From Naasia sp. SYSU D00057 (GTDB lineage: Bacteria > Actinomycetota > Actinomycetes > Actinomycetales > Microbacteriaceae): DNA of 64,000 nucleotides. The notes below the pieces were generated by a model. The model had not been told where the DNA came from and did no database searches. It worked only from the letters and a program-made list of their open reading frames with translations. Positions 1 to 64,000 of the stretch are shown here, one piece after another (the stretch's first letter is position 1; the number at the start of each line of letters is the position of its first letter). Both the position numbers and the translations under genes were made by a program. The stretch covers positions 1,302,001-1,366,000 of the forward strand of contig NZ_JAFMSZ010000001.1 in the NCBI RefSeq assembly GCF_017916505.1, written 5' to 3'.

Positions 1-70
1 CGGGGAGGCCGTAGAAGGCGCGGAAGTACAGGGCCGCCGTATCCAGCAGCATCAGGCGGCGCTCAGTCAC
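1..70 (-). CDS. 5'-3' exonuclease (PIN/FEN-like), N-terminus only
   Basis: Only the first 23 codons are inside the window. The gene runs off the left edge on the reverse strand from a GTG at 70. The visible start reads VTERR then MLLDTAALYFRAFYGLP. This is the N-terminal strand of actinobacterial stand-alone 5'-3' exonucleases, in which the Asp of LLD is a metal ligand. An internal ATG (codon 7) is an equally possible start. The family trims RNA primers and flap DNA. It lies 33 bp downstream of the hypothetical gene at 104-613 on the same strand, so co-transcription is possible. The call rests on a short segment. Confidence 0.7.
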   Translation of the reverse strand, partial: MTERRLMLLDTAALYFRAFYGLP

Positions 71-103
71 GGCATCAGTCTGCCGGAGCGGCGCGCCTCC
101 GCC

Positions 104-613
104 CTACCAGGTGCGCAGACGCAGCTGATCGAGGTCGCGGCGGAGGAGCTCGAGGCGGCGTTCCCGCTGCTCCGGGTACTGCGGGTCCATCGCGGCCGGC
201 GTGGAGGGCGCGAGCCGCGCGCCGACGATGTCGTCGAGGGCCGCGTCGCGCGCCCCGGCGAGCTCGTCGCGCAGGAACGCCGGATCGTCGATGAGGGTCC
301 GCAGCCGGTCGAGCAGCCGCCGCGTGATCTCGGCCCGGAGCTCGAGCACCGGCACGTCCTGCTGGCGGTAGTCGTCGTGCCAGCTCGCCCAGCCCTTGCG
401 GCGGCGGGCGCGGTGCAGGACCTTCTCGAGCCGCGCCGACTCCTCCTCCTTCTCCGCGATGAGCTCCCCGATCTCCGTCTTCAGCGCGGCGACGAGCGCC
501 CCCTCGTCGTAGTCGACCCGGTCGCGCAGGGCGCGCACGACGAGGAGGTTCTTCATGGCGAGGCGCAGGGCGCTCGCGACGATGAGCATGCCCTCGTCGA
601 CCTGCAGCTCCAC
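104..613 (-). CDS. Conserved actinobacterial hypothetical protein (charged, helical)
   Basis: The open frame reaches 694, but the conserved-looking part begins near MLIVASALRLAMKNLLVV, so I chose the GTG at 611-613 (169 aa). ATG at 587-589 is an alternative. After a short hydrophobic helix the protein is very rich in Arg, Glu and Leu, with a basic RRRKGW segment and a HDDYRQQD segment. No catalytic motif, signal peptide or true membrane segment is visible. It resembles a widespread actinobacterial family often mislabelled asparagine synthase; that is recollection, not a search. It reads towards the exonuclease gene. Its function is unknown. Confidence 0.65.
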   Translation of the reverse strand: MELQVDEGMLIVASALRLAMKNLLVVRALRDRVDYDEGALVAALKTEIGELIAEKEEESARLEKVLHRARRRKGWASWHDDYRQQDVPVLELRAEITRRLLDRLRTLIDDPAFLRDELAGARDAALDDIVGARLAPSTPAAMDPQYPEQRERRLELLRRDLDQLRLRTW

Positions 614-817
614 GGAGGGAGTGGAAGCGTCGAGCGGCCCTCCGTCCGGCTGCACCCCTGCCCCGCTCACGCTCCCGATCCAACCGCATCGCACCGACTC
701 ACGGTGGGCATTGCGGGCGGACGGGGCGCCCCCGTCCGCGTGCCTGGCCCGCCTCCTGATCCGGGTCTAGCATCGGCATCCGGAAGAGAGGGGTCGGGCG
801 ATGGCAGGTGGGACTCC

Positions 818-2143
818 GTGAGCGCGATCGCCGCCCTCCCGGCGGCACGGCGGATCCAGCGGATCTACCTGGCGCTGCTGCTCGGGAACACGCTCGCGGC
901 GTCGTTCATCTGGGGCATCAACACGCTCTTCCTGCTCGACGCGGGTCTCAGCAATCTGGAGGCGTTCGCGGCGAACGCGTTCTTCACGGCCGGGATGGTG
1001 ATCTTCGAGGTCCCGACCGGCGCGGTCGCGGACACCGTGGGCCGCCGCGCCTCCTACCTCCTCGGCACGCTGACGCTCGCCGGAAGCACCGTCCTCTACT
1101 GGCTCATGTGGCTGTGGCAAGCGCCCTTCTGGGCGTGGGCGGTCGTCTCGGTGCTGCTCGGGCTCGGCTTCACCTTCTTCTCGGGCGCGGTCGAGGCCTG
1201 GCTCGTCGACGCGCTGCGCGCGTCCGGGTACGAGGGAGCGCTCGAGCCGGTGTTCGCCCGCGGCGTGGTGGTGTCCGGGATCGCGATGCTGCTCGGCTCG
1301 GTCGCGGGCGGCGTGGTCGCGCAGGCGACGGATCTCGGTGTCCCGTTCCTGCTGCGCGCCGGAGTGCTCCTCGCGATGTTCGCGATCGCCTTCCTCGTCA
1401 TGCGCGACGTCGGCTTCACCCCCGACCGCTCGGAGGGGCCGGGGCAGGCGGTGCGGACGCTGTTCCGGTCCTCCCTGCGCTACGGACTCGGCTATCCTCC
1501 GGTCCGCTACCTGATGCTCGCCGCCCCGTTCACGGCCGGGGTCGGCATCTACGTCTTCTACGCGCTGCAGCCGTACCTGCTCGAGCTCTGGGGCGACGAG
1601 GAGGCGTACTCGATCGCCGGCCTCGCCGCGGCGATCGTCGCCGGGTCGCAGATCCTCGGCGGCTACCTCGCCCCGCGCGTGCGGCGCCTCTTCCGCAAGC
1701 GCACGACGACGATCCTGCTGTCGGCCGCCGCCGGGATGATCCTCCTGCTCAGCCTCGGCGTCACCCGGAACTTCTGGGTCGCTCTCGCCCTGCTCACCGC
1801 CTGGGGCGTCGCCTCCGCCCTGGAGGGACCGGTGCGGCAGGCGTACATCAACGACCTCATCCCGTCGCGGCAGCGCGCGACGGTGCTCTCGTTCGACTCG
1901 CTGATGGGCAACGTCGGCGGCGTCGCCATCCAGCCGGCGCTCGGCCGCGCCGCCGACGTCTCGGGCTACCCCTTCTCCCTGGTCGCGAGCGGCGCCATCA
2001 GCGCGATCGCGCTCCCGTTCCTCTTCCTCAGCCGCCGGCAGAACGCGCCGGCCGATGCGGCGTCGGGCGGCGGGGACCTCGTGCCCGATGACGCACCGGC
2101 GCCGACACCCGACCTGTCGGGTGACCCCGAGCCGGACCGCTGA
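818..2143 (+). CDS. MFS transporter
   Basis: 441 aa with about 12 hydrophobic segments. The cytoplasmic loop after helix 2 carries GAVADTVGRR, the major-facilitator D-x-x-G-R-R signature. The second half contains a second helix bundle beginning near YPPVRYLMLAAPF. I chose GTG at 818 because hydrophobic, conserved-looking sequence begins just after it and the upstream part of the open frame has MFS-unlike composition. The C-terminal tail is acidic and Pro/Asp rich, probably cytoplasmic. Substrate unknown; the fold is of the small-molecule or drug efflux kind. The gene is monocistronic and converges on the HNH gene, with only about 40 bp of GC-rich dyad-containing DNA between them. Confidence 0.85.
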   Translation: MSAIAALPAARRIQRIYLALLLGNTLAASFIWGINTLFLLDAGLSNLEAFAANAFFTAGMVIFEVPTGAVADTVGRRASYLLGTLTLAGSTVLYWLMWLWQAPFWAWAVVSVLLGLGFTFFSGAVEAWLVDALRASGYEGALEPVFARGVVVSGIAMLLGSVAGGVVAQATDLGVPFLLRAGVLLAMFAIAFLVMRDVGFTPDRSEGPGQAVRTLFRSSLRYGLGYPPVRYLMLAAPFTAGVGIYVFYALQPYLLELWGDEEAYSIAGLAAAIVAGSQILGGYLAPRVRRLFRKRTTTILLSAAAGMILLLSLGVTRNFWVALALLTAWGVASALEGPVRQAYINDLIPSRQRATVLSFDSLMGNVGGVAIQPALGRAADVSGYPFSLVASGAISAIALPFLFLSRRQNAPADAASGGGDLVPDDAPAPTPDLSGDPEPDR

Positions 2144-2182
2144 CCCCTCGGCAACGACCGCGCGGCGGCGCCGCGGCGCCGA

Positions 2183-3601
2183 TCAGGCGGGCGGCAGCGC
2201 CGTTCTGCAGCGCCGCGGAGACCGGAGGGGGTCGACCCACGGCGGCGGAATCAGGTGCGGGACGCCGTCGAGGTATTGCAACTCCCAGCCGTCGTTGTCG
2301 AACCGGCGGTGGTGGTAGGCACACAGCAGGATCCCGTTGGCGACGGCGGTCGGGCCCCGCGCGTTGCCGATGCCCTGATGCCAGCCCTTCACGTGCGCGG
2401 CCTCGCATCGACCGGGCGGTTCGAGGCACGTGCCCCAGCCGCAGCCGCCGTACTGGGCCACCAGCGCCAGCCGCTGGTTCTCGCTGTGCAGCCGCCGGCC
2501 CTCACCGAAGTCGAGGACCTGGGACTTCCCGCCGAGCACGGCGGGCAGGATCAGCGCGTCGCAGGCGATCCGCCGGGCGGCGGCTGCCGAGATGGGCTGG
2601 TCGACGCCGGCGATCGTGGCGGAGCCGATGCCCGTGAGGAGCGCCTCGTGATCGATGGTCACGATGACCTTCGCCGAGATGCCGCCGACGACGCCGTCGT
2701 CGCGCTTGATCGCGTCGCGGGCGATGGAGACCAGCGCATCGAGGCGGCGCCGCGCGAGGCTGCGGTCGTCGCCGAGCACGGCGTCGTCCTGCTCCTCCTC
2801 GTCGGTGCGGAACCGGACCTCCCGCTTCGGGGCGGTGCGGGCGTTGATGGCGGTGAGGAGGTAGCCGGCCGACTCCGGGTCCGCCTCGGTGAGGATCGCC
2901 ACCATGCCGCTGCGCCGCTGGATGACCTTCGTGCCGGCCTTGGCCACCAGATCGGCCTCCCGCGCCGCGACCCCGTCCGGGTCGGCGTGGGCGATGTAGC
3001 TCTTGCAGATCCGGCCGAGTCCCTGCGTCGTCTGCACCAGCGCGCTCTGCACGAGGAAGGCCTCGTCCCCGGCGAGCTGGTCAGCGTCGCGCTTCGGCGC
3101 GATCGTCTTCAGGGTGTCGACGATCAGGTCGGCCGCTTCGGCGCCGATCGCCCCGGAGTCCAGAGCCGCGGCGACCTCCGGGTGGGCGTCCGGCAGCCGC
3201 TCTCCGACCAGGGAGCGGCGCACCCCGAGAGCCTGGCCGACGGCGACCCACTCCACCGCCCGCCGCACCGACACCCGCCCCAGGGCCGCCACGGCGAGGG
3301 GTGCGCTGCGCTCCCCCAGCCGCTTCGCCAGCGACTCCTCGTCGCCGCGCGTGGACCGGCCGGCGAACTCACCGGCGGCCGCCGAGCCGATCGCATCCGC
3401 CAGGTTCGCCAGCCGGCCCGAGCTGCGGACCAGCTCGATCAGTGCCGTATCACCCAGCCCGTCGAGCAGCTCCCGGAGCTGCCCCGCATCCCCCGACACC
3501 GCCGCCTCGACGAGGGCGCGGTCGAGCCCGATCGCCTCGTCGGCGAGGGTAGCGGTCGGGCTTGCCATGGGTGCATCCTGCCCCCACCCACCGACACTCA
3601 T
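2183..3601 (-). CDS. DUF222/13E12-family HNH endonuclease-like protein
   Basis: 472 aa from ATG at 3601; ATG at 3568 (MASPTATLADEAIG) is an alternative start. The N-terminal two thirds is the helical DUF222 region typical of the actinobacterial 13E12 repeat family. Near the C-terminus is an HNH nuclease module. The sequence CGWGTCLEPPGRCEAAHVKGW gives Cys ligands and the first His, followed by NGILLCAYHHRRFDNDGW with the Asn and final His. The catalytic residues appear intact. These genes occur in many copies in Microbacteriaceae and Mycobacteriaceae and are often thought mobile, but no flanking element is visible here. The biological role is not established. Confidence 0.88.
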   Translation of the reverse strand: MSVGGWGQDAPMASPTATLADEAIGLDRALVEAAVSGDAGQLRELLDGLGDTALIELVRSSGRLANLADAIGSAAAGEFAGRSTRGDEESLAKRLGERSAPLAVAALGRVSVRRAVEWVAVGQALGVRRSLVGERLPDAHPEVAAALDSGAIGAEAADLIVDTLKTIAPKRDADQLAGDEAFLVQSALVQTTQGLGRICKSYIAHADPDGVAAREADLVAKAGTKVIQRRSGMVAILTEADPESAGYLLTAINARTAPKREVRFRTDEEEQDDAVLGDDRSLARRRLDALVSIARDAIKRDDGVVGGISAKVIVTIDHEALLTGIGSATIAGVDQPISAAAARRIACDALILPAVLGGKSQVLDFGEGRRLHSENQRLALVAQYGGCGWGTCLEPPGRCEAAHVKGWHQGIGNARGPTAVANGILLCAYHHRRFDNDGWELQYLDGVPHLIPPPWVDPLRSPRRCRTALPPA

Positions 3602-3737
3602 CCCTGGTCAGACGCCGGTTATCCACATCCGAAGCCACCTGCCGCGACGCCGTCGGCGACCCCTTCAACGCACCGGGCATCCGTCCGCCGAGCGGGGCCT
3701 CTTGCGCTTGTTGGGCGGCCGCGATCAGAGTTCCGGC

Positions 3738-4079
3738 ATGCAGGTGAGACGACTCGGCTGGGTGGGCACGCGGACGGAGAGGGCCGAGGAGCTCGCGCGC
3801 TTCTACGGCGAGGTCCTCGGCCTCCCGCTCGTGCACTCGGAGCCGGACTTCTGGGTGTTCGAGCTTCCCGACGGCAGCCACGTCGAGGTCTTCGGCCCCC
3901 GCGCCCCGGACCACGACCACTTCACAACCGGGCCGGTCGCGGGCTTCGCCGTCGCCGACCTCCCATCCGCCGTCGAGGAGCTCCGGGCGGCGGGCATCGA
4001 GTTGCTCGGCGTGGCAGGTCCGACCTGGCAGCACTTCCGCGGGCCCGACGGCAACGTCTACGAGCTCGTCGCGGAGTAG
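3738..4079 (+). CDS. VOC (glyoxalase/bleomycin-resistance) family protein
   Basis: 113 aa, a single vicinal-oxygen-chelate domain. It opens with a beta strand and helix (RLGWVGTRTERAEELARFYGEVLGLPL) and ends with the family's typical FRGPDGNVYELVAE, where the Glu is a usual metal ligand. The length fits one betaalphabetabetabeta pair, so it would act as a dimer. Family members include lactoylglutathione lyases, fosfomycin-resistance proteins and dioxygenases; nothing in the sequence decides between them. The start is the only ATG before the conserved strand. It converges on the cupin gene. Confidence 0.8.
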   Translation: MQVRRLGWVGTRTERAEELARFYGEVLGLPLVHSEPDFWVFELPDGSHVEVFGPRAPDHDHFTTGPVAGFAVADLPSAVEELRAAGIELLGVAGPTWQHFRGPDGNVYELVAE

Positions 4080-4118
4080 GCGCTCGCAGCCTCTTCCGGA
4101 GTCGGACGCGGACGGCCG

Positions 4119-4598
4119 TCAGCCGGCGTGCTGGTCGGGCTCGCTGTTCTCGGGCTGGAATGTCCACTCCGGCGGCTCGTCGGCGCCGGACTCCTCCGCC
4201 TCCTCGGCGACCTCCTTCGACGGCTGGACGGCGCCGGCCGCGTGATGCGACGGCGCGTAGATCGTGTAGAGCCGCAGCGGCTCGTCGCCCGTGTTGATCA
4301 CGTCGTGCCATGTGCCCGCCGGGACCTGGATGGACCAGCCATCCGTGACGTCCTGCTGGAAGTCGAGGTCGTCCTTGTCAGGGCCCATCACGCAGCGGCC
4401 CTTCCCGGCGTCGACCCGGAGGAACTGGTCGGTGCCCGGGTGCGCCTCGAGCCCGATGCTCTCCCCCGGCGGGATGCTCATGAGCGTGACCTGCAGGAAC
4501 TTGCCGGTCCACGCGACGGCCCGGTAGTTGTCGTTCTGCACCGTGGCGGTCTCGATGTCGAAGGCGTTCGGCTTGGGTCCGTTGTCCTGGATGCTCAT
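4119..4598 (-). CDS. Cupin-domain protein
   Basis: 159 aa. A single cupin barrel is evident. Motif 1 spans PPGESIGLEAHPGTDQFLRV, keeping one His and the Gly pattern but lacking the usual HxH pair. Motif 2 is VPAGTWHDVINTG with the conserved His. The C-terminal 35 residues are acidic and low in complexity (EEAEESGADEPP). Proteins like this are stress- or sugar-related metal-binding cupins. The substrate cannot be inferred. It sits alone, reverse strand, just beyond the ABC exporter operon with a gap of about 120 bp. Confidence 0.8.
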   Translation of the reverse strand: MSIQDNGPKPNAFDIETATVQNDNYRAVAWTGKFLQVTLMSIPPGESIGLEAHPGTDQFLRVDAGKGRCVMGPDKDDLDFQQDVTDGWSIQVPAGTWHDVINTGDEPLRLYTIYAPSHHAAGAVQPSKEVAEEAEESGADEPPEWTFQPENSEPDQHAG

Positions 4599-4722
4599 GA
4601 CTCGATCCTGGCGGGCCTGACCGCGGGGCGGGAGGGGTTGCAGGGCTTCGGGCTCGCTCCGTAGTGGCGCCGATCAGCAGAGGTGCGGCCCGAGCGAAGA
4701 GCCCGGGCCGCACGAGACCGCG

Positions 4723-5484
4723 CTAGGCGATCTTCTTCCGGTAGACGACCATCGCGAAGGCGTAGGCGACGACCAGGATGCCGACGCACCAGGCGAGGGC
4801 GGTCCAGAGATCGGCGCCGACCGGCTGCCCCGCGAGCAGGTCGCGGAGGGCGTTCACGATGGACGTGACGGGCTGGTTCTCCGCGAACCAGCGAACCGGC
4901 CCCGGCATGCTCTCGGTCGGCACGAACGCCGAGCTGAGAAAGGGCAGGAAGATGAGCGGGTAGGAGAACGCGCTCGCCCCGTCGACCGACTTCGCCGAGA
5001 GCCCGGGGATCACGGCGATCCAGGTCAGCGCGAGGGTGAACAGGAACAGGATCCCGGCCACCGCGAGCCACTCCAGCACACCCGCCCCTGACCGGAAGCC
5101 CATCAGGAGGGCGACGAGCACGACGACGACGAGCGAGGTGAAGTTCGCGACGATCGAGGTCAGCACGTGCGCCCAGAGCACGGATTGGCGGGCGATCGGC
5201 ATCGACGAGAACCGCTCGAAGATGCCGCTCTGCATGTCGAGGAAGAGGCGGTAGGCGGTGTACGAGATGCCGGAGGCGATCGTGATGAGCAGGATGCCGG
5301 GCAGCAGGTAGTTCACGTACGAGTCCGTGCCGGTCTGGATCGCCCCGCCGAACACGTAGACGAAGAGCAGCAGGAAGGCGATCGGCATCACCGCCGTGGT
5401 GATGATCGTGTCCATGCTGCGGGTGATGTGGCTGAGCGACCGTCCGAGCAGGACCCGGGTGTCGCTGACGACGTGCGTCGACAT
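4723..5484 (-). CDS. ABC-2 type exporter permease (DrrB-like)
   Basis: 253 aa with six hydrophobic segments and a short cytoplasmic N-terminus. The segment YLLPGILLITIASG and the later PLIFLPFLSSAFVPTESMPGPVRWFAENQPVTSIVNALR are the ABC-2 permease signature seen in daunorubicin-resistance DrrB. It is the last gene of the PadR/DUF1048/ATPase/permease operon, 10 bp after the ATPase stop. It should form the membrane half of a drug or lipid exporter with the adjacent ATPase. Confidence 0.88.
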   Translation of the reverse strand: MSTHVVSDTRVLLGRSLSHITRSMDTIITTAVMPIAFLLLFVYVFGGAIQTGTDSYVNYLLPGILLITIASGISYTAYRLFLDMQSGIFERFSSMPIARQSVLWAHVLTSIVANFTSLVVVVLVALLMGFRSGAGVLEWLAVAGILFLFTLALTWIAVIPGLSAKSVDGASAFSYPLIFLPFLSSAFVPTESMPGPVRWFAENQPVTSIVNALRDLLAGQPVGADLWTALAWCVGILVVAYAFAMVVYRKKIA

Positions 5485-5494
5485 GGTTGTCTTC

Positions 5495-6262
5495 TCACTC
5501 TCCCTTCGCGCCGACGATCGCGAGGAAGATCTCCTCGAGGCTCGGCCGCTTCTCGACGTACTCGACCCGGGCGGGCGGGAAGAGCTGCTTCAGCTCGGCG
5601 AGGGTGCCGTTCGCGATGATCCGCCCCTCGTGGAGGATGGCGATCCGGTCGGCGAGCGCCTCCGCCTCGTCCAGGTACTGGGTGGTGAGCAGCACGGTCG
5701 TGCCGCGGCCGGCGAGCTCCCGAATCGCCTGCCACACGTCCACCCGACCCTGGGGGTCGAGGCCGGTGGTCGGCTCGTCGAGGAAGATCACCGGCGGATC
5801 GCCGATGAGGCTCATCGCGATGTCGAGGCGCCGGCGCATGCCGCCCGAGTACGTGGACACCTTGCGTGCCGCCGCCTCCGTGAGGGAGAACCGCTGCAGC
5901 AGGTTGTCCGCGATCGCACCGGGATCCTTCAGATGCCGCAGTCGGGCGACGAGCACGAGGTTCTCGCGTCCTGTCAGGATCTCGTCCACCGCGGCGAACT
6001 GCCCCGTGAGGCTGATCGACTGCCGCACCTGCGCCGCCTCGCGGGCGACGTCGAAGCCGTTCACCCGCGCCTCCCCGGAGTCGGCCTTGAGGAGCGTCGA
6101 CAGGATTCTCACGACGGTGGTCTTGCCGGCTCCGTTCGAGCCGAGCAGCGCGAGGATGCTGCCGGGCGCCACCTCGAGGTCCACCCCGCGCAGCACCTGC
6201 AGCTCCTTGTATGACTTCTCCAGCCCCGCCACGCGGAGGGCGGGGGCGGTCAGGGTCGTCAT
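5495..6262 (-). CDS. ABC exporter ATP-binding protein (DrrA-like)
   Basis: 255 aa. Walker A GSNGAGKTT is at residues 41-49, the Q-loop near SLTGQFAAVDE, the signature YSGGM at 138-142 and Walker B VIFLDEP at 158-164. The DrrA-type C-terminus follows (EYVEKRPSLEEIFLAIVG). The ATG overlaps the stop of the DUF1048 gene by 4 bp, so translation is probably coupled. It energises the permease encoded just downstream. The presence of a PadR regulator at the head of the operon suggests efflux induced by a toxic small molecule, but the ligand is unknown. Confidence 0.92.
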   Translation of the reverse strand: MTTLTAPALRVAGLEKSYKELQVLRGVDLEVAPGSILALLGSNGAGKTTVVRILSTLLKADSGEARVNGFDVAREAAQVRQSISLTGQFAAVDEILTGRENLVLVARLRHLKDPGAIADNLLQRFSLTEAAARKVSTYSGGMRRRLDIAMSLIGDPPVIFLDEPTTGLDPQGRVDVWQAIRELAGRGTTVLLTTQYLDEAEALADRIAILHEGRIIANGTLAELKQLFPPARVEYVEKRPSLEEIFLAIVGAKGE

Positions 6263-6627
6263 CGCTCCCGCTCCTCTCCGCTCGCTCGGTCGATCGCGTC
6301 GGACAGCCGGGCTCTCTCCTTGCGGATCCAGCTGCCGCCGCCGTAGTTCTCCATGAATGTGTCGGCGAAGTCCGCCGGCTCGCTGCCGACGACGTCACGG
6401 ACCGGCACGCCCGCGGCCGCGCTCTGCTCGAGCAGGTCGGCGAGGTCGCTGAGCATGGCGATGAGGCTCTTGCCGTCGTCGCTCGGACCGAGGTGGAGCA
6501 GGTACCGCTCGAGCGCCGCTGCCGCCTGCCGGTAGCCGTCCGGCAGGGCCTTCACCCGCTGCTTGTACTCCCGGTACTGCTTCTTGTCGCCGAGGTCGCC
6601 GATGAGCTTCTCGAAGATGCCGGACAT
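6259..6627 (-). CDS. DUF1048 family small helical protein
   Basis: 122 aa starting at ATG 6627 (MSGIFEKLIGDLGDKKQYREY). It is helical and charged, with a segment DGYRQAAAALERYLLHLG and a conserved-looking FMENYGGGSWI. It has no membrane segment. It resembles the DUF1048 family, which commonly accompanies PadR regulators and ABC-2 exporters. Its start is only 2 bp after the PadR stop, and its own stop overlaps the ATPase start by 4 bp. An accessory or regulatory role for the exporter is inferred from position only. Confidence 0.75.
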   Translation of the reverse strand: MSGIFEKLIGDLGDKKQYREYKQRVKALPDGYRQAAAALERYLLHLGPSDDGKSLIAMLSDLADLLEQSAAAGVPVRDVVGSEPADFADTFMENYGGGSWIRKERARLSDAIDRASGEERER

Positions 6628-6629
6628 CG

Positions 6630-6959
6630 TCACTTGCCTTCTTCCCGGAGCTGTTCCAGTCGCTCTGCGAGGAAGCTCCACGTCCTCCAGAACTCTTCGA
6701 GGTAGTCGCGTCCCTGATCGTTGAGGGAGTAGACCTTGCGGGGCGGCCCTTTCTCGGACGGGACCTTCTCCACGTCGACGAGGCCGCGCTGCTCGATGCG
6801 CACCAGCAGCGCGTACACCGTGCCCTCCGCGATCTCGGCGAAGCCCTGTTCGCGCAGCCGGGCGGTGATCTCGTACCCGTACGCCGCTCGGACGGACAGG
6901 ATCGCGAGGACCAGCCCCTCCAGCGTGCCCTTGAGCATCTCCGTCATCTGCTTGCCCAC
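6630..6959 (-). CDS. PadR-family transcriptional regulator
   Basis: 109 aa from GTG at 6957-6959. This start was chosen because a perfect AGGAGG lies 6 bp upstream (6966-6971, reverse strand); the longer frame to 6989 would put that site inside the gene. The winged helix is clear: LEGLVLAILSVRAAYGYEI, then EGTVYALLVRIEQRGLV and the wing GPPRKVYSL. A C-terminal helix (YLEEFWRTWSFLAERLEQL) fits PadR dimerisation. It heads the operon with DUF1048 and the exporter genes. A strong dyad at 6985-7010, immediately upstream, is the likely autoregulatory operator. Confidence 0.92.
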   Translation of the reverse strand: MGKQMTEMLKGTLEGLVLAILSVRAAYGYEITARLREQGFAEIAEGTVYALLVRIEQRGLVDVEKVPSEKGPPRKVYSLNDQGRDYLEEFWRTWSFLAERLEQLREEGK

Positions 6960-6984
6960 CGCACACCTCCTCGCGCTACTCAAT

Positions 6985-7010
6985 GTCACTGACTACCGGT
7001 ACATAGTGAC
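6985..7010. promoter_or_regulatory. Candidate PadR operator (26-bp dyad)
   Basis: The outer arms GTCACT (6985-6990) and AGTGAC (7005-7010) share a centre with the inner palindrome TACCGGTA (6994-7001). Together 20 of 26 positions are symmetric. It lies 25 bp upstream of the padR GTG and about 90 bp upstream of the divergent hydrolase. Binding by the PadR protein is inferred from position and symmetry. Confidence 0.6.
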
Positions 7011-7098
7011 CCTGGGTACCGCGCGGCGCAAGAGGCGCGAGAAGACGATCAGCCTTTCGGCCGATTCGCAGGCCGGCGCAGCGCAGCAGAGTGGAACC

Positions 7099-8061
7099 AT
7101 GAACTCTGGCCCCCGCGCCCGCCGGCGGCGGCCGCTGCGCACCCTCGGCATCGCAGCCCTCGCCGCACTCGCGCTCCTCCTGGTCTCGGCCGCCGCCAAC
7201 GCGGTCCTCACCGGCGTCGAACGCGCGAGCACGCCGCCCTACGGTGAGCGCGTCGCGGTCGGCGACGGGCACCTCAACGTCCACCGGCAGGGCGCGGAGG
7301 GCCAGACCCTGGTGCTCCTGACCGGCTACGCCACGGCCGCGCCGGCCCTCGACTTCGCGCCGCTGATCCGCGAGCTCGACGGCTACCGGATCGTCGTCGT
7401 GGAGGGCTTCGGCTACGGCTACAGCGACACCGAGGCCCCGCCGCGCACCATCGACAACATCACCCGCGAGCTCCATGAGGCTCTGGCCGCATCCGGGGTC
7501 GACGCACCCTATGTCCTGGTCGGTCACTCGATCGCCGGCATCTACGAGCTCTACTACGCGAACCGGTACAGGGACGAGGTGGCGGCCGTCGTCGGCATCG
7601 ACGCCTCGGTCCCCGGCCAGATCAACGGCCTCGCCGGCCAGGACAGCCCCCTGAACCGGCTGCTCCCGGCCAGCGGCCTGCTGCGGGTCGCGAGCTTCGT
7701 CGCGCCGTCGTTCTTCGACCCCGAGGGCACCGCCTTCACCGACGGCGAGCTCGACCGGATGCGCCTGATGGCGAATTGGAACTCGGCGAATCCCGCCGTG
7801 CTCGACGAGGCGAACCACGGCGAGCAGAACTTCGCGGCCGTCGAGGAGCTGACTTTCCCGGCCGACCTGCCGGTGCTCTCCTTCATCAAGAGGACGGGCA
7901 GCCAGGAGGGCTGGCGGGAGCTGCACGAGCGGCAGCTGGAGGACCTCGAGCACGGCGAGCTCGTCGTCCTCGACGGCGGCCACTACCTCCACCACACCCT
8001 GGCTCCCGAGATCGCCGCCGCGATCACGCGGTTCCTGGGCGAGACGACGACGAGCCCGTGA
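7099..8061 (+). CDS. Membrane-anchored alpha/beta hydrolase
   Basis: 320 aa. A basic N-terminus (RARRRRPLRT) precedes one hydrophobic helix at about residues 16-36, so the enzyme is anchored or exported with the domain outside. The nucleophile elbow GHSIAG places Ser at 144. The oxyanion region is near LLTGYATA, and a C-terminal LDGGHYLHH supplies the likely catalytic His. The family hydrolyses esters, lactones or epoxides; the substrate is unknown. ATG at 7099 is preceded by a weak GTGGAA. The gene diverges from the padR operon, and the shared dyad at 6985-7010 could affect both. Confidence 0.85.
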   Translation: MNSGPRARRRRPLRTLGIAALAALALLLVSAAANAVLTGVERASTPPYGERVAVGDGHLNVHRQGAEGQTLVLLTGYATAAPALDFAPLIRELDGYRIVVVEGFGYGYSDTEAPPRTIDNITRELHEALAASGVDAPYVLVGHSIAGIYELYYANRYRDEVAAVVGIDASVPGQINGLAGQDSPLNRLLPASGLLRVASFVAPSFFDPEGTAFTDGELDRMRLMANWNSANPAVLDEANHGEQNFAAVEELTFPADLPVLSFIKRTGSQEGWRELHERQLEDLEHGELVVLDGGHYLHHTLAPEIAAAITRFLGETTTSP

Positions 8062-8144
8062 CGGGCCGGCGCGACGCCCGCCCTGATCGCTCTCTCGCGC
8101 TGCTCTCAGCGAGCCGGTCAGCGGTCGCCCCGGTCGGCCCAAAC

Positions 8145-8159
8145 CTTTAGCGGCTAAAG
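8145..8159. promoter_or_regulatory. Candidate MarR operator (perfect 15-bp palindrome)
   Basis: CTTTAGC-G-GCTAAAG is a perfect palindrome ending 7 bp before the GTG of the 8167 gene. Palindromes of this length and AT-rich arm type are common MarR-family sites, and the second gene of the operon is a MarR regulator. Autorepression is an inference. Confidence 0.6.
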
Positions 8160-8166
8160 TGACCGC

Positions 8167-8799
8167 GTGACCACCATCGCCCTCTTCGGAGCCACCGGCA
8201 AGACGGGGCGACGCGTCCTCGACCGCGCACTTCGCGCTGGGCACGACGTCCGCGCGCTCGTGCGCGACCCCGCCAACCTGGACGTCGCATCCCCGCGACT
8301 CACCGTGATCGGCGGGGACGTGCTCGATCCTCGGGCCGTCGCGGAGACCGTCGCCGGCGCCGACGCCGTGCTCAGCCTCTTCGGCCAGGTGAAGGGGTCG
8401 CCGGCGACGCTGCAGGCAGACGGCACCCGCAACATCGTCGCCGCCATGCGCCATTCCGGTGTGCGGCGCCTCGTCACCCTCTCCGGCGGAGGCCTGCGCG
8501 CCCCGCAGGACCGGCCGAAGCTGCCCGACCGGATCATGCGGCTGCTGCTCAAGGCCCTGTCCGGACATGTCCTCGCCGATGCCGAGCAGCACCTCCGGGT
8601 GCTGCAGTCCAGCGGGCTCGACTGGACGGTGGTCCGCGCCCCGCGACTCGTCGAGGTGCCGGGCAGGGGACGCTATCGGGTCGGCTGGGCGGGGGTGAAC
8701 GCGAGCACCAGGATCAGCCGCGACGACCTCGCCGACTTTCTCCTCACCCAGATCGAGGACCGCTCCTTCGTGCACCAGCTGCCCTTCGTGAGCGACTGA
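8167..8799 (+). CDS. NAD(P)H-binding oxidoreductase (atypical SDR, NmrA/biliverdin-reductase B-like)
   Basis: 210 aa. The dinucleotide-binding loop GATGKTG is at residues 8-14. It is followed by RDPANL, a discriminating Arg typical of NADP-binding atypical SDRs, and by the strand LVTLSGGG. No YxxxK catalytic pair is obvious, as usual in this subfamily. Reaction unknown; such proteins reduce flavins or quinones or act as redox sensors. The GTG start at 8167 is close to the palindrome at 8145-8159. The stop overlaps the ATG of the MarR gene by 1 bp, so the two are translationally coupled. Confidence 0.85.
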   Translation: MTTIALFGATGKTGRRVLDRALRAGHDVRALVRDPANLDVASPRLTVIGGDVLDPRAVAETVAGADAVLSLFGQVKGSPATLQADGTRNIVAAMRHSGVRRLVTLSGGGLRAPQDRPKLPDRIMRLLLKALSGHVLADAEQHLRVLQSSGLDWTVVRAPRLVEVPGRGRYRVGWAGVNASTRISRDDLADFLLTQIEDRSFVHQLPFVSD

Positions 8800-9251
8800 T
8801 GGCGGGCGACCGCGCCATCGAGGAAGCACGCGGAGAGCAGATCGCCCGGGTGCTCGAGGGCGTGGTCCTGCTGAGCCGGACCCTCACCTCGCACCGGCGG
8901 GCACCGTTCGCCGCGCGCCGCCTGACCGGCACCCAGATCGAGACCCTGTTCCTGCTCGCCCATCGATCCGGGCCGCTCACTCCGGGTCGCCTGGCGAGGC
9001 TGCTCGGGATCACCGCCGGAGCCGTCACCCAGCTGCTCGACGGCCTGCGCGAGGAGGGCCTCGTCGAGGTGACAGCGAATCCCGAGGACGCGAGGTCGCG
9101 GATCGTCTCGCTGACCCGGGACGCGGCCGCCGAAGTGGCGCGATTCGAGTCCGAGGCGGTCGTGAGCCTCCTCCCCCGGTTCGCAGCGCTGACCGACGGC
9201 GAGCTCACGGAATTGGCCGACCTCCTGCACCGCGTCGAGGGCCTCGCCTGA
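8799..9251 (+). CDS. MarR-family transcriptional regulator
   Basis: 150 aa. A winged helix-turn-helix lies at roughly residues 45-105 (LTGTQIETLFLLAHRSGP, then ITAGAVTQLLDGLREEGLV and the wing NPEDARSRIVSLT). The terminal helices form the MarR dimer interface. It is the second gene of a two-gene operon and overlaps the NAD(P)H-binding gene by one base. The perfect palindrome upstream of the operon is the likely target. The paired oxidoreductase suggests response to an electrophile or redox signal. Confidence 0.9.
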   Translation: MAGDRAIEEARGEQIARVLEGVVLLSRTLTSHRRAPFAARRLTGTQIETLFLLAHRSGPLTPGRLARLLGITAGAVTQLLDGLREEGLVEVTANPEDARSRIVSLTRDAAAEVARFESEAVVSLLPRFAALTDGELTELADLLHRVEGLA

Positions 9252-9377
9252 CCGGTTGGCCTGCTCCCCCTTCATCCCGTGGGACTCGCTTGACCGACAC
9301 GACCAGCCCCACCTGCGCACCGACGAACGGCATGATCGCCCGGATCGCGGGCGAGGCGGAGGGGCCGCTGCCCTCCC

Positions 9378-10259
9378 TCAGACGGTCTCCCCTTCGGCGC
9401 GCAGCTCCTCGGTGCGCGCCCAGGAGGCGAGCAGCCGGAGGCGCTCGGCGGAGGGCGAGCCGGGCTCAGCGGTGTAGACCATGAGCACGAGCCCGGGCTC
9501 AGCGGTGATGGCGAGCTCCTCGTAGGCGAGGACGAGCTCGCCGACGACCGGGTGGGTGAAGCGCTTGGTGCCCGTGCCGTGGGTGCGGACGTTGTGCGCG
9601 CCCCACAGTGCGCGGAAGGTCTCGCTCCGCGTGGAGAGCTCGCCGACGAGGTCCTGCAGGCCGCGGTCGTGCGGGTCCCGCCCTGCCTCCGCGCGCATGA
9701 TCGCGACGCACATCTCGGCGAAGGTCTCCCAGTCCGGATAGAACTCGCGGGAGGCGGGATCGAGGAATTGGAAGCGCGCCAGGTTCGGGGTCCGGCCGCC
9801 GTTCCCGAGGACGGGCGAGTAGAACGCACGCCCGAGGGCGTTGACCGCCAGGAGGTCCTGCTGCGGGTTGCGGACGAAGGCGATGCCGTCGGTGATCGCG
9901 TCGATCGCCCACCGGAGGCTCGGGCGGGAGACGCTCTGCTTCGTCGGCCGGCGGCGCGGTCGGCCGGAGGCGGGGATGCCGTCCGCGGCTCGCGCGAGGT
10001 CGAACAGATGGGCGCGCTCGGTGTCGTCGAGCTGCAGCGCGCGGGAGATCGCCTCGAGCACGGATCCCGACGCTCCGGCGATGGATCCGCGCTCGAGCTT
10101 CGCGTAGTACTCCACGCTCACACCGGCCAGCGCGGCGACCTCGCTGCGGCGCAGCCCCGGCACTCGCCGGGAGACGCCGGAGGGCAGTCCGGCGAGCTCC
10201 GGGCTGACCCGCGCCCGTCGCGACATGAGGAAGTCGCGCACCTCGGATCGGTTGTCCAT
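9378..10259 (-). CDS. XRE-type regulator with MmyB-like ligand-binding domain
   Basis: 293 aa from ATG at 10257-10259 (MDNRSEVRDFLMSRR). The N-terminal helix-turn-helix reads VPGLRRSEVAALAGVSVEYYAKLERG, which is very typical of the MmyB-like actinobacterial group. The C-terminal 190 residues (from LRWAIDAITDGIAFVRNPQQDLLAVN) are the PAS-like MmyB ligand domain, which can bind fatty acids in characterised relatives. It is divergent from the Bcr/CflA-type MFS gene with a 103-bp shared promoter region containing a GGGGTG/CACCCC dyad. Regulators of this group commonly sit beside efflux pumps or oxidoreductases they control. Confidence 0.9.
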   Translation of the reverse strand: MDNRSEVRDFLMSRRARVSPELAGLPSGVSRRVPGLRRSEVAALAGVSVEYYAKLERGSIAGASGSVLEAISRALQLDDTERAHLFDLARAADGIPASGRPRRRPTKQSVSRPSLRWAIDAITDGIAFVRNPQQDLLAVNALGRAFYSPVLGNGGRTPNLARFQFLDPASREFYPDWETFAEMCVAIMRAEAGRDPHDRGLQDLVGELSTRSETFRALWGAHNVRTHGTGTKRFTHPVVGELVLAYEELAITAEPGLVLMVYTAEPGSPSAERLRLLASWARTEELRAEGETV

Positions 10260-10290
10260 CCCGTCAGGGTAGGTCGGAGTGCGGGCGCCT

Positions 10291-10313
10291 GGGGTGCCCT
10301 GGCGGTACACCCC
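10291..10313. promoter_or_regulatory. Candidate operator between MmyB-like regulator and MFS
   Basis: Arms GGGGTG (10291-10296) and CACCCC (10308-10313) are separated by 11 bp in the divergent promoter region. Centre-to-start distances are about 43 bp to the regulator and 61 bp to the MFS gene. The role is inferred from location. Confidence 0.35.
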
Positions 10314-10362
10314 TCGGCAGGGACTCCCTCGCCTCGGCGCACCGACGTCTCCTGGTAGAGCG

Positions 10363-11628
10363 ATGACCTCCACGACACCTGCTTCCCCGTCCGCCGACGC
10401 CGCGCCCGCCGCGCGTCCCGTCGGCCGGGCGCTTCCGGCCCTGCTGCTCCTGCTGACCGTGTTCGGGCCCATCTCGATGGACCTCTACCTCCCCGTGCTT
10501 CCCGCGCTCACCGCCGAGCTCGGCGCGGCCACGTCGCTCGCGCAGCTGACGGTCACGGCCTGTCTCGTCGGGCTCGCCCTCGGTCAGCTGCTCGCCGGTC
10601 CGCTCTCCGACCGTTTCGGCCGCCGGACGCCCCTGCTGATCGGGGTCGTCGCCTACGTCGCCGCCTCCGTCCTCTGCGCCCTCAGCCCGAGCGTCGAGGT
10701 GCTCGTCCTGGCGCGGCTGGTGCAGGGCGTCGCGGGCGGGGTCGGGCTGGTCATCGCGCTGGCGGCGGGTCGCGACCTCTACTCCGGCGGCCGGCTCATC
10801 CGCTTCTACGGACGCACGACGGTGCTCGGCGGGCTGGCCGCCATCGTCGGGCCGCTGCTCGGCGGACAGCTGGCCACGGTCACCGACTGGCGCGGACTCT
10901 TCCTGTGCCTCGCCGGGATCGGGGCAGCGATCCTGCTCGCGATCGCCCTCGGCTTCGGTGAGACGCTTCCGGCGTCCGGCCGCACCGGCGGCGGCTTCGC
11001 CGAGACAGCTCGGGACTACCGGGCGCTGCTGACGGATCGGGTGTTCGTGGCCGCCGTGCTCGTGCAGGGCTTCACCGGCGCCGCACTCTTCGCCTACCTC
11101 AGCGGCGCCACCTACGTGCTGCAGGACGTGTACGGGCTCTCACCCCAGCAGTACGCTCTCGCCTTCGGCCTCAACTCGGCCGGTTTCATGATGTTCGGCT
11201 ACCTCGCCGGGCGCAGCTCCGAGCGGTGGAGCCTGCGCGGGACCCTCCTGATCGGCCTCGTCCTGGTAGCCGCGGGGTCGCTCGGCATCCTCGCCGCGGG
11301 ACTCGTCCAGATGCCGCTGATCGCCGTGATCCTGTCGCTGCTCGTCATGGTCTCCGGCGTCGCCGCGATCACTCCCCCGACGACGACGATCGCTCTCGCC
11401 CACCACGCCGACATCGCCGGCACCGCATCGTCGGTGCTTGGGATGGCGCGCTTCGCATTCGGCGGCGCCGCAGCCCCGCTGGTCGGCGTCGCCGGCGCAG
11501 CCACCATGCTGCCCTTCGGCATCGTCACCACCGTGTCGACCGTCCTGGCCTTCGCCGCGCTCGGCCTGCTGCGCCGACACGGACGGTCCCGCAGTCCTCT
11601 CGTGGCCTCGCCCGCCCGGGCCCACTGA
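10363..11628 (+). CDS. Bcr/CflA-type drug-resistance MFS transporter
   Basis: 421 aa with 12 hydrophobic helices. Helix 1 reads FGPISMDLYLPVLPAL, the characteristic Bcr/CflA start. The loop-2 motif is GPLSDRFGRRTPLL, and motif C appears as GLAAIVGPLLGG in helix 5. It is predicted to be a proton-coupled multidrug exporter in the cytoplasmic membrane. It diverges from the MmyB-like regulator and is followed, 57 bp on, by a zinc alcohol dehydrogenase, probably co-transcribed. Confidence 0.92.
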   Translation: MTSTTPASPSADAAPAARPVGRALPALLLLLTVFGPISMDLYLPVLPALTAELGAATSLAQLTVTACLVGLALGQLLAGPLSDRFGRRTPLLIGVVAYVAASVLCALSPSVEVLVLARLVQGVAGGVGLVIALAAGRDLYSGGRLIRFYGRTTVLGGLAAIVGPLLGGQLATVTDWRGLFLCLAGIGAAILLAIALGFGETLPASGRTGGGFAETARDYRALLTDRVFVAAVLVQGFTGAALFAYLSGATYVLQDVYGLSPQQYALAFGLNSAGFMMFGYLAGRSSERWSLRGTLLIGLVLVAAGSLGILAAGLVQMPLIAVILSLLVMVSGVAAITPPTTTIALAHHADIAGTASSVLGMARFAFGGAAAPLVGVAGAATMLPFGIVTTVSTVLAFAALGLLRRHGRSRSPLVASPARAH

Positions 11629-11685
11629 CCGCCAGCGGCCCCCGAACCCGCACAGAAGCCCAGCCAACAGGAAGAAAGGAACACC

Positions 11686-12708
11686 ATGCGTGGAGTTCTC
11701 ATGCACGCCCCCGGAGACGTCCGCGTCGAGGACCGCGAGCGGCCGACAATCGTCGAGCCGACCGACGCGATCATCCGCCTCACCGCCGCCTGCATCTGCG
11801 GGTCCGATCTCTGGCCCTACCGCGGCGTCGGCCAGGACACCTGGCCCGTGCCGATGGGCCACGAGTACGTCGGCGTGGTCGAGGACATCGGCGCCGAGGT
11901 GAGGGACATCAGGGTCGGCGACTTCGTCGTCGGATCGTTCTTCGCCTCCGACAACACCTGCGAGATCTGCAAGGCCGGCTACCAGAGCCACTGCGTGCAC
12001 GCGCAGCCAGGCGCCGCAACCGGGTCGCAGTCCGAGTACTGCCGCATCCCGCTCGCCGACGGCACGCTGGTCGCCATCGAGGGCACGCCCACACCGGAGC
12101 AGGAGCGGAGCCTGCTCGCCGCCTCGGATGTGCTCGGCACGGGCTGGTTCGCTGCGGTGGCGGCGGAGGTCGGGCCGGGCAAGACGGTCGCCGTCGTCGG
12201 CGACGGGGCGGTCGGCCTCCTCGGCGTCCTCGCCGCCAAGCAGCTGGGCGCCGAGCGCATCATCGCGATGAGCCGCCACGCCGACCGCCAGGCGCTCGCC
12301 CGCGAGTTCGGCGCGACGGACATCGTCGAGGAGCGCGGGGACGAGGGAGTGGCGCGGATCAAGGAGCTCACCGGCGGGGTCGGCGCGCACTCCACCATCG
12401 AGGCGGTCGGCACCCAGGAGGCGATGACCCAGGCTCTCCGCGCGACGCGCGCCGGCGGACACGTCGGCTACGTGGGCGTCTCGCATGAAGTGGAGCTGCC
12501 CGGGCTGGAGCTCTTCTTCTCCGGGGTGCACCTGCACGGCGGCCCCGCTCCCGTCCGCCGCTTCCTCCCCGAGCTGATCGACCTCATCATGCGCGGCGAG
12601 ATCGACCCCGGCAAGGTGTTCGACCTCACCCTTCCGCTCGAGCAGGCCGCCGAGGGCTACCGGGCGATGGACGAGCGCCGTGCCATCAAGGTGCTGCTCC
12701 AGCCGTAG
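11686..12708 (+). CDS. Zinc-dependent alcohol dehydrogenase (MDR)
   Basis: 340 aa. Catalytic zinc ligands are visible as C38 (CGSD) and H59-E60 (GHE). The Rossmann loop VVGDGAVGLLG is near 174-184. The structural-zinc lobe keeps C92, C95 and C103, but the first ligand position is D89 (SDNTCEIC). As I recall, this is usual in this subfamily rather than a defect. Good ribosome-binding purines (AGGAAGAAAGGA) precede the ATG. Substrate unknown. Its place behind an MFS exporter and an MmyB-like regulator suggests detoxification of an aldehyde or quinone. Confidence 0.9.
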   Translation: MRGVLMHAPGDVRVEDRERPTIVEPTDAIIRLTAACICGSDLWPYRGVGQDTWPVPMGHEYVGVVEDIGAEVRDIRVGDFVVGSFFASDNTCEICKAGYQSHCVHAQPGAATGSQSEYCRIPLADGTLVAIEGTPTPEQERSLLAASDVLGTGWFAAVAAEVGPGKTVAVVGDGAVGLLGVLAAKQLGAERIIAMSRHADRQALAREFGATDIVEERGDEGVARIKELTGGVGAHSTIEAVGTQEAMTQALRATRAGGHVGYVGVSHEVELPGLELFFSGVHLHGGPAPVRRFLPELIDLIMRGEIDPGKVFDLTLPLEQAAEGYRAMDERRAIKVLLQP

Positions 12709-12881
12709 GCGCGGAACTGCATCGGCTGCCGGCGTCCCGCCGCGACATCAGGAGGCGCGGCGTCGCAGCAGGACGACGGCCAGCAGTATCACCGCGACGC
12801 CGGCGAGAGGCACGGGGGGCAGGCCGCGCAGCTCCGTCGCATCCGCGACGAGTCCGGCGAGTGTCGCGAGAACATGAAGCC

Positions 12882-14042
12882 TCAGTGCTCGTCGACTTCG
12901 ACCAGGCCGGCGTCGGCCGCGCCCCGCCGCAGGGCATCGAGGCCGAAGGCAGCGACCGGGCCGTGCGCACCGGGCAGGAGGGGTGCGGGCGGCGCGGCCG
13001 CGTACGACGCGCCCCAGGCGAGCAGCGACGCGGTCAGCGAGTACGGATCCGGACCGGTCAGCGCGACGGTGGCGAGCTTCCGCCCGCCCAGGTCGCGTGC
13101 GACGGCCAGGACGAGCGAGCGCCCGCCGGGATCCGGCTCGCGGTCCGCCCCGGGAAGCCGCTCGGACAGGCGCCCCATCAGCGTCTTCATCGCCCGCGTT
13201 CGGCTGACGGGCGCCGCGAGACGGATGCCGACCTGGAGCGGCCGGGTCCAACGACCGAACCAGCCCAGGAAGACATCCACTCCCTGCAGCTGCGGGTAGC
13301 TCTCCGGCAGACCGAGATGCTCGGAGCCGCCCACGGACACCCCCGCCCGGGTCACGCCGGCGAACTCGAACCGGCGCACGCGCATGGCGCCCGGCTCCTC
13401 ATGCAGCTGCGCGACACCCCCACGGACGCGAGGGCGGTACGCGAGCGCCGGCTCGGACGCCGTCGCGAGCACGGTGGCGCGGGTGCCGCCCGACGTCAGG
13501 GTCATCGCATCGCGGAGAGTGCCGCGGTAGTGCAGCTCATCGCCGCGCCCGGACCGCGACATGAAGTAGCCCACCTCCACCCGGCGGGCTCGCGGTCCGG
13601 CCTTCTCCACCGCCAGTGCCCCGGCGAGGTTGCCCGGCACGAAGTCGTAGCCGAATGCGGGCACCAGGGTGGCGCCTCGCTCGGCGGCCATCGGACCGAG
13701 GTCGAACACCTTGCGGACGAACGCCGCCTCGCCGGTCGAGTCGAAGTAGGAGGCACCGGCCCGGGCGGCCGCCGTCACTGTGGCACTTCCGAGCTTCAGG
13801 AACGGACCGACGGTCGAGACGACCACGTCGCCGGGGCCGAGGATGCGGCCCATGGCCGGCTCGGAGGTGACGTCGGCCTCGACGACCGGCAGGTCCGCCT
13901 GCAGGCCTGCCGCGACGGCGGTCATCCTCTCCGGGCTCCGCCCCACGAGCGTCGGACGATCGCCTCGCGCCAGCAGCTCGCGCAGCACTCGCCGCCCCGT
14001 ATAGCCCGTCGAGCCGAGCAGAACGATCCGGGATCGCTCCAT
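12882..14042 (-). CDS. Saccharopine-dehydrogenase-like NAD(P)-binding protein
   Basis: 386 aa from ATG at 14042 (MERSRIVLLGSTGYTG). A GGGAGG lies about 7 bp upstream, which favours this over ATG at 14060. The GSTGYTG nucleotide loop and the segment VVVSTVGPFLKLG followed by YFDSTGE match the trans-acting enoyl-reductase/saccharopine dehydrogenase-like family. These act on lipids or polyketides in some actinobacteria. It lacks the rest of a lysine-pathway enzyme, so a true saccharopine role is unlikely. It diverges from the MFS gene at 14133. Confidence 0.82.
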   Translation of the reverse strand: MERSRIVLLGSTGYTGRRVLRELLARGDRPTLVGRSPERMTAVAAGLQADLPVVEADVTSEPAMGRILGPGDVVVSTVGPFLKLGSATVTAAARAGASYFDSTGEAAFVRKVFDLGPMAAERGATLVPAFGYDFVPGNLAGALAVEKAGPRARRVEVGYFMSRSGRGDELHYRGTLRDAMTLTSGGTRATVLATASEPALAYRPRVRGGVAQLHEEPGAMRVRRFEFAGVTRAGVSVGGSEHLGLPESYPQLQGVDVFLGWFGRWTRPLQVGIRLAAPVSRTRAMKTLMGRLSERLPGADREPDPGGRSLVLAVARDLGGRKLATVALTGPDPYSLTASLLAWGASYAAAPPAPLLPGAHGPVAAFGLDALRRGAADAGLVEVDEH

Positions 14043-14118
14043 CCCGCCGCCTCCCGTCATCGGTGCAGCGCCAGGATACGACCGCGGGCGACGTCATCTT
14101 CGGCGCGTTCACGGAACT

Positions 14119-14130
14119 GTACGTTCGTAC
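14119..14130. promoter_or_regulatory. Candidate operator at the MFS start
   Basis: GTACG-TT-CGTAC is a short inverted repeat ending 2 bp before the GTG at 14133. It resembles TetR-type sites. No local regulator gene is an obvious partner. Confidence 0.35.
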
Positions 14131-14132
14131 GT

Positions 14133-15392
14133 GTGACTTCCCCCGGCACCCGCATCCTCCGGCGACGCCTCGCGATCTTCGCGTTCATGCTCGTCTTCGG
14201 CATCGGGATGGCCTCGTGGGTGGTCCGCACCCCGGCCGTGCGCGACCTGCTGGAGGCGTCGACGGCCGAGATGGGCCTCGTCCTGCTCGGGCTGTCGGTG
14301 GGGTCCATGACGGGCGTGCTGTCGTCGGCCGCCGTGGTCCGCCGCCGCGGCGTCCGCTTCACGGTGACGGTCGGCGGCTCCGCCTTCGTGTCCGGGGTCG
14401 CGATGGTTGGCTTCTCGGCTGAGCTGTCCAGCGCGGTCGGGGTCTTCCTCGGCCTCGCCCTGGTCGGGCTCGGCATCGGCGTCTCCGAGATCGCGCTCAA
14501 CGTCGAAGGGGCGGCCCTCGAGGAGATCTCGGGCAGAGCGGAGCTGCCGGCTCTGCACGGCTGCTTCAGCCTCGGCACGGTTCTCGGCTCCGTCGCGGGC
14601 ATCGCCCTCACCGCCATCGATTTCCCGGTCGTCTGGCAGCTCGCGGCCGTCGCCGCCCTCGCCGCCGCCCTCCTGATCGCGGCGATCCGGTTCGTTCCCG
14701 CCGACACGGGCCGAGTGGCGCGACCGGCGGCGAGCGACTCCGCGTCGTCCCGACCGCGGCCATGGCACTCCGTCTGGCGCCAGCCGCGCGTCATCATGCT
14801 GGGCCTCATCGTCCTGGCCCTCGCCCTGGCCGAGGGCTCGGCCATGGACTGGCTCCCCCTGCTGATGGTCGACGACTACGGCTCATCGGCGACCCTCGGC
14901 ACCGTCGTCTTCACCGGGTTCGCGGCGGCGATGACGGTCGGACGGTTCCTCGGCGGGCCGCTGATCGCATGGTTCGGGAAGGCCGCGGTCCTGCGCGTCA
15001 GCACGCTGGTCTCGGCTGCGGGGATCGCGATCGTCGTCTTCGCCGACAACCTGATCGTCGCCGGCTGCGCCGTCGTCCTCTGGGGCCTCGGCGCCGCCCT
15101 GGGGTTCCCGGTCACGCTGTCCGCCGCCGCGGACAGCGACGACCCCACGTCCTCCGTCGCGGCGGTCGCCACTGCGGGCTACGTCGCCTTCCTCGTCGGA
15201 CCGCCCCTGCTCGGCTTCCTCGGCGAGCACTTCACCCTGCGCGGGGCGATGGTCGCCGTCCTCGTCCTCGTCGCCGCGGCGACGCTGCTGACGTCGGCCG
15301 CGAAGCCGCGCGCTCGATCCAAAGAGGCGGTGAGCACGTCCGGTGCGCTGTCGGACGGCGCCGCCCCGCTGAGTGCGCGGCACCCGGGCTGA
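14133..15392 (+). CDS. MFS transporter (sugar-permease-like)
   Basis: 419 aa from GTG at 14133, with 12 predicted helices. The N-terminus (FAFMLVFGIGMASWVVRTPAVRDLL) and the segment GIGVSEIALNVEGAALEE resemble the YbjJ/fucose-permease-like MFS branch. In that branch the second half repeats the first (LAEGSAMDWLPLLMVDDYG). The substrate is unknown. An inverted repeat sits directly over the start region. A classical terminator follows at 15474-15499. It diverges from the saccharopine-dehydrogenase-like gene. Confidence 0.88.
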   Translation: MTSPGTRILRRRLAIFAFMLVFGIGMASWVVRTPAVRDLLEASTAEMGLVLLGLSVGSMTGVLSSAAVVRRRGVRFTVTVGGSAFVSGVAMVGFSAELSSAVGVFLGLALVGLGIGVSEIALNVEGAALEEISGRAELPALHGCFSLGTVLGSVAGIALTAIDFPVVWQLAAVAALAAALLIAAIRFVPADTGRVARPAASDSASSRPRPWHSVWRQPRVIMLGLIVLALALAEGSAMDWLPLLMVDDYGSSATLGTVVFTGFAAAMTVGRFLGGPLIAWFGKAAVLRVSTLVSAAGIAIVVFADNLIVAGCAVVLWGLGAALGFPVTLSAAADSDDPTSSVAAVATAGYVAFLVGPPLLGFLGEHFTLRGAMVAVLVLVAAATLLTSAAKPRARSKEAVSTSGALSDGAAPLSARHPG

Positions 15393-15473
15393 GGCGATCG
15401 CCGAGGGTCATCGACGGCCTGTCTGCGCTCTGGCGGAGCGAGGCGGGAGAGAGCGCCTACAGCGGAAACAGAA

Positions 15474-15499
15474 AAGGCCCGGATGACCGGGCCTTCTTT
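15474..15499 (+). terminator. Rho-independent terminator of the MFS gene
   Basis: A 9-bp stem AAGGCCCGG/CCGGGCCTT with loop ATGA is followed by CTTT. It lies about 80 bp after the MFS stop. Confidence 0.85.
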
Positions 15500-15810
15500 A
15501 AGCGAGCACCTGCTGGCGCACCACGCCACCCAAGTCGCCAACGCCTCATCACGGTGGCTCCATCCCGCCACTCCCTCCATCTCGCACCACCGCCCCTCCC
15601 TCCCCCGCCACACCCGAGGGATTTGGCGGAGCCGGACGGAGACGGGGCTGATTGCAGCCCCTGCCACCGCCGGGGCTGCAGAAACTGCCGTGCCCCGCAT
15701 CTCCTGTCGATAGCATTCGAGCGGACCCGGCGAGGGCATTCGATCCGACACCTCGACGCGTCAGGACGCAGGCCCCGCGGCTGCGCAGTTGTTCCAAACC
15801 GGAGGACCCG
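15500..15810. other. Non-coding stretch before the FGGY kinase
   Basis: No convincing gene is seen in this pyrimidine-rich segment. Two copies of GCATTCGA (15713-15720 and 15736-15743) lie 70-100 bp upstream of the kinase start and might be regulator half-sites. GGAGG at 15801-15805 is the kinase ribosome-binding site. No TGAACA-type operator is present. Confidence 0.5.
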
Positions 15811-17457
15811 ATGACGAGTTCCGACACCGCCCACGCCGCTGCCGAGCGGGAGCACGCCGAGCGTGAGCGTGAGCGTGAGCGTGAGGCGATCATCGCTGGC
15901 CGCGCGTACCTGGGGATCGAACTCGGGTCGACTCGCATCAAGGCATGTCTGATCACGGGTGAGTCCGCGCAGGTGCTGGCGGTCGGCAGTCACGAATGGG
16001 AGAACCGGTTCGTCGGCCGCATCTGGACCTACACGCTCGAGGACGTGTGGTCCGGCCTCCAGGCGGCATATGCGGACCTGGCGCGGGACGCTGAGCAGCG
16101 GCATGGTGTGCGTCCCGAGACTTTCGCCGCGATCGGGGTGTCGGCGATGATGCACGGCTACCTCGCCCTGGACGGGGACGGAGAGCTGCTCGTTCCCTTT
16201 CGCACGTGGCGCAACACGACCACGGGACCGGCCGCGGCGGAGTTGACCGAGCGCCTCGGCGTCAACATCCCGTTGCGCTGGTCCGTCGCTCACCTCTACC
16301 AGGCGATCCTCGATGAGGAGCCCCATGTGCCCCGGGTGCGCCACATCACCTCGCTCGCCGGGTACGTGCACTGGAAGCTGACCGGTCGGAGCGTGCTCGG
16401 TGTCGGGGACGCCTCGGGCGTGTTCCCGATCGACCCCGTCACCAAGGACTACGACAGCACGCTGCTGGGTCGGTTCGACGAGCTGGCCGGTGAGCGGGTT
16501 CCGGGGATGAAGCTGCGCGAGCTGCTGCCGGATGTGCTCGTCGCGGGCAGCGCGGCCGGTGAGCTGAGCCCGACGGGCGCGGCCCTCCTCGACCCGACCG
16601 GCGGGCTCAGATCCGGAGCGGCTCTGTGCCCTCCGGAAGGCGATGCCGGCACGGGGATGGTGGCCACCTGTGCGGTGGCACCTCGCACCGGAAACGTGAG
16701 CGCGGGCACGAGCATCTTCGCGATGACCGTGCTCGAGAGCCCGTTGACACGGGTGCACCCCGAGCTCGACGTCATCACCACGCCGGTCGGCGACCCCGTC
16801 GCCCTCGTCCACTGCAACAACGGCGCGAGCGAGCTCGCCGCCTGGGCCGGGATGTTCTCGCGATTCGCGGACGCCATGGGTCAGCCCGCGGACACCGACG
16901 CCGTGTACGAGGCTCTGTTCACGGAGGCTCTGGCCGGGGAGGCCGACGCGGGCGGCCTGCTGGCGTACAACTACCTCGCCGGTGAGCCGATCGTGGGGCT
17001 GCAGGAAGGACGGCCGCTGTTCGTCCGCACGCCGGACAGCCGGTTCAGCCTCGCGAACGTGATGCGCGCTCAGCTCTACGGCGTCTTCGGCACCCTCATC
17101 ATCGGCATGCGCGTCCTCGCCGACGAGGGCGTCGCCCTCGACCGGATGTTCGCGCACGGCGGCATGTTCCGCACAGCAGGGGTGGCGCAGCGCTTCCTGG
17201 CCGGTGCGCTCGACGCCCCCGTCACGGTGGGCCGGTCGGCGTCGGAGGGCGGCGCGTGGGGCATCGCGGTGCTCGCCTCGTACCTGGATGCGGCGCCAGG
17301 TCTGGAGCTGGACGCCTACCTGCGGGAGCGGATCTTCCGGGACGCCGAGTTCGACACCGTGGAGCCGGACCCTGACGACGCGGCGGGCTTCGCCGCGTTC
17401 CTCCACCGCTACCGTGCCGGCATCGAGGTTGAGCGCGCGGCCGCCCAGGCCCTCTGA
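15811..17457 (+). CDS. FGGY-family carbohydrate kinase, substrate unknown
   Basis: 548 aa from ATG at 15811, preceded by GGAGG. The FGGY N-domain is clear: YLGIELGSTRIKACLI (phosphate-binding strand), VSAMMHGYLALD, and later GNVSAGTSIFAM. The C-domain has AHGGMFRTAGVAQRFLAGAL. It resembles an uncharacterised group of about 540 aa often called xylulokinase or ATPase, not RhaB. The N-terminus carries an unusual Glu-Arg run encoded by a GAGCGT hexanucleotide repeat. The gene converges on the FAD/Fe-S oxidase. It may belong to the sugar island, but it lacks the island's operator. Confidence 0.82.
   Translation: MTSSDTAHAAAEREHAEREREREREAIIAGRAYLGIELGSTRIKACLITGESAQVLAVGSHEWENRFVGRIWTYTLEDVWSGLQAAYADLARDAEQRHGVRPETFAAIGVSAMMHGYLALDGDGELLVPFRTWRNTTTGPAAAELTERLGVNIPLRWSVAHLYQAILDEEPHVPRVRHITSLAGYVHWKLTGRSVLGVGDASGVFPIDPVTKDYDSTLLGRFDELAGERVPGMKLRELLPDVLVAGSAAGELSPTGAALLDPTGGLRSGAALCPPEGDAGTGMVATCAVAPRTGNVSAGTSIFAMTVLESPLTRVHPELDVITTPVGDPVALVHCNNGASELAAWAGMFSRFADAMGQPADTDAVYEALFTEALAGEADAGGLLAYNYLAGEPIVGLQEGRPLFVRTPDSRFSLANVMRAQLYGVFGTLIIGMRVLADEGVALDRMFAHGGMFRTAGVAQRFLAGALDAPVTVGRSASEGGAWGIAVLASYLDAAPGLELDAYLRERIFRDAEFDTVEPDPDDAAGFAAFLHRYRAGIEVERAAAQAL
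15856..15883 (+). repeat. In-frame GAGCGT tandem repeat
   Basis: Four uninterrupted GAGCGT units plus a partial fifth encode alternating Glu-Arg near residue 17 of the FGGY kinase. The 6-bp unit would change length without breaking the frame. Confidence 0.8.
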
Positions 17458-17519
17458 CCGACTCCCCTCAGAGTAGGTGCGCCGCCGGGTGGAGCCCACC
17501 GCGGAGAGGCGACGACGCC

Positions 17520-20429
17520 TCAGATCGAGGTGACGTCGTCGAGGACCTCCAGCACGTGCCGGTACGGCTGCCCGGTCGCGCGAGTCATGCCGAGCTCGCA
17601 CGTGCGATTGAGCGACGCGTACGCCGAGGCTCCGACCTCATCGAGCTCCCGCGACTCCGGTGCGGTTGCGGACGCGGTCAGCTCCGGATGCAGCATCCCC
17701 CGATCTCCCGCGAAGGCGCAGCACCCCCAATCGTCCGGCACGATCACCTCGTCGGCCGCTGCAGCGGCGACCCGCGAGAGCGCGGGGTTCACCCCCAGCC
17801 TCGTCGACGAGCACGTGGGGTGCAGGGCGAGCGAGCGCACCTTCTCCCCGGCGGGCAGCCGCGGCAGGACCATCTCGTCCACGAACGCGACGGCGTCGAT
17901 CACGCGTATCGCCGGCTCCCCTGCCGCCTTCAGCAGGATGTGCAGGCCTTCCGTGCACGACGAGGCGTCGGAGACCACAGGGAGAGCGCCATCGAGCGTC
18001 GCGCGCCGCAGGGAGGCGACCACGCGCCCCTTCATCTCGGCGTACCCCTCGGTGAGACCCTTCGACTTCCAGGGCGTACCGCAGCACAGCGAGGGGATGT
18101 CGTCAGGCGTCGCCAGCTCGACGCCCGCGCGTTCGCACAGGCGGAGGAATGACTCGCTCACTCCAGCGCCGCTCTCGGGTCCGAACATGGTCGTGGTGCA
18201 GCTCGAGAAGTAGACGGCCTCCGGCGCCTGTGCGTCCAGCCGCTTCCTCCGCTGCCCGCCGCCGGGCAGCGTGCCCGAATACTGGGGAACCGTCTCGTCA
18301 CCGAGCAGGGCCCGGCCGATCGTCGTCGCGAACGCGGGCAACGCACCCGGCACGCTCTTCGCCACGCTGAGAGCGATGCCACCGATCCGGCTCGTGGCGT
18401 CCCAGTGCTTCGCGACCGTCTTCCATCCCGCCTGCTCCGCCCTGCTGGTGTCGTCGGCTCTGAGCCTGCGGACGAGATCGCCGGTGTTGATCAGCACCGG
18501 GCACGCGGTCTGGCACATCCCGTCGACTGCGCACGTCTCGACGGCGTCGTACTCGTACTGCTGCTGCAGCTCGCGAAGCAGCACGACATCGCCCGCAGCC
18601 CTCGCGCGCGCGATCTCCCGACGCAGCACGATCCGCTCCCGGGGCGTCGTGGTCAAGTCACGGCTGGGGCATACCGGTTCGCAGTAGCCGCACTCGACGC
18701 AGCGGTCGACCTCCTCCTCCACGGTGGGGGTCGTCTTCAGGTCACTGACGTGCGCGTCCGGATCCTCGTTGAGCAGAACCCCCGGACTGAGGAGGCCGCC
18801 CGGATCCACGAGCGCCTTGACCTCCCGCATCACCGCGTACAGCTCGTCGCCATACTGCCGCCTCACGAACGGGGCCATGATCCGGCCTGTGCCGTGCTCG
18901 GCTTTGAGAGTGCCACCGTGGGCGAGCACCAAGGCGACCATGTCTTCCGTGAACGCTTCGTACCGGGCCAGCTCGTCAGGCCGGTCGAAGCGCTCGTTGA
19001 GCATGAAATGGATGTTGCCGTCCTTCGCGTGCCCGAAGATCACGCTCTCCTCGTACCCGTGCAGCTCGAACAGGCGGATCAGCTGCGAGCAGGTGTCGTA
19101 GAGACGCTCCACCGGCACCGCGATGTCCTCGAGCAGCGCCGTCGTGCCTGACGGCCGGTTCCCGGCGACGGCGGTGTAGAGCCCTTTCCGGATGTGCCAC
19201 AGCTGCGCGCGCCGCACGGGATCGGTGCTCAGATCCGCCGGGCCGATGAGCCCGAGACCGGCGAACAGTTCGAGGGCCCGCTCCGCCTTCGCGCGGAGGG
19301 CCTCCTGCGAGTCCTCCTGGAACTCGACGAGCAGCGCTGCGTGATCCTCGACGGACAGCCCCCGCAGCTCCTCGGTGGCGTCGGGGTCCCTCTGAGCGAC
19401 GCGGAGGCTCGCCGCGTCGAGCAGTTCGATCGTCGCGAACCCGGCGGCGACGAGCGAGGGCAGCGCCTTGGTCGCCGCGGCGAGGTCGGGGAAGAACAGG
19501 AGGCCCGTCGCCACCGCGGACCTGACCGGCACCGTCCGGAAGGTCGCCTCGGCGACGAACGCGAGTGTGCCCTCACTGCCGACGACCAGGTGCTCGAGGA
19601 TCCGGACTGGAGGGTCGTGATCGAGGAAGGAGTTGAGCCCGTACCCCATCGTGTTCTTGATCGAGTAGAGCCGCCGTATCGTTGCCACGGAAACCGGGTC
19701 CGCTCGAACCCGATCGCGGAGGCGCTCCAGCCCTGCGTACAGGTCGGGCTCCGCAGCCTGGAGGCGCTGGTCCGCGTCTATGGCACCCGTGTCCAGCAGG
19801 GTGCCGCTCGGCAGCACGAGCACCGCGGACTCCAGCGTCCGGTAGGTGTTGGCCGTGATCCCACACGCCATGCCGCTCGAGTTGTTGGCGATCACCCCGC
19901 CGATCGTGCAGGCGATCTCGCTCGCCGGGTCGGGGCCGAGCTTCCGCCCATAACGCGCCAATCGCGCGTTGACCGAGCGGACAGTGGCTCCGGGCCCCGT
20001 TCTGACCCGCTCTCCGCTGTCCAGCACCTCGATTCGGCGGAAGTTGCGGCGCGTGTCGATCAGCACGCCCGCGGTACCCGCCTGACCGCTGAGGCTGGTC
20101 CCACCTGAGCGGAAGGTGACCGGCACCCTCTCGCGCGCGGCGACGGCGAGAACCGCGGCCACCTCGCCTGCTCCGTTGGGTGCCACGACCGCCAACGGGG
20201 TGAGCAGGTAGTGGGAGGCGTCGTGTGCGGACGACAGTCGATCCGAGGCACGAGCGGCGACCGTGCCACACGCCTCGGCGAGCGCCGCGACGAGTTCGGG
20301 CGGAACCGGAGCGAGGGTGGTGGCAGAGTCACCGTGAGCACGGCTCCCCTCCCCCGGACTCGCGATCCTCATCCTCCGCTTTTCGCGCAGCCGCTGCAGT
20401 GTCGCGCTACGACGCTTCTCGTGATCCAT
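17520..20429 (-). CDS. FAD- and Fe-S-containing 2-hydroxyacid dehydrogenase (D-lactate dehydrogenase-like)
   Basis: 969 aa in one chain. The N-terminal PCMH-type FAD domain has RSGGTSLSGQAG and GGVIANNSSGMACG. The FAD-oxidase C-domain ends near KAEHGTGRIMAPFVRRQYG. Then come ferredoxin-like motifs: CVECGYCEPVCP (complete) and CAVDGMCQTACP, in which the second Cys position is Asp. Two CCG-type domains follow (IPSLCCGTPWKSKG and VPDDWGCCAFAGDRG). This layout matches quinone-linked D-lactate/D-2-hydroxyacid dehydrogenases. It lies 30 bp downstream of the NAD-hydroxyacid dehydrogenase on the same strand, forming an operon divergent from the SorC regulator. Lactate, glycolate or another 2-hydroxyacid could be the substrate. 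Confidence 0.88.
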   Translation of the reverse strand: MDHEKRRSATLQRLREKRRMRIASPGEGSRAHGDSATTLAPVPPELVAALAEACGTVAARASDRLSSAHDASHYLLTPLAVVAPNGAGEVAAVLAVAARERVPVTFRSGGTSLSGQAGTAGVLIDTRRNFRRIEVLDSGERVRTGPGATVRSVNARLARYGRKLGPDPASEIACTIGGVIANNSSGMACGITANTYRTLESAVLVLPSGTLLDTGAIDADQRLQAAEPDLYAGLERLRDRVRADPVSVATIRRLYSIKNTMGYGLNSFLDHDPPVRILEHLVVGSEGTLAFVAEATFRTVPVRSAVATGLLFFPDLAAATKALPSLVAAGFATIELLDAASLRVAQRDPDATEELRGLSVEDHAALLVEFQEDSQEALRAKAERALELFAGLGLIGPADLSTDPVRRAQLWHIRKGLYTAVAGNRPSGTTALLEDIAVPVERLYDTCSQLIRLFELHGYEESVIFGHAKDGNIHFMLNERFDRPDELARYEAFTEDMVALVLAHGGTLKAEHGTGRIMAPFVRRQYGDELYAVMREVKALVDPGGLLSPGVLLNEDPDAHVSDLKTTPTVEEEVDRCVECGYCEPVCPSRDLTTTPRERIVLRREIARARAAGDVVLLRELQQQYEYDAVETCAVDGMCQTACPVLINTGDLVRRLRADDTSRAEQAGWKTVAKHWDATSRIGGIALSVAKSVPGALPAFATTIGRALLGDETVPQYSGTLPGGGQRRKRLDAQAPEAVYFSSCTTTMFGPESGAGVSESFLRLCERAGVELATPDDIPSLCCGTPWKSKGLTEGYAEMKGRVVASLRRATLDGALPVVSDASSCTEGLHILLKAAGEPAIRVIDAVAFVDEMVLPRLPAGEKVRSLALHPTCSSTRLGVNPALSRVAAAAADEVIVPDDWGCCAFAGDRGMLHPELTASATAPESRELDEVGASAYASLNRTCELGMTRATGQPYRHVLEVLDDVTSI

Positions 20430-20459
20430 CGGTGCACTCCCTCGTGGTGATCCGCGCGT

Positions 20460-21476
20460 TCAGGCGACTCGGCGCTGGAGCACTCCGCCGGACGCGAAGC
20501 TCTCGATGTCCTGCATCAGCATTCGCAGACCGCGTTCCTGCACCTGCTCCGTCGCTCCGCCGATGTGCGGTGTCAGGATGACGTTCGGCAGCTGCACCAG
20601 CTGCGGCCAGACTCCGTCCGGCTCGCAGACGTCCAGCACCGCTCCGCCCAGCTGACCGGACCACAGAGCATCGAGCAGGGCCGATTCGTCGAGCAGGCTC
20701 TCGCGGGCCGTGTTCACGAGGATGGCACCCCGCTTCATGCGGGCGATCCTTCCCGTGTCGACGAGGTGCCGGTTCTCGGCCGTCGCCTTGGCGTGGAGAC
20801 TGACCACGTCGCTGGTGCTGATCAGCTCATCGAGGTCGACCATGGCGATACCCGGGGGCACCGACGTCACATAGGGGTCGTACCCCTGCACGCTCATGCC
20901 GAAGGCGGTGGCGAGTGCGCTGACCTTGCGTCCGATGGCTCCCACGCCGATCAGTCCGAGCACTGCCGAGCGCGGCTCCCTGCCCATCCACATGCCGCCG
21001 GAGAACGTCGAATCGAGATGCGTCTCGCCGGCGAGAGCACGCTCGCGCAGCCATGACGATGCCTCGTTCTGCCGACGCATCAGCTGATTGACGCCGCTGA
21101 GGGTGAGGTCGGCGACGGAGTCGGCGTTCTTCGCCGGGGTGTTGATGACCGCGACCCCGCGCTCGCGTGCCGCGGCCAGGTCGACATTGATCGGATTGCC
21201 GCGAGCGCACGCGATGAGCCGGATCTGCGGGCGCGCGTCGAGGAGCTCCGCGGTGACAGGAGCGGCGTGCACGAGGAGCACTGTCTCGTCGTCCATCGCC
21301 GCGGCGATCGCCATCGGATCCCCTTGGTACTCCGCAAGGCCGGGCAGCGTCGGGCGAACGGAGCCGTCGATGTCCTCGTACCGGAGACGGAATCCCGCTC
21401 CCCACCCGTCGAGCGTGCGGCGCATCTGGTCGGCGGACAGATAGCTGTCTCCCATGACGAGAATCGAAGTGGTCAC
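20460..21476 (-). CDS. D-isomer-specific 2-hydroxyacid dehydrogenase (NAD)
   Basis: 338 aa from GTG at 21474-21476; upstream sequence in the open frame lies in the promoter. The NAD loop GLIGVGAIGRKV is central. The catalytic triad region is intact: Arg in VNTARESLLDE, Glu in VLDVCEPDG, His in LTPHIGGAT. Family members reduce glyoxylate, hydroxypyruvate or 2-ketoacids. It is the first gene of the unit with the FAD/Fe-S oxidase and is divergent from the SorC regulator, with a TGAACA-type operator between them. This suggests oxidation or reduction of a hydroxyacid produced by the sugar pathway. Confidence 0.9.
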   Translation of the reverse strand: MTTSILVMGDSYLSADQMRRTLDGWGAGFRLRYEDIDGSVRPTLPGLAEYQGDPMAIAAAMDDETVLLVHAAPVTAELLDARPQIRLIACARGNPINVDLAAARERGVAVINTPAKNADSVADLTLSGVNQLMRRQNEASSWLRERALAGETHLDSTFSGGMWMGREPRSAVLGLIGVGAIGRKVSALATAFGMSVQGYDPYVTSVPPGIAMVDLDELISTSDVVSLHAKATAENRHLVDTGRIARMKRGAILVNTARESLLDESALLDALWSGQLGGAVLDVCEPDGVWPQLVQLPNVILTPHIGGATEQVQERGLRMLMQDIESFASGGVLQRRVA

Positions 21477-21517
21477 GCGGCTTTCCCTTCTGCGGTGCGA
21501 ACGTGGTAGGTATTCGG

Positions 21518-21531
21518 TGAACATTTGTGCG
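21518..21531. promoter_or_regulatory. SorC-type operator O1 (TGAACA-TT-TGTGCG)
   Basis: This is one good half-site plus a degenerate second half. It sits between the divergent hydroxyacid dehydrogenase (start 21476) and the SorC regulator (start 21575). It matches the operators at 22562-22594 and 32024-32056. Confidence 0.5.
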
Positions 21532-21574
21532 AGCATCCGTGCATCCGGCGGCCGCCCTTCTTTCTGGAGATCCG

Positions 21575-22534
21575 ATGTCCCACGCCCTGCCCTACGGCCG
21601 CGATGACGAGTTCGATAGAGAGCGCCTCGTGCGCGTGGCGTGGTACTACTACCGGGACGACATGACCCAGGCGCAGATCGCGCAGAAGATGGGAGTATCG
21701 CGGCCCACCGTGGCACGTCTGCTCGACCGGGCTCGAACGAGCGGCGTCGTCACGATCGACATCCAGACGAACGGCCTCGGCGGCATGGAGCTCCCGCGGA
21801 TCCTGCGGGAGAAGTACGGTCTTCGAGACGTCGCAGTCGTTCCGCAGATCGACGAGTCGGTGTCCGGAGAGACAACCAATGCGCGGGTCGCGCTCGAGGG
21901 CGCGCAGTACCTGCGGCGCTACCTCTCCCCCGGCGCCGTCATCGGAGTCGGCTGGGGCGACACGGTGCTTCGCACGCTGCTGAGCCTCCGCCGAGCTGAG
22001 CTGGCGGGGGTCACCTTCGCAACTCTCACCGGGGGCATCGACGCGTACACCACCGCCATCCGGGGGGCGGCGAACAATGGGATCGCCGAGTTCATCCGGT
22101 TCATCCCCGCTCCTCTCCTTGCCTCCAGCCCGGAAATCGCCGAGGCGCTGGGGCAGGAGCGCCTCGTCACAGAGGTGATCGACCTCGCTCGTGGCGCAAG
22201 TGCGACGTTGATCGGGATCGGCGGAGCGGTGGCACAGGCCACGATCCTCCAGAACGGTCTCGTCAGCGAGGGACAGCTCGAGCAGTACCGCCGCCAGGGC
22301 GCGATCGGCGACATCCTCGCGCAGTGGTACGACGCGGACGGGGAGGTCCTCGACATGGGCATCGAGCGCTCGCGCGTCGGGATCCGGATCGAGGAGCTGC
22401 GCGAGATGCCGAACGTGATCGCCGTCGCCGGCGGGATGGACAAGCTGGCGGCGATCCGGGGCGCGCTGAACGGGCGCTTCGCCAGCGTCTTGATCACGAC
22501 CGAGGACGTAGCGAGAGCTCTCGCTGTGGAGTGA
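21575..22534 (+). CDS. SorC/DeoR-type sugar-binding transcriptional regulator
   Basis: 319 aa from ATG at 21575 with GGAGA 5 bp upstream. The helix-turn-helix is DDMTQAQIAQKMGVSRPTVARLLDRARTSGVV, split here as MTQAQIAQKMGVSRPTVARLL. The C-terminal 250 residues are the SorC effector domain (GVGWGDTVLRTLLSLRR; TLIGIGGAV; NVIAVAGGMDKLAAIRGAL), which binds phosphorylated sugars in LsrR and DeoR relatives. It lies between the hydroxyacid operon and the CUT2 importer. The palindromic operators around it and at 32 kb point to it as the regulator of the island. Confidence 0.92.
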   Translation: MSHALPYGRDDEFDRERLVRVAWYYYRDDMTQAQIAQKMGVSRPTVARLLDRARTSGVVTIDIQTNGLGGMELPRILREKYGLRDVAVVPQIDESVSGETTNARVALEGAQYLRRYLSPGAVIGVGWGDTVLRTLLSLRRAELAGVTFATLTGGIDAYTTAIRGAANNGIAEFIRFIPAPLLASSPEIAEALGQERLVTEVIDLARGASATLIGIGGAVAQATILQNGLVSEGQLEQYRRQGAIGDILAQWYDADGEVLDMGIERSRVGIRIEELREMPNVIAVAGGMDKLAAIRGALNGRFASVLITTEDVARALAVE

Positions 22535-22561
22535 CGCCAAGGACACCTGCGTCCCTTTCCG

Positions 22562-22594
22562 TGAACATTTGATCACGCCGTGAACAGATGTTGA
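22562..22594. promoter_or_regulatory. SorC-type tandem operators O2a/O2b
   Basis: TGAACA-TT-TGATCA (22562-22575) and TGAACA-GA-TGTTGA (22581-22594) start 19 bp apart. The second overlaps the -35 box of the importer promoter, which fits repression. Confidence 0.65.
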
Positions 22595-22618
22595 TCACGG
22601 CTTGTCAGGATGTTAGCG
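22591..22618 (+). promoter_or_regulatory. Promoter of the CUT2 importer operon
   Basis: -35 TTGATC (22591-22596), 16-bp spacer, -10 TTAGCG (22613-22618). The same TGTTAGCGTG context occurs in the promoter at 32684-32712. Confidence 0.5.
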
Positions 22619-22674
22619 TGGCCGAGGTCGTCGGGGACCGGGTTTCGTTCCCGCGGGAGAGGCACGAAGCGCCG

Positions 22675-24231
22675 GTGAGCGAACAGACGGTATCCATCCC
22701 GGAGACAAGATCTCCGGTGATCCCGCGCCTGCAGATCCAAGGGGTCTCGAAGAGCTTCGAGGCGGTGCATGCTCTGCGCGGCATCGACTTCTCGATCGCC
22801 CCGGGTGAGATCCACGCCATGGTCGGCGAGAACGGCGCGGGCAAGTCCACTCTGGTCGGCATCATCACCGGCCTTCTGACGCCGAACACGGGACAGCTAC
22901 TTCTCGACGGGGAGCCCGTCTCCTTCAGCAGTCCGCTGCAGGCCCGGCACCACGGCATCGCCGCCGTCTACCAGGACCCCAATCTCTTCCCGCACCTCTC
23001 CATCGCCGAGAACATCTTCACCGGGCAGTACCCCACGCGCGCCGGCGCCCTCGACTCGGCGACGATGCGGCGTCGGGCGCAGGAGCTCCTCGCCCGCCTG
23101 GGCTTCGAGCTCGACGTCGACGCGCTGGTGGCCGGCCTCACGGTCGCCGAAGCTCAGTACGTCGAGATCGCCCGAGCCATGTCATCGGACCTGCGGCTGC
23201 TCATCCTGGACGAACCCACCAGTGCCCTGACTCCGGGCGAGGCCGCGAAGCTGTACGACCTCGTGGCGCGGCTGAAGAGCCAGGGCACGAGCGTGCTCTG
23301 GATCTCGCACCGGATGGAGGAGATCCGGCGGCTCGCGGACACCATCACGGTCCTCCGCGATGGGACACACGTGCGGACGGCGCCCGTCGACGAGCTGGAC
23401 GACGCCACCATGATCAAGCTGATGGTGGGGCGATCTGTCGCGCTCGAGGCCGTCGCCCGCGACCGTCCCCTCGGCCCAGCTCGGCTCTCCGTCTCGAACC
23501 TCAGCCTTCCCGGCGTCTTCGACGGCATCTCCTTCAACGTGCACGAGGGGGAGATCGTCGGCGTTGCGGGACTCGTCGGATCCGGCCGCTCCGAAGTGGC
23601 GCAGGCGATCTTCGGCCTGTCCCCTCGGATGACGGGGACGGTGCTGGTCGACGGCAAGCCCGTCCGTCCCCGGTCACCCGGACAGATGAGCGAGCTGGGT
23701 CTCGTCTACCTTCCGGAGGACCGCGACGCCGAAGGCGTCATCTCGTCGATGACGATCACGGACAACATCGCCCTGCCGAGCCTGCCTCGGCTGAGCCGCT
23801 TCGGCTTCATGTCCGGCCGGAAGGAGCGGGAGGCGGCGTCGGAGCAGCAGAGCGCGCTCAGCATCAAGGGACGCCTCAAGTCCTTCGTCAGCGAGCTGTC
23901 GGGGGGCAACCGCCAGAAGGTGGCCCTCGCGCGGCTGCTCGCCACCGGTCCGAAGGTGCTGCTGCTGGACGAGCCCACGCACGGCATCGACGTGGGCACG
24001 AAGGCTCAGGTGCACGACATCATGCGGAAGCTGGCGCGGGAGGAGCGCCTCGCCATCCTCATGATCTCGTCCGACCTGCCCGAGGTCCTCGCGGTCAGCG
24101 ACCGCGTGCTCGTGGTGTCCCGAGGACGACTCGTGGACGACATCCCCATCGAGGACGCGAGCCAGGAGAGCATCCTCGCGGCGGCCACCCGCACCGGCGC
24201 CGGCGGGGCGAACAAGGAGGACAGCAAGTGA
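22675..24231 (+). CDS. CUT2 sugar ABC importer ATPase (RhaT/RbsA-like)
   Basis: 518 aa with two ABC modules. GTG at 22675 was chosen because the alternative at 22618 falls inside the -10 region. Module 1 has Walker A GENGAGKST, a degenerate signature near LTVAEAQYVEIARAM and Walker B LLILDEPTSAL. Module 2 has a degenerate Walker A (GLVGSGRSEV), signature LSGGNRQKVALARLL and LLLDEPTHGIDVG, as is normal in CUT2 ATPases. It opens the operon ATPase-permease-permease-binding protein and overlaps the next gene by 4 bp. The gene set resembles rhizobial rhamnose importers (rhaSTPQ). Confidence 0.92.
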   Translation: MSEQTVSIPETRSPVIPRLQIQGVSKSFEAVHALRGIDFSIAPGEIHAMVGENGAGKSTLVGIITGLLTPNTGQLLLDGEPVSFSSPLQARHHGIAAVYQDPNLFPHLSIAENIFTGQYPTRAGALDSATMRRRAQELLARLGFELDVDALVAGLTVAEAQYVEIARAMSSDLRLLILDEPTSALTPGEAAKLYDLVARLKSQGTSVLWISHRMEEIRRLADTITVLRDGTHVRTAPVDELDDATMIKLMVGRSVALEAVARDRPLGPARLSVSNLSLPGVFDGISFNVHEGEIVGVAGLVGSGRSEVAQAIFGLSPRMTGTVLVDGKPVRPRSPGQMSELGLVYLPEDRDAEGVISSMTITDNIALPSLPRLSRFGFMSGRKEREAASEQQSALSIKGRLKSFVSELSGGNRQKVALARLLATGPKVLLLDEPTHGIDVGTKAQVHDIMRKLAREERLAILMISSDLPEVLAVSDRVLVVSRGRLVDDIPIEDASQESILAAATRTGAGGANKEDSK

Positions 24232-25277
24232 CCAAGACCGACGCGCCGCCCATGACCCCCGGCGTGACCTCCCGACGAGGCTTCGCGTCGAGTGGCGCGG
24301 CCGCCCTCCGGGTGCGGTTCCTCGGCGTCGTCGTGTTCCTGGTCCTGCTGATCCTCGTCTTCAGTCTCCTCGCACCCCGTTTCTTCACGCTCGACAACGG
24401 ACGCAGCGTCCTCTTCACGGCCGCGATTCTGGCCATCGCGGCGGCCGGACAGACCCTGGTGGTGCTCACGGGCAACCTCGACCTCTCGGTCGGCTCCATC
24501 ATGGGGGTGTCCGCATACGTCGTGTTCGACATCGCGGGAGGGGCACCCGCGCTGCAGCCCCTCGTCGTCGTCCTCGCGATCGCGATCGGGGCGGTGCTCG
24601 GGTTCATCAACGGCTTCCTGGTCGCCGTGCTCGAGATCCCCTCGATCGTTGCGACGCTTGGAACGCTCTCGATCTACCGCGGTTTCGTATCGGTGTACGC
24701 GAATGCCCAGGAGGTCACCGTGGGCGAGCTGCCCCGGTTCATGCGCGACCTCGCGACCGCCATCTGGCTCGGCGTCCCCGCCTACGTGTGGCTCGCGCTC
24801 GTCGTCGTGATCCTCGTGGCGCTCGCCCTGCGCTTCCTTCCCTGGGGCCGCAAGATCTACGCCTACGGCTCCAATCCGAAGGCGGCCCGCTTCTTCGGCC
24901 TCAACAATGCGGCCATCGTCCTCGGCGCCTATGTCGGCGCCGGCATCATCGCCGCGCTCGCCGGCCTGCTCCTCGGCGCCCAGGTGGGGAACATCAACTC
25001 CCTGCTCGCGAGCGGCATCGAGCTGCAGGTGCTCGCCGCGGTTGTCATCGGCGGGGTCAGCATCTGGGGCGGCTCGGGAAGCGTCTACGGGGCGGCGATC
25101 GGCGCCATCGTGCTGGCCACGATCAACAACGGGCTGGTCCTCCTCCAGGTCCAGGAGTTCTACCGGCTCCTCATCCAGGGGGCGGCGATCATCGCGGCCG
25201 TCGCCGTCGACGCGGTCGTGCAACGACGGGTCCTCGGTGCGACATCGCGCCGGCGAGTCATGGAGGTGACCGCGTGA
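24228..25277 (+). CDS. CUT2 sugar ABC importer permease 1 (RhaP-like)
   Basis: 349 aa with about 9-10 hydrophobic helices. The BPD_transp_2 signature is visible: VLTGNLDLSVGSIMG, INGFLVAVLEIPSIVATLGTL, and GGVSIWGGSGSVYGA near the end. The N-terminal 30 residues are cytoplasmic and basic. GTG start overlaps the ATPase stop by 4 bp, and its own stop overlaps the next GTG by 4 bp, so the three are translationally coupled. It forms a heteromeric channel with the second permease. Confidence 0.92.
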   Translation: MTKTDAPPMTPGVTSRRGFASSGAAALRVRFLGVVVFLVLLILVFSLLAPRFFTLDNGRSVLFTAAILAIAAAGQTLVVLTGNLDLSVGSIMGVSAYVVFDIAGGAPALQPLVVVLAIAIGAVLGFINGFLVAVLEIPSIVATLGTLSIYRGFVSVYANAQEVTVGELPRFMRDLATAIWLGVPAYVWLALVVVILVALALRFLPWGRKIYAYGSNPKAARFFGLNNAAIVLGAYVGAGIIAALAGLLLGAQVGNINSLLASGIELQVLAAVVIGGVSIWGGSGSVYGAAIGAIVLATINNGLVLLQVQEFYRLLIQGAAIIAAVAVDAVVQRRVLGATSRRRVMEVTA

Positions 25278-26278
25278 AGCAGTTCATCCGCTCCTACGCC
25301 TGGGAGGGCACGCTCGTCGTCCTCATCGTCCTGGCCGCGATCTGGTCGAGCACGCTGTCTCCCTACTTCCTGAACTCGGTCAACCTGCTCAACTCGGCGG
25401 CGTTCTTCGTCATCTTCGCACTGATGGCCTTCGGGCTCTTTCCGATCGTGGTCCAGGGCGAGATCGACATCTCGCTCGCGTCGACGCTCGCGGTCGGAGC
25501 CGTGCTCCTCGCGAACCTCTCGGTCGCCGGGATCCCGCTCGTGGCGGGCCTGCTCATCACGCTCCTCGTGTGCGCCCTTCTCGGGGCCATCAACGGGATC
25601 CTCGTCGCCGTCGCCGGCCTCCCCTCGCTCGCGGTGACGCTGGGGACATTGGGGGCGTACCGCGGAATCGCCTACATCCTGGCCGGCGATGCCGGAATCA
25701 CAGGGCTGACTCCGGAGTACACGCAACTGGGCTCCACGTGGGTCGGAGCCGTTCCGGCGACGGTCGTCCTCGCCCTCGTGGTCGCGGCGGGCTTCGGGGT
25801 GCTGATGGGCTTCACCCGCTTCGGCCGAGCGAGCTATGCGATCGGGAACAGCGCGAAGGCGTCCCGCATGGGCGGCATCGCCGTGATCCGCAACCGGGTG
25901 ATCGCCTACGCACTCGCCGGAGCGATGTCGGGTCTCGCCGGCCTCGTCTGGGTGAGCCAGTACCAGTCGGCGCGCGGAGACAACGCCGACGGCAGCATCC
26001 TGTTCGTCATAACGGCGGTGGTGCTCGGCGGCGTCTCGATCAAGGGCGGAAGCGGCCGCGCGCTGGGCGTGCTGCTGAGCCTCGTCCTGCTGGGCACGCT
26101 GCAGACCGGCATGAAGCTCGCAAATGTCCCAGGGACCAGTCAGACCCTCGTGGTGGGTCTGCTCCTCGTGGCGAGCATCGGCCTCCCCCGTGCCTACCAG
26201 CTGATCCGCGCGCGGATCGCTGCACACCGACCTGCACACGCGAGAACCGCAGCACTGGAGGACGCCACACCGGCATGA
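25274..26278 (+). CDS. CUT2 sugar ABC importer permease 2 (RhaQ-like)
   Basis: 334 aa from GTG at 25274. Hydrophobic helices and family motifs are clear: VVQGEIDISLASTLAVG, NGILVAVAGLPSLAVTLGTL and VLGGVSIKGGSGRALG. The C-terminus is a basic cytoplasmic tail. It partners the 24228 permease. A 6-bp-stem hairpin (26309-26323) lies in the 71-bp gap before the binding-protein gene and may set the ratio of binding protein to membrane proteins. Confidence 0.92.
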   Translation: MKQFIRSYAWEGTLVVLIVLAAIWSSTLSPYFLNSVNLLNSAAFFVIFALMAFGLFPIVVQGEIDISLASTLAVGAVLLANLSVAGIPLVAGLLITLLVCALLGAINGILVAVAGLPSLAVTLGTLGAYRGIAYILAGDAGITGLTPEYTQLGSTWVGAVPATVVLALVVAAGFGVLMGFTRFGRASYAIGNSAKASRMGGIAVIRNRVIAYALAGAMSGLAGLVWVSQYQSARGDNADGSILFVITAVVLGGVSIKGGSGRALGVLLSLVLLGTLQTGMKLANVPGTSQTLVVGLLLVASIGLPRAYQLIRARIAAHRPAHARTAALEDATPA

Positions 26279-26349
26279 ATCCCGTCTCTCGCACCCGTAG
26301 GGCCCCACGGGCGACGGTCGCCCGCATCCACCGATCCGAAAGGAAGAGC

Positions 26350-27405
26350 ATGTCCTCCATCACTCGACGAGGAAGTCGAATCTGGAAGGGAGCCGCGGCG
26401 CTCGTCGCCGGGGCACTCCTTCTCACCGCCTGCTCCAGCACGCCTCCCAGCGCGGGCGGGGACGACGCCGCCGCCGGTGGCGAAGACGTGAAGATCTTCA
26501 TGGCACCCAAGTTCACCGGCCTCGCCTACTTCGAGGTGGCGCGGGAGGGCGGCGAGCAGGCGGGAGAGGACCTCGGCTTCACCTTCGACTACATCGGCTC
26601 CGACAAGCCGGACGCCACGGAGCAGATCGCGACTCTCACGAACGCGATCCCGCAGGCACCCAGCGCGCTCGTTGTCAGCGCCATCGACGGTGACGCCGTC
26701 GCGCCGGCTCTCAAGCAGGCGCGCCAGCAGGGCATCAAGGTCGTCACGTACGACGCGGACGCGGCAGTCGATGCCCGTGACCTGTTCGTCAATCAGCTGA
26801 GCTACGAGCTCGCGGCACAGACGATGCTCGACGCCGCGCTGCTCAACTCCCCCGAGGGCGGGCAGGTGGCATTCATCTCGGCGTCACCCAGCGCTCCGAA
26901 TCACACCGCGCACGTCCAGATCATGAAGGAGCTCATCGATACCGACCCGAAGTACTCCTCGTTCAGCTACATCGACACCGTCCAGTTCGCCGGTGACGAC
27001 GCGCAGAAGAGCCAGGACATCGCGCTCAACCTGATCCAGGCGAACCCCGACCTGAAGGTGATCATCTCCTCGTCCGCTGTCTCGGCGCCGGCCGCGCAGC
27101 AGGCCATCATCAACGCCGGCCTGCAGGGCAAGGTGTTCGCGACCGGCTTCGCCCTGCCCAGCTCGGTGAAGGACTTCATCGAGTCCGGCGCATCCGCGGC
27201 GTTCGCTCTGTGGGACCCGGCCGAGCTCGGCTATGTCGCGTCCGTGGCGGCCTACCAGCTGGCCACCGGCGAGATCAAGGGCGAGGAAGGCGAGACGATC
27301 GACGCCGGCGACGCCGGCACCTACACGATCGGTAAGGACGGGGAGATCCTCTACGACAAGCCGCTCATGTTCACCGCGGAGAACATCGGCGACTACGACT
27401 TCTAG
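26350..27405 (+). CDS. CUT2 sugar ABC importer substrate-binding lipoprotein (RhaS-like)
   Basis: 351 aa. A lipoprotein signal ends at LLTACSS with Cys 28 as the lipidated residue. A Gly/Ala/Asp linker precedes a type I periplasmic-binding fold (VKIFMAPKFTGLAYFEVAREGGEQAG). The opening and the segments YIGSDKPDATEQIATL and ISASPSAPNHTAHVQIMKEL resemble rhamnose-binding RhaS rather than ribose RbsB. ATG at 26350 has AAAGGAAG upstream. It captures the sugar outside the membrane and hands it to the two permeases. A long hairpin terminator follows. Confidence 0.9.
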   Translation: MSSITRRGSRIWKGAAALVAGALLLTACSSTPPSAGGDDAAAGGEDVKIFMAPKFTGLAYFEVAREGGEQAGEDLGFTFDYIGSDKPDATEQIATLTNAIPQAPSALVVSAIDGDAVAPALKQARQQGIKVVTYDADAAVDARDLFVNQLSYELAAQTMLDAALLNSPEGGQVAFISASPSAPNHTAHVQIMKELIDTDPKYSSFSYIDTVQFAGDDAQKSQDIALNLIQANPDLKVIISSSAVSAPAAQQAIINAGLQGKVFATGFALPSSVKDFIESGASAAFALWDPAELGYVASVAAYQLATGEIKGEEGETIDAGDAGTYTIGKDGEILYDKPLMFTAENIGDYDF

Positions 27406-27421
27406 TCCGATCGCACACAAG

Positions 27422-27460
27422 AAGAAGGGGGGAGCCGGCGGAGCCGGCTCCCCCCTTCTT
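27422..27460. terminator. Bidirectional terminator between convergent sugar operons
   Basis: An 18-bp perfect stem (27422-27439 with 27443-27460) closes a GGA loop. The arms end in AAGAA and TTCTT, so it can work for the importer operon and for the convergent kinase operon. Confidence 0.88.
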
Positions 27461-27511
27461 GCGTGCCCCGACAGGGCGTCGGACGACGGACTGTCGGCAG
27501 CTCGGGTGGCC

Positions 27512-28921
27512 TCAGCGCGGGAAGTAGCGCCGGAGACTCTGCGTGCGGCCCACCAGGTCCCGCAGATCGGCGAGCGCGCCGGACAGCTCCCCCGCTGCTC
27601 GCGCCTGTACGAGGACGTTGCCGATCGACGTCGCCTCGACAGGCCCCGCCACCACCGGCAGCCCGGTTCGATCGGCGACTGACTGACAGAGCAGGGGAAT
27701 CTGAGCGCCGCCGCCGACGATGTGCACCGAGTCGACCGCGAACCCGCTCAGCCTGGAGGCGGTCGCGACCGCGCGGGCATACGCGTGGGCCAGACTGACG
27801 AGGATGCTGCGGACGGTCGCCACCTCTCCACTGGGCGGGGCGATTCCGTGCTCGACGCACCAGTCGGCAATCCTGCGCGGCATGTCGCCCGGCGGCAGGA
27901 ACCGGGGGTCCTCGGAGTCGAACACCACCGGCTCCCCATCCGCCGCCTCCGCCGCCGCGGCCAGTGCCGCCAAGTCGACGGAACGGCCGTTCCGCTCCCA
28001 CCGGCGCTTCGTCTCATTGAGGAGCCACAGCCCGTTGACGTTGCGCAGGAACCGGACGGTGCCGTCGACGCCGAGCTCGTTCGTGAAGTTCTCCTCGCGG
28101 ACCGCCGGCGTCCGCACCGGACCGACGAGCTCGAGCCCGACGAGCGCCCACGTTCCGCTCGAGATGTAGGCGAAGCGGGACCCGGTCGCAGGGACGGCAG
28201 CGACGGCTGAGGCGGTGTCATGAGAGGCCACGGCTCGGATCCGGACGGGACCGATTCCGTAGGCCTCCCGCACGTCGGGCGCGATCTCGCCGATGAGAGT
28301 CCCCGGCTCGGTGAGACCAGGCTCGAAGGCGAAGGGGATGTCGAGCCGCCGGAAGAGGTCCGCGCTCCAGCCGCCGGTGCCGATGTCGACGAGTCCCGTC
28401 GTCGACGCGTTGGTGCGCTCCGCGCCCCTCACTCCCGTCAGCTCGAAGGCGAGAAGGTCGGGGATCATCAGCACGCTGTCACCCTCCCGGAGCCAGCCCG
28501 TCCTGGCGTCGTCGAAGAGCTGATACAGGGTGTTGAACGGCAGATGCTGAAGGCCGTTGATCGCGAAGAGTTCATCGGCCGTCACCCGGTCCTGCGCAGC
28601 CGCGACGGCACGGGCATTCCGCTCGTCGCGGTAGTGCCTCGGCATCCCGAGCAGGCGACCCTGCCGGACGATGCCGTAGTCCACCGCCCAGGAGTCGATG
28701 CCCGCGCTGGCGAGCGGCCCCGGAAGTGCCGCGGCGGCGATGCCCTCGCCGACGTTGCGGGCGAGCTCGCCGAAGCTCCAATGGAGACCCTCGACCGTGC
28801 GGACAGGCAGGTTCGGGAACCGGACGACCGTCTCGAGACGAAGGACATCCCTGCTCACGGTCCCGCGGACAACCCGGCCGCTACTGGCGCCGAGGTCGAC
28901 TGCGGCGACCGAGATCGTCAT
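27512..28921 (-). CDS. rhaB: Rhamnulokinase-like FGGY sugar kinase
   Basis: 469 aa. FGGY motifs read VAAVDLGASSGRVV at the N-terminus, IDSWAVDYGIV, then FAYISSGTWALVGLE and VHIVGGGAQIPLLCQ. DLGASSGR and SSGTWALVG are typical of rhamnulokinases, which phosphorylate L-rhamnulose at C1. Close relatives also accept L-fuculose or other L-ketoses. It is the last gene of the operon epimerase-aldolase/dehydrogenase-kinase, 6 bp after the aldolase stop. The substrate is not proven, because no rhamnose isomerase is present in the window. Confidence 0.85.
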   Translation of the reverse strand: MTISVAAVDLGASSGRVVRGTVSRDVLRLETVVRFPNLPVRTVEGLHWSFGELARNVGEGIAAAALPGPLASAGIDSWAVDYGIVRQGRLLGMPRHYRDERNARAVAAAQDRVTADELFAINGLQHLPFNTLYQLFDDARTGWLREGDSVLMIPDLLAFELTGVRGAERTNASTTGLVDIGTGGWSADLFRRLDIPFAFEPGLTEPGTLIGEIAPDVREAYGIGPVRIRAVASHDTASAVAAVPATGSRFAYISSGTWALVGLELVGPVRTPAVREENFTNELGVDGTVRFLRNVNGLWLLNETKRRWERNGRSVDLAALAAAAEAADGEPVVFDSEDPRFLPPGDMPRRIADWCVEHGIAPPSGEVATVRSILVSLAHAYARAVATASRLSGFAVDSVHIVGGGAQIPLLCQSVADRTGLPVVAGPVEATSIGNVLVQARAAGELSGALADLRDLVGRTQSLRRYFPR

Positions 28922-28927
28922 CGCCGA

Positions 28928-30997
28928 CTACCGGAGGAAGGCCGCGGCGACACCCGAGTCGACGGGCACGTGCAGGCCCGTGGTCTGACCGAGATCGGCG
29001 CTCGCGAGCACGGCTACGGCTGCGGCGACGTCCTCGGGGATCACCTCTTTGCCGAGGAGGGTGCGCTTCGCGTAGTAGGCCCCCAGCTCCGACTCGGGGA
29101 CGCCGTAGACCGCGGCCCGGCTCGCTCCCCATCCGCCCGAGAAGATCCCGGAGCCTCGCACGACCCCGTCCGGGTTGATGCCGTTCACGCGGATGCGGTG
29201 GGCGCCGAGCTCGGCGGCGAGCAGCCGGACCTGGTGCGCCTGGTCGGCCTTGGCGGCCGAGTAGGCGACGTTGTTGGGCCCCGGGAAGATCGAGTTCTTG
29301 GAGGAGATGTAGATGATGTCCCCGCCCATCCTCTGAGGGATCATCACGCGGGCGGCCTCGCGGGAGACGAGGAAGGAGCCGAGCGCCATGACGTCGTGCA
29401 GCAGGTTCCAGTCGTCGACGGTCGTGTCGGTGAGCGACTTCGCGACGGTGAGCCCGGCGTTGTTCACCACGAGGTCGACGCCGCCGAAGGCGAGCACCGC
29501 CTCCTGGAGGAGCTCACGCACCGCCTCCTCGTCGCGCACATCGGCCGGCAACGCGACCGCGACGTCGGTGGCGCGGAGGACACCGGCCGCTTCCGCGATC
29601 TCGTCGGCGACGGCGCGAGCGTTGTCGAGATTGACGTCGGCGAGCACGACGCAGGCGCCCTCCGCGGCGAGACGCTGGGCGATCGCCTTGCCGATGCCGC
29701 TCCCGGCCCCGGTCACGAGCGCGATCCGAGTGGCGTGGCGCTTCGGCTTCGGCATGCGCTGCAGCTTCGCTTCCTCCAGGGCCCAGTACTCGATCCGGAA
29801 CTTCTCAGCCTCCGGGATAGGCGCGTACGACGAGAGCGCTTCGGCGCCGCGCATGGCGTTGATCGCGTTGACGAAGTACTCGCCCGCGACACGGGCCGTG
29901 AGCTTGTCGCGCCCGAAGCTGAACATGCCGATCCCCGGCACCAGCACGATCGCCGGGTCGGCGCCGCGCATAGGGGGCGAGTCGGGCGCCGCGTTCCGCT
30001 CGTAGTAGGCCCGATACTCCTCGCGGTACTGCTCGTGGAGCTCTGCGAGCCGGGCCAGGACGTCCTCGAGGGCGGCGTCCGGGCGGAGGTCGAGCGCCAG
30101 CGGCTTGACCTTCGTCCGGAGAAAGTGGTCGGGGCAGCTCGTGCCGAGATCGGCGAGCCGCTGGTACTGGGCGCGAGCCATGAAGTCCAGCACGCGCTCG
30201 TCGTCGATGTAGTGGCCGACAGTCGGCGAGTCCGTCGACGCCATACCGCGCAGCGTAGGCAGCAGCTCGGCAGCCCGCCGCCGGCGCTCCGGTGCGTCGA
30301 GCGGCCTCATGCCGTCGACGAGCGGGCCGAACGGCTCCGCCTCCCCCTGCTCGGCGATGTACCGCTCGGCGGTCTCGATGATCTCCCGCGAGCGTGCTTC
30401 GCACTCCTCGCTCGTGTCGCCCCACGCGGTGATGCCATGTCCGCCGAGGATGCAGCCGATCGCCTGCGGGTTCTTCGCTTTGATCTCCGCGATGTCGAGA
30501 CCCAGCTGGAAGCCGGGCCGACGCCACGGCACCCAGACAACCCGGTCACCGAAGACGGCGCGGGTCAGCTCGGGGCCGTCGGCCGCGGTCGCGATCGCGA
30601 TCCCCGAGTCTGGGTGGAGATGATCGACGTGCGCCGCGTCAACGAGGACGTGCATCGACGTGTCGATCGAGGGGGCGGCGCCTCCCTTGCCGTGGAGGCA
30701 GTACTCGAAGGCTGAGACCATCTCGTCCTCGTGCTCCGGTCCGCGGTACACGTCGCGCAGCCCGAGGACGCGGTCTCGACGCAGCACGGCGAGTCCCCCG
30801 CGGCTCAGCGTCGCAAGGTCGCCTCCGGATCCCTTGACCCAGACGAGGTCGATCGGTTTGCCGCTCGCAGGGTCGAGGTCCGTCCCCTTGGCGGAGGTGT
30901 TGCCGCCGCCGTAGTTCGTGAACCGCGGGTCGGCGCCGAGCGTCCGGCTGCGCTGGACGAGTTCATCGGCGGGCGTGGTGGACGTGGTGGCAGGCAT
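28928..30997 (-). CDS. Bifunctional rhamnulose-1-P aldolase / short-chain alcohol dehydrogenase
   Basis: 689 aa from ATG at 30995-30997. The N-terminal class II aldolase domain (about residues 1-400) carries FTNYGGGNTSAKG, the metal-site segment HVDHLHPDSG and GGHGITAWGD. The C-terminal SDR domain (about 425-689) has VTGAGSGIGKAIA, VNNAGLTVAKS, a catalytic Ser in IIYISSKNS and YSAAKADQ as YxxxK. In known fusions the aldolase gives DHAP plus L-lactaldehyde, and the dehydrogenase oxidises the lactaldehyde to L-lactate. It is the middle gene of the operon, 6 bp from the kinase and 55 bp from the epimerase gene. Confidence 0.92.
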   Translation of the reverse strand: MPATTSTTPADELVQRSRTLGADPRFTNYGGGNTSAKGTDLDPASGKPIDLVWVKGSGGDLATLSRGGLAVLRRDRVLGLRDVYRGPEHEDEMVSAFEYCLHGKGGAAPSIDTSMHVLVDAAHVDHLHPDSGIAIATAADGPELTRAVFGDRVVWVPWRRPGFQLGLDIAEIKAKNPQAIGCILGGHGITAWGDTSEECEARSREIIETAERYIAEQGEAEPFGPLVDGMRPLDAPERRRRAAELLPTLRGMASTDSPTVGHYIDDERVLDFMARAQYQRLADLGTSCPDHFLRTKVKPLALDLRPDAALEDVLARLAELHEQYREEYRAYYERNAAPDSPPMRGADPAIVLVPGIGMFSFGRDKLTARVAGEYFVNAINAMRGAEALSSYAPIPEAEKFRIEYWALEEAKLQRMPKPKRHATRIALVTGAGSGIGKAIAQRLAAEGACVVLADVNLDNARAVADEIAEAAGVLRATDVAVALPADVRDEEAVRELLQEAVLAFGGVDLVVNNAGLTVAKSLTDTTVDDWNLLHDVMALGSFLVSREAARVMIPQRMGGDIIYISSKNSIFPGPNNVAYSAAKADQAHQVRLLAAELGAHRIRVNGINPDGVVRGSGIFSGGWGASRAAVYGVPESELGAYYAKRTLLGKEVIPEDVAAAVAVLASADLGQTTGLHVPVDSGVAAAFLR

Positions 30998-31052
30998 GCG
31001 GAGGCACCTCGGATCGGGGAGGGAAGCGGAGATCGGGGAAGGAGGGGAAGGA

Positions 31053-31943
31053 TCAGTGGTGGCGCTGCGAGGCCACCGCACGCAGCTGCGCGTCGATGAA
31101 GGAGCGGGCCTGGGTGGCGAGGTCCATGCTGTCGTCCCAGAGATCGCGCCAGATCGCGAGCGTGTGGGAGAGCTCCGGCATGACGACCTTGGACGAGAAG
31201 CTTTCGAAGGTGATCGGTCCCGAGTAGTCGATGGCTCCGAGCCCGCGGAAGAGCCCTGCGAAGTCCACGCTCCCACTGCCCAGATAGCCGCGGTGGCTCT
31301 CGCCGATGTGGACGTAGCCCAGGAGGTCGCCGCACTCGAGGACGGCGGCGTAGTTGTCGACCTCCTCGATGTTCATGTGGTAGGTGTCCAAGTGGATGAC
31401 GAGGTTCGGCCGGTCCACCTCGCGCACGTACTCGACGGCCTGCCGAGCCGTGTTGAGGAGATTCGACTCGTACCGGTTGACGATCTCGAGCCCGATCGTG
31501 ATGCCGGAGTCTGCGGCGGCGTCGCAGAAGCGGCGCACCGCGCCGATCGAGTTCGCCCTTCCCCGCTCCGTCACCGGCTGCGCGTACTTACTCAAAGCGC
31601 CGAACAGCACCCCGCCGAGGTAGACGAGTCCGACCTTCTCGGCGACATGGAGCGCATCCGCCAGGACCGCCTCGCCGGCCTTCACCCGCTCCTCGTCCTC
31701 GCTGCTCACGTCCGTGTCGAGAGAGAGACCGAGCGAAGCGCTGGCCTGCACCTCGTACTCGTCGAGCAGACGGCGCGTCAAGGCGGCGTCGACCCCACGC
31801 GGGTTCATGAAGAGGATCTCGATGAGGTCGTAGCCGGCGCGCTTGGTCGACTCGATGGAGTAGCGGGCCTCCTCCGGCGACCATCCGCCGGCCCAGACGA
31901 GACCGTGTGCGCCGATGAGGTTCGTGTAGGCCGTCTCCGACAT
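31053..31943 (-). CDS. D-tagatose/D-psicose 3-epimerase-family ketose epimerase
   Basis: 296 aa, TIM barrel. The metal quartet of the D-tagatose 3-epimerase family is recognisable as E153 (GLEIVNRYE), D186 (HLDTYHMNIEE), H212 (YVHIGESHRG) and E247 (ITFESF). These align by eye with the Pseudomonas cichorii enzyme. Length also fits (about 290 aa), whereas rhamnose isomerases are above 400 aa. It is the first gene of the catabolic operon, behind a TTGACA/TAGCCT promoter with two SorC-type operators. It probably interconverts ketoses at C3 before phosphorylation. Confidence 0.85.
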   Translation of the reverse strand: MSETAYTNLIGAHGLVWAGGWSPEEARYSIESTKRAGYDLIEILFMNPRGVDAALTRRLLDEYEVQASASLGLSLDTDVSSEDEERVKAGEAVLADALHVAEKVGLVYLGGVLFGALSKYAQPVTERGRANSIGAVRRFCDAAADSGITIGLEIVNRYESNLLNTARQAVEYVREVDRPNLVIHLDTYHMNIEEVDNYAAVLECGDLLGYVHIGESHRGYLGSGSVDFAGLFRGLGAIDYSGPITFESFSSKVVMPELSHTLAIWRDLWDDSMDLATQARSFIDAQLRAVASQRHH

Positions 31944-31997
31944 GGGTTGAGCGCCACCTTTCCGCGTCGTCGATGACGCTTGCCGTTTCCTCGATCG

Positions 31998-32026
31998 AGG
32001 CTAGGGGTCCTGCGGGCCGCTGTCAA
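31998..32026 (-). promoter_or_regulatory. Promoter of the epimerase-aldolase-kinase operon
   Basis: On the reverse strand a consensus -35 TTGACA (32021-32026), a 17-bp spacer and -10 TAGCCT (31998-32003) precede the ATG at 31943 by about 50 bp. The operator at 32024-32037 overlaps the -35. Confidence 0.7.
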
Positions 32027-32056
32027 ACATATGCTCAACACGTGAACATCTGTTCA
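32024..32056. promoter_or_regulatory. SorC-type tandem operators O3a/O3b
   Basis: CAAACA-TA-TGCTCA (32024-32037) and the perfect palindrome TGAACA-TC-TGTTCA (32043-32056) start 19 bp apart. This is the same spacing as at 22562-22594. They sit on and just upstream of the -35 box. Confidence 0.7.
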
Positions 32057-32452
32057 TTGCTCGATCTGCCTAACCCAAGTCGAAGCCTGCGTGCGTCCGA
32101 GGTGAGTCGCAGCAATGGGTCGATGCGCTGGCATCCTCAAGTGAGGCGACCACACCCGCGACGTGCGCGCAGAAACAGGTCTAGCCGACCGGCCGGAGGA
32201 TGCCGCCCGCTTGCAGTCGACATTCCGGCGGCGTATGCCGGGCGCTGCCCCTGTTCACGCGCAGAAGCTGCTCGCTGCGCATCGCAGGAAGCGTCCATGG
32301 CGTCAGCCGGCATGGGATGCCCTGAGCTTGGAGATCGAGACACCGACCGCGCACGCAGAGTGCACGGGTGCATCTGGTCCCCCACCCTCAGACGGGCGCT
32401 AGCAGACTCAGGCGAGGAAGGACGCTGACGCGGAATCCTGCGGAAAACAGTG
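32057..32452. other. Non-coding stretch between the sugar island and tRNA-Gln
   Basis: No frame here shows convincing codon use or a recognisable domain. I see no integrase fragment and no attachment-site repeat of the tRNA. It may be a remnant at the edge of an acquired block, but that is speculation. Confidence 0.4.
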
Positions 32453-32524
32453 CTGGGGTACCTGGACTCGAACCAAGAACAACTGAACCAGAATCAGCCG
32501 TGTTGCCAATTACACCATACCCCA
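32453..32524 (-). tRNA. tRNA-Gln (anticodon CTG)
   Basis: The reverse strand folds into a 72-nt cloverleaf. Acceptor TGGGGTA pairs with TACCCCA, followed by discriminator G. The D stem is GTGT/ACAC. The anticodon stem GCTGA/TCAGT closes the loop TTCTGGT with anticodon CTG. The T arm loop is TTCGAGT. CCA is not encoded in full. The anticodon reads the Gln codon CAG, the major Gln codon in GC-rich genomes. Confidence 0.93.
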
Positions 32525-32683
32525 ACGGGGGCGCCGCGAAGCGGACTCCCGGGCGGTCCCGGGCGAGGCCCGGACAACCGACATACGACTCTACCCCATG
32601 CGAGACGTTCCCGCTGACGGCCCTCGGCTCCCGCCTGCCGACGGGCCGCTTTCGAAAACGGTGTCGAAACCGGCACAGGGTCC

Positions 32684-32712
32684 TTTGCCTCGCGCCCCGT
32701 GGCTGTTAGCGT
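32684..32712 (+). promoter_or_regulatory. Promoter of the CUT1 importer
   Basis: -35 TTTGCC (32684-32689), 17-bp spacer, -10 TTAGCG (32707-32712). The -10 context TGTTAGCGTG is identical to that of the CUT2 promoter at 22611-22620. Confidence 0.5.
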
Positions 32713-32738
32713 GACACCCGCGACGCTGCTTCACGTTT

Positions 32739-32763
32739 GAGCGAAACAAACGGGAGCAAATCC
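32739..32763. promoter_or_regulatory. Shared motif, CUT1 copy (TGAGCG...GCAAATC)
   Basis: TGAGCG-AAAC, about 8 bp, then GCAAATC lies just downstream of the predicted transcription start. A near-copy stands upstream of the GH5 operon at 39766-39789. It is a candidate site for the SorC regulator at 36085. Confidence 0.45.
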
Positions 32764-32817
32764 GGCGCCGCACTTGCACCCTCCAGCAATCCTCGATGAC
32801 GAGAAAGGGACCAAGCA

Positions 32818-34134
32818 ATGGTGCTGTCCAGGAAACGAGCAATAGCCGGTGTCGCGCTCGCCGCGATCTCCGCGATCGCGCTCAGCGCGTGCGGCTCCAG
32901 CGGGCCCGGCCAGAGTGCCGGCGGCGGAGCCTCCGGCGACGGAGCCTCCGCGTGGGCCCTCACGGGAGGCGTGCACGAGGTCATGTGGAAGGAGTCCTTC
33001 GAGAACTGGAACAAGGACAACCCCGACCAGGAGATCGCCGTCGAGTGGTTCGCCAACGACCCCTACAAGGAGAAGATCCGCACGGCCATGGGCGCCGGCA
33101 CCGGCCCGAGCCTCGTGTTCGGCTGGGGTGGCGGCACCCTGAAGGAGTACGTCGACACGGGCAAGGTCGTCTCGCTCGAGGGTGAGGTCGACGAGCTCCT
33201 CGACCGGCTCATCCCGTCGATCGTCGACGGGGGCCGGGTCGACGGCGAGCTCTACGCGGTGCCGCAGTCGCAGACCCAGCCCGAGCTCATCTACTACAAC
33301 AAGGACCTGTTCGACCAGATCGGGGCGGAGCCGCCCACGACCTGGGAGGAGACCATGGCCCTCGTTCCGCAGTTCAAGGAGGCCGGCATCGCGCCGTTCT
33401 CCCTGGCCGGCGCATCCAAGTGGCCCGAGCTGCTGTGGCTGCAGTACCTCACCGACCGGATCGGCGGCGCCGAGCCGTTCGCGAAGGTCGCCGCGGGCGA
33501 GGCCGACGCGTGGTCCGACCCGGCGTTCGCCGAGGCGCTCACCAAGATCCAGGACCTCGTCAAGGCCGGCGGCTTCGCCGAGGGCTTCGGCACGGTCGTC
33601 GCCGACGCGAACGCGGACGCCGCGCTCGTGCACACCGGTCAGGCCGCGATGCTCCTCCAGGGCAGCTGGGTCTTCTCGAGCTTCGCGCAGGACGCGCCCG
33701 AGTTCGTCGAGGGCGGCAAGCTCGGCTTCATCCCGTTCCCGACCGTCGAGGGCGGCACGGGCGACCCGGCCAACGTGGTCGGCAACCCGTCGAACTACTG
33801 GTACCTCAACGCGTCCGCGTCCGACGAGGCGAAGGAGGCCGCGATCACCTACCTCAACGAGCGCGTCTTCAACGACGAGTACACGAAGACGCTCATCGAC
33901 GGTGGCGGCGTGCCGCCGGTGAAGGGCATCGAGAGCCAGCTCGACGACGCCCCGAACGGCGACTTCCTCCGCTTCGCGTACGACCTGGTGAACAACGCGC
34001 CCAACTTCACGCTCTCGTGGGACCAGGCGCTGCCCTCCGCGGCTGCTCAGGAGCTTCTGACCAACATGGACCAGATCTTCCTGCTGCAGATCACTCCCGA
34101 GGAGTTCGTCGCCAACATGAACGCGACCCTTTAG
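32818..34134 (+). CDS. CUT1 sugar ABC importer substrate-binding lipoprotein
   Basis: 438 aa. A lipoprotein signal ends at ALSACGS with Cys 25. The mature part is a family 1 extracellular solute-binding fold: EVMWKESFENWNKDNPD, then YAVPQSQTQPELIYYNKDLFDQIG and TTWEETMALV, and the later AAMLLQGSWVFSSF. These are hallmarks of oligosaccharide-binding proteins. It is the first gene of the set with two permeases. No ATPase gene accompanies them, so a shared MsmK/MsiK-type ATPase encoded elsewhere is expected. The neighbouring cytoplasmic GH5 suggests a beta-glucan or beta-mannan fragment as ligand. Confidence 0.9.
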   Translation: MVLSRKRAIAGVALAAISAIALSACGSSGPGQSAGGGASGDGASAWALTGGVHEVMWKESFENWNKDNPDQEIAVEWFANDPYKEKIRTAMGAGTGPSLVFGWGGGTLKEYVDTGKVVSLEGEVDELLDRLIPSIVDGGRVDGELYAVPQSQTQPELIYYNKDLFDQIGAEPPTTWEETMALVPQFKEAGIAPFSLAGASKWPELLWLQYLTDRIGGAEPFAKVAAGEADAWSDPAFAEALTKIQDLVKAGGFAEGFGTVVADANADAALVHTGQAAMLLQGSWVFSSFAQDAPEFVEGGKLGFIPFPTVEGGTGDPANVVGNPSNYWYLNASASDEAKEAAITYLNERVFNDEYTKTLIDGGGVPPVKGIESQLDDAPNGDFLRFAYDLVNNAPNFTLSWDQALPSAAAQELLTNMDQIFLLQITPEEFVANMNATL

Positions 34135-34140
34135 TCGGTC

Positions 34141-35112
34141 ATGACCACCGACATCGAAGCCGGCGCCGCGGTCTCCCGCGGCGCCGGCTCCGGCCTCCTC
34201 CCATCCTCGGGACGCGCCCGCCGCGCTCCCCGCCCCAACGGCGGGGGGCACGGCCCCAGCCTCCTGATGGCAGTGCCGGCACTCGCCTTCTTCGCGGCCT
34301 TCGCGATCATCCCGCTCGTCGGCGTCGTCATCCTCAGCCTCATGAACTGGGACGGCCTCGGCACGCCCACCTGGGCCGGGTTCGACAACTGGACCCGCAC
34401 CCTCGCCTCCCCCGAGACCCACAACGCCGCGTGGCTGAGCCTCGTGGTGATGATCGGCAACTGGGTGATCCAGGCGCCCCTCAGCCTGCTGATCGGCGTG
34501 TTCATCGCCGGGCACCAGCGCTACCGCGCGTTCCTCGCGGCGCTCTACTTCCTGCCGCTCGTCTTCTCGGCCGCGGCGACCGCGATCGCCTTCAAGGCGC
34601 TGCTCGATCCCAACTTCGGGCTCGGCGCGGCGCTCAAGATCCCGTTCCTCAAGCAGAACTGGCTCGGTGACCCGACGCTCGCGCTGGGCGTCGTGCTCTT
34701 CGTGATCGCGTGGACGTTCATCCCGTTCCACTCGCTGCTCTACCAGGCCGGCGCTCGGCAGATCCCGGCCTCGCTCTACGAGGCCGCCATGCTCGACGGG
34801 GCCTCGGGGTGGCAGCGCTTCTGGCAGATCACGATCCCCCAGCTGCGCTACACGATCATCACGTCGTCGACGCTGATGCTGGTCGGGTCGCTCACCTACT
34901 TCGACCTCATCTACGTGCTGACGCAGGGCGGCCCCGGCAACGCGACGCGCATCCTGCCGCTCGACATGTACCTGGTCGGCTTCCGCAGCTTCGACATGGG
35001 CCGCGCGAGCGTCATCGCCGTCATCCTCGTCGTGGTCGGCCTGACCCTGTCCCTCGCACTCAACCGAGCCAGCGGCGCCAACCGCATGGAGAGCCAGATG
35101 GAGGGCATGTGA
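34141..35112 (+). CDS. CUT1 sugar ABC importer permease 1
   Basis: 323 aa with six to seven membrane helices and a long basic N-terminal tail. The EAA loop reads YEAAMLDGASGWQRFWQITIP. ATG is only 6 bp after the binding-protein stop, so expression is coupled. The stop overlaps the next GTG by 4 bp. It forms the channel with the 35109 permease. Confidence 0.92.
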   Translation: MTTDIEAGAAVSRGAGSGLLPSSGRARRAPRPNGGGHGPSLLMAVPALAFFAAFAIIPLVGVVILSLMNWDGLGTPTWAGFDNWTRTLASPETHNAAWLSLVVMIGNWVIQAPLSLLIGVFIAGHQRYRAFLAALYFLPLVFSAAATAIAFKALLDPNFGLGAALKIPFLKQNWLGDPTLALGVVLFVIAWTFIPFHSLLYQAGARQIPASLYEAAMLDGASGWQRFWQITIPQLRYTIITSSTLMLVGSLTYFDLIYVLTQGGPGNATRILPLDMYLVGFRSFDMGRASVIAVILVVVGLTLSLALNRASGANRMESQMEGM

Positions 35113-35936
35113 GAACCGCACGCGCACGGCCGAACATTCTCGGCGGCATCCTCGGCTGGGTCTGGCTGGGCGTCATCGTCCTGCCGATCTACTACATCGT
35201 CCTCACCAGCCTGCGGGAGCAGTCCTCCTTCTACACGGAGAACCCCCTGCTGCCGCCGGCGGCACCGACGCTCGACTCGTACATCACCGTGCTGACGAGC
35301 GGTTTCCCGCTCTACTTCTTCAACAGCGTGGTGGTCACCGTCGCGTCGGTGGCGGTCATCCTCGTGATCTGCGTGATGGCGTCGTACTACATCGTGCGAT
35401 CGCGGTCGAAGAACGCGCAGCGCACCTTCTCGGTGATCCTGCTCGGACTCGCGATCCCGCTGCAGGCGACGATCATCCCCGTCTACTACATGATCACGCG
35501 GCTGAGTCTCTACGACAGCCTGCTCGCGCTGATCCTGCCCTCGATCGCGTTCGCGGTCCCGATCACCGTGCTGATCCTCGTCAACTTCATGCGGGACATC
35601 CCCGGTGAGCTCTTCGAGTCGATGCGCGTGGACGGCGGCGGGGACTGGCGGATGCTGTGGAGCCTCGTCGTTCCCCTCGCCCGTCCGGCGATCGTCACCG
35701 TGGCGATCTACGACGCGCTCAACGTGTGGAACGGCTTCCTGTTCCCGCTGGTGCTGACCCAGAGCGCCAACACGCGGGTGCTGCCCCTGTCGCTCTGGAC
35801 CTTCCAGGGCGAGTTCCAGATCAACATCCCGGCCGTCCTCGCGGCGGTCACCCTGTCCGCCCTGCCGATCGTGGTCCTCTACGTCGTGGGTCGCCGGCAG
35901 CTGATCTCCGGCCTGACCGCCGGATTCGGGAAGTAG
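35109..35936 (+). CDS. CUT1 sugar ABC importer permease 2
   Basis: 275 aa from GTG at 35109, overlapping the upstream stop by 4 bp. It has six helices. The EAA motif is FESMRVDGGGDWRMLWSLVVP. The C-terminus RRQLISGLTAGFGK is the standard end of CUT1 second permeases. A GC-rich hairpin follows, separating it from the SorC regulator on the same strand. Confidence 0.93.
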   Translation: MRTARARPNILGGILGWVWLGVIVLPIYYIVLTSLREQSSFYTENPLLPPAAPTLDSYITVLTSGFPLYFFNSVVVTVASVAVILVICVMASYYIVRSRSKNAQRTFSVILLGLAIPLQATIIPVYYMITRLSLYDSLLALILPSIAFAVPITVLILVNFMRDIPGELFESMRVDGGGDWRMLWSLVVPLARPAIVTVAIYDALNVWNGFLFPLVLTQSANTRVLPLSLWTFQGEFQINIPAVLAAVTLSALPIVVLYVVGRRQLISGLTAGFGK

Positions 35937-35938
35937 CC

Positions 35939-35980
35939 GGGTCGCCGCCTCGGGGGCTCCATACCCCGGGGCGGCGACCC
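35939..35980 (+). terminator. Hairpin terminator after the CUT1 importer
   Basis: Arms GGGTCGCCGCC (35939-35949) and GGCGGCGACCC (35970-35980) are perfect complements, with an inner CGGGG/CCCCG pair. There is no strong T run. Confidence 0.65.
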
Positions 35981-35983
35981 TCT

Positions 35984-36030
35984 CCGAGCGTCGCTCACCT
36001 GCGCCTGTGACGTAGGGTGGCGACGCTCGG
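35984..36030. promoter_or_regulatory. Inverted repeat flanking the SorC regulator promoter
   Basis: CCGAGCGTCGC (35984-35994) and GCGACGCTCGG (36020-36030) are perfect 11-bp arms. A -10-like TAGGGT (36013-36018) lies between them, about 70 bp before the regulator ATG. This could be an autoregulatory operator or a second hairpin. Confidence 0.4.
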
Positions 36031-36084
36031 CACAGTCGACGGCGGCAGCAGGCCGCCGGCTGCCCCCAGCAGAAGGATCGAGAG

Positions 36085-37092
36085 ATGACACGACGCGGAC
36101 GCCCTCCCCTGGGGCCCACCGAGGACGGCTCCGGCACGCGCCGCCTCTCGGAGCAGGAGGAGAGGTCGCTGGCGGGCACGGTCGCCGAGGCCTACTACCT
36201 CGAGGACCGCTCGATGGTCGACATCGCGGAGCGCCTCGGCATCACGCGGTTCCAGGTCGCGCGCCTCCTCCAGTTCGCCCGCTCGTCCGGCATCGTGTCG
36301 ATCGACGTGCGCCTTCCCGGCGGCGTCGACGAGCAGCTGAGCGAGCGGCTCCGCGACGCCCTCGGCATCGAGCGCGCGATCGTGCACGACGTCGTCGGCG
36401 ACAGCCCCCGCACCGAGATGGGGCGAGCGCTCGCGGAGCTGCTGCCCACCGTCGTGCAGCCGAGCGACGTCGTCGGCGTCACCTGGAGCCGCACCATCGT
36501 CGCCATGAGCGAGCACCTGAAGACGCTGCCGCCGTGCACGCTCGTGCAGCTCGCGGGCCACATCACGAGCGAGATCAGCTCCCCCGGCAGCGTCGAGGTC
36601 ATCCGCCGGCTCGCCGATGTCAGCGGCGGCCGGGCGTTCCCCATCTACGCGCCCCTCGTCGCCCCGGACGCCTACGTCGCGACGGCGCTGCGCGGCCAGC
36701 GCGACCTCGCCACCGCCTTCGAGTTCTATCCCCGGATCTCCGTGGCCGTCATCACCATCGGCGCCTGGCTGCCCGGCGAGTCCTCCATCTACGACACCGT
36801 CGGCGCCGCCGAGCAGGATCTCGGCCTGGAGCTCGGCGCTGTCGGCGAGATCAGCGGACGGCTGTTCGACGCCGAGGGCCGCACGGTGTCCGAGGTGCTC
36901 GACGACCGTGTGCTCGGCATCAGCCTCGACGAGCTGCGGAACGTCCCGAAGGTCGTGGCGAGCGTCTACGGCGCCGGACGCGCGGCGGCGACGCTCGCGG
37001 CCGCGCGCTCCGGGCTGTTCACGACGCTCATCGCCGATCGCGCTGTCGCGTCGGCCGTGCTCGAGCTCGCGGAGACCGCGCCCGTCGAGTGA
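36085..37092 (+). CDS. SorC/DeoR-type sugar-binding transcriptional regulator
   Basis: 335 aa. The helix-turn-helix is DRSMVDIAERLGITRFQVARLL. The SorC effector domain follows, with VVGVTWSRTIVAMSEHLK and NVPKVVASVYGAGRAAATLAA. AGAAGGATCGAGAG precedes the ATG. It stands between the CUT1 importer and the convergent dehydrogenase/GH5 operon and is the obvious candidate regulator of both. A motif common to their promoters supports this. Effector unknown, presumably a phosphorylated sugar. Confidence 0.92.
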   Translation: MTRRGRPPLGPTEDGSGTRRLSEQEERSLAGTVAEAYYLEDRSMVDIAERLGITRFQVARLLQFARSSGIVSIDVRLPGGVDEQLSERLRDALGIERAIVHDVVGDSPRTEMGRALAELLPTVVQPSDVVGVTWSRTIVAMSEHLKTLPPCTLVQLAGHITSEISSPGSVEVIRRLADVSGGRAFPIYAPLVAPDAYVATALRGQRDLATAFEFYPRISVAVITIGAWLPGESSIYDTVGAAEQDLGLELGAVGEISGRLFDAEGRTVSEVLDDRVLGISLDELRNVPKVVASVYGAGRAAATLAAARSGLFTTLIADRAVASAVLELAETAPVE

Positions 37093-37176
37093 CCGTGGCG
37101 GTCAGGGACGGGCGCTCGTCGGGCGCGCCCGACCGTCGGCCTGACGCGAGCGCTCCCCTGCCGCGGGCGTGACCGC

Positions 37177-37207
37177 GCCCCGGGCGGCGTTTGAACGCGC
37201 CCGGGGC
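37177..37207. terminator. Bidirectional terminator between SorC gene and dehydrogenase operon
   Basis: Arms GCCCCGGGC (37177-37185) and GCCCGGGGC (37199-37207) form a 9-bp GC stem between convergent genes. Confidence 0.6.
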
Positions 37208-37217
37208 ACGGGGTCCA

Positions 37218-38279
37218 TCAGGCGGAGGCGCCCGGCTGGACCAGCACCTTCAGCGCCGCGGGGTCGAGAGCGCCGTCGAGCGCCTCCACCACGCGATCGA
37301 GGGGGAAGCGCCCGGTCACGAGCGCGTCGAGGTCGACGCGGCCCGACGAAGCGAGCTCGATCGCGAGCGGCCAGGTGTTCGCGTAGCGGAACACGCCGGT
37401 CACCTCGAGCTCGCGGGCCTGGATGCGGGACACCGGCAGCAGGACGTCGTCCGCGCCCATGCCGACGAGGACGGCGCGGCCGCCCGGCTTGAGGGCGAGC
37501 AGGCCCGAGCGGACGGCCGGCTGCGCTCCAGAGGCATCGATGAACACGTCGACGTCCTTCGCGAACTCCGCCGGGTCCTCGGTGCGGGCGTCGAGCACGC
37601 GGTCCGCCCCGAAGCGGAGGGCAGCCTCGCGCCGCGTCTCGGCGATGTCGGACACGATCACCTCGCTGGCCCCGAATGCGCGGGCGACCTGCAGGATGAC
37701 GATGCCGATCGGGCCAGCGCCGGTGATGAGCACCCGGCTCCCCGGACCCGTGCGTGCCTTCTGGTTGGCCCAGATGCCCACCGAGAGCGGCTCGCAGAGC
37801 GCCGCCGCCTCGAAGGACATCGAGTCCGGGATCGGGTGCGCGTAGTCCGCCTCGATCACGGAGTACTGGGCGAATGCGCCGTCGATCGGCGGAGTCGCGT
37901 AGAACTCCATCGCCGGGCAGAGGTTGTAGGCGCCGCGCTTGCACTGCTCGCACACCCGGCAGGCCCGCTGGGGCTCGATCGAGACGCGCTCCCCCACCCG
38001 GTCGGCCGGCACGGCCGATCCGACCGCGACGATCGTGCCGGCGGCCTCGTGGCCGAGGATCATCGGAGCGTCGACCACGAAGTCGCCGATGCGGCCGTGC
38101 TGGTAGTAGTGCACGTCGGATCCGCACACGCCGACCGCGGCGACCTCGATGAGCACCTGGTTCGGCTCGAGCGACGGCACGGGTCGCTCCTCGAGCCGCA
38201 CCTCGCCCTGCTGGACGAGCACGCTCGCGCGCATGGACTCGGGCGCTGCGCTGCCTCCCGAAGATGCGGTGGTGGACAT
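37218..38279 (-). CDS. Zinc-dependent polyol/sorbitol dehydrogenase-like MDR enzyme
   Basis: 353 aa. Catalytic zinc ligands are C52 (VCGSD) and H77-E78 (GHE). All four structural-zinc Cys are present at 107, 110, 113 and 121. The nucleotide loop ITGAGPIGIVILQVA follows. The segment HYYQHGRIGDFVV is typical of sorbitol/xylitol/L-threonine-type dehydrogenases. Its ATG overlaps the GH5 stop by one base, so the two are translationally coupled. It probably oxidises a hydroxyl of the sugar released by the glycosidase; the substrate is undetermined. Confidence 0.88.
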   Translation of the reverse strand: MSTTASSGGSAAPESMRASVLVQQGEVRLEERPVPSLEPNQVLIEVAAVGVCGSDVHYYQHGRIGDFVVDAPMILGHEAAGTIVAVGSAVPADRVGERVSIEPQRACRVCEQCKRGAYNLCPAMEFYATPPIDGAFAQYSVIEADYAHPIPDSMSFEAAALCEPLSVGIWANQKARTGPGSRVLITGAGPIGIVILQVARAFGASEVIVSDIAETRREAALRFGADRVLDARTEDPAEFAKDVDVFIDASGAQPAVRSGLLALKPGGRAVLVGMGADDVLLPVSRIQARELEVTGVFRYANTWPLAIELASSGRVDLDALVTGRFPLDRVVEALDGALDPAALKVLVQPGASA

Positions 38280-39670
38280 CAGCCCTCCTTCAGCTGGGCG
38301 ACGAGACTGTCGCGGATCTGGCAGTTCTCGAACGAGAACGAGTCGGCGAGCGCGTCGAGCTCGCTGTCGTCGAGCCCCGTGAAGAGGCTCGCGTACTCCT
38401 CCGCCATGGGCTCGGCCACGATGATGTTGAGCAGCAGGCGGCGCACGAAGTGGAAGCGGCCGAACGGGTACGGGTCGAACTCGGGGAACTCCCGCTCGAT
38501 CAGCGCCTGCACCGGCTCCGAGACCTCGCGCGGGCCGATCTCATCGCTGCCCCAGGCGTCGGCGCCGAGCCGCACCTTCTTCGCGACGAAGTCGTCGAAG
38601 CGACGGCGGTAGGGGGTCTCGGGGCGCACGCCCACCATGCCCTGCCGGCCGAGGTCCTTGTACATCCAGGACTGCCAGCTGACGTTGTGGCGCGTGTAGA
38701 TCTCGAGCTGGTCGGCGAGGATCTGGCGGCGCTGGACGTCCTTCTCCTCGTCGTTGAAGTAGATCGGCGAGAACTCGCTGACCATGATCGGGGTGCCCGT
38801 GCGGCGGGCGTACTCGGAGCGCTCGAGGAACTTCTTCTCCACGTAGTCGCGGTCGATGTACACGCCGTCGGTCACGCCCGGGTAGGGGCCGCCGCGCCCG
38901 AAGCCGGCCGCCACGTAGTCGTGCACCGCGTAGACGATGCCCTCCTCCGTCGGCTCGTCCGGGAAGATGTCGAACTCGGTCGTGTACGTGTTGCCGTCGA
39001 GGAAGATGATGTGGTCGCGGTCGATGGCACGCACGGCGGCGACCGCCCTGTCGTAGAAGGGGCCGACCCGCTTGCGCGTCGCATCCGCGGGCTCGTTCAT
39101 GATGTTGTAGCCGCTGACCCAGGGGTTGCCCTTGTAGCGGTCGGCGATCGCCTCCCAGAGGTTCACCACGCGGTCCTGGAAGTGCGGGTGGTCCCAGAAG
39201 GTGTCGACGTGCGTCGGGTTGTCCGAGTGCCAGTCCTGGTTCTGGTAGCCCGGCAGCGCGTGCAGGTCGATCATCGAGTAGATGCCGTGAGCGGCGCACT
39301 GCTCGATCGCGCGGTCGATGTGCCGGAAGCCGTCCTCGAGGATCTCGAACGGCTTGGCGTCGCTCTCGAGGTGCCGGTAGTTGATGTTCAGCCGGACCGA
39401 GTTGAAGCCCTCGCGCGCGAGGAACGCGGCGTCCGCGTCGCCGAAGAACGAGGTGATCAGCCGCGCGAAGAATCGGTCGGCCTTGTCCTCGCCGATCGCC
39501 TTGCGCACGTTCGCCCGCATCAGCGACTCGTTGCCGGCGAACCCGGTGATGAAGTTCTCCATCAGCAGCCAGCCGCCGATGTTGGGGCCGCGGAGCCGGA
39601 CCTCCTGCCCGGACGCATCGACGAAGTCGGATCCTCGGATGGAGAGCGGGCGGGCGGGGGTATCGGCCAT
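38279..39670 (-). CDS. Cytoplasmic glycoside hydrolase family 5 enzyme
   Basis: 463 aa from ATG at 39670; ATG at 39682 is possible. The GH5 acid/base is E193 in SGYNIMNEP and the nucleophile is E299 in IMVSEFSP. RLRGPNIGGWLLMENFI and FNSVRLNINYRHLE are also GH5-like. There is no signal peptide or lipobox, so it acts in the cytoplasm, presumably on short beta-linked oligosaccharides brought in by the CUT1 importer. It is first in a two-gene operon with the polyol-type dehydrogenase, behind a TTGACA/TAGCCT promoter. Confidence 0.88.
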   Translation of the reverse strand: MADTPARPLSIRGSDFVDASGQEVRLRGPNIGGWLLMENFITGFAGNESLMRANVRKAIGEDKADRFFARLITSFFGDADAAFLAREGFNSVRLNINYRHLESDAKPFEILEDGFRHIDRAIEQCAAHGIYSMIDLHALPGYQNQDWHSDNPTHVDTFWDHPHFQDRVVNLWEAIADRYKGNPWVSGYNIMNEPADATRKRVGPFYDRAVAAVRAIDRDHIIFLDGNTYTTEFDIFPDEPTEEGIVYAVHDYVAAGFGRGGPYPGVTDGVYIDRDYVEKKFLERSEYARRTGTPIMVSEFSPIYFNDEEKDVQRRQILADQLEIYTRHNVSWQSWMYKDLGRQGMVGVRPETPYRRRFDDFVAKKVRLGADAWGSDEIGPREVSEPVQALIEREFPEFDPYPFGRFHFVRRLLLNIIVAEPMAEEYASLFTGLDDSELDALADSFSFENCQIRDSLVAQLKEG

Positions 39671-39721
39671 GAGCGTCCTCAAGCGTCGTTGCGTGGAGTC
39701 TCCGCGAGTGCGGCGCTTTCG

Positions 39722-39751
39722 AGGCTATGGGTGGCGGATCGGCAGTGTCAA
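39722..39751 (-). promoter_or_regulatory. Promoter of the GH5-dehydrogenase operon
   Basis: Reverse-strand -35 TTGACA (39746-39751), 18-bp spacer and -10 TAGCCT (39722-39727) lie about 50 bp before the GH5 start. Confidence 0.65.
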
Positions 39752-39755
39752 TGAT

Positions 39756-39789
39756 TGAGCGCACATGAGCGCAACATCTGAGGCAAATC
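39756..39789. promoter_or_regulatory. Shared motif, GH5 copy, with repeated TGAGCGCA
   Basis: TGAGCGCA occurs at 39756-39763 and again at 39766-39773, 10 bp apart. The second copy continues to GCAAATC (39783-39789), matching the CUT1 motif at 32739-32763. It is immediately upstream of the -35 box. Confidence 0.45.
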
Positions 39790-39820
39790 GTTGAACCTGT
39801 CGCCAACCAACGCAGCGGGC

Positions 39821-39905
39821 GTAACGATTTCAGGAGATTCGGTCCCGCCGCAGAGTCAGCATGCCGATCGCTGGCGTTCGCGGCCGGATCTCCTTGATTC
39901 GTTAC
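39821..39905. repeat. Palindromic repeat family B, copy 1 (85 bp)
   Basis: It begins GTAACGATTTCAGGAGAT and ends with the inverted ATCTCCTTGATTCGTTAC, with GCATGC-C-GATCG in the core. A homologous 86-bp copy is at 55142-55227. It is intergenic here, ending about 20 bp from the flavoprotein stop. Confidence 0.75.
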
Positions 39906-39927
39906 CGCGCGCCTGCGTCGGGAGGCG

Positions 39928-40872
39928 TCAGAGGCGGTCGCGGACCAGCGCGGCGGCGACCTTCGCGCCGGAGCCCGCCGCCACGATGAGCTGCTGCGGG
40001 CCGGGCGGGGTGGAGTCGCCGGCGGCGTAAAGGCCCGGCACGGAGGTGCGGCCCTCGCCGTCGACCACGAGGAGGCCGTCGTCGTCGACAGCGGCGTCCA
40101 GGCCGTCCAGGTACGCGAGCGCCGGTTCGTAGACCGGGCGAACGAAGCCGGCCGTGCGCGGGACGGTCTCGCCGTCCTCGAGCAGGATGCCGGTCATGCC
40201 GGAGCGGTCGCCCACCACATCGGCGACCGGGCGCCGCTCGACGCGGACGCCACGGCCGGCGAGCTCGCGCTCGTCCTGCTCCCCCACCGGGCCGAACACG
40301 ATGAGGTCGTCCGTCCAGCGGGAGAGCAGCCGCGCATGCTCGGCGAGGTCGTCGGTCTCGCCGATCAGCGCGAGGGGCTTGCCGCTCTCCTCGTAGCCGT
40401 CGCACATCACGCAGCTGTGCAAGGCGGTGCCGTAGAAGGCGCGGAGGGTCGGCAGGGCGGGCAGGCGCTCCACGAGGCCGCTCGTGACGACGACCGACAC
40501 GGCCGTGACGGAGCGGTCCGCACCGCCGCGGATGCCCTGCGCCTCGACGCGGAAGACCTCGCCCTCCCGGCTCACGCGCGTGACACGGGCGTTCTCGAAC
40601 TCGGCCTCCGGATACTGCTCGAGCTCCGCTCGGCCGAGCCGGCGCAGCTCGAGGGGCGAGATGCCGTCCCGAGTCGGATAGCCGTGCGAGTGCAGCGTCG
40701 CCGCGTTGCGGGGCCGGTTCGCGTCGAGCACGAGGGTGCGGTGGCGTGCACGCACGATGTTGAGCGCGGCGCCGAGCCCGGCCGGCCCGGCGCCGATCAC
40801 CACGACCGAGTAGTCGGCGGCCGGAGCGTCGGGATGCACCGCGTCGGCCGGAGTCGCGGGGGCGTCAGGCAT
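39928..40872 (-). CDS. Thioredoxin-reductase-like FAD/NAD(P) oxidoreductase
   Basis: 314 aa. FAD loop [15 protein letters not shown] is at about residues 23-37. The redox-active pair is C154-V-M-C157 in [10 protein letters not shown], a thioredoxin-reductase-type site. A C-terminal FAD segment [21 protein letters not shown] completes the fold. The canonical second GxGxxG NADPH loop is weak (LIGETDD), so it resembles ferredoxin- or small-molecule-linked relatives such as the dithiol oxidases. The ATG overlaps the gltX stop by 8 bp. Partner protein unknown. Confidence 0.82.
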
Positions 40873-42361
40873 CGCGGAGGCGGTCGGCGAGGCGCTCGAT
40901 GCGGACGAGCGTCGAGTGCTTGCCGAGGATCTCCATCGACTCGAACAGCGGCGGGCTCACCCGCCGACCACTGACGGCGGCCCGAAGCGGACCGAATGCG
41001 GTGCGGGGCTTGAGTCCCTGGCCCTCGATGAGCGCGGCCCGCAGCGCCGCCTCGATCTCCCCTGCCTTCCACCAGTCGAGGGTCTCGAGGGCCGCCATGG
41101 CGGCGTCGAGCACGGTGAGCCCGTCCGCCTTCGGCAGCGCGTCGTCCTCGACGACGATGTCCTCGTCGCGCGTGAACAGGAAGGCGAGCATGCCGTGCAC
41201 CTCGCCGAGCAGGTTCACCCGCTCCTGCACGAGCGGGGCGGCCTCGTGCAGGACCGCGAGCTGGTGCTCGGTCGGCGGGTCGCTGAGGACGCCCTGCAGG
41301 TAGGGCACGATCCGGCGCTCGAAGTCCTCCGGCGCGAGCATGCGGATGTGGTCGCCGTTGATCGACTCCGCCTTCTTGAGGTCGAAGCGGGCCGGGTTCG
41401 GGTTGACGTCCGCCACGTCGAACGCCGCGGTCATCTCCTCGCTCGTGAACACGTCGCGGTCGTGCGTGAGCGACCAGCCGAGCAGCGCCAGGTAGTTGAG
41501 GAGACCCTCTGGGACGAAGCCGCGCTCCCGGTGGTGGAAGAGGTTCGACTCGGGGTCGCGCTTCGACAGCTTCTTGTTGCCCTCGCCCATCACGTAGGGC
41601 AGGTGGCCGAACCGCGGGATCTCCTTGGCCACGCCGATGTCGATGAGCGCGTGGTAGAGCGCCACCTGGCGGGGAGTCGACGAGAGCAGGTCCTCGCCGC
41701 GGAGCACGTGCGTGATGCCCATGATCGCGTCGTCGACCGGGTTCACGAGCGTGTAGAGCGGGTCGCCGCTCGGGCGGACGACCACGAAGTCGGGGAAGGA
41801 CCCGGCCGGGAAGGTGATCGGGCCGCGCACCAGGTCGTCGAAGGAGAGCTCCTCGTCCGGCACACGCAGGCGCAGCGCCGGGGTGCGGCCCTCGTCGCGG
41901 TACGCCTGGCGCTGCTCCTCGGTCAGGTCGCGCTCGAAGTTGTCGTAGCCGAGCTTCGGGTCGCGGCCGGCGGCGAGGTTGCGGGCCTCGATCTCCTCGC
42001 CCGTCGCGTAGCTCTCGTAGAGGTGACCGGCTTCGGTCAGGCGCGCGATCACGTCGCGGTAGATGTCGTACCGCTGCGACTGCCGGTAGGGCCCGTGCGG
42101 GCCGCCGACGTCGATGCCCTCATCCCAGTCGAGCTTCAGCCAGCGGAGCGCCTCGACGATCTGCCGGTAGCTCTCCTCGGTGTCGCGCGCGGGGTCCGTG
42201 TCCTCGATCCGGAATACGAACGTGCCGCCGGTGTGCCGGGCGTACGCCCAGTTGAAGAGGGCGGTGCGCACCAGGCCGACGTGCGGGGTGCCGGTGGGCG
42301 ACGGGCAGAAGCGGACGCGCACGTCGGCGCCGGTCGCGGAGGAGACGGGATAAGAAGCCAT
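40865..42361 (-). CDS. gltX: Glutamyl-tRNA synthetase
   Basis: 498 aa from ATG at 42359-42361. The class I HIGH-type motif is PTGTPHVG (residues 23-29) and the KMSKS-type motif is KLSKR (264-268). The catalytic core and the C-terminal helical anticodon-binding region are full length. It charges tRNA-Glu, and in many actinobacteria also tRNA-Gln, which is then amidated; that second role is family knowledge. The flavoprotein gene overlaps its 3' end. The tRNA-Gln gene is 8 kb away. Confidence 0.97.
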
Positions 42362-42431
42362 ACCGGGTTCGATCCTACTGAGGGGCGGGGGCCTTGCCCT
42401 CGGTGCGGGCGGACGATGTGCGCTCGACCTC

Positions 42432-42529
42432 GGTGGTTGAGGTGCGCCCGCAGGGCGACTCGAAACCACCAGTCGGAGGGGAGCACGTGTGGTGGTTTCG
42501 AGGCTCGCTCCGCTCGCACCTCAACCACC
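42432..42529. repeat. Palindromic repeat family A, locus 1 (two inverted units)
   Basis: Unit 1 (42432-42470) starts GGTGGTTGAGGTGCGC and ends CGAAACCACC. Unit 2 (42491-42529) is its inverse with a different hairpin centre. Each unit is 39 bp. They lie between gltX and the Cache-domain gene. Confidence 0.8.
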
Positions 42530-42554
42530 GGGAAGCCGGCCTCGACGCGCCTTG

Positions 42555-43280
42555 TCACGCCTCGGCGACGAGGGTGAGCGGGGTGCCGCCCCACTCGACC
42601 GGGAGGGCGGTGGCGCCCGATCCTGCCGCGTTCCGGAGGAGGACGCCGCTCGGGCGGTGCGGGTCCGTCGACAGGATCACCCGGCCCGACCGGTTCACGA
42701 GGGTCAGCACGCCCGGGGCGCCGGTCAGCGCCGGCAGCAGGGCCGCCTCGATCTCCCGCACGTACAGGTCGGCGCCGAGCAGTCCGAGCAGCTCGTCGCC
42801 CCGCGTCACCGGCACGGTGAGGGTCAGCGTGTAGTCGTCGGTGCAGAGGTAGTCGACGTACGGGCCGGTCAGGTGCGGCAGCCGTGTCTCGGCCGGCACC
42901 CGCCACCACTCCATGAACGTGTAGTCGTGGAAGTCCTCCGACGAGGGGTCCTCGACGGCGGGCAGGCGACGCACCTGCGCCTCCGCCGGCGGAGCACCGA
43001 GGGTGTTGAACTTGCCGAGCCACCAGGCGAGGTGCAGGGGGACGTCGCCCAGCAGCCCGGGCGCCGCGATGAAGCCCGCGCCGACGACGAGCGTCGACCG
43101 GTCCGACAGGGCCGGCGTCACCAGGCGCTCCACGGCCGGATCGAGCAGCGCCGAGCGCTCCCCCGCTCCCGCGGCGAGCGCGGCGGCGAGCGGATGCCGC
43201 CAGCCCTCGAGCAGCCGGAGCACTGGAGCGAAGACCGCGGCCACCGCATCCGCGCGGCTGCCGATGAGCTGAGTCGTCAT
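42555..43280 (-). CDS. Cytoplasmic Cache-domain protein
   Basis: 241 aa without signal peptide or membrane helix. The central part, GPYVDYLCTDDYTLTLTVPV followed by ELLGLLGADLYVREIEAALLP, is a Cache sensor fold normally found outside the membrane in chemoreceptors and kinases. The C-terminal VLTLVNRSGRVILSTDPH is also Cache-like. The N-terminal 60 residues are helical. Its start overlaps the GntR stop by 4 bp, so regulator and sensor are co-produced. A ligand-sensing partner role for the GntR protein or for the polyamine-type importer is an inference. Confidence 0.75.
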   Translation of the reverse strand: MTTQLIGSRADAVAAVFAPVLRLLEGWRHPLAAALAAGAGERSALLDPAVERLVTPALSDRSTLVVGAGFIAAPGLLGDVPLHLAWWLGKFNTLGAPPAEAQVRRLPAVEDPSSEDFHDYTFMEWWRVPAETRLPHLTGPYVDYLCTDDYTLTLTVPVTRGDELLGLLGADLYVREIEAALLPALTGAPGVLTLVNRSGRVILSTDPHRPSGVLLRNAAGSGATALPVEWGGTPLTLVAEA

Positions 43281-44041
43281 GATCCCCTCCTGTCCGCGGC
43301 CACCTTCTCGTCGATGAGGGCCTCGACCGCTTCCTGGATGTGGGCGAGCGTAGTCCCTCGCGCCCCGTCACGGTCCCCCGATGCCAGATGCCCGATCACG
43401 GCACGGTAGTGGTCGAGGGCGCGCTCCCGGTGCACCGCCTCGCGGAAGCCGACCCAGAGCAGCGGCCCGAACTCGGCCTGCAGCCGCACGTGCTCCCGCA
43501 CGAGCCGCGCGGACTGCGACAGGGCGGCCACCTCGAGGCGGAACGTGCTCTCGGCCCGCCGGGCGGCGCCCTCCTCGGACACGTCGAAGGACGCGACCAG
43601 CCGGGACAGGCCCTCGACGTCGTCCTCGGTTGTCCGCTCGGCGGCGAGCTCCGCCGCGGCGGAGGCGAGGGCGGCGTAGTGAACGCCCATGTCGCGCAGC
43701 TCGACGCGGCTGAGCTCGCGGAGGCGGAGGTCGACGAGCGGCCGGTGATCCCGCACGGGCTGGACGAAGCTGCCTCCGCCACGGCCGCGGCGCGTCTCGA
43801 CGAGCCCGCGGTCGCGCAGCGACTCGAGCGCTTCCCGAGCGGTCACGGTGGCGACGCCGAACCGCCGCGCGAGCTCCGCCTCGCTCGGCAGCCGCTCCCC
43901 CGACGGCAGCACGCCGAGGATGATCGCGTCGGCCAGCCGCTGCTCGACGAGCGCCGCTCGCCCGGCCCCGTCGAGCGGCGCGAAGACGGCCGCGCGGGCC
44001 GCGCCCCGGGCGCGGATCGTCTCGGGCATCGCCTCCCCCAT
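43277..44041 (-). CDS. GntR/FadR-family transcriptional regulator
   Basis: The start is taken as ATG 44041 (254 aa); ATG 44029 is close and also possible. The long frame to 44125 would run into the divergent promoter. The wHTH is intact: IILGVLPSGERLPSEAELARRFGVATVTAREALESLRDRGLVETRRGRGGG, read here in pieces as LPSEAELARRFGVATVTARE and LVETRRGRGGG. The FCD-type all-helical effector domain follows (RLRELSRVELRDMGVHY; VREHVRLQAEFG). It is divergent from the polyamine-type importer, which it probably controls, and overlaps the Cache gene by 4 bp. Confidence 0.9.
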   Translation of the reverse strand: MGEAMPETIRARGAARAAVFAPLDGAGRAALVEQRLADAIILGVLPSGERLPSEAELARRFGVATVTAREALESLRDRGLVETRRGRGGGSFVQPVRDHRPLVDLRLRELSRVELRDMGVHYAALASAAAELAAERTTEDDVEGLSRLVASFDVSEEGAARRAESTFRLEVAALSQSARLVREHVRLQAEFGPLLWVGFREAVHRERALDHYRAVIGHLASGDRDGARGTTLAHIQEAVEALIDEKVAADRRGS

Positions 44042-44106
44042 CCTGTGACGAGACCGTAACACGAAGGACCTACGCAAGACATCTAGTTCCATATGAATAT
44101 GTACCC

Positions 44107-44142
44107 ATGACGTCTGCCCTCGCATCCGGACTCACCCGATGA
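44107..44142 (+). CDS. Possible 11-codon leader peptide coupled to the importer ATPase
   Basis: ATG at 44107 opens MTSALASGLTR and stops at TGA 44140-44142, overlapping the ATPase ATG (44139) as ATGA in a different frame. A -10-like TATGTA ends about 8 bp before it, so the transcript may be leaderless. The ATPase itself has no good ribosome-binding site. Coupled translation is inferred. Confidence 0.35.
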   Translation: MTSALASGLTR

Positions 44143-45176
44143 GCGCCCCGGCGATCAGCCTCCGCGGGCTCCGCAAGGAGTTCGGCTCGGTGACCGCCGT
44201 CGACGGCGTCGACCTCGACATCGCGCAGGGCGAGTTCTTCTCGATGCTCGGCCCGTCCGGATCCGGGAAGACCACGGTGCTGCGGCTCATCGCCGGCTTC
44301 GAGCAGCCGACGGCCGGCACCATCGAGCTCTTCGGCGAGGACGTCACCAGCACCGCGCCGTTCGACCGCGACGTCAACACCGTGTTCCAGGACTACGCCC
44401 TCTTCCCGCATCTCAGCGTGCTCGAGAACGTCGCATACGGGCTGCGCGTGCGGGGCATGGGGAAGCGCGAGCGCGCCGAGCGCGCACGGGAGGCGCTCGA
44501 GGGCGTCCGCCTGGGCGGCTACGGCGACCGGCGCCCCTCCGCCCTCTCCGGCGGGCAGCGGCAGCGGGTCGCGCTCGCCCGCGCGACGGTGCTCCGCCCC
44601 AAGGTCCTGCTGCTCGACGAGCCGCTCGGGGCACTCGACCTCAAGCTGCGCGAGCAGATGCAGGTGGAGCTGAAGCAGCTGCAGCGCTCCCTCGGCATCA
44701 CCTTCATCTTCGTGACGCACGACCAGGAGGAGGCGCTGACGCTGAGCGACCGCGTCGCCGTCTTCAACGACGGCCGCATCGAGCAGCTCGGCACGCCCGC
44801 CGAGATCTACGAGCGGCCCCAGTCGCGGTTCGTCGCCACCTTCGTCGGCACCTCCAACGTGCTCGAGGGCGCCGTGGCGGCGCAGCTCCTCGGCGTCCCC
44901 GGCACGTTCGCGCTGCGTCCCGAGCGGATCACGCTCGCCGACGCCCCGACCGGCCGGGACCGGGCAGCGTCCGGAACCATCGCGGAGGTCGTGTACCTCG
45001 GCACCGGCCGGCGGATCATCGTCGATCTCGATGCCGGGCTCCAGCTCACCGTGCTCGAGCACACCCTCGGCCGCGACGCCGCAAGCGATGCGGCGCTCCG
45101 CGGCACCCGCGTCGTCGCGGAGTGGAGCGACCGCGACCTCGTCGCCCTCGACGCCGCGGTCCCCGTCACCCCCTGA
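44139..45176 (+). CDS. Polyamine-type ABC importer ATPase (PotA-like)
   Basis: 345 aa. Walker A GPSGSGKTT, Q-loop VFQDYALFPHL, signature LSGGQRQRVALARA, Walker B LLLDEPLGALD and H-loop FIFVTHDQEEAL are all intact. A C-terminal TOBE domain (FALRPERITLADA...) is present. QDYALFPHLSV and the gene order ATPase-binding protein-permease-permease are typical of spermidine/putrescine or related importers. It diverges from the GntR regulator. A short leader ORF may couple its translation. Confidence 0.93.
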   Translation: MSAPAISLRGLRKEFGSVTAVDGVDLDIAQGEFFSMLGPSGSGKTTVLRLIAGFEQPTAGTIELFGEDVTSTAPFDRDVNTVFQDYALFPHLSVLENVAYGLRVRGMGKRERAERAREALEGVRLGGYGDRRPSALSGGQRQRVALARATVLRPKVLLLDEPLGALDLKLREQMQVELKQLQRSLGITFIFVTHDQEEALTLSDRVAVFNDGRIEQLGTPAEIYERPQSRFVATFVGTSNVLEGAVAAQLLGVPGTFALRPERITLADAPTGRDRAASGTIAEVVYLGTGRRIIVDLDAGLQLTVLEHTLGRDAASDAALRGTRVVAEWSDRDLVALDAAVPVTP

Positions 45177-45242
45177 CCCGGCCGCCGCCGGTCCACCCAG
45201 CCCCAACATCGCTCCACCAACACACAAGGAAGAAGGACGGCA

Positions 45243-46421
45243 ATGAGAAGGCTCAACTTCCGCCGATCGGGAGCCCTGGTCGGCCTCGCGATCGCATCCG
45301 TCGCCGCGCTCACCGCCTGCGGCACCGCAGGAGGAGGATCCGGCGGCGGCGCCAGCGGGGCGCCGACCGACGAGCTCGGCGACTATGAGGACGCGGTCTC
45401 GATCCTCGCCTGGCCGGGCTACGTCGAGGACGGCAGCAACGATCCCGACGTCGACTGGGTCACCCCGTTCGAGGAGGAGACCGGCTGTCAGGTCACGGCC
45501 AAGTACTACGGCACCTCCGACGAGGCGCTCAGCCTCATGAAGAGCGGCGGCTACGACGTCGTGGCCGCATCCGGCGACCTCACGCTCCGGCTCGTGGCGG
45601 GCGACCTTGTGCAGCCCGTCAACACGGACCTCATCCCGAACTACGAGAACGTCTACGACTTCCTCAAGGACAAGTCGTGGAACAGCGTGGACGGGCAGCC
45701 CTACGGCGTCCCGCACGGCTACGGCGCCAACCTGCTCATGTACAACACCGACGTCGTGCAGCCGGCTCCGACCTCGTGGGACGTGGTGTTCGACCGCGCC
45801 GCCGAGTTCTCGGGCAAGGTGACCGCGTACGACAGCCCGATCTACATCGCGGACGCCGCGGTGTACCTCATGGCGCACAAGCCGGAGCTCGGGATCGAGA
45901 ACCCCTACGCGCTCGACGAGACGCAGCTCGCCGCGGCGGTCGACCTGCTCAAGGCGCAGCGCCAGCACATCGGCGAGTACTGGGGCGACTACCTGAAGGA
46001 GATCCAGGCGTTCGAGTCGGGCACCTCGGTGGTCGGCACGACCTGGCAGGTCATCCAGAACTCGATCACGACCGGCAACACCGAGGTCGTGCTGCCCGAG
46101 GAGGGCGCGACCGGCTGGTCGGACACCTGGATGATCGCCTCCGACGCGGAGGCTCCGAACTGCGCGTACGCGTGGCTGAACTACATCGCGAGCCCCGAGG
46201 CGAACGCGGCGGCGACGCAGTACTTCGGCGAGGCGCCCTCCAGCCAGGAGGCGTGCGAGTTCCGCGACGACTGCGAGGCGTACCACGCGGGCGACGCGGA
46301 GTACGCAGAGCAGATCTGGTACTGGTCCACCCCGATCGCCGAGTGCCTCGACGGGCGCACCGACGTCCAGTGCACCGACTACTCCCAGTGGACGGCGGCC
46401 TGGCAGGAGATCAAGGGCTGA
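45243..46421 (+). CDS. Polyamine-type ABC importer substrate-binding lipoprotein (PotD-like)
   Basis: 392 aa. The lipobox ALTACGT places the lipidated Cys at 26. The mature domain has SILAWPGYVEDGS, YDVVAASGDLTLRLVAGD and PYGVPHGYGANLLMYNTDVV, the PotD/PotF-type layout. Later come ATGWSDTWMIASDAEAPN and YAWLNYIASPEANA. Cys pairs near the C-terminus (EACEFRDDCEAYH; ECLDGRTDVQC) may form disulfides. Ligand uncertain: polyamine or a related amine. AAGGAAGAAGGA upstream is a strong ribosome-binding site. Confidence 0.9.
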   Translation: MRRLNFRRSGALVGLAIASVAALTACGTAGGGSGGGASGAPTDELGDYEDAVSILAWPGYVEDGSNDPDVDWVTPFEEETGCQVTAKYYGTSDEALSLMKSGGYDVVAASGDLTLRLVAGDLVQPVNTDLIPNYENVYDFLKDKSWNSVDGQPYGVPHGYGANLLMYNTDVVQPAPTSWDVVFDRAAEFSGKVTAYDSPIYIADAAVYLMAHKPELGIENPYALDETQLAAAVDLLKAQRQHIGEYWGDYLKEIQAFESGTSVVGTTWQVIQNSITTGNTEVVLPEEGATGWSDTWMIASDAEAPNCAYAWLNYIASPEANAAATQYFGEAPSSQEACEFRDDCEAYHAGDAEYAEQIWYWSTPIAECLDGRTDVQCTDYSQWTAAWQEIKG

Positions 46422-46431
46422 ACCGATCGGG

Positions 46432-46457
46432 CGGGTGGGGTCGTCCGGCCCCACCCG
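46432..46457 (+). terminator. Intercistronic hairpin after the binding-protein gene
   Basis: CGGGTGGGG (46432-46440) pairs with CCCCACCCG (46449-46457). It lies between the binding protein and the first permease and could act as a partial terminator or mRNA stabiliser. Confidence 0.6.
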
Positions 46458-46480
46458 TCCTCCTCCCCGGAAGGAGCGCG

Positions 46481-47365
46481 ATGAGCGCGACCACCTCGAC
46501 GCGGCGGCACTCCGTCTCGGCGTTCCTCTTCGAGCACGCCCGGCTGCGGCTCGCGCTGCTGCTGACGGCGCCGCTGTTCTGGCTCGGCCTCGTCTACATC
46601 GTCGCGCTCGCGGCCCTCCTCGTCACCGCGTTCTGGACGGTGGACAGCTTCACCGGCGAGGTCCGCATCGAGTGGACCCTCGACAACATCGTCACCGTCC
46701 TCACCGCGTCCGTGTACCAGTCGGTGACGCTGCGGACGGTCGGCATCGCACTCCTCGTCACCGTGATCGACATCCTGCTCGCGCTGCCGATCGCGTTCTT
46801 CATGGCGAAGGTCGCCGGTCCGCGCCTGCAGCGGGCGCTCGTCATCGCGGTGCTCACGCCGCTGTGGGCGAGCTACCTCGTCAAGGCGTACTCCTGGCGG
46901 ACCGTGCTCTCGCCGGAGGGCCTCTTCGCCTGGCTCGTCGAGCCGATCGGCGGGTCCTCCCCCGGCTACGGCATCCCCGCCACCGTCATCACGCTCAGCT
47001 ACCTCTGGCTGCCGTACGTGATCCTGCCGATCTACGCGGGACTCGAGCGGGTGCCGGACTCGCTGCTCGACGCGTCGAGCGACCTCGGCGCGAAGCCCTG
47101 GCGCACGGTGCGGTCGGTCGTCCTCCCGCTGCTCTACCCGGCCGTCATCGCCGGCTCGATCTTCAGCTTCTCGCTCACGCTCGGCGACTACATCGCCGTG
47201 TCGATCGTGGGCGGCGCCAACCAGATGCTGGGGAACCTCGTCTACACGAACGTCGGGACGGCGAACAACCTGCCGCTCGCGGCGGCCGCCGCGCTCATCC
47301 CGATCGCGATCATCATGGTCTACCTCGCCGCCGTGCGCCGGACCGGCGCCCTCGACAACCTCTGA
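46481..47365 (+). CDS. Polyamine-type ABC importer permease 1 (PotB-like)
   Basis: 294 aa from ATG 46481 with AAGGAG upstream. It has six helices. The EAA loop reads LLDASSDLGAKPWRTVRSVVLP. PLWASYLVKAYSWRTVL is typical of PotB/PotH-type subunits. It sits third in the operon and 8 bp from the next permease. Confidence 0.92.
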   Translation: MSATTSTRRHSVSAFLFEHARLRLALLLTAPLFWLGLVYIVALAALLVTAFWTVDSFTGEVRIEWTLDNIVTVLTASVYQSVTLRTVGIALLVTVIDILLALPIAFFMAKVAGPRLQRALVIAVLTPLWASYLVKAYSWRTVLSPEGLFAWLVEPIGGSSPGYGIPATVITLSYLWLPYVILPIYAGLERVPDSLLDASSDLGAKPWRTVRSVVLPLLYPAVIAGSIFSFSLTLGDYIAVSIVGGANQMLGNLVYTNVGTANNLPLAAAAALIPIAIIMVYLAAVRRTGALDNL

Positions 47366-47372
47366 AGGACCC

Positions 47373-48206
47373 ATGCGACTGTCTCGACTGAGCAAGGGCG
47401 TGCTCGGCGCCCTCACCGCGGCGGTGCTCGCGATCGTCTACATCCCGCTCCTCGTGGTCGTGCTCAACTCGTTCAGCACGAGCCAGACCTTCGCCTGGCC
47501 GCCGCCCGGCTTCACGCTGGAGTGGTGGGCGCGCGCCGCCCGCAGTCAGGGCGCCCTCGACGCGATCGGCACGAGTGTCATCGTGGCCCTCGCCGCGACC
47601 GCGGTGTCGCTCGTGCTCGGCACGCTCATCTCGCTCGCTCTGCAGCGCTACGAGTTCTTCGGCCGCAGCACGGTGAACCTGCTCGTCATCCTGCCGATCG
47701 CGCTGCCGGGCATCATCACCGGCATCGCGCTCAACAACTTCTTCCGGACGATCGCGGGCGTGCAGCTGTCGCTGCTGACGCTGATCGTCGCCCACGCCAC
47801 GTTCTGCATCGTCACGGTGTTCAACAACGTGCTCGCGCGGCTCCGGCGCACCGGCACCCGGCTCGAGGAGGCGTCCGCCGATCTCGGCGCCGGCGTCTGG
47901 ACGACCTTCCGCCTCGTCACGTTCCCGCAGCTGCGCTCGGCGCTGCTCGCCGGCGGCTTGCTCGCGTTCGCGCTCAGCTTCGACGAGATCATCGTGACCA
48001 CGTTCACGGCGGGCACGGGCGTGCAGACGCTGCCCATCTGGATCCTCAACAACGTGTTCCGGCCCAACCAGGCCCCGGTCGTCAACGTCGTCGCGGTCGT
48101 GCTGATCCTCGTGTCGATCATCCCGATCGCGATCGCGCAGAAGCTGGCCGGCCCCGAGTCCGGCACGCCGCGGGCGTCCGCGGGCCGTGCCGCGCGGTCC
48201 CGCTGA
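47373..48206 (+). CDS. Polyamine-type ABC importer permease 2 (PotC-like)
   Basis: 277 aa with six helices. The EAA loop is LEEASADLGAGVWTTFRLVTFP. The N-terminal VYIPLLVVVLNSFSTSQTFAWPPPGFTLEWW is characteristic of PotC/PotI subunits. It closes the importer operon. A short hairpin follows before the convergent FAH-family gene. Confidence 0.92.
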   Translation: MRLSRLSKGVLGALTAAVLAIVYIPLLVVVLNSFSTSQTFAWPPPGFTLEWWARAARSQGALDAIGTSVIVALAATAVSLVLGTLISLALQRYEFFGRSTVNLLVILPIALPGIITGIALNNFFRTIAGVQLSLLTLIVAHATFCIVTVFNNVLARLRRTGTRLEEASADLGAGVWTTFRLVTFPQLRSALLAGGLLAFALSFDEIIVTTFTAGTGVQTLPIWILNNVFRPNQAPVVNVVAVVLILVSIIPIAIAQKLAGPESGTPRASAGRAARSR

Positions 48207-48209
48207 CAC

Positions 48210-48228
48210 GTCCGCGGGTCCTGCGGAC
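48210..48228. terminator. Short hairpin between convergent genes
   Basis: GTCCGC (48210-48215) pairs with GCGGAC (48223-48228) between the last importer permease gene and the FAH-family gene. The stem is short and lacks a T run. Confidence 0.4.
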
Positions 48229-48287
48229 AAGTTGCGACGGTCTACGGATGCGTATTGACCGCACGACCCGCGCCGGCGGGACCAGCG

Positions 48288-49064
48288 TCAGTCGCGGTTG
48301 CGGGCCGGGTTCGTCAGGGTGCCGATGCCCTCGATCCGGATGTCGACGGTCTGGCCGGCCGTGAAGCCGCCCGGGCCCGCCGGCGTGCCGGTGAGGATCA
48401 CGTCGCCCGGGAGCAGGGTCCACACGTCGGACGCGGCCGCGATGATCTCCGCCACCGAGAACCGCATCTCGGACGTGTTGCCGCTGCGCCGCGGCTCGCC
48501 GTCGACGAAGGTGCGGATGTCGAGGTTCGACGGGTCGAGCTCGGTCTCGATGTAGGGGCCGAGCGGGCAGAACGTGTCGTAGCCCTTGGCGCGCGCCCAC
48601 TGGCCGTCCGCGAACATCTGGTCGCGGGCCGAGACGTCGTTGCCGATCGTGTAGCCGAAGACGACCTCGTGCGCGCGCTCGACCGGCACCTGCTTCGCGA
48701 TGCGGCCGACGACGACCGCGAGCTCGCCCTCGTGCACGATGCGGCCCTCGACGGGCGGCAGCTGGATGGGCTCGCCCGGTCCGATCACCGAGGTGTTCGG
48801 CTTGAGGAACAGCAGCGGGCTGTCCGCCGGCTGCTCCTGCCCGAGGTCGTCGCTGTGCGCCGCGTAGTTCAGACCGACGCCGACGACCTTGGAGCGCGGG
48901 ATGACCGGCGCCAGCAGCTTGGCGACGCCGAGCGACACCCGCTCCCCCGTCGTGCGGTAGCCGGCGAACATGGGGTCGCCCGCGAGGACGACCAGCTCCT
49001 CCGCATCCTCGTCGAGGATCCCGTAGGACGCCTCGCCCTCGACACTGAACCGCGCGATCTTCAC
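48288..49064 (-). CDS. Fumarylacetoacetate hydrolase family protein
   Basis: 258 aa from GTG at 49062-49064. Family motifs: VGVGLNYAAHSDDLGQ, PLLFLKPNTSVIGPGEPIQLP, the metal-ligand Glu pair in IVHEGELAVVVGR, GYTIGNDVSARDQMF and GDVILTGTPAGPG. The short N-terminal domain fits bacterial acylpyruvase or oxaloacetate-decarboxylase-like members, not tyrosine-pathway FAH. It is the third gene after leuB-ilvE. In relatives I recall it lies next to gltX; here the importer block separates them. Confidence 0.9.
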   Translation of the reverse strand: MKIARFSVEGEASYGILDEDAEELVVLAGDPMFAGYRTTGERVSLGVAKLLAPVIPRSKVVGVGLNYAAHSDDLGQEQPADSPLLFLKPNTSVIGPGEPIQLPPVEGRIVHEGELAVVVGRIAKQVPVERAHEVVFGYTIGNDVSARDQMFADGQWARAKGYDTFCPLGPYIETELDPSNLDIRTFVDGEPRRSGNTSEMRFSVAEIIAAASDVWTLLPGDVILTGTPAGPGGFTAGQTVDIRIEGIGTLTNPARNRD

Positions 49065-49129
49065 GACGTCGAGCCTACTGACCGGAGCAGGCGGCGGCCG
49101 CCGCGGAGCCGAAGGGGCGCCCCGACGGG

Positions 49130-50230
49130 TCAGACGAGCCGGGTCATCCAGTCGTGGTGGTCGGGGCGGCGGCCGTACTGGATGTCGGTGAGCTCCTCGC
49201 GCAGCGACATCGTCAGCGCCCCGGCCGGGGCCGAGGCGTCGCCGATCTCGAAGTCGGGCGTCTTCAGCACCGCGACGGGCGTAATGACGGCCGCGGTGCC
49301 GCAGGCGAACACCTCGGTGATCTCCCCCGACGCGACGCCCTCGCGCCACTCGTCGATCGTCACCGGACGCTCCTCGACGGCGTGGCCGTGGTCGCGGGCG
49401 AGCTGGATGATCGAGTCGCGGGTGATGCCCTCGAGGATCGTGCCGCTCGTCGACGGGGTGATCAGGGCGCCGTCGTGGCGCACGAGGAACAGGTTCATGC
49501 CGCCCAGCTCCTCGATGTACTTCCCCTCGACCGAGTCGAGGAACAGCACCTGCTGGCAGCCGTGCTCGTACGCCTCGGCCTGGGGCAGCAGTGACGCGGC
49601 GTAGTTGCCGCCCGTCTTCGCAGCGCCCATCCCGCCGCGTCCCGCGCGGGTGTAGTCGGTCGACAGCCAGATGGAGACCGGCTTGATGCCGCCGTGGAAG
49701 TAGGCGCCGGCCGGGCTCGCGATGACCCGGTAGTCCACCTTCTGCGCCGAGCGGACGCCGAGGAAGCTCTCGCTCGCGTACATGAAGGGCCGCAGGTACA
49801 GGCTCGTCTCCGGGGCCGACGGCACCCAGGCGGCGTCGACGGCGACCAGCTGGCGGATCGACTCCACGAAGTCCTCGGTCGAGAGCTCCGGCAGGTTGAG
49901 GCGCTGGGCGGACCGCTGCAGGCGCAGGGCGTTCCGCTCCGGCCGGAACGTCCAGACGGATCCGTCCGCGTGCCGGTAGGCCTTCAGGCCCTCGAAGATC
50001 TCCTGCGCGTAGTGCAGCACCGACGCGGCAGGGTCCATCGGGATGGGCCCGTATGGCACGACCTCCGCGTCGTGCCAGCCGTGCTCGATGTCCCAGGTGA
50101 TCTGCACCATGTGGTCGGTGAAGTGCTTGCCGAAGCCGGGGTCGGCGAGGATCGCCTCGCGCTCGGCGTCGTCGCGGGCACGCTGCGAGGGCGTGGTGGT
50201 GAAGGCGAGGGGGAACTTCGTCGCGGTCAT
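49130..50230 (-). CDS. ilvE: Branched-chain amino acid aminotransferase
   Basis: 366 aa, class IV PLP enzyme. The PLP Lys is K205 in GAAKTGGNYAAS. Conserved parts include HYAQEIFEGLKAYRHADG, YLRPFMYASE and EELGGMNLFLV. It carries out the last transamination step for Leu, Ile and Val. It follows leuB by 15 bp, and the FAH-family gene follows by 65 bp, so the three probably form one operon. Confidence 0.95.
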   Translation of the reverse strand: MTATKFPLAFTTTPSQRARDDAEREAILADPGFGKHFTDHMVQITWDIEHGWHDAEVVPYGPIPMDPAASVLHYAQEIFEGLKAYRHADGSVWTFRPERNALRLQRSAQRLNLPELSTEDFVESIRQLVAVDAAWVPSAPETSLYLRPFMYASESFLGVRSAQKVDYRVIASPAGAYFHGGIKPVSIWLSTDYTRAGRGGMGAAKTGGNYAASLLPQAEAYEHGCQQVLFLDSVEGKYIEELGGMNLFLVRHDGALITPSTSGTILEGITRDSIIQLARDHGHAVEERPVTIDEWREGVASGEITEVFACGTAAVITPVAVLKTPDFEIGDASAPAGALTMSLREELTDIQYGRRPDHHDWMTRLV

Positions 50231-50245
50231 GTCGTGTCCAGTGGG

Positions 50246-51313
50246 CTAGTGGGTCGTGGGCGGCCGCAGCAGGGCCACGATCGCATCCCCCGTCTCGGAG
50301 GTGCGCCGCGGAGTCGCCTCGGCGGACCGGGCTTCCAGGTCGGCGGTCACCGCGGCCGACACCCGCGCCGCCGCGTCCCCATGACCGAGGTGGTCGAGGA
50401 GGAGCGCGACCGAGAGGATGGCCGCCGTCGGATCCGCCTTCTGCTGCCCGGCGATGTCGGGAGCGGAACCGTGAACCGGCTCGAACATCGAGGGGTGCGT
50501 TCCGTCCGGGTTGATGTTGCCGGAGGCCGCGAGACCGATGCCGCCGCTGATAGCGCCGGCCAAGTCGGTGAGGATGTCGCCGAAGAGGTTGTCCGTGACG
50601 ATCACGTCGAATCTAGCAGGGTCCGTCACGAGGAAGATCGTGGCCGCGTCGACGTGCAGGTAGTCGACGGACACCGACGGGAACTCGGCGGCGACCTGGT
50701 CCACGACCCGCTTCCAGAGCCCGCCCGCGTAGCTCAGCACGTTCGTCTTGTGCACGAGGGTGAGCTTCCGCCGCCGGCGCTCGGCGGCGCCGAACGCGTA
50801 GCGGACGAGCCGCTCGACGCCGAAGGCGGTGTTGAGGCTGACCTCGGTCGCGATCTCGGCCGGCGTGCCGACCCGGATGGAGCCGCCGTTGCCGACGTAG
50901 GGGCCCTCGGTGCCCTCGCGCACGACGACGAAGTCGACGTCGCCCGGGCGGGCGAGGGGCGAGACGACGCCCGGGTGCAGCACGGTGGGGCGCAGGTTGA
51001 CGTAGTGATCGAGCTCGAACCGCAGCTTCAGCAGCAGCCCCCGCTCGATGTTCGCGCCCGCGAGCCGCGGGTCGCCGGGCACTCCCCCGACCGCGCCGAG
51101 CAGGATCGCGTCGTGCCGCTTGATCGCCGCGAGCTCCTCGTCGGGCAGCACCTCGCCGGTCTCGAGGTAGCGCCCGGCACCGAGCCGGAACTCGGTCACG
51201 TCGACGGTGACGTCCTCGGGCAGCGCGACCTCGAGCACCTTGAGGGCTTCGGCGACGACCTCTGGGCCGATGCCGTCTCCCGGGATCGAGGCGAGGCGGA
51301 TGACGGCGGGCAT
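50246..51313 (-). CDS. leuB: 3-isopropylmalate dehydrogenase
   Basis: 355 aa from ATG at 51311-51313. Motifs [48 protein letters not shown], the catalytic Lys in [14 protein letters not shown] and metal Asp in [17 protein letters not shown], then [15 protein letters not shown], are complete. It oxidatively decarboxylates 3-isopropylmalate in Leu synthesis. It heads leuB-ilvE-FAH. Confidence 0.96.
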
Positions 51314-51421
51314 GGCACTCCGGGGATGTCGGCGGATCGGTTCCCTCACACTATCGCCCGTGCCAAGATGATCCCGGTCCGGGGAACCCTCCCCCGGCGA
51401 CGCTGAGCGGAAGGCGATCGG

Positions 51422-51670
51422 ATGAGCCTCGGTGCGGGAATCTTCCTCCTGGCGGTCGGCGCGATCCTCGCCTTCGCCGTGAACGTCGAGGTGCCGGGCA
51501 TCGACCTGACGGTCGTCGGCTACATCCTCATGATCGCCGGCGCGCTCGGCATCATCCTCGGCCTCGTGCTGATGTCCCGCCGCCGCCGCTCGGTCGCGAC
51601 GAGCCGCACCGCGGTGGACCCCGCGACGGGCGAGCGGCTGCGCCGCGACGTGCGCGACGACCTGCCCTGA
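51422..51670 (+). CDS. DUF6458-type small membrane protein
   Basis: 82 aa with two hydrophobic helices ([18 protein letters not shown] and [18 protein letters not shown]) joined by a [10 protein letters not shown] hairpin, then a basic tail. It resembles the actinobacterial DUF6458 family. It is followed 2 bp later by another small membrane-protein gene. Function unknown. Confidence 0.8.
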
Positions 51671-51672
51671 GG

Positions 51673-51990
51673 ATGTCCTCCGATCGGCCGCCGGACCGGA
51701 CTCCCGGAGGCGAGCACGGCTGGGGGCGCTTCGACGACGAGTCCTCTGGCGACGCGGGCCGCCCACCTGCCGAGGAGCCGTTCTACACGCTCGGCTTCGG
51801 CACCATGCTGTCCTCGGTCACGTGGATCGGGCTGCTCGGCGGCCCGATCCTCCTCGTCTGGGGCTCGGTCTGGCTCGGCCTGGGCCGCCCGCTCGGCTGG
51901 GCGCTCGTCCTCCTGGGCGTGCTGATCCTCGTCGCGACCATCGTGCCGATGGTGCGGAAGCTCCGCGCCCGCCGCCGCCCACCCCGGTGA
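51673..51990 (+). CDS. Small hypothetical membrane protein
   Basis: 105 aa. An acidic 35-residue N-terminus is followed by two helices ([20 protein letters not shown] and [20 protein letters not shown]) and an Arg-rich C-terminus ([12 protein letters not shown]-like). It starts 2 bp after the DUF6458 gene, so co-translated. The family A repeat array begins about 10 bp after its stop. Confidence 0.65.
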
Positions 51991-52001
51991 CCACCCCCGG
52001 T

Positions 52002-52237
52002 GATCGAGGAGCCGGCCGCAGGCGGCCCACCCCGGCGATTGAGGAGCCGGCCGCAGGCGCCCCACCCCGGCGATTGAGGAGCCGGCCGCAGGCCGGCGTC
52101 TCGAAATCACCCGACGTGCCTACGAACTCGACCCGGCATGGCTGAGTCCGAAGGCGAGGTCGGGTGATTTCGAGACGGGCCCTACGGGCCCTCCTCAATC
52201 ACCGGAAGGAAGGGAGCTCCTACTGGCCCTCGATCAC
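52002..52237. repeat. Palindromic repeat family A, locus 2 (35-bp tandem plus inverted unit)
   Basis: Three tandem units of 35 bp start at 52002, 52037 and 52072 (GATTGAGGAGCCGGCCGCAG type; the first has GATCGAGG). The third ends TCTCGAAATCACC. An inverted unit is at 52162-52202, and a partial CTCGATCACCGG ends near 52237. They are intergenic, between convergent genes. Confidence 0.82.
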
Positions 52238-52256
52238 CGGAGGTGGGAGAGACCGC

Positions 52257-53852
52257 TCAGGCGAGCTCGACCACGTCGATCTCGCGGAGCAGGTCCGCGT
52301 CGATCGCCGTGCGGATCTCCTCGAGGAGGTCGTCCGGGGCGGGGCCGTCGATGGTCAGGACGCTCAGCGCCTTGCCGCCCGCGGCCCGGCGCGCGATCTG
52401 CATGCCCGCGATGTTGATGCCGGCCTCGCCGAAGCGCTGGCCGTACACCGCGACGATGCCGGGGCGGTCCTGGTAGGTGAAGACGACGTGGTGCTCGGCG
52501 ATCGGGACCTCGACGTCGTAGCCGTTGATCTCGACGATCTTCTCGATCTGCTTCGTGCCGGTCAGCGTTCCGGACACGGACACCTGGGTGCCGTCGGCGA
52601 TCGCGCCGCGGATGGTGAGCACGTTGCGGTACTCCTCGGACACCGAGTCGGTGAGGAGGCGCACCTGGATCCCGCGCTGCTCGGCGAGCAGCGGCGCGTT
52701 GACGTAGGAGACGTTCTCGCTGACCACCCCGGCGAAGATGCCCTTGAGCGCCGCGAGCTTCAGCACGCTCACGTCGTAGTTCACGAGCTCTCCGCGCACC
52801 TCGACGTCGACGCTCGTGAGCGGGCCGTCGGCGAGGCCCGAGAACACCTGGCCCAGCTTCTCGATGAGCGGGATGCCGGGGCGCACGTACGGGTCGATGA
52901 CGCCGCCGGCGACGTTCACCGCGTCGGGCACGAGCTCGCCGGACAGGGCCAGGCGCACCGACTTGGCCACCGAGATGCCGGCCTTCTCCTGCGCCTCGTC
53001 AGTCGAGGCGCCGAGGTGCGGCGTGACGACGATGTTGTCGAGGCCGAGCAGCGGCGATCCGGTCGGCGGCTCGGAGACGAACACGTCGATGCCGGCGCCG
53101 GCGATCCGCTTCGCGGCGAGCGCCTCGTACAGGGCGGTCTCGTCGATGATGCCGCCGCGGCTCGCGTTGACGATGCGCAGCTCCGGCTTGGCCTTCGCGA
53201 ACATCTCGGAATCGATGAGACCGGTGGTCTCCGGCGTCTTCGGGATGTGGATGGTGATGAAGTCGCTCTGCGCGACGAGGTCCTCGAGGCTCAGCAGCTG
53301 CACGCCGAGCTGCTGGGCGCGGGTCGGGGTCACGTAGGGGTCGTAGGCGACGAGGGTTGCGCCGAAGCCGGCAAGGCGCTGCGCGACGAGGGTGCCGATG
53401 CGGCCGAGGCCGACGATCCCGATCGTCTTCTCGTAGAGCTCGACGCCGGTGTACCGGCTGCGCTTCCACTCCCCCGCCTTGAGCGACGAGTTGGCGTCCG
53501 GGATGTGCCGGGCCAGCGCGAGCAGGTGGCCGATCGCGAGCTCGGCGGCGGAGACGACGTTCGAGGTCGGCGCGTTGACCACCATCACGCCGGCGGCCGT
53601 GGCGGCCGGGATGTCGACGTTGTCGAGTCCCACGCCGGCGCGGGCGACGACCTTGAGGTTCGGGGCCGCGGCGATCGCCTCGGCATCCACCTTCGTGGCG
53701 GACCGCACCAGCACGGCGCTGGCATCGGCGAGCGCGGCGAGCAGCGCGGGCCGGTCGGTGCCGTCGACGTTGCGGATCTCGAAGTCGGGCCCGAGGGCGT
53801 CGACCGTCGCGGGCGAGAGTTCTTCGGCGATCAGGACGATCGGCTTGCTCAC
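52257..53852 (-). CDS. serA: D-3-phosphoglycerate dehydrogenase
   Basis: 531 aa from GTG 53850-53852. GAAGGA lies 7 bp upstream; the GTG two codons earlier is too close to it. The NAD loop GIVGLGRIGTLVAQRL and the catalytic Arg (VNASRGGIIDE), Glu and His (VTPHLGASTDEAQ) are intact. The C-terminal extension holds the intervening ASB domain and an ACT domain (VVFTYQDRPGIVAVYG), as in the long mycobacterial-type enzyme inhibited by serine. It catalyses the first step of serine synthesis. Confidence 0.96.
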   Translation of the reverse strand: MSKPIVLIAEELSPATVDALGPDFEIRNVDGTDRPALLAALADASAVLVRSATKVDAEAIAAAPNLKVVARAGVGLDNVDIPAATAAGVMVVNAPTSNVVSAAELAIGHLLALARHIPDANSSLKAGEWKRSRYTGVELYEKTIGIVGLGRIGTLVAQRLAGFGATLVAYDPYVTPTRAQQLGVQLLSLEDLVAQSDFITIHIPKTPETTGLIDSEMFAKAKPELRIVNASRGGIIDETALYEALAAKRIAGAGIDVFVSEPPTGSPLLGLDNIVVTPHLGASTDEAQEKAGISVAKSVRLALSGELVPDAVNVAGGVIDPYVRPGIPLIEKLGQVFSGLADGPLTSVDVEVRGELVNYDVSVLKLAALKGIFAGVVSENVSYVNAPLLAEQRGIQVRLLTDSVSEEYRNVLTIRGAIADGTQVSVSGTLTGTKQIEKIVEINGYDVEVPIAEHHVVFTYQDRPGIVAVYGQRFGEAGINIAGMQIARRAAGGKALSVLTIDGPAPDDLLEEIRTAIDADLLREIDVVELA

Positions 53853-53985
53853 AGGCACATCCTTCGGAGGGGCGGCACAAACACGACGATCCTAGCGATC
53901 GGGCTTCCCGGCCCCGTTCACAGGTTTCCCCGGGTGACGTCACGGAACCCGCTCAGCGTGCCGCCGGTTACGCTCGGATCGACCC

Positions 53986-54090
53986 CAAGGGGAGTACTTC
54001 ACCAACGGCGGACCGTCACTACGGACACGGTCCCGGCCCGCCGGCCCTCGCGGCGAAGGAGACCTTGACTCGCAAGATCGAGCCAAGGAG
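53986..54090 (+). promoter_or_regulatory. yybP-ykoY (manganese) riboswitch with translational switch
   Basis: The aptamer opens CAAGGGGAGTACTTC (53986) and closes GAAGGAGACCTTG (to 54067), the yybP-ykoY consensus ends. Strand CCTTG (54063-54067) can pair with CAAGG at 53986-53990 (P1). It can also form a hairpin with CAAGG at 54084-54088, which contains the terC ribosome-binding site; that stem is extended by CTCG/CGAG. Metal binding should favour P1 and free the site. The family assignment is from consensus memory. Confidence 0.8.
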
Positions 54091-54094
54091 ATCC

Positions 54095-55219
54095 GTGAAC
54101 GTCAGCGCCCTCGTCTGGATCGTGACCCTCGCCGTCACCGTCGTCTTCTTCGTGTGGGAGTTCTTCAGCCACGTCCGGCGCCCGCACGAGCCGAGCATCG
54201 GGGAGTCGGCCCGCTGGTCGGCCTTCTACATCGGCCTCGCCCTCCTGTTCGGGGTCGGCGTGGGCGTCGTCAGCGGGTGGGAGTACGGCGGCCAGTACTT
54301 CGCCGGCTACCTCACCGAGAAGGCCCTGTCCGTCGACAACCTGTTCGTCTTCCTCCTCGTGATGACCTCGTTCGCGGTGCCGAAGGCGTACCAGCAGAAG
54401 GTGCTGCTCATCGGCATCGTGATCGCGCTGATCATGCGCGGCGCGTTCATCGCCGTGGGCGCCGCGCTGATCGCCAACTTCTCGTGGATCTTCTACCTGT
54501 TCGGCGCCCTGCTGCTGGTGCTCGCCGCCCAGCAGCTGCGGGGCTCGCACGGCGGGAACGCCGCCGACAACGCGGTCGTCCGCCTCGCCCGGCGGGTGCT
54601 CCCGGTCACCGACGAGTACCACGGCGACCGCCTCACCGTCCGGCTGGACGGGCGTCGCCTCGTGACGCCGATGTTCCTCACCGTGGTCGCGGTCGGCGTC
54701 ATCGACCTCGTGTTCGCTGTCGATTCCATCCCCGCGATCTACGGGCTCACCGAGGAGGCGTACCTCGTCTTCACCGCGAACGCGTTCGCGCTGATGGGGC
54801 TCCGCCAGCTGTACTTCCTGCTCGGCGGACTCATGGAGCGGCTCGTGTTCCTCTCGCAGGGGCTCGCCGTGATCCTCGGCTTCATCGGGGTGAAGCTGCT
54901 GCTGCACGCGCTGCACGTCAACGAGGTGCCCTTCATCAACGGCGGCGAGCCGCTGCTCTGGGTGCCGGAGATCCCGACCTGGCTGTCGCTCGTCGTCATC
55001 GCGGCGACGGTGGCCGTGGCGACCGTCGCGAGCCTCGCCGTCACCCGGGGACGCTCCTCGGGGGTCTCCGGGGTGTCCGGGCACTCTGCGGCCGCGCACG
55101 CCGACGCCGCGGTCGCCGACGGCCGGCACTCTGACGTGGCGGTAACGAATCAAGGAGGAACGGCCGCGTCGGACACCGCGCATGCGGATCGGGGCCGATC
55201 GGACGCCGAAACTCCTTGA
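54095..55219 (+). CDS. TerC-family membrane protein, likely Mn2+ exporter
   Basis: 374 aa from GTG 54095, which has AAGGAG 4 bp upstream; TTG 54065 lies in the riboswitch. It has about nine membrane helices. TerC signatures are YLTEKALSVDNLFVFLLVM and VVAVGVIDLVFAVDSIPAIYG, with acidic metal-binding residues in the membrane. The riboswitch upstream supports a role in manganese export. The last 26 codons, from VTNQGG to AETP, are encoded by a family B repeat, so the native C-terminus has probably been replaced. Confidence 0.92.
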   Translation: MNVSALVWIVTLAVTVVFFVWEFFSHVRRPHEPSIGESARWSAFYIGLALLFGVGVGVVSGWEYGGQYFAGYLTEKALSVDNLFVFLLVMTSFAVPKAYQQKVLLIGIVIALIMRGAFIAVGAALIANFSWIFYLFGALLLVLAAQQLRGSHGGNAADNAVVRLARRVLPVTDEYHGDRLTVRLDGRRLVTPMFLTVVAVGVIDLVFAVDSIPAIYGLTEEAYLVFTANAFALMGLRQLYFLLGGLMERLVFLSQGLAVILGFIGVKLLLHALHVNEVPFINGGEPLLWVPEIPTWLSLVVIAATVAVATVASLAVTRGRSSGVSGVSGHSAAAHADAAVADGRHSDVAVTNQGGTAASDTAHADRGRSDAETP

Positions 55220-55227
55220 TTCGTCAC
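55142..55227. repeat. Palindromic repeat family B, copy 2 (86 bp), inside the terC 3' end
   Basis: It starts GTAACGAATCAAGGAG and ends CTCCTTGATTCGTCAC, with core GCATGC-G-GATCG. It matches the 85-bp copy at 39821-39905 in length, ends and core. The terC stop codon lies inside it. Confidence 0.78.
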
Positions 55228-55256
55228 CCCCGGCTCCGGCTCCGGCCGGCCGGGAC

Positions 55257-56447
55257 TCAGGCGGCGAGGGCGCTCACCGTCTGGCGGGCGATCTCCAGCT
55301 CCTCGTTGGTGGGCAGCACGAGCACCGCCGTGCGAGACGCGTCCGTCGAGATGCGGCGCTCGCCGCGCTCCGCGGATGCGTTCCGCTCGGCGTCGATCTC
55401 GATCCCGAGGCCCTCGAGACCGGCGAGGGACCGCTCGCGGATGAGCGGCGAGTTCTCCCCCACCCCCGCGGTGAAGACGATCGCGTCCGCACCGCCGAGG
55501 ACGGCGAGGTAGGCGCCGACGTAGTGCTTGATGCGGTGGCAGTAGACGTCGAGGGCGACCTGCGCCGCTTCGTCCCCCGCGTCCGCGTTGCGGCGCACGT
55601 CGCGCAGGTCGGCGGAGCCGGTGAGCCCCTTCAGGCCGCTGCGCCGGTTGAGCAGGTCGTCGAGCTCGTCCAGGCCGAGTCCGCCGAACCGGGCGAGCTG
55701 GAAGACGACGGCCGGGTCGAGGTCGCCGGACCGGGTGCCCATCACGAGCCCCTGCAGAGGCGTGAAGCCCATGGAGGTGTCGACCGACTCGCCGCCCCGC
55801 ACCGCGCACGCGCTCGCGCCGTTGCCGAGGTGGAGCACGATGGTCCGCGTCTCCTCGAGCGGCGTGCCGAGGAACGCGGCCGCCTTCTCCGAGACGTACT
55901 TGTGGGAGGTGCCGTGGAAGCCGTACCGGCGGATCCGGTACTTCTCCGCGACCGCGGCGTCGATCGCGTAGGTGTAGGCCTCGGGCGGCATCGTCTGGTG
56001 GAACGCCGTGTCGAAGATGGCGACGTGCGGCACGTCCGGGAAGGCGGCGAGCGCCGCACGGATCCCCGCCAGGTTGGCGGGATTGTGCAGCGGCGCGTAC
56101 TCGGCGAGCTCGTCGATGTCCTTCTCGACCTGCGGCGTGACAAGCGTCGGCGCGAAGAACCGCGCCCCGCCGTGCACGACGCGGTGGCCGACCGCCGTGA
56201 CCAGGCCGGCGAGCCCGGTGGGCCCGTGCTCCTCGAAGGCGCGGGTCATCGCGTCGAACGCGGCGCCGTGGTCGGGCAGGGCGGGCTCCATGGTCCACTC
56301 GCCGTCGGGGGTCGTGTGCGTGGCGACGCCCTGCACCTGCCCGATCCGCTCGAGGAGGCCCTTCGCGAGCACCTCCTCGGTGTCGGTCTCGATGAGCTGG
56401 TACTTGAGGGACGACGAGCCGCTGTTGACGACGAGGACGGCGGTCAT
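55257..56447 (-). CDS. ackA: Acetate kinase
   Basis: 396 aa from ATG 56445-56447. N-terminal VLVVNSGSSSLKYQLIE, then GHRVVHGGARF, DTAFHQTMP, the RYGFHGTSHKYVSEKA segment, LGNGASACAVRGGESVDTSMG and FTAGVGENSPLIRERSL are complete ASKHA acetate-kinase motifs. It converts acetyl phosphate and ADP to acetate and ATP. It overlaps the pta stop by 4 bp, forming the usual pta-ackA operon. Confidence 0.97.
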   Translation of the reverse strand: MTAVLVVNSGSSSLKYQLIETDTEEVLAKGLLERIGQVQGVATHTTPDGEWTMEPALPDHGAAFDAMTRAFEEHGPTGLAGLVTAVGHRVVHGGARFFAPTLVTPQVEKDIDELAEYAPLHNPANLAGIRAALAAFPDVPHVAIFDTAFHQTMPPEAYTYAIDAAVAEKYRIRRYGFHGTSHKYVSEKAAAFLGTPLEETRTIVLHLGNGASACAVRGGESVDTSMGFTPLQGLVMGTRSGDLDPAVVFQLARFGGLGLDELDDLLNRRSGLKGLTGSADLRDVRRNADAGDEAAQVALDVYCHRIKHYVGAYLAVLGGADAIVFTAGVGENSPLIRERSLAGLEGLGIEIDAERNASAERGERRISTDASRTAVLVLPTNEELEIARQTVSALAA

Positions 56448-58570
56448 GCGCGGGCCTGGCCGGCCTGGATGGCGGTGATCGCGACCGTGTTGACGATGTC
56501 CTGCACGAGGGCGCCGCGGGAGAGGTCGTTGACCGGCTTGTTGAGGCCCTGCAGGATCGGCCCGATCGCGACGGCACCGGCGCTGCGCTGCACCGCCTTG
56601 TACGTGTTGTTGCCGGTGTTGAGGTCGGGGAAGATGAACACGGTGGCGTACCCGGCCACCGCCGAGTTCGGCAGCTTGGTGCGGGCGACCGCGACGTCGG
56701 CGGCCGCGTCGTACTGGATCGGCCCCTCCACCGGCAGGTCGGACCGGCGGGAGCGCACGAGCTTCGTGGCGTTGCGGACCTTCTCGACGTCCGCCCCCTC
56801 GCCGGACTGGCCCGTCGAGTAGGAGAGCATCGCGACGCGGGGCTCGATCCCGAACTGGCTCGCGGTGACGGCGGAGGACAGCGCGATGTCGGCGAGCTGC
56901 TCGCTGGTGGGGTCGGGGATGACGGCGCAGTCGCCGTAGACGAGCACGCGGTCGGCGAGCGCCATGAGGAACACGCTCGACACGACCGAGACGCCCGGCT
57001 TGGTGCGGATGATCTCGAACGAGGGCCGGATGGTGTGCGCCGTCGTGTGCACCGCGCCCGACACCATGCCGTCGGCGAGGCCGAGGTGCACCATCATCGT
57101 GCCGAAGTAGGACACGTCGACGACCACGTCGCGGGCCGCCTCGAGCGTCACGCCCTTGTGGGCGCGCAGGCGCGCGTACTCCTCGGCGAACCGCTCCCGC
57201 AGCTCGGCGCCGTGCGGGTCGAGGATCTCGGCGCCCGTGATGTCGGCCCCGACCGCGCTGGCGCGGGCACGGATGTCCGCCTCGTCGCCGAGCAGCGTGA
57301 GCCGGGCGACGCCCCGGCGCAGGAGCCGGTCCGCGGCGAGCAGGATGCGGTCCTCCTCCCCCTCCGGCAGCACGATGTGGGCCTTCGCGGCACGCGCCTG
57401 CTCGAGCAGCTGGTGCTCGAACATCAGCGGCGTGACGACGCCGGTGTGCGGCACGGCGAGCAGCTCGAGGAGGGCGGCGCGGTCGACCGACTCCTCGAAC
57501 AGGGCGAGCGCCTGGTCGTACTTGGCGCTCGACTCCGCCGCGAGCCGGCCGCGGCTCCTGGTGACGCGCACGGTCGTGTCGTAGGTGCCGAGCGGCGTCG
57601 ACACGATCGGCAGCGTCACCTCGATGCCGGCCAGCAGGCGCTGGATCTGCTCGGGAAGCTCGAAGCCGCCGTTGAGCAGGATGCCCGCGAGCGACGGGAA
57701 GGTGCCCGACGTCTGCGCGAGGAGCGCGGCGATGAGCACCTCGACCCGGTCGCCGGGCACGATCACGACGGCGCCCTCGGTGAGGCGCGGCAGGACGTTG
57801 ACCATCGACATGCCCGCGACCACGACGCCGAAGACGGGGCGCTGCAGCATCGCGGCGTCGCCCTGCACGAGGGTTCCGCCGGTCGCGGCGAGCAGGTTCT
57901 GCATGGTGGGCGCGACGAGCAGGGGGTCCTCGGGGATCGCCCAGACCGGGACCGCGTCGTCGTGCAGCGTGAGCCCGATTGTGAACCGGACGGCCGAGAC
58001 GATCGCCGGGTCGACGCGGTTGGCGACGACCGCGAGGAGGGACGCGTGCTCCGCCTTGAGCTCGCCGACCGCGACCTCGGCGAGCTGCGCGAGCTCGTCG
58101 GCGGTGCGGGCGGTGCCGCCGCCGAACCGGTCCTGGCCGCCGCTGGCGCTGCGCCCGCCGAGCACCAGCAGGACGGGCGCACCCAGGTTCGCGGCGACGC
58201 GCGCGTTGAAGGACAGCTCGGTGGGGCTGCCGACGTCGGTGTAGTCGGAGCCGAGGATCACGACCGCCGAGCACTGCTCCTCGACCGCCTTGTACCGGTC
58301 GAGGATGCGGGCGAGCGCGGCGTCCGGGTCCGCGTGCACGTCGTCGTAGGTGACGCCGATGCACTCGTCGTAGCCGAGGTCGACGCCGTCGTGCTCGAGC
58401 AGCAGCTCGAGCACGTAGTCCCGCTCGCTGACGGAGCGCGCGACCGGGCGGAACACCCCGACCCGGTCCACCTCCCTCAGCAGGGTGTCGAGAACGCCCA
58501 GGGCGACCGTCGACTTGCCGGTGTCGCCTTCAGCGGAGGCGACGTAGACGCTCTTGGTCTCGATAGGCAC
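56444..58570 (-). CDS. pta: Phosphate acetyltransferase, long form
   Basis: 708 aa. The N-terminal P-loop-like domain starts VYVASAEGDTGKSTVALGVL, followed by a DRTGG-type domain near FGVVVAGMSMVNVLPRLTEGAVVIVPGDR. The catalytic phosphotransacetylase domain covers about residues 385-700 (HIVLPEGEEDRILLAADRLL; VHTTAHTIRPSFEII; VFIFPDLNTGNNTYKAVQRS). It interconverts acetyl-CoA and acetyl phosphate. The long N-terminal form is allosterically regulated in enterobacteria. It is coupled to ackA. Confidence 0.96.
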   Translation of the reverse strand: MPIETKSVYVASAEGDTGKSTVALGVLDTLLREVDRVGVFRPVARSVSERDYVLELLLEHDGVDLGYDECIGVTYDDVHADPDAALARILDRYKAVEEQCSAVVILGSDYTDVGSPTELSFNARVAANLGAPVLLVLGGRSASGGQDRFGGGTARTADELAQLAEVAVGELKAEHASLLAVVANRVDPAIVSAVRFTIGLTLHDDAVPVWAIPEDPLLVAPTMQNLLAATGGTLVQGDAAMLQRPVFGVVVAGMSMVNVLPRLTEGAVVIVPGDRVEVLIAALLAQTSGTFPSLAGILLNGGFELPEQIQRLLAGIEVTLPIVSTPLGTYDTTVRVTRSRGRLAAESSAKYDQALALFEESVDRAALLELLAVPHTGVVTPLMFEHQLLEQARAAKAHIVLPEGEEDRILLAADRLLRRGVARLTLLGDEADIRARASAVGADITGAEILDPHGAELRERFAEEYARLRAHKGVTLEAARDVVVDVSYFGTMMVHLGLADGMVSGAVHTTAHTIRPSFEIIRTKPGVSVVSSVFLMALADRVLVYGDCAVIPDPTSEQLADIALSSAVTASQFGIEPRVAMLSYSTGQSGEGADVEKVRNATKLVRSRRSDLPVEGPIQYDAAADVAVARTKLPNSAVAGYATVFIFPDLNTGNNTYKAVQRSAGAVAIGPILQGLNKPVNDLSRGALVQDIVNTVAITAIQAGQARA

Positions 58571-58618
58571 GGGCCGATTCTAGGGAGCGCGTGTGAACGG
58601 CGGCCGGGAGCGGCCGGG

Positions 58619-58656
58619 GCGACATCCGGCAACGGTGTCCGCTTGCCGGATGTCGC
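58619..58656 (-). terminator. Perfect 14-bp hairpin between osmC-like gene and pta
   Basis: GCGACATCCGGCAA (58619-58632) and TTGCCGGATGTCGC (58643-58656) are perfect complements around a 10-nt loop. It lies between the OsmC-family stop and the pta start, both reverse strand, so it can terminate or separate the two units. No T run is present. Confidence 0.6.
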
Positions 58657-58668
58657 TCCGGTCGCCGG

Positions 58669-59211
58669 TCAGGCGAGGCGGACGGAGACGGGCGTCGCGT
58701 TCGAGAACAGGTCGAGGACGGGGCAGTGGGCATCCACCGCGACCTGCAGCTCCTCGTAGCGCTCGCGCGGCTCCGGGCCCTCGAGCGTCACGGCGAGGCG
58801 GATGTCGCTGAAGCCGGGGCGGACCGACGGGTCGAGACCGAACAGCCGGCGGACGTCGATGTCGCCCTCCGCCTCGATCTCGATCGCGTCGAGTGCGATG
58901 CCGAGCGTCTGCGCGTAGAGGCGGTAGACGACCACCTGACAGGAGATGAGGGCGCCGAGGGCGTACTCGACGGGGCTCGCCGCGACGTCGTCGCCCGCGA
59001 GGGCGGCGGGCTCGTCGACCAGGAAGCGGTGCTTGCCGGACGAGACGCGGGTCGCGACGGCCCCCTCTCCCGTGCCGCGAACGCGGTAGGTGAGCTGGGC
59101 GTTCGCGGCGTCGGCCTCGATGCGGGCGTTCCAGGCGGCGCCGGCGGCGGTCAGGCGCTCGGCGCGGTCGGCGGCGGAGTCGGGGGCGAGGGCGGTGTCG
59201 GTGATCGTCAT
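58669..59211 (-). CDS. OsmC/Ohr-family peroxiredoxin-like protein
   Basis: 180 aa from ATG 59209-59211. The two redox-active Cys of the OsmC fold are visible: one in SPVEYALGALISCQVVVYRL and one in VDAHCPVLDLFSNATPV. The Arg/Glu around RVSSGKHRFLVDEP fit the hydroperoxide site. Family members reduce organic peroxides at the expense of thiols; YhfA-like members are uncharacterised. It is monocistronic by position. Confidence 0.88.
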   Translation of the reverse strand: MTITDTALAPDSAADRAERLTAAGAAWNARIEADAANAQLTYRVRGTGEGAVATRVSSGKHRFLVDEPAALAGDDVAASPVEYALGALISCQVVVYRLYAQTLGIALDAIEIEAEGDIDVRRLFGLDPSVRPGFSDIRLAVTLEGPEPRERYEELQVAVDAHCPVLDLFSNATPVSVRLA

Positions 59212-59332
59212 GGGTCCACCGAACCAGCGGTCGAGCCGGGCGGAAAGCGGACGCGTCACGAGGCGCAACCGCCCGTCACCCGCCGCAACGCGGCGTCATC
59301 CGGCGCAACGAAGGGCTTCCGCGGAGGCCTGG

Positions 59333-59707
59333 TCAGGCGCGCAGCAGCGCCTCGAGGGTGAGGCTGATCGCCGCGGTCGCGGCCAGGGCGACCCCGAGCG
59401 CGGCCGCGAGGCGCAGCGGTCCGCGGCCCCAGCCGAGGCTGAGCGCGGTGGCGAAGGCGGCCGGCGGGGTGACGATCGCCGTGCCGAGCACGAGCCAGGC
59501 GTACGAGTTGAGAGGGTGGCCGGCCGCGTCGGCGAACGCGAGCAGCGCGGCGAGGTCCGCGATCGCCTCGATGAGGTCCCAGCCGAACGGCACCGCGAGG
59601 ACGACGGCGACGACGGCCCTGGCGAGCAGCGAGGAGGAGGGGCGCATCTCGTCGCGCTCGCGACGCTCGCGGCGTTCGCGGCGCAGGACGGGGACGTCGG
59701 CGGTCAC
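59333..59707 (-). CDS. Small hypothetical membrane protein
   Basis: 124 aa from GTG 59705-59707. A basic N-terminus (LRRERRERRERDE) is followed by three hydrophobic stretches (LLARAVVAVVLAVPFGW; YAWLVLGTAIVTPPAAFA; LRLAAALGVALAATAAISL). The GTG overlaps the stop of the upstream membrane-protein gene by 4 bp. No known family recognised. Confidence 0.65.
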   Translation of the reverse strand: MTADVPVLRRERRERRERDEMRPSSSLLARAVVAVVLAVPFGWDLIEAIADLAALLAFADAAGHPLNSYAWLVLGTAIVTPPAAFATALSLGWGRGPLRLAAALGVALAATAAISLTLEALLRA

Positions 59708-60015
59708 GCCGCACCCACGACGAGCGGCAGCGGCGCGAGGAGGACGAGTCCGGCGATCCCCCAGCCGATCAGCTGACCGGTCGTGCGGGCGAACCACAGG
59801 CAGAGGGCGAACCAGGCGGGTGCCGCGAGCACGGAGAGGATCTGGCCGGCCGCGTAGAGCGCCGCGGGCAGCGTCCCCTCGGGGGCGTGGTCGTTCGCGA
59901 GGGCGGCGGCCGTCCAGCCGGCGGCCCACGTCACGGAGAGGAGGGCGCCGAGCGCGAGCAGGCCGAGCCGCAGCACGCTACTCTCCCGCGGACGCACCGC
60001 TCCCCTGTCCCCCAC
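59704..60015 (-). CDS. Small hypothetical membrane protein
   Basis: 103 aa from GTG 60013-60015. Three hydrophobic helices are apparent (LGLLALGALLSVTWAAGW; LYAAGQILSVLAAPAWFALCLWF; LIGWGIAGLVLLAPLPLVV). It is coupled to the 59333 gene by a 4-bp overlap. A strong hairpin at 60040-60075 lies just upstream. Function unknown. Confidence 0.65.
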   Translation of the reverse strand: MGDRGAVRPRESSVLRLGLLALGALLSVTWAAGWTAAALANDHAPEGTLPAALYAAGQILSVLAAPAWFALCLWFARTTGQLIGWGIAGLVLLAPLPLVVGAA

Positions 60016-60039
60016 CGGTCCATTGTCGCCCGGAAACGC

Positions 60040-60075
60040 GAACCGGCGCCGCCCACGAGGGGGCGGCGCCGGTTC
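60040..60075 (-). terminator. Strong hairpin downstream of ilvC
   Basis: GAACCGGCGCCGCCC (60040-60054) pairs perfectly with GGGCGGCGCCGGTTC (60061-60075). It separates the ilv transcript from the two small membrane-protein genes. Confidence 0.65.
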
Positions 60076-60094
60076 CGAGTGATCCCGGTGCAGT

Positions 60095-60231
60095 CCGGTG
60101 GTTGAGGAGCGGCGCAGCCGCGTCTCGAAACCAGGCGACCTTGTCCTCGGACCAGGCCACATCGCGGGCCGGGTCTCGAGACACGGTGCGTGATTTCGAG
60201 ACGCCGGCCCGCGGCCGGCTCCTCAATCACC
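60095..60231. repeat. Palindromic repeat family A, locus 3
   Basis: Unit 1 (about 60095-60133) has GGTGGTTGAGGAGCGG and ends TCTCGAAACCA. The inverted unit (about 60190-60231) reads GTGATTTCGAGACGCC to CTCCTCAATCACCG. It is intergenic after ilvC. Confidence 0.8.
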
Positions 60232-60239
60232 GAGGAGCG

Positions 60240-60263
60240 GGTCAGCGCGCAGCGCTGCCCTCG
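60240..60263. repeat. 24-bp direct repeat, copy of the ilvC 3' end
   Basis: GGTCAGCGCGCAGCGCTGCC plus CTCG is repeated exactly at 60322-60345, where it encodes the last codons and stop of ilvC. The copies are 82 bp apart, with a hairpin (60265-60293) between them. Confidence 0.85.
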
Positions 60264-60323
60264 CGGTTCCGGATGCGCTCGCGCATCCGAACCATCAGGC
60301 ACAGCGTCGGGACTGCACCGAGG

Positions 60324-61910
<1,587 letters not shown>

Positions 61911-61914
<4 letters not shown>

Positions 61915-63785
61915 TCGTTGCCCCCGATCACGGTGCGCAGGCTGGGGGCGTCGTCCTCGGTGTTGCGGCCGGTCTCCGCCATGTCGTTGTCCCAGCTCGG
62001 CGCGTGGTCGCGCGCGTACTGGACGTAACTGTTGGACACGCCCTGCGGCACCATCGGCCACACCATCGCGTCGGCGCTCACCACGAAGTCGATGACGACC
62101 GGTCGGTCGTTCGTCTCGAGGGCGAGCTTGATCGCCTCGTCCACCTGGTCCTCGCGCTCCACCCGGATGCCGAGGCAGCCGTACGCCTCCGCGAGCTTCA
62201 CGAAGTCCGGCACCCGCATGGTCTGGTGGCCGGTGTTGAGGTCGGTGTTCGAGTAGCGGCCGTTGTAGAACAGCGTCTGCCACTGGCGCACCATGCCGAG
62301 CGAGCTGTTGTTGATGACGGCGACCTTGATCGGGATGTTGTTGATGACGCAGGTGGCGAGCTCCTGGTTGGTCATCTGGAAGCAGCCGTCGCCGTCGATC
62401 GCCCACACCACTCGGTCGGGCTGGGACACCTTGGCGCCCATCGCGGCCGGGACGGAGTAGCCCATCGTGCCGGCGCCGCCCGAGTTGAGCCACGAGTTGG
62501 GCCGCTCGTACTTGATGAACTGGGCCGCCCACATCTGGTGCTGGCCGACGCCCGCCGCGTACACGGCCTCCGGCCCTGTCAGCTCGCCGATCCGCTGGAT
62601 CACGTGCTGCGGGGAGAGCAGGCCGTCGGTCGTGGCCGTGTAGCCGAGCGGGAACTCGGCGCGCAGCCCGTCGAGGTAGCTCCACCAGTTCGAGTAGTCG
62701 GGCTTGTCGCCGCCGGACGCGTCGGTGAACGCGCCGAGGAGGTCGACGAGCACGTCCTTCAGGTCGCCCACGATCGGCACGTCGGCGACGCGGATCTTCG
62801 AGATCTCGGCCGGGTCGATGTCGACGTGCACGATCTTCGCCTTGGGCGCGAAGAGCGCGGCCTTGCCGGTCACGCGGTCGTCGAAGCGGGCGCCGAGCGA
62901 TACGACGAGGTCCGCCTCCTGCAGGGAGAGGACCGCGGGGACGGTGCCGTGCATACCCGGCATGCCGAGGTGCTGCGGGTGCGAGTCGGGGAAGGCGCCG
63001 CGCGCCATCAGCGTGGTGACGACGGGGGCGCCGGTCGCCTCGGCGAGGGCCTTCAGCTCCTCGGACGCCTGGGAGCGGATGATCCCGCCGCCGACGTAGA
63101 GGACCGGCTTCTTGGCCTCGGCGATCAGCTGGGCGGCCGCGACGATCTGCTTGCCGTGCGCCTTCGTGACGGGGCGGTAGCCCGGCAGGTCGAGCTTCGG
63201 CGGCCAGATGAACGGCGCGGTGTTCTGCTGCGCGTCCTTGGTGATGTCGACGAGCACGGGGCCCGGCCGGCCGGTGGAGGCGATGTGGTAGGCCGCCGCG
63301 ATCGTCGAGGGGATCTCGGCCGCGTCCTTCACAAGGAAGCTGTGCTTCGTGATCGGCATGGTGATGCCGACGATGTCGGCCTCCTGGAAGGCGTCCGTGC
63401 CCATCAGGGTCGAGAACACCTGGCCGGTGATCGCGAGCATCGGCACGGAGTCCATGTGAGCGTCGGCGATCGCGGTGACGAGGTTCGTCGCGCCCGGGCC
63501 GGAGGTGGCGATCGCGACGCCGGTCCTCCCCGACGCACTCGCGTAGCCCTCGGCCGCGTGGCCGGCGCCCTGCTCGTGGCGGACGAGGATGTGCCGGATC
63601 TTCGACGTGTCCATCAGGGGGTCGTAGACGGGCAGGATCGCGCCGCCGGGCAGGCCGAAGACGTCCGTCACCCCGAGGAGCTCGAGGGTGCGGACGACGG
63701 CTTCGGCCCCGGTCAGGACCTCGGGCGCGTCGCTCGGGGCGGCGTGCTTGGGCGCGGTCGGCGTCGGTGCAGGGGACGCAGGCAT
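61911..63785 (-). CDS. ilvB: Acetolactate synthase large (catalytic) subunit
   Basis: 624 aa. TPP enzyme domains are in order. The N-domain has the catalytic Glu in [16 protein letters not shown] and [18 protein letters not shown]. The central FAD-type domain is present. The C-domain has the TPP-Mg motif [20 protein letters not shown] and [12 protein letters not shown]. It makes acetolactate or acetohydroxybutyrate. It lies in ilvD-ilvB-ilvN-ilvC order on the reverse strand, 48 bp after the ilvD stop. Confidence 0.97.
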
Positions 63786-63833
63786 GGGTATCGGATCCTC
63801 ACAGGGACATCAGGTGCGGAAGGCGCCCGCGAA

Positions 63834-64000
63834 CTACCCGGTGACTGCGCCCGTCGCTGCCGACCGGACGAGCTTGGAGTACTTCGCGAGGACGCCACGG
63901 GTGTAGCGCGGAGGGAGCGGGGCCCAGTTCTCGGCCCTGGCTTCGAGCTCAGCCGGGTCGACAAGTAGGTCGATCGAGCGAGCGGCGATATCGACCCGTA
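63834..64000 (-). CDS. ilvD: Dihydroxy-acid dehydratase, C-terminal fragment
   Basis: The last 54 codons before TAG (63834-63836) are in the window and the rest lies beyond the right edge. The fragment contains [20 protein letters not shown] followed by [20 protein letters not shown], the typical IlvD/Edd C-terminus. It completes the expected ilvDBNC order. The enzyme dehydrates dihydroxyisovalerate and dihydroxymethylvalerate using an Fe-S cluster. Confidence 0.9.

Follow-up and report, generated by a model that had tools for sequence, protein, structure and literature searches.

The closest described relatives of the leader analysed here are those of the Escherichia coli alx and mntP genes, which are described as Mn riboswitches that switch expression on, in the case of mntP at translation initiation (PMC9603457). 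In the L. lactis riboswitch, the helix reported to act as the switch is P1.1, the equivalent of P1 (PMC11087558). Among actinobacteria, an RF00080 leader preceding the Corynebacterium glutamicum terC gene cg2157 was detected as a 5'-UTR by RNA-seq (PMC3890552). We analysed a 64,000-nucleotide stretch of the Naasia sp. SYSU D00057 genome (the window, whose numbering is used throughout), in which the terC gene is likewise preceded by a leader of the yybP-ykoY type; cg2157 was compared by description. The window leader shares with alx and mntP the signature bases GGGGAGTA, GTCA and GAGACC, a closing P1 helix and an exporter gene downstream, and all three are matched by one covariance model. It differs from them in being shorter (88 nt) and GC-rich, and it places a single simple Shine-Dalgarno (SD) hairpin right after the aptamer, whereas alx has a long leader. 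We consider it quite probable that this RNA is a Mn2+ ON riboswitch that controls terC translation. Its elements are as follows.

53969 to 53974, forward strand: -10-like element TACGCT; TAnnnT is conserved upstream of relatives' aptamers.
53983 to 54070, forward strand: predicted Mn2+ (yybP-ykoY type) riboswitch aptamer, from the held-out covariance model.
53986 to 53990, forward strand: P1 5' strand CAAGG, from the sequence and the model match.
53991 to 53996, forward strand: L1 loop GGAGTA, invariant in the 56-leader alignment, which was itself selected by GGGGAGTA.
53997 to 54000, forward strand: P2 5' strand CTTC (CTCC in most relatives).
54006 to 54043, forward strand: P3 arm, pairing 54006-54011 with 54038-54043, 54013-54015 with 54034-54036 and, in the inner helix, 54023-54026 with 54030-54033; present in the P1-enforced fold, the unforced fold of the RNA to 54078 and the model alignment.
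54014 to 54018, forward strand: CGTCA of loop L3, invariant in the 56 alignment rows.
54044 to 54054, forward strand: short stem GCC/GGC (54044-54046 with 54052-54054), from the model alignment.
54055 to 54058, forward strand: P2 3' strand GAAG, pairing with 53997-54000 in the model alignment and the P1-enforced fold.
54063 to 54067, forward strand: switch strand CCTTG, either the P1 3' strand or the anti-SD strand.
54063 to 54088, forward strand: predicted ligand-free SD hairpin (-9.9 kcal/mol; its pairs have a mean probability of 0.997 when folded unconstrained).
54084 to 54088, forward strand: second CAAGG, within CCAAGGAG.
54085 to 54090, forward strand: Shine-Dalgarno sequence AAGGAG, 4 nt before GTG 54095.
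54095 to 55219, forward strand: terC, start GTG (54095-54097), a TerC family membrane protein of 374 aa.

The initial annotation assigned the leader to the yybP-ykoY class and named the Rfam model RF00080 as a means of checking this. The Rfam search itself came back empty: RF00080 matched nowhere in the window at its gathering cut-off, did not match the leader at E ≤ 10 on short stretches, gave nothing at the terC leader position in a whole-genome search and matched none of 20 relatives' loci, while at E ≤ 10 it matched in 9 of 14 control genomes, over the cut-off in two. The refuting outcome named by the initial annotation, lack of a covariance-model match, did occur with RF00080. This miss is uninformative, because at gathering RF00080 likewise fails to match the alx and mntP loci of E. 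coli. RF00080 was thus dropped as the deciding test, and since it could not decide, a covariance model was built from 56 aligned actinobacterial terC-homologue leaders with the window left out; the 56 rows were obtained from 76 non-window leaders by dropping near duplicates by eye, and of their 29 pairs 22 show double changes. This model does match the window: it places the aptamer at 53983-54070 and scores 58.5 bits there (E 1.7e-14, E-values being rough), and the second-best score anywhere in the 64 kb is 16.7 bits. It also matches alx (54.5 bits) and mntP (25.3 bits), neither of which was in training. When the model was checked on 75 of 77 motif-bearing loci and 15 of 26 motif-less ones, all 75 of the former and none of the 15 latter were matched.

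The helices of the aptamer covary. In an alignment of 59 matches, which was fitted to the model and which includes one or more of the training sequences again (L143 is the same as L037), double changes occur in 27 of 29 pairs with 95.3% of cells paired, the covariation score is 0.642 as compared to 0.223 when shuffled, and P1 alone has double changes in 4 of its 5 pairs with 98.6% of cells paired. The window leader carries the signature loop bases GGGGAGTA, CGTCA.TACG and GAGAC, the first of which was also the selection criterion of the 56-leader alignment. Two of its pairs are marked as non-standard in the model alignment, and its P2 helix reads CTTC/GAAG; the usual form among relatives is CTCC paired with GGAG or GGAA, and the change is compensatory in the middle pair. 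The sequence, its class homology and its covarying helices are thus established computationally; the held-out match, the conserved covarying helices and the homology to alx and mntP bear out the class assignment and support the view that the leader is a further member of an already known Mn2+ riboswitch class, with Mn2+ as its likely ligand.

The aptamer appears to lie at the very start of its transcript. Of 135 distinct upstream sequences, 118 have TAnnnT between 16 and 2 nt upstream of the aptamer, as compared to 0 to 3 of 135 in each of six control bins of the same size, a count that ignores relatedness among the 135 sequences. In the window this element is TACGCT at 53969-53974, and the transcript therefore probably begins just before P1, near 53981 and a few bases 5' of the helix.

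The two CAAGG copies, the CCTTG strand, AAGGAG and the GTG were all read from the sequence at the positions first reported for them. The initial annotation had proposed that CCTTG either closes P1 or forms a five-base-pair hairpin with 54084-54088 over the SD; the hairpin is present, but it extends to 9 bp with one A/C mismatch (CCTTG-A-CTCG with CGAG-C-CAAGG, 54063-54072 with 54079-54088). When the RNA ends at 54078, before the SD arm exists, its minimum-energy fold is the full aptamer with P1, and no constraint is needed to obtain it. Once the RNA extends to the start codon, the SD hairpin is favoured by 7.3 kcal/mol, or by 7.8 kcal/mol with 30 more bases, and on a third stretch the free fold leads by 10.6 kcal/mol. 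Mean accessibility of the six SD bases rises from 0.33 in the free fold to 0.69 when P1 is enforced, and barring the switch strand from pairing gives 0.71 in the short fold. Both pairings of CCTTG are therefore supported in silico, and the ON logic first proposed, in which the SD is masked in the free state and released by P1, agrees with these folds and with the phylum-wide comparison described below. Like the class homology, the folding order and the competition between the two pairings are established by computation.

Several folding results are less favourable. With about 33 nt of terC added, enforcing the aptamer raises SD accessibility from 0.33 to only 0.44, which counts against our explanation; in the same extended test on 110 leaders, the gain exceeds 0.2 in 53 and there is a loss of over 0.2 in 9. 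The unconstrained fold also contains a 7-bp competitor, GGACCGT/ACGGTCC, which likewise counts against our explanation. The folding energy of the whole leader is unremarkable (z = -0.52), and single-leader folding energy was set aside as uninformative evidence. A hairpin of equal stability arose in 358 of 5000 spacer shuffles (1 in a smaller test of 60), and the same SD pairing probability was reached in 73 of 500 shuffles. By folding energy alone the hairpin does not exceed chance; by comparison between leaders it does. We also considered that the P2 region might mask the start codon (CTTCAC/GTGAA in the unconstrained fold); since most relatives carry CTCC there, this masking is regarded as unproven.

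The start of terC had been placed at GTG 54095 rather than TTG 54065, and comparison with relatives upholds this choice. A GTG, TTG or ATG stands at the position of GTG 54095 in 90 of 90 distinct sequences, window included, although local alignment by itself favours start-type residues at that position; the set derives from the 94 of 107 TerC-aligned loci that align from residue 1, the other 13 aligning from later residues only. TTG 54065, on the other hand, lies inside the P1 3' strand.

These observations suggest a mechanism in which the leader (about 53981-54094) would act as a yybP-ykoY class Mn2+ riboswitch and switch terC translation on. The aptamer would fold first, while the RNA is emerging from the polymerase, and be closed by P1 (CAAGG/CCTTG). 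If Mn2+ is bound, CCTTG would be held in P1, leaving the SD AAGGAG free for synthesis of the exporter; in the absence of Mn2+, CGAGCCAAGG, which is transcribed later, would capture CCTTG from P1 and bury the SD in the 9-bp hairpin. The free-fold advantage of 7.3-10.6 kcal/mol is greater than the repayment expected from Mn2+ binding at equilibrium, and in this respect it counts against the proposal. However, E. coli alx folded to its start codon shows a larger comparable gap of 12.5 kcal/mol, so the gap in the window is no argument against switching. Taken together, the folding order and the energy gap point to a decision made during transcription: Mn2+ would stabilise P1 before the SD arm invades, making the choice a kinetic one and not one of equilibrium.

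The same energy gap could also be read as a sign that the aptamer is real but decaying, a copy with short helices that is mostly OFF since its SD hairpin is far stabler than P1. At 88 nt the window aptamer is the shortest of 77 leaders, the 7-bp hairpin competes with it, and in a sister genome, the genus mate G004, the aptamer has been left without its gene. There, between serA and ackA, an aptamer scoring 63.7 bits is kept (loci L004/L205; L004 1504-1590, minus strand) and terC is missing from just after CTTGACTCGC; the sole TerC match of this genome (9.4e-103) has the strength of the second, distant copy. The loop of the orphan aptamer reads CGCCA, whereas CGTCA is invariant in the 56 alignment rows. 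In the window leader, by contrast, the conserved loop bases are retained, the CTTC/GAAG change is compensatory and the aptamer folds without constraint while the SD arm is still to be made, and alx, which is reported to be Mn-responsive, carries the larger gap. We therefore regard decay as unlikely, and the combined gene loss and loop decay in G004 are consistent with a regulatory function of the aptamer. Of the 15 genus loci compared, only the window locus and the G004 locus lie in the serA-terC-ackA neighbourhood.

Separately, a dispersed palindromic repeat that looks REP- or MITE-like occupies window positions 55141-55228, with arms GTRACGAATCAAGGAG located 70 bp apart and a further arm at 39890-39905. 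It extends over the 3' end of terC, with the terC stop inside its right arm, and as RNA it has a z of -3.77. Eleven exact arms occur in the genome itself, six of them as three exact pairs, and none in 8 other genomes of the genus.

If the leader is a working switch, its signal might still be something other than Mn2+, such as pH, Ca2+ or another metal. When 198 genomes sampled from the order and 246 from the phylum were searched, the model matched at E values up to 0.001 in 144 and 56 of them, respectively, and the genome of the window has one additional strong match, before its second terC. A TerC homologue lies downstream of 122 of 136 aptamers. Ten of 12 non-TerC downstream ORFs were scanned against Pfam, yielding four P-type cation ATPases, two Na/Ca exchangers, one M50 peptidase and three without a match, and the exchangers and ATPases would be compatible with another ion. 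Moreover, the alx and mntP reporters are reported to respond to alkaline pH as well (PMC9603457). The same study describes both reporters as Mn-responsive (PMC9603457), and a single model matches alx, mntP and the window; in addition, two weaker matches in genus mates (40.9 and 35.4 bits) lie upstream of ORFs that look MntP-like on reading their sequence. The gene downstream of the window aptamer is itself of a metal-exporter type (Pfam TerC, PF03741, 166.2 bits), from which we infer that its product may export Mn2+. A signal other than Mn2+ is accordingly judged quite unlikely. Three aptamers (L065 1150-1247 minus, L150 1501-1599 and L158 1501-1599 minus) precede ORFs of 244-292 aa that have no Pfam match and of which two begin alike by eye; these ORFs are candidate new members of the Mn regulon.

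Control of transcription, through a terminator or Rho, would be the other way in which such an aptamer could act. It finds a precedent in L. lactis, where the 3' segment of P1.1 is reported to pass to a terminator hairpin (PMC11087558). In the window, however, no T run follows the hairpin, no transcription terminator was seen in the leader sequence, and it is the SD, 4 nt upstream of the start codon, that serves as the alternative strand. We hold transcriptional control to be very unlikely, and translation is the step that the Mn2+ switch would most plausibly govern.

Masking of the SD by P1 was then compared across the phylum, in the 122 of 136 matches that remained once 2 without a start in the data and 12 with a start more than 75 nt away were left out; removal of identical platforms gave 115 leaders, of which 113 entered the short-fold test and 110 the fold extended by about 33 nt. 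Within the 20 nt before the start, 34 of the 115 unique leaders carry the exact reverse complement of their own P1 3' 5-mer, as compared to a mean of 10.1 and a maximum of 19 when SD regions were permuted among leaders 2000 times; counts on the 115 leaders ignore relatedness. Only 63 of the 115 exceed their own non-cognate mean, yet none of 1000 permutations reaches the observed mean. CAAGG precedes the start in 4 of 49 leaders of the CCTTG class and in none of 63 from six other tabulated classes, and it is also absent from the last 3 leaders, read by eye. GGAGG, in turn, precedes it in 20 of 25 CCTCC leaders, 6 of 14 CCTTC leaders and single leaders of three other classes, as expected of a common SD. 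The comparison suggests that across the phylum the P1 3' strand often masks the SD, but that it rarely does so in the window's own P1 class. That the CAAGG repeat and its hairpin are fortuitous is scarcely credible: CAAGG or CCTTG does occur 99 times in the window and the leader's folding z-score is ordinary, but the held-out E value, the conserved promoter spacing and the matching of SD region to P1 across the phylum all speak against chance.

Among the closest relatives the arrangement is different. The CCTTGG class (40 leaders), which is nearest to the window, has a predicted mean SD pairing of 0.05 with P1 and 0.52 with the P2 5' strand. The P2 5' strand was nevertheless not adopted as the usual anti-SD of this class, as it comes from folding predictions and is missing in 3 of 4 genus mates. 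The terC1 leaders of genus mates (L201-L204) resemble the window in having a homologous aptamer and the terC1 gene, but they differ in their P2 5' strand (CTCC) and SD context (TTGGAG or CTGGAG), and pairing of the SD with P1 is predicted in none of the four, whereas the window terC1 gives 0.66 and 0.67. For terC2 of the genus, short folds predict the P1 mode in 6 of 7 cases and full-length folds in 4 of 7; in the window's own genome, the leader of terC2 is predicted to follow the same switching logic. From these folds, the mode of the window would be common in the phylum but not in the terC1 leaders of its nearest relatives.

Streptomyces terC leaders that carry an aptamer share the three-strand logic of the window. 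In these (L118, L120, L122-L126, L128 and L130-L132) the P1 3' strand CCTCCGG stands against an SD arm CCGGAGG, although the hairpin is longer and the P1 sequence is another one. In four further loci from Streptomyces and Actinacidiphila (L116, L119, L121 and L127), a CCTCCGGCAG...GCCGGAGG hairpin over the terC SD is retained, and the model search found no aptamer match before it.

As a possible counterpart of the P2 5' strand, GGAGTAC occurs at the SD in 12 of 95 cases, against a background of 3.7% of GGAG, and the P1 type is found in 16 of 68 CTCC leaders as compared to 33 of 45 others, relatedness being ignored. These patterns and the fold predictions lead us to a tentative idea, which we think somewhat less likely to be right than wrong, that actinobacterial Mn riboswitches may use two interchangeable anti-SD strands, P1 3' (CCTTG, CCTCCG or CCTTCG) and P2 5' (ACTCC), and that lineages may swap the masker; in the window lineage, terC1 might then have gone over to P1 from P2 or some other mode, P2 changing meanwhile from CTCC/GGAG to CTTC/GAAG. 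A literature search of a partial library found no paper on actinobacterial SD masking by P1, a weak negative.

For the family, our results indicate that a broad actinobacterial branch of this riboswitch class escapes RF00080 when the supplied cut-off is applied. For a GC-rich actinobacterium, the terC leader would provide a compact Mn2+ ON switch that can be tested. In this branch the P1 5' strand, the P1 3' strand and the SD arm appear to vary together, and they may thereby offer a test of how an expression platform evolves under a fixed aptamer.
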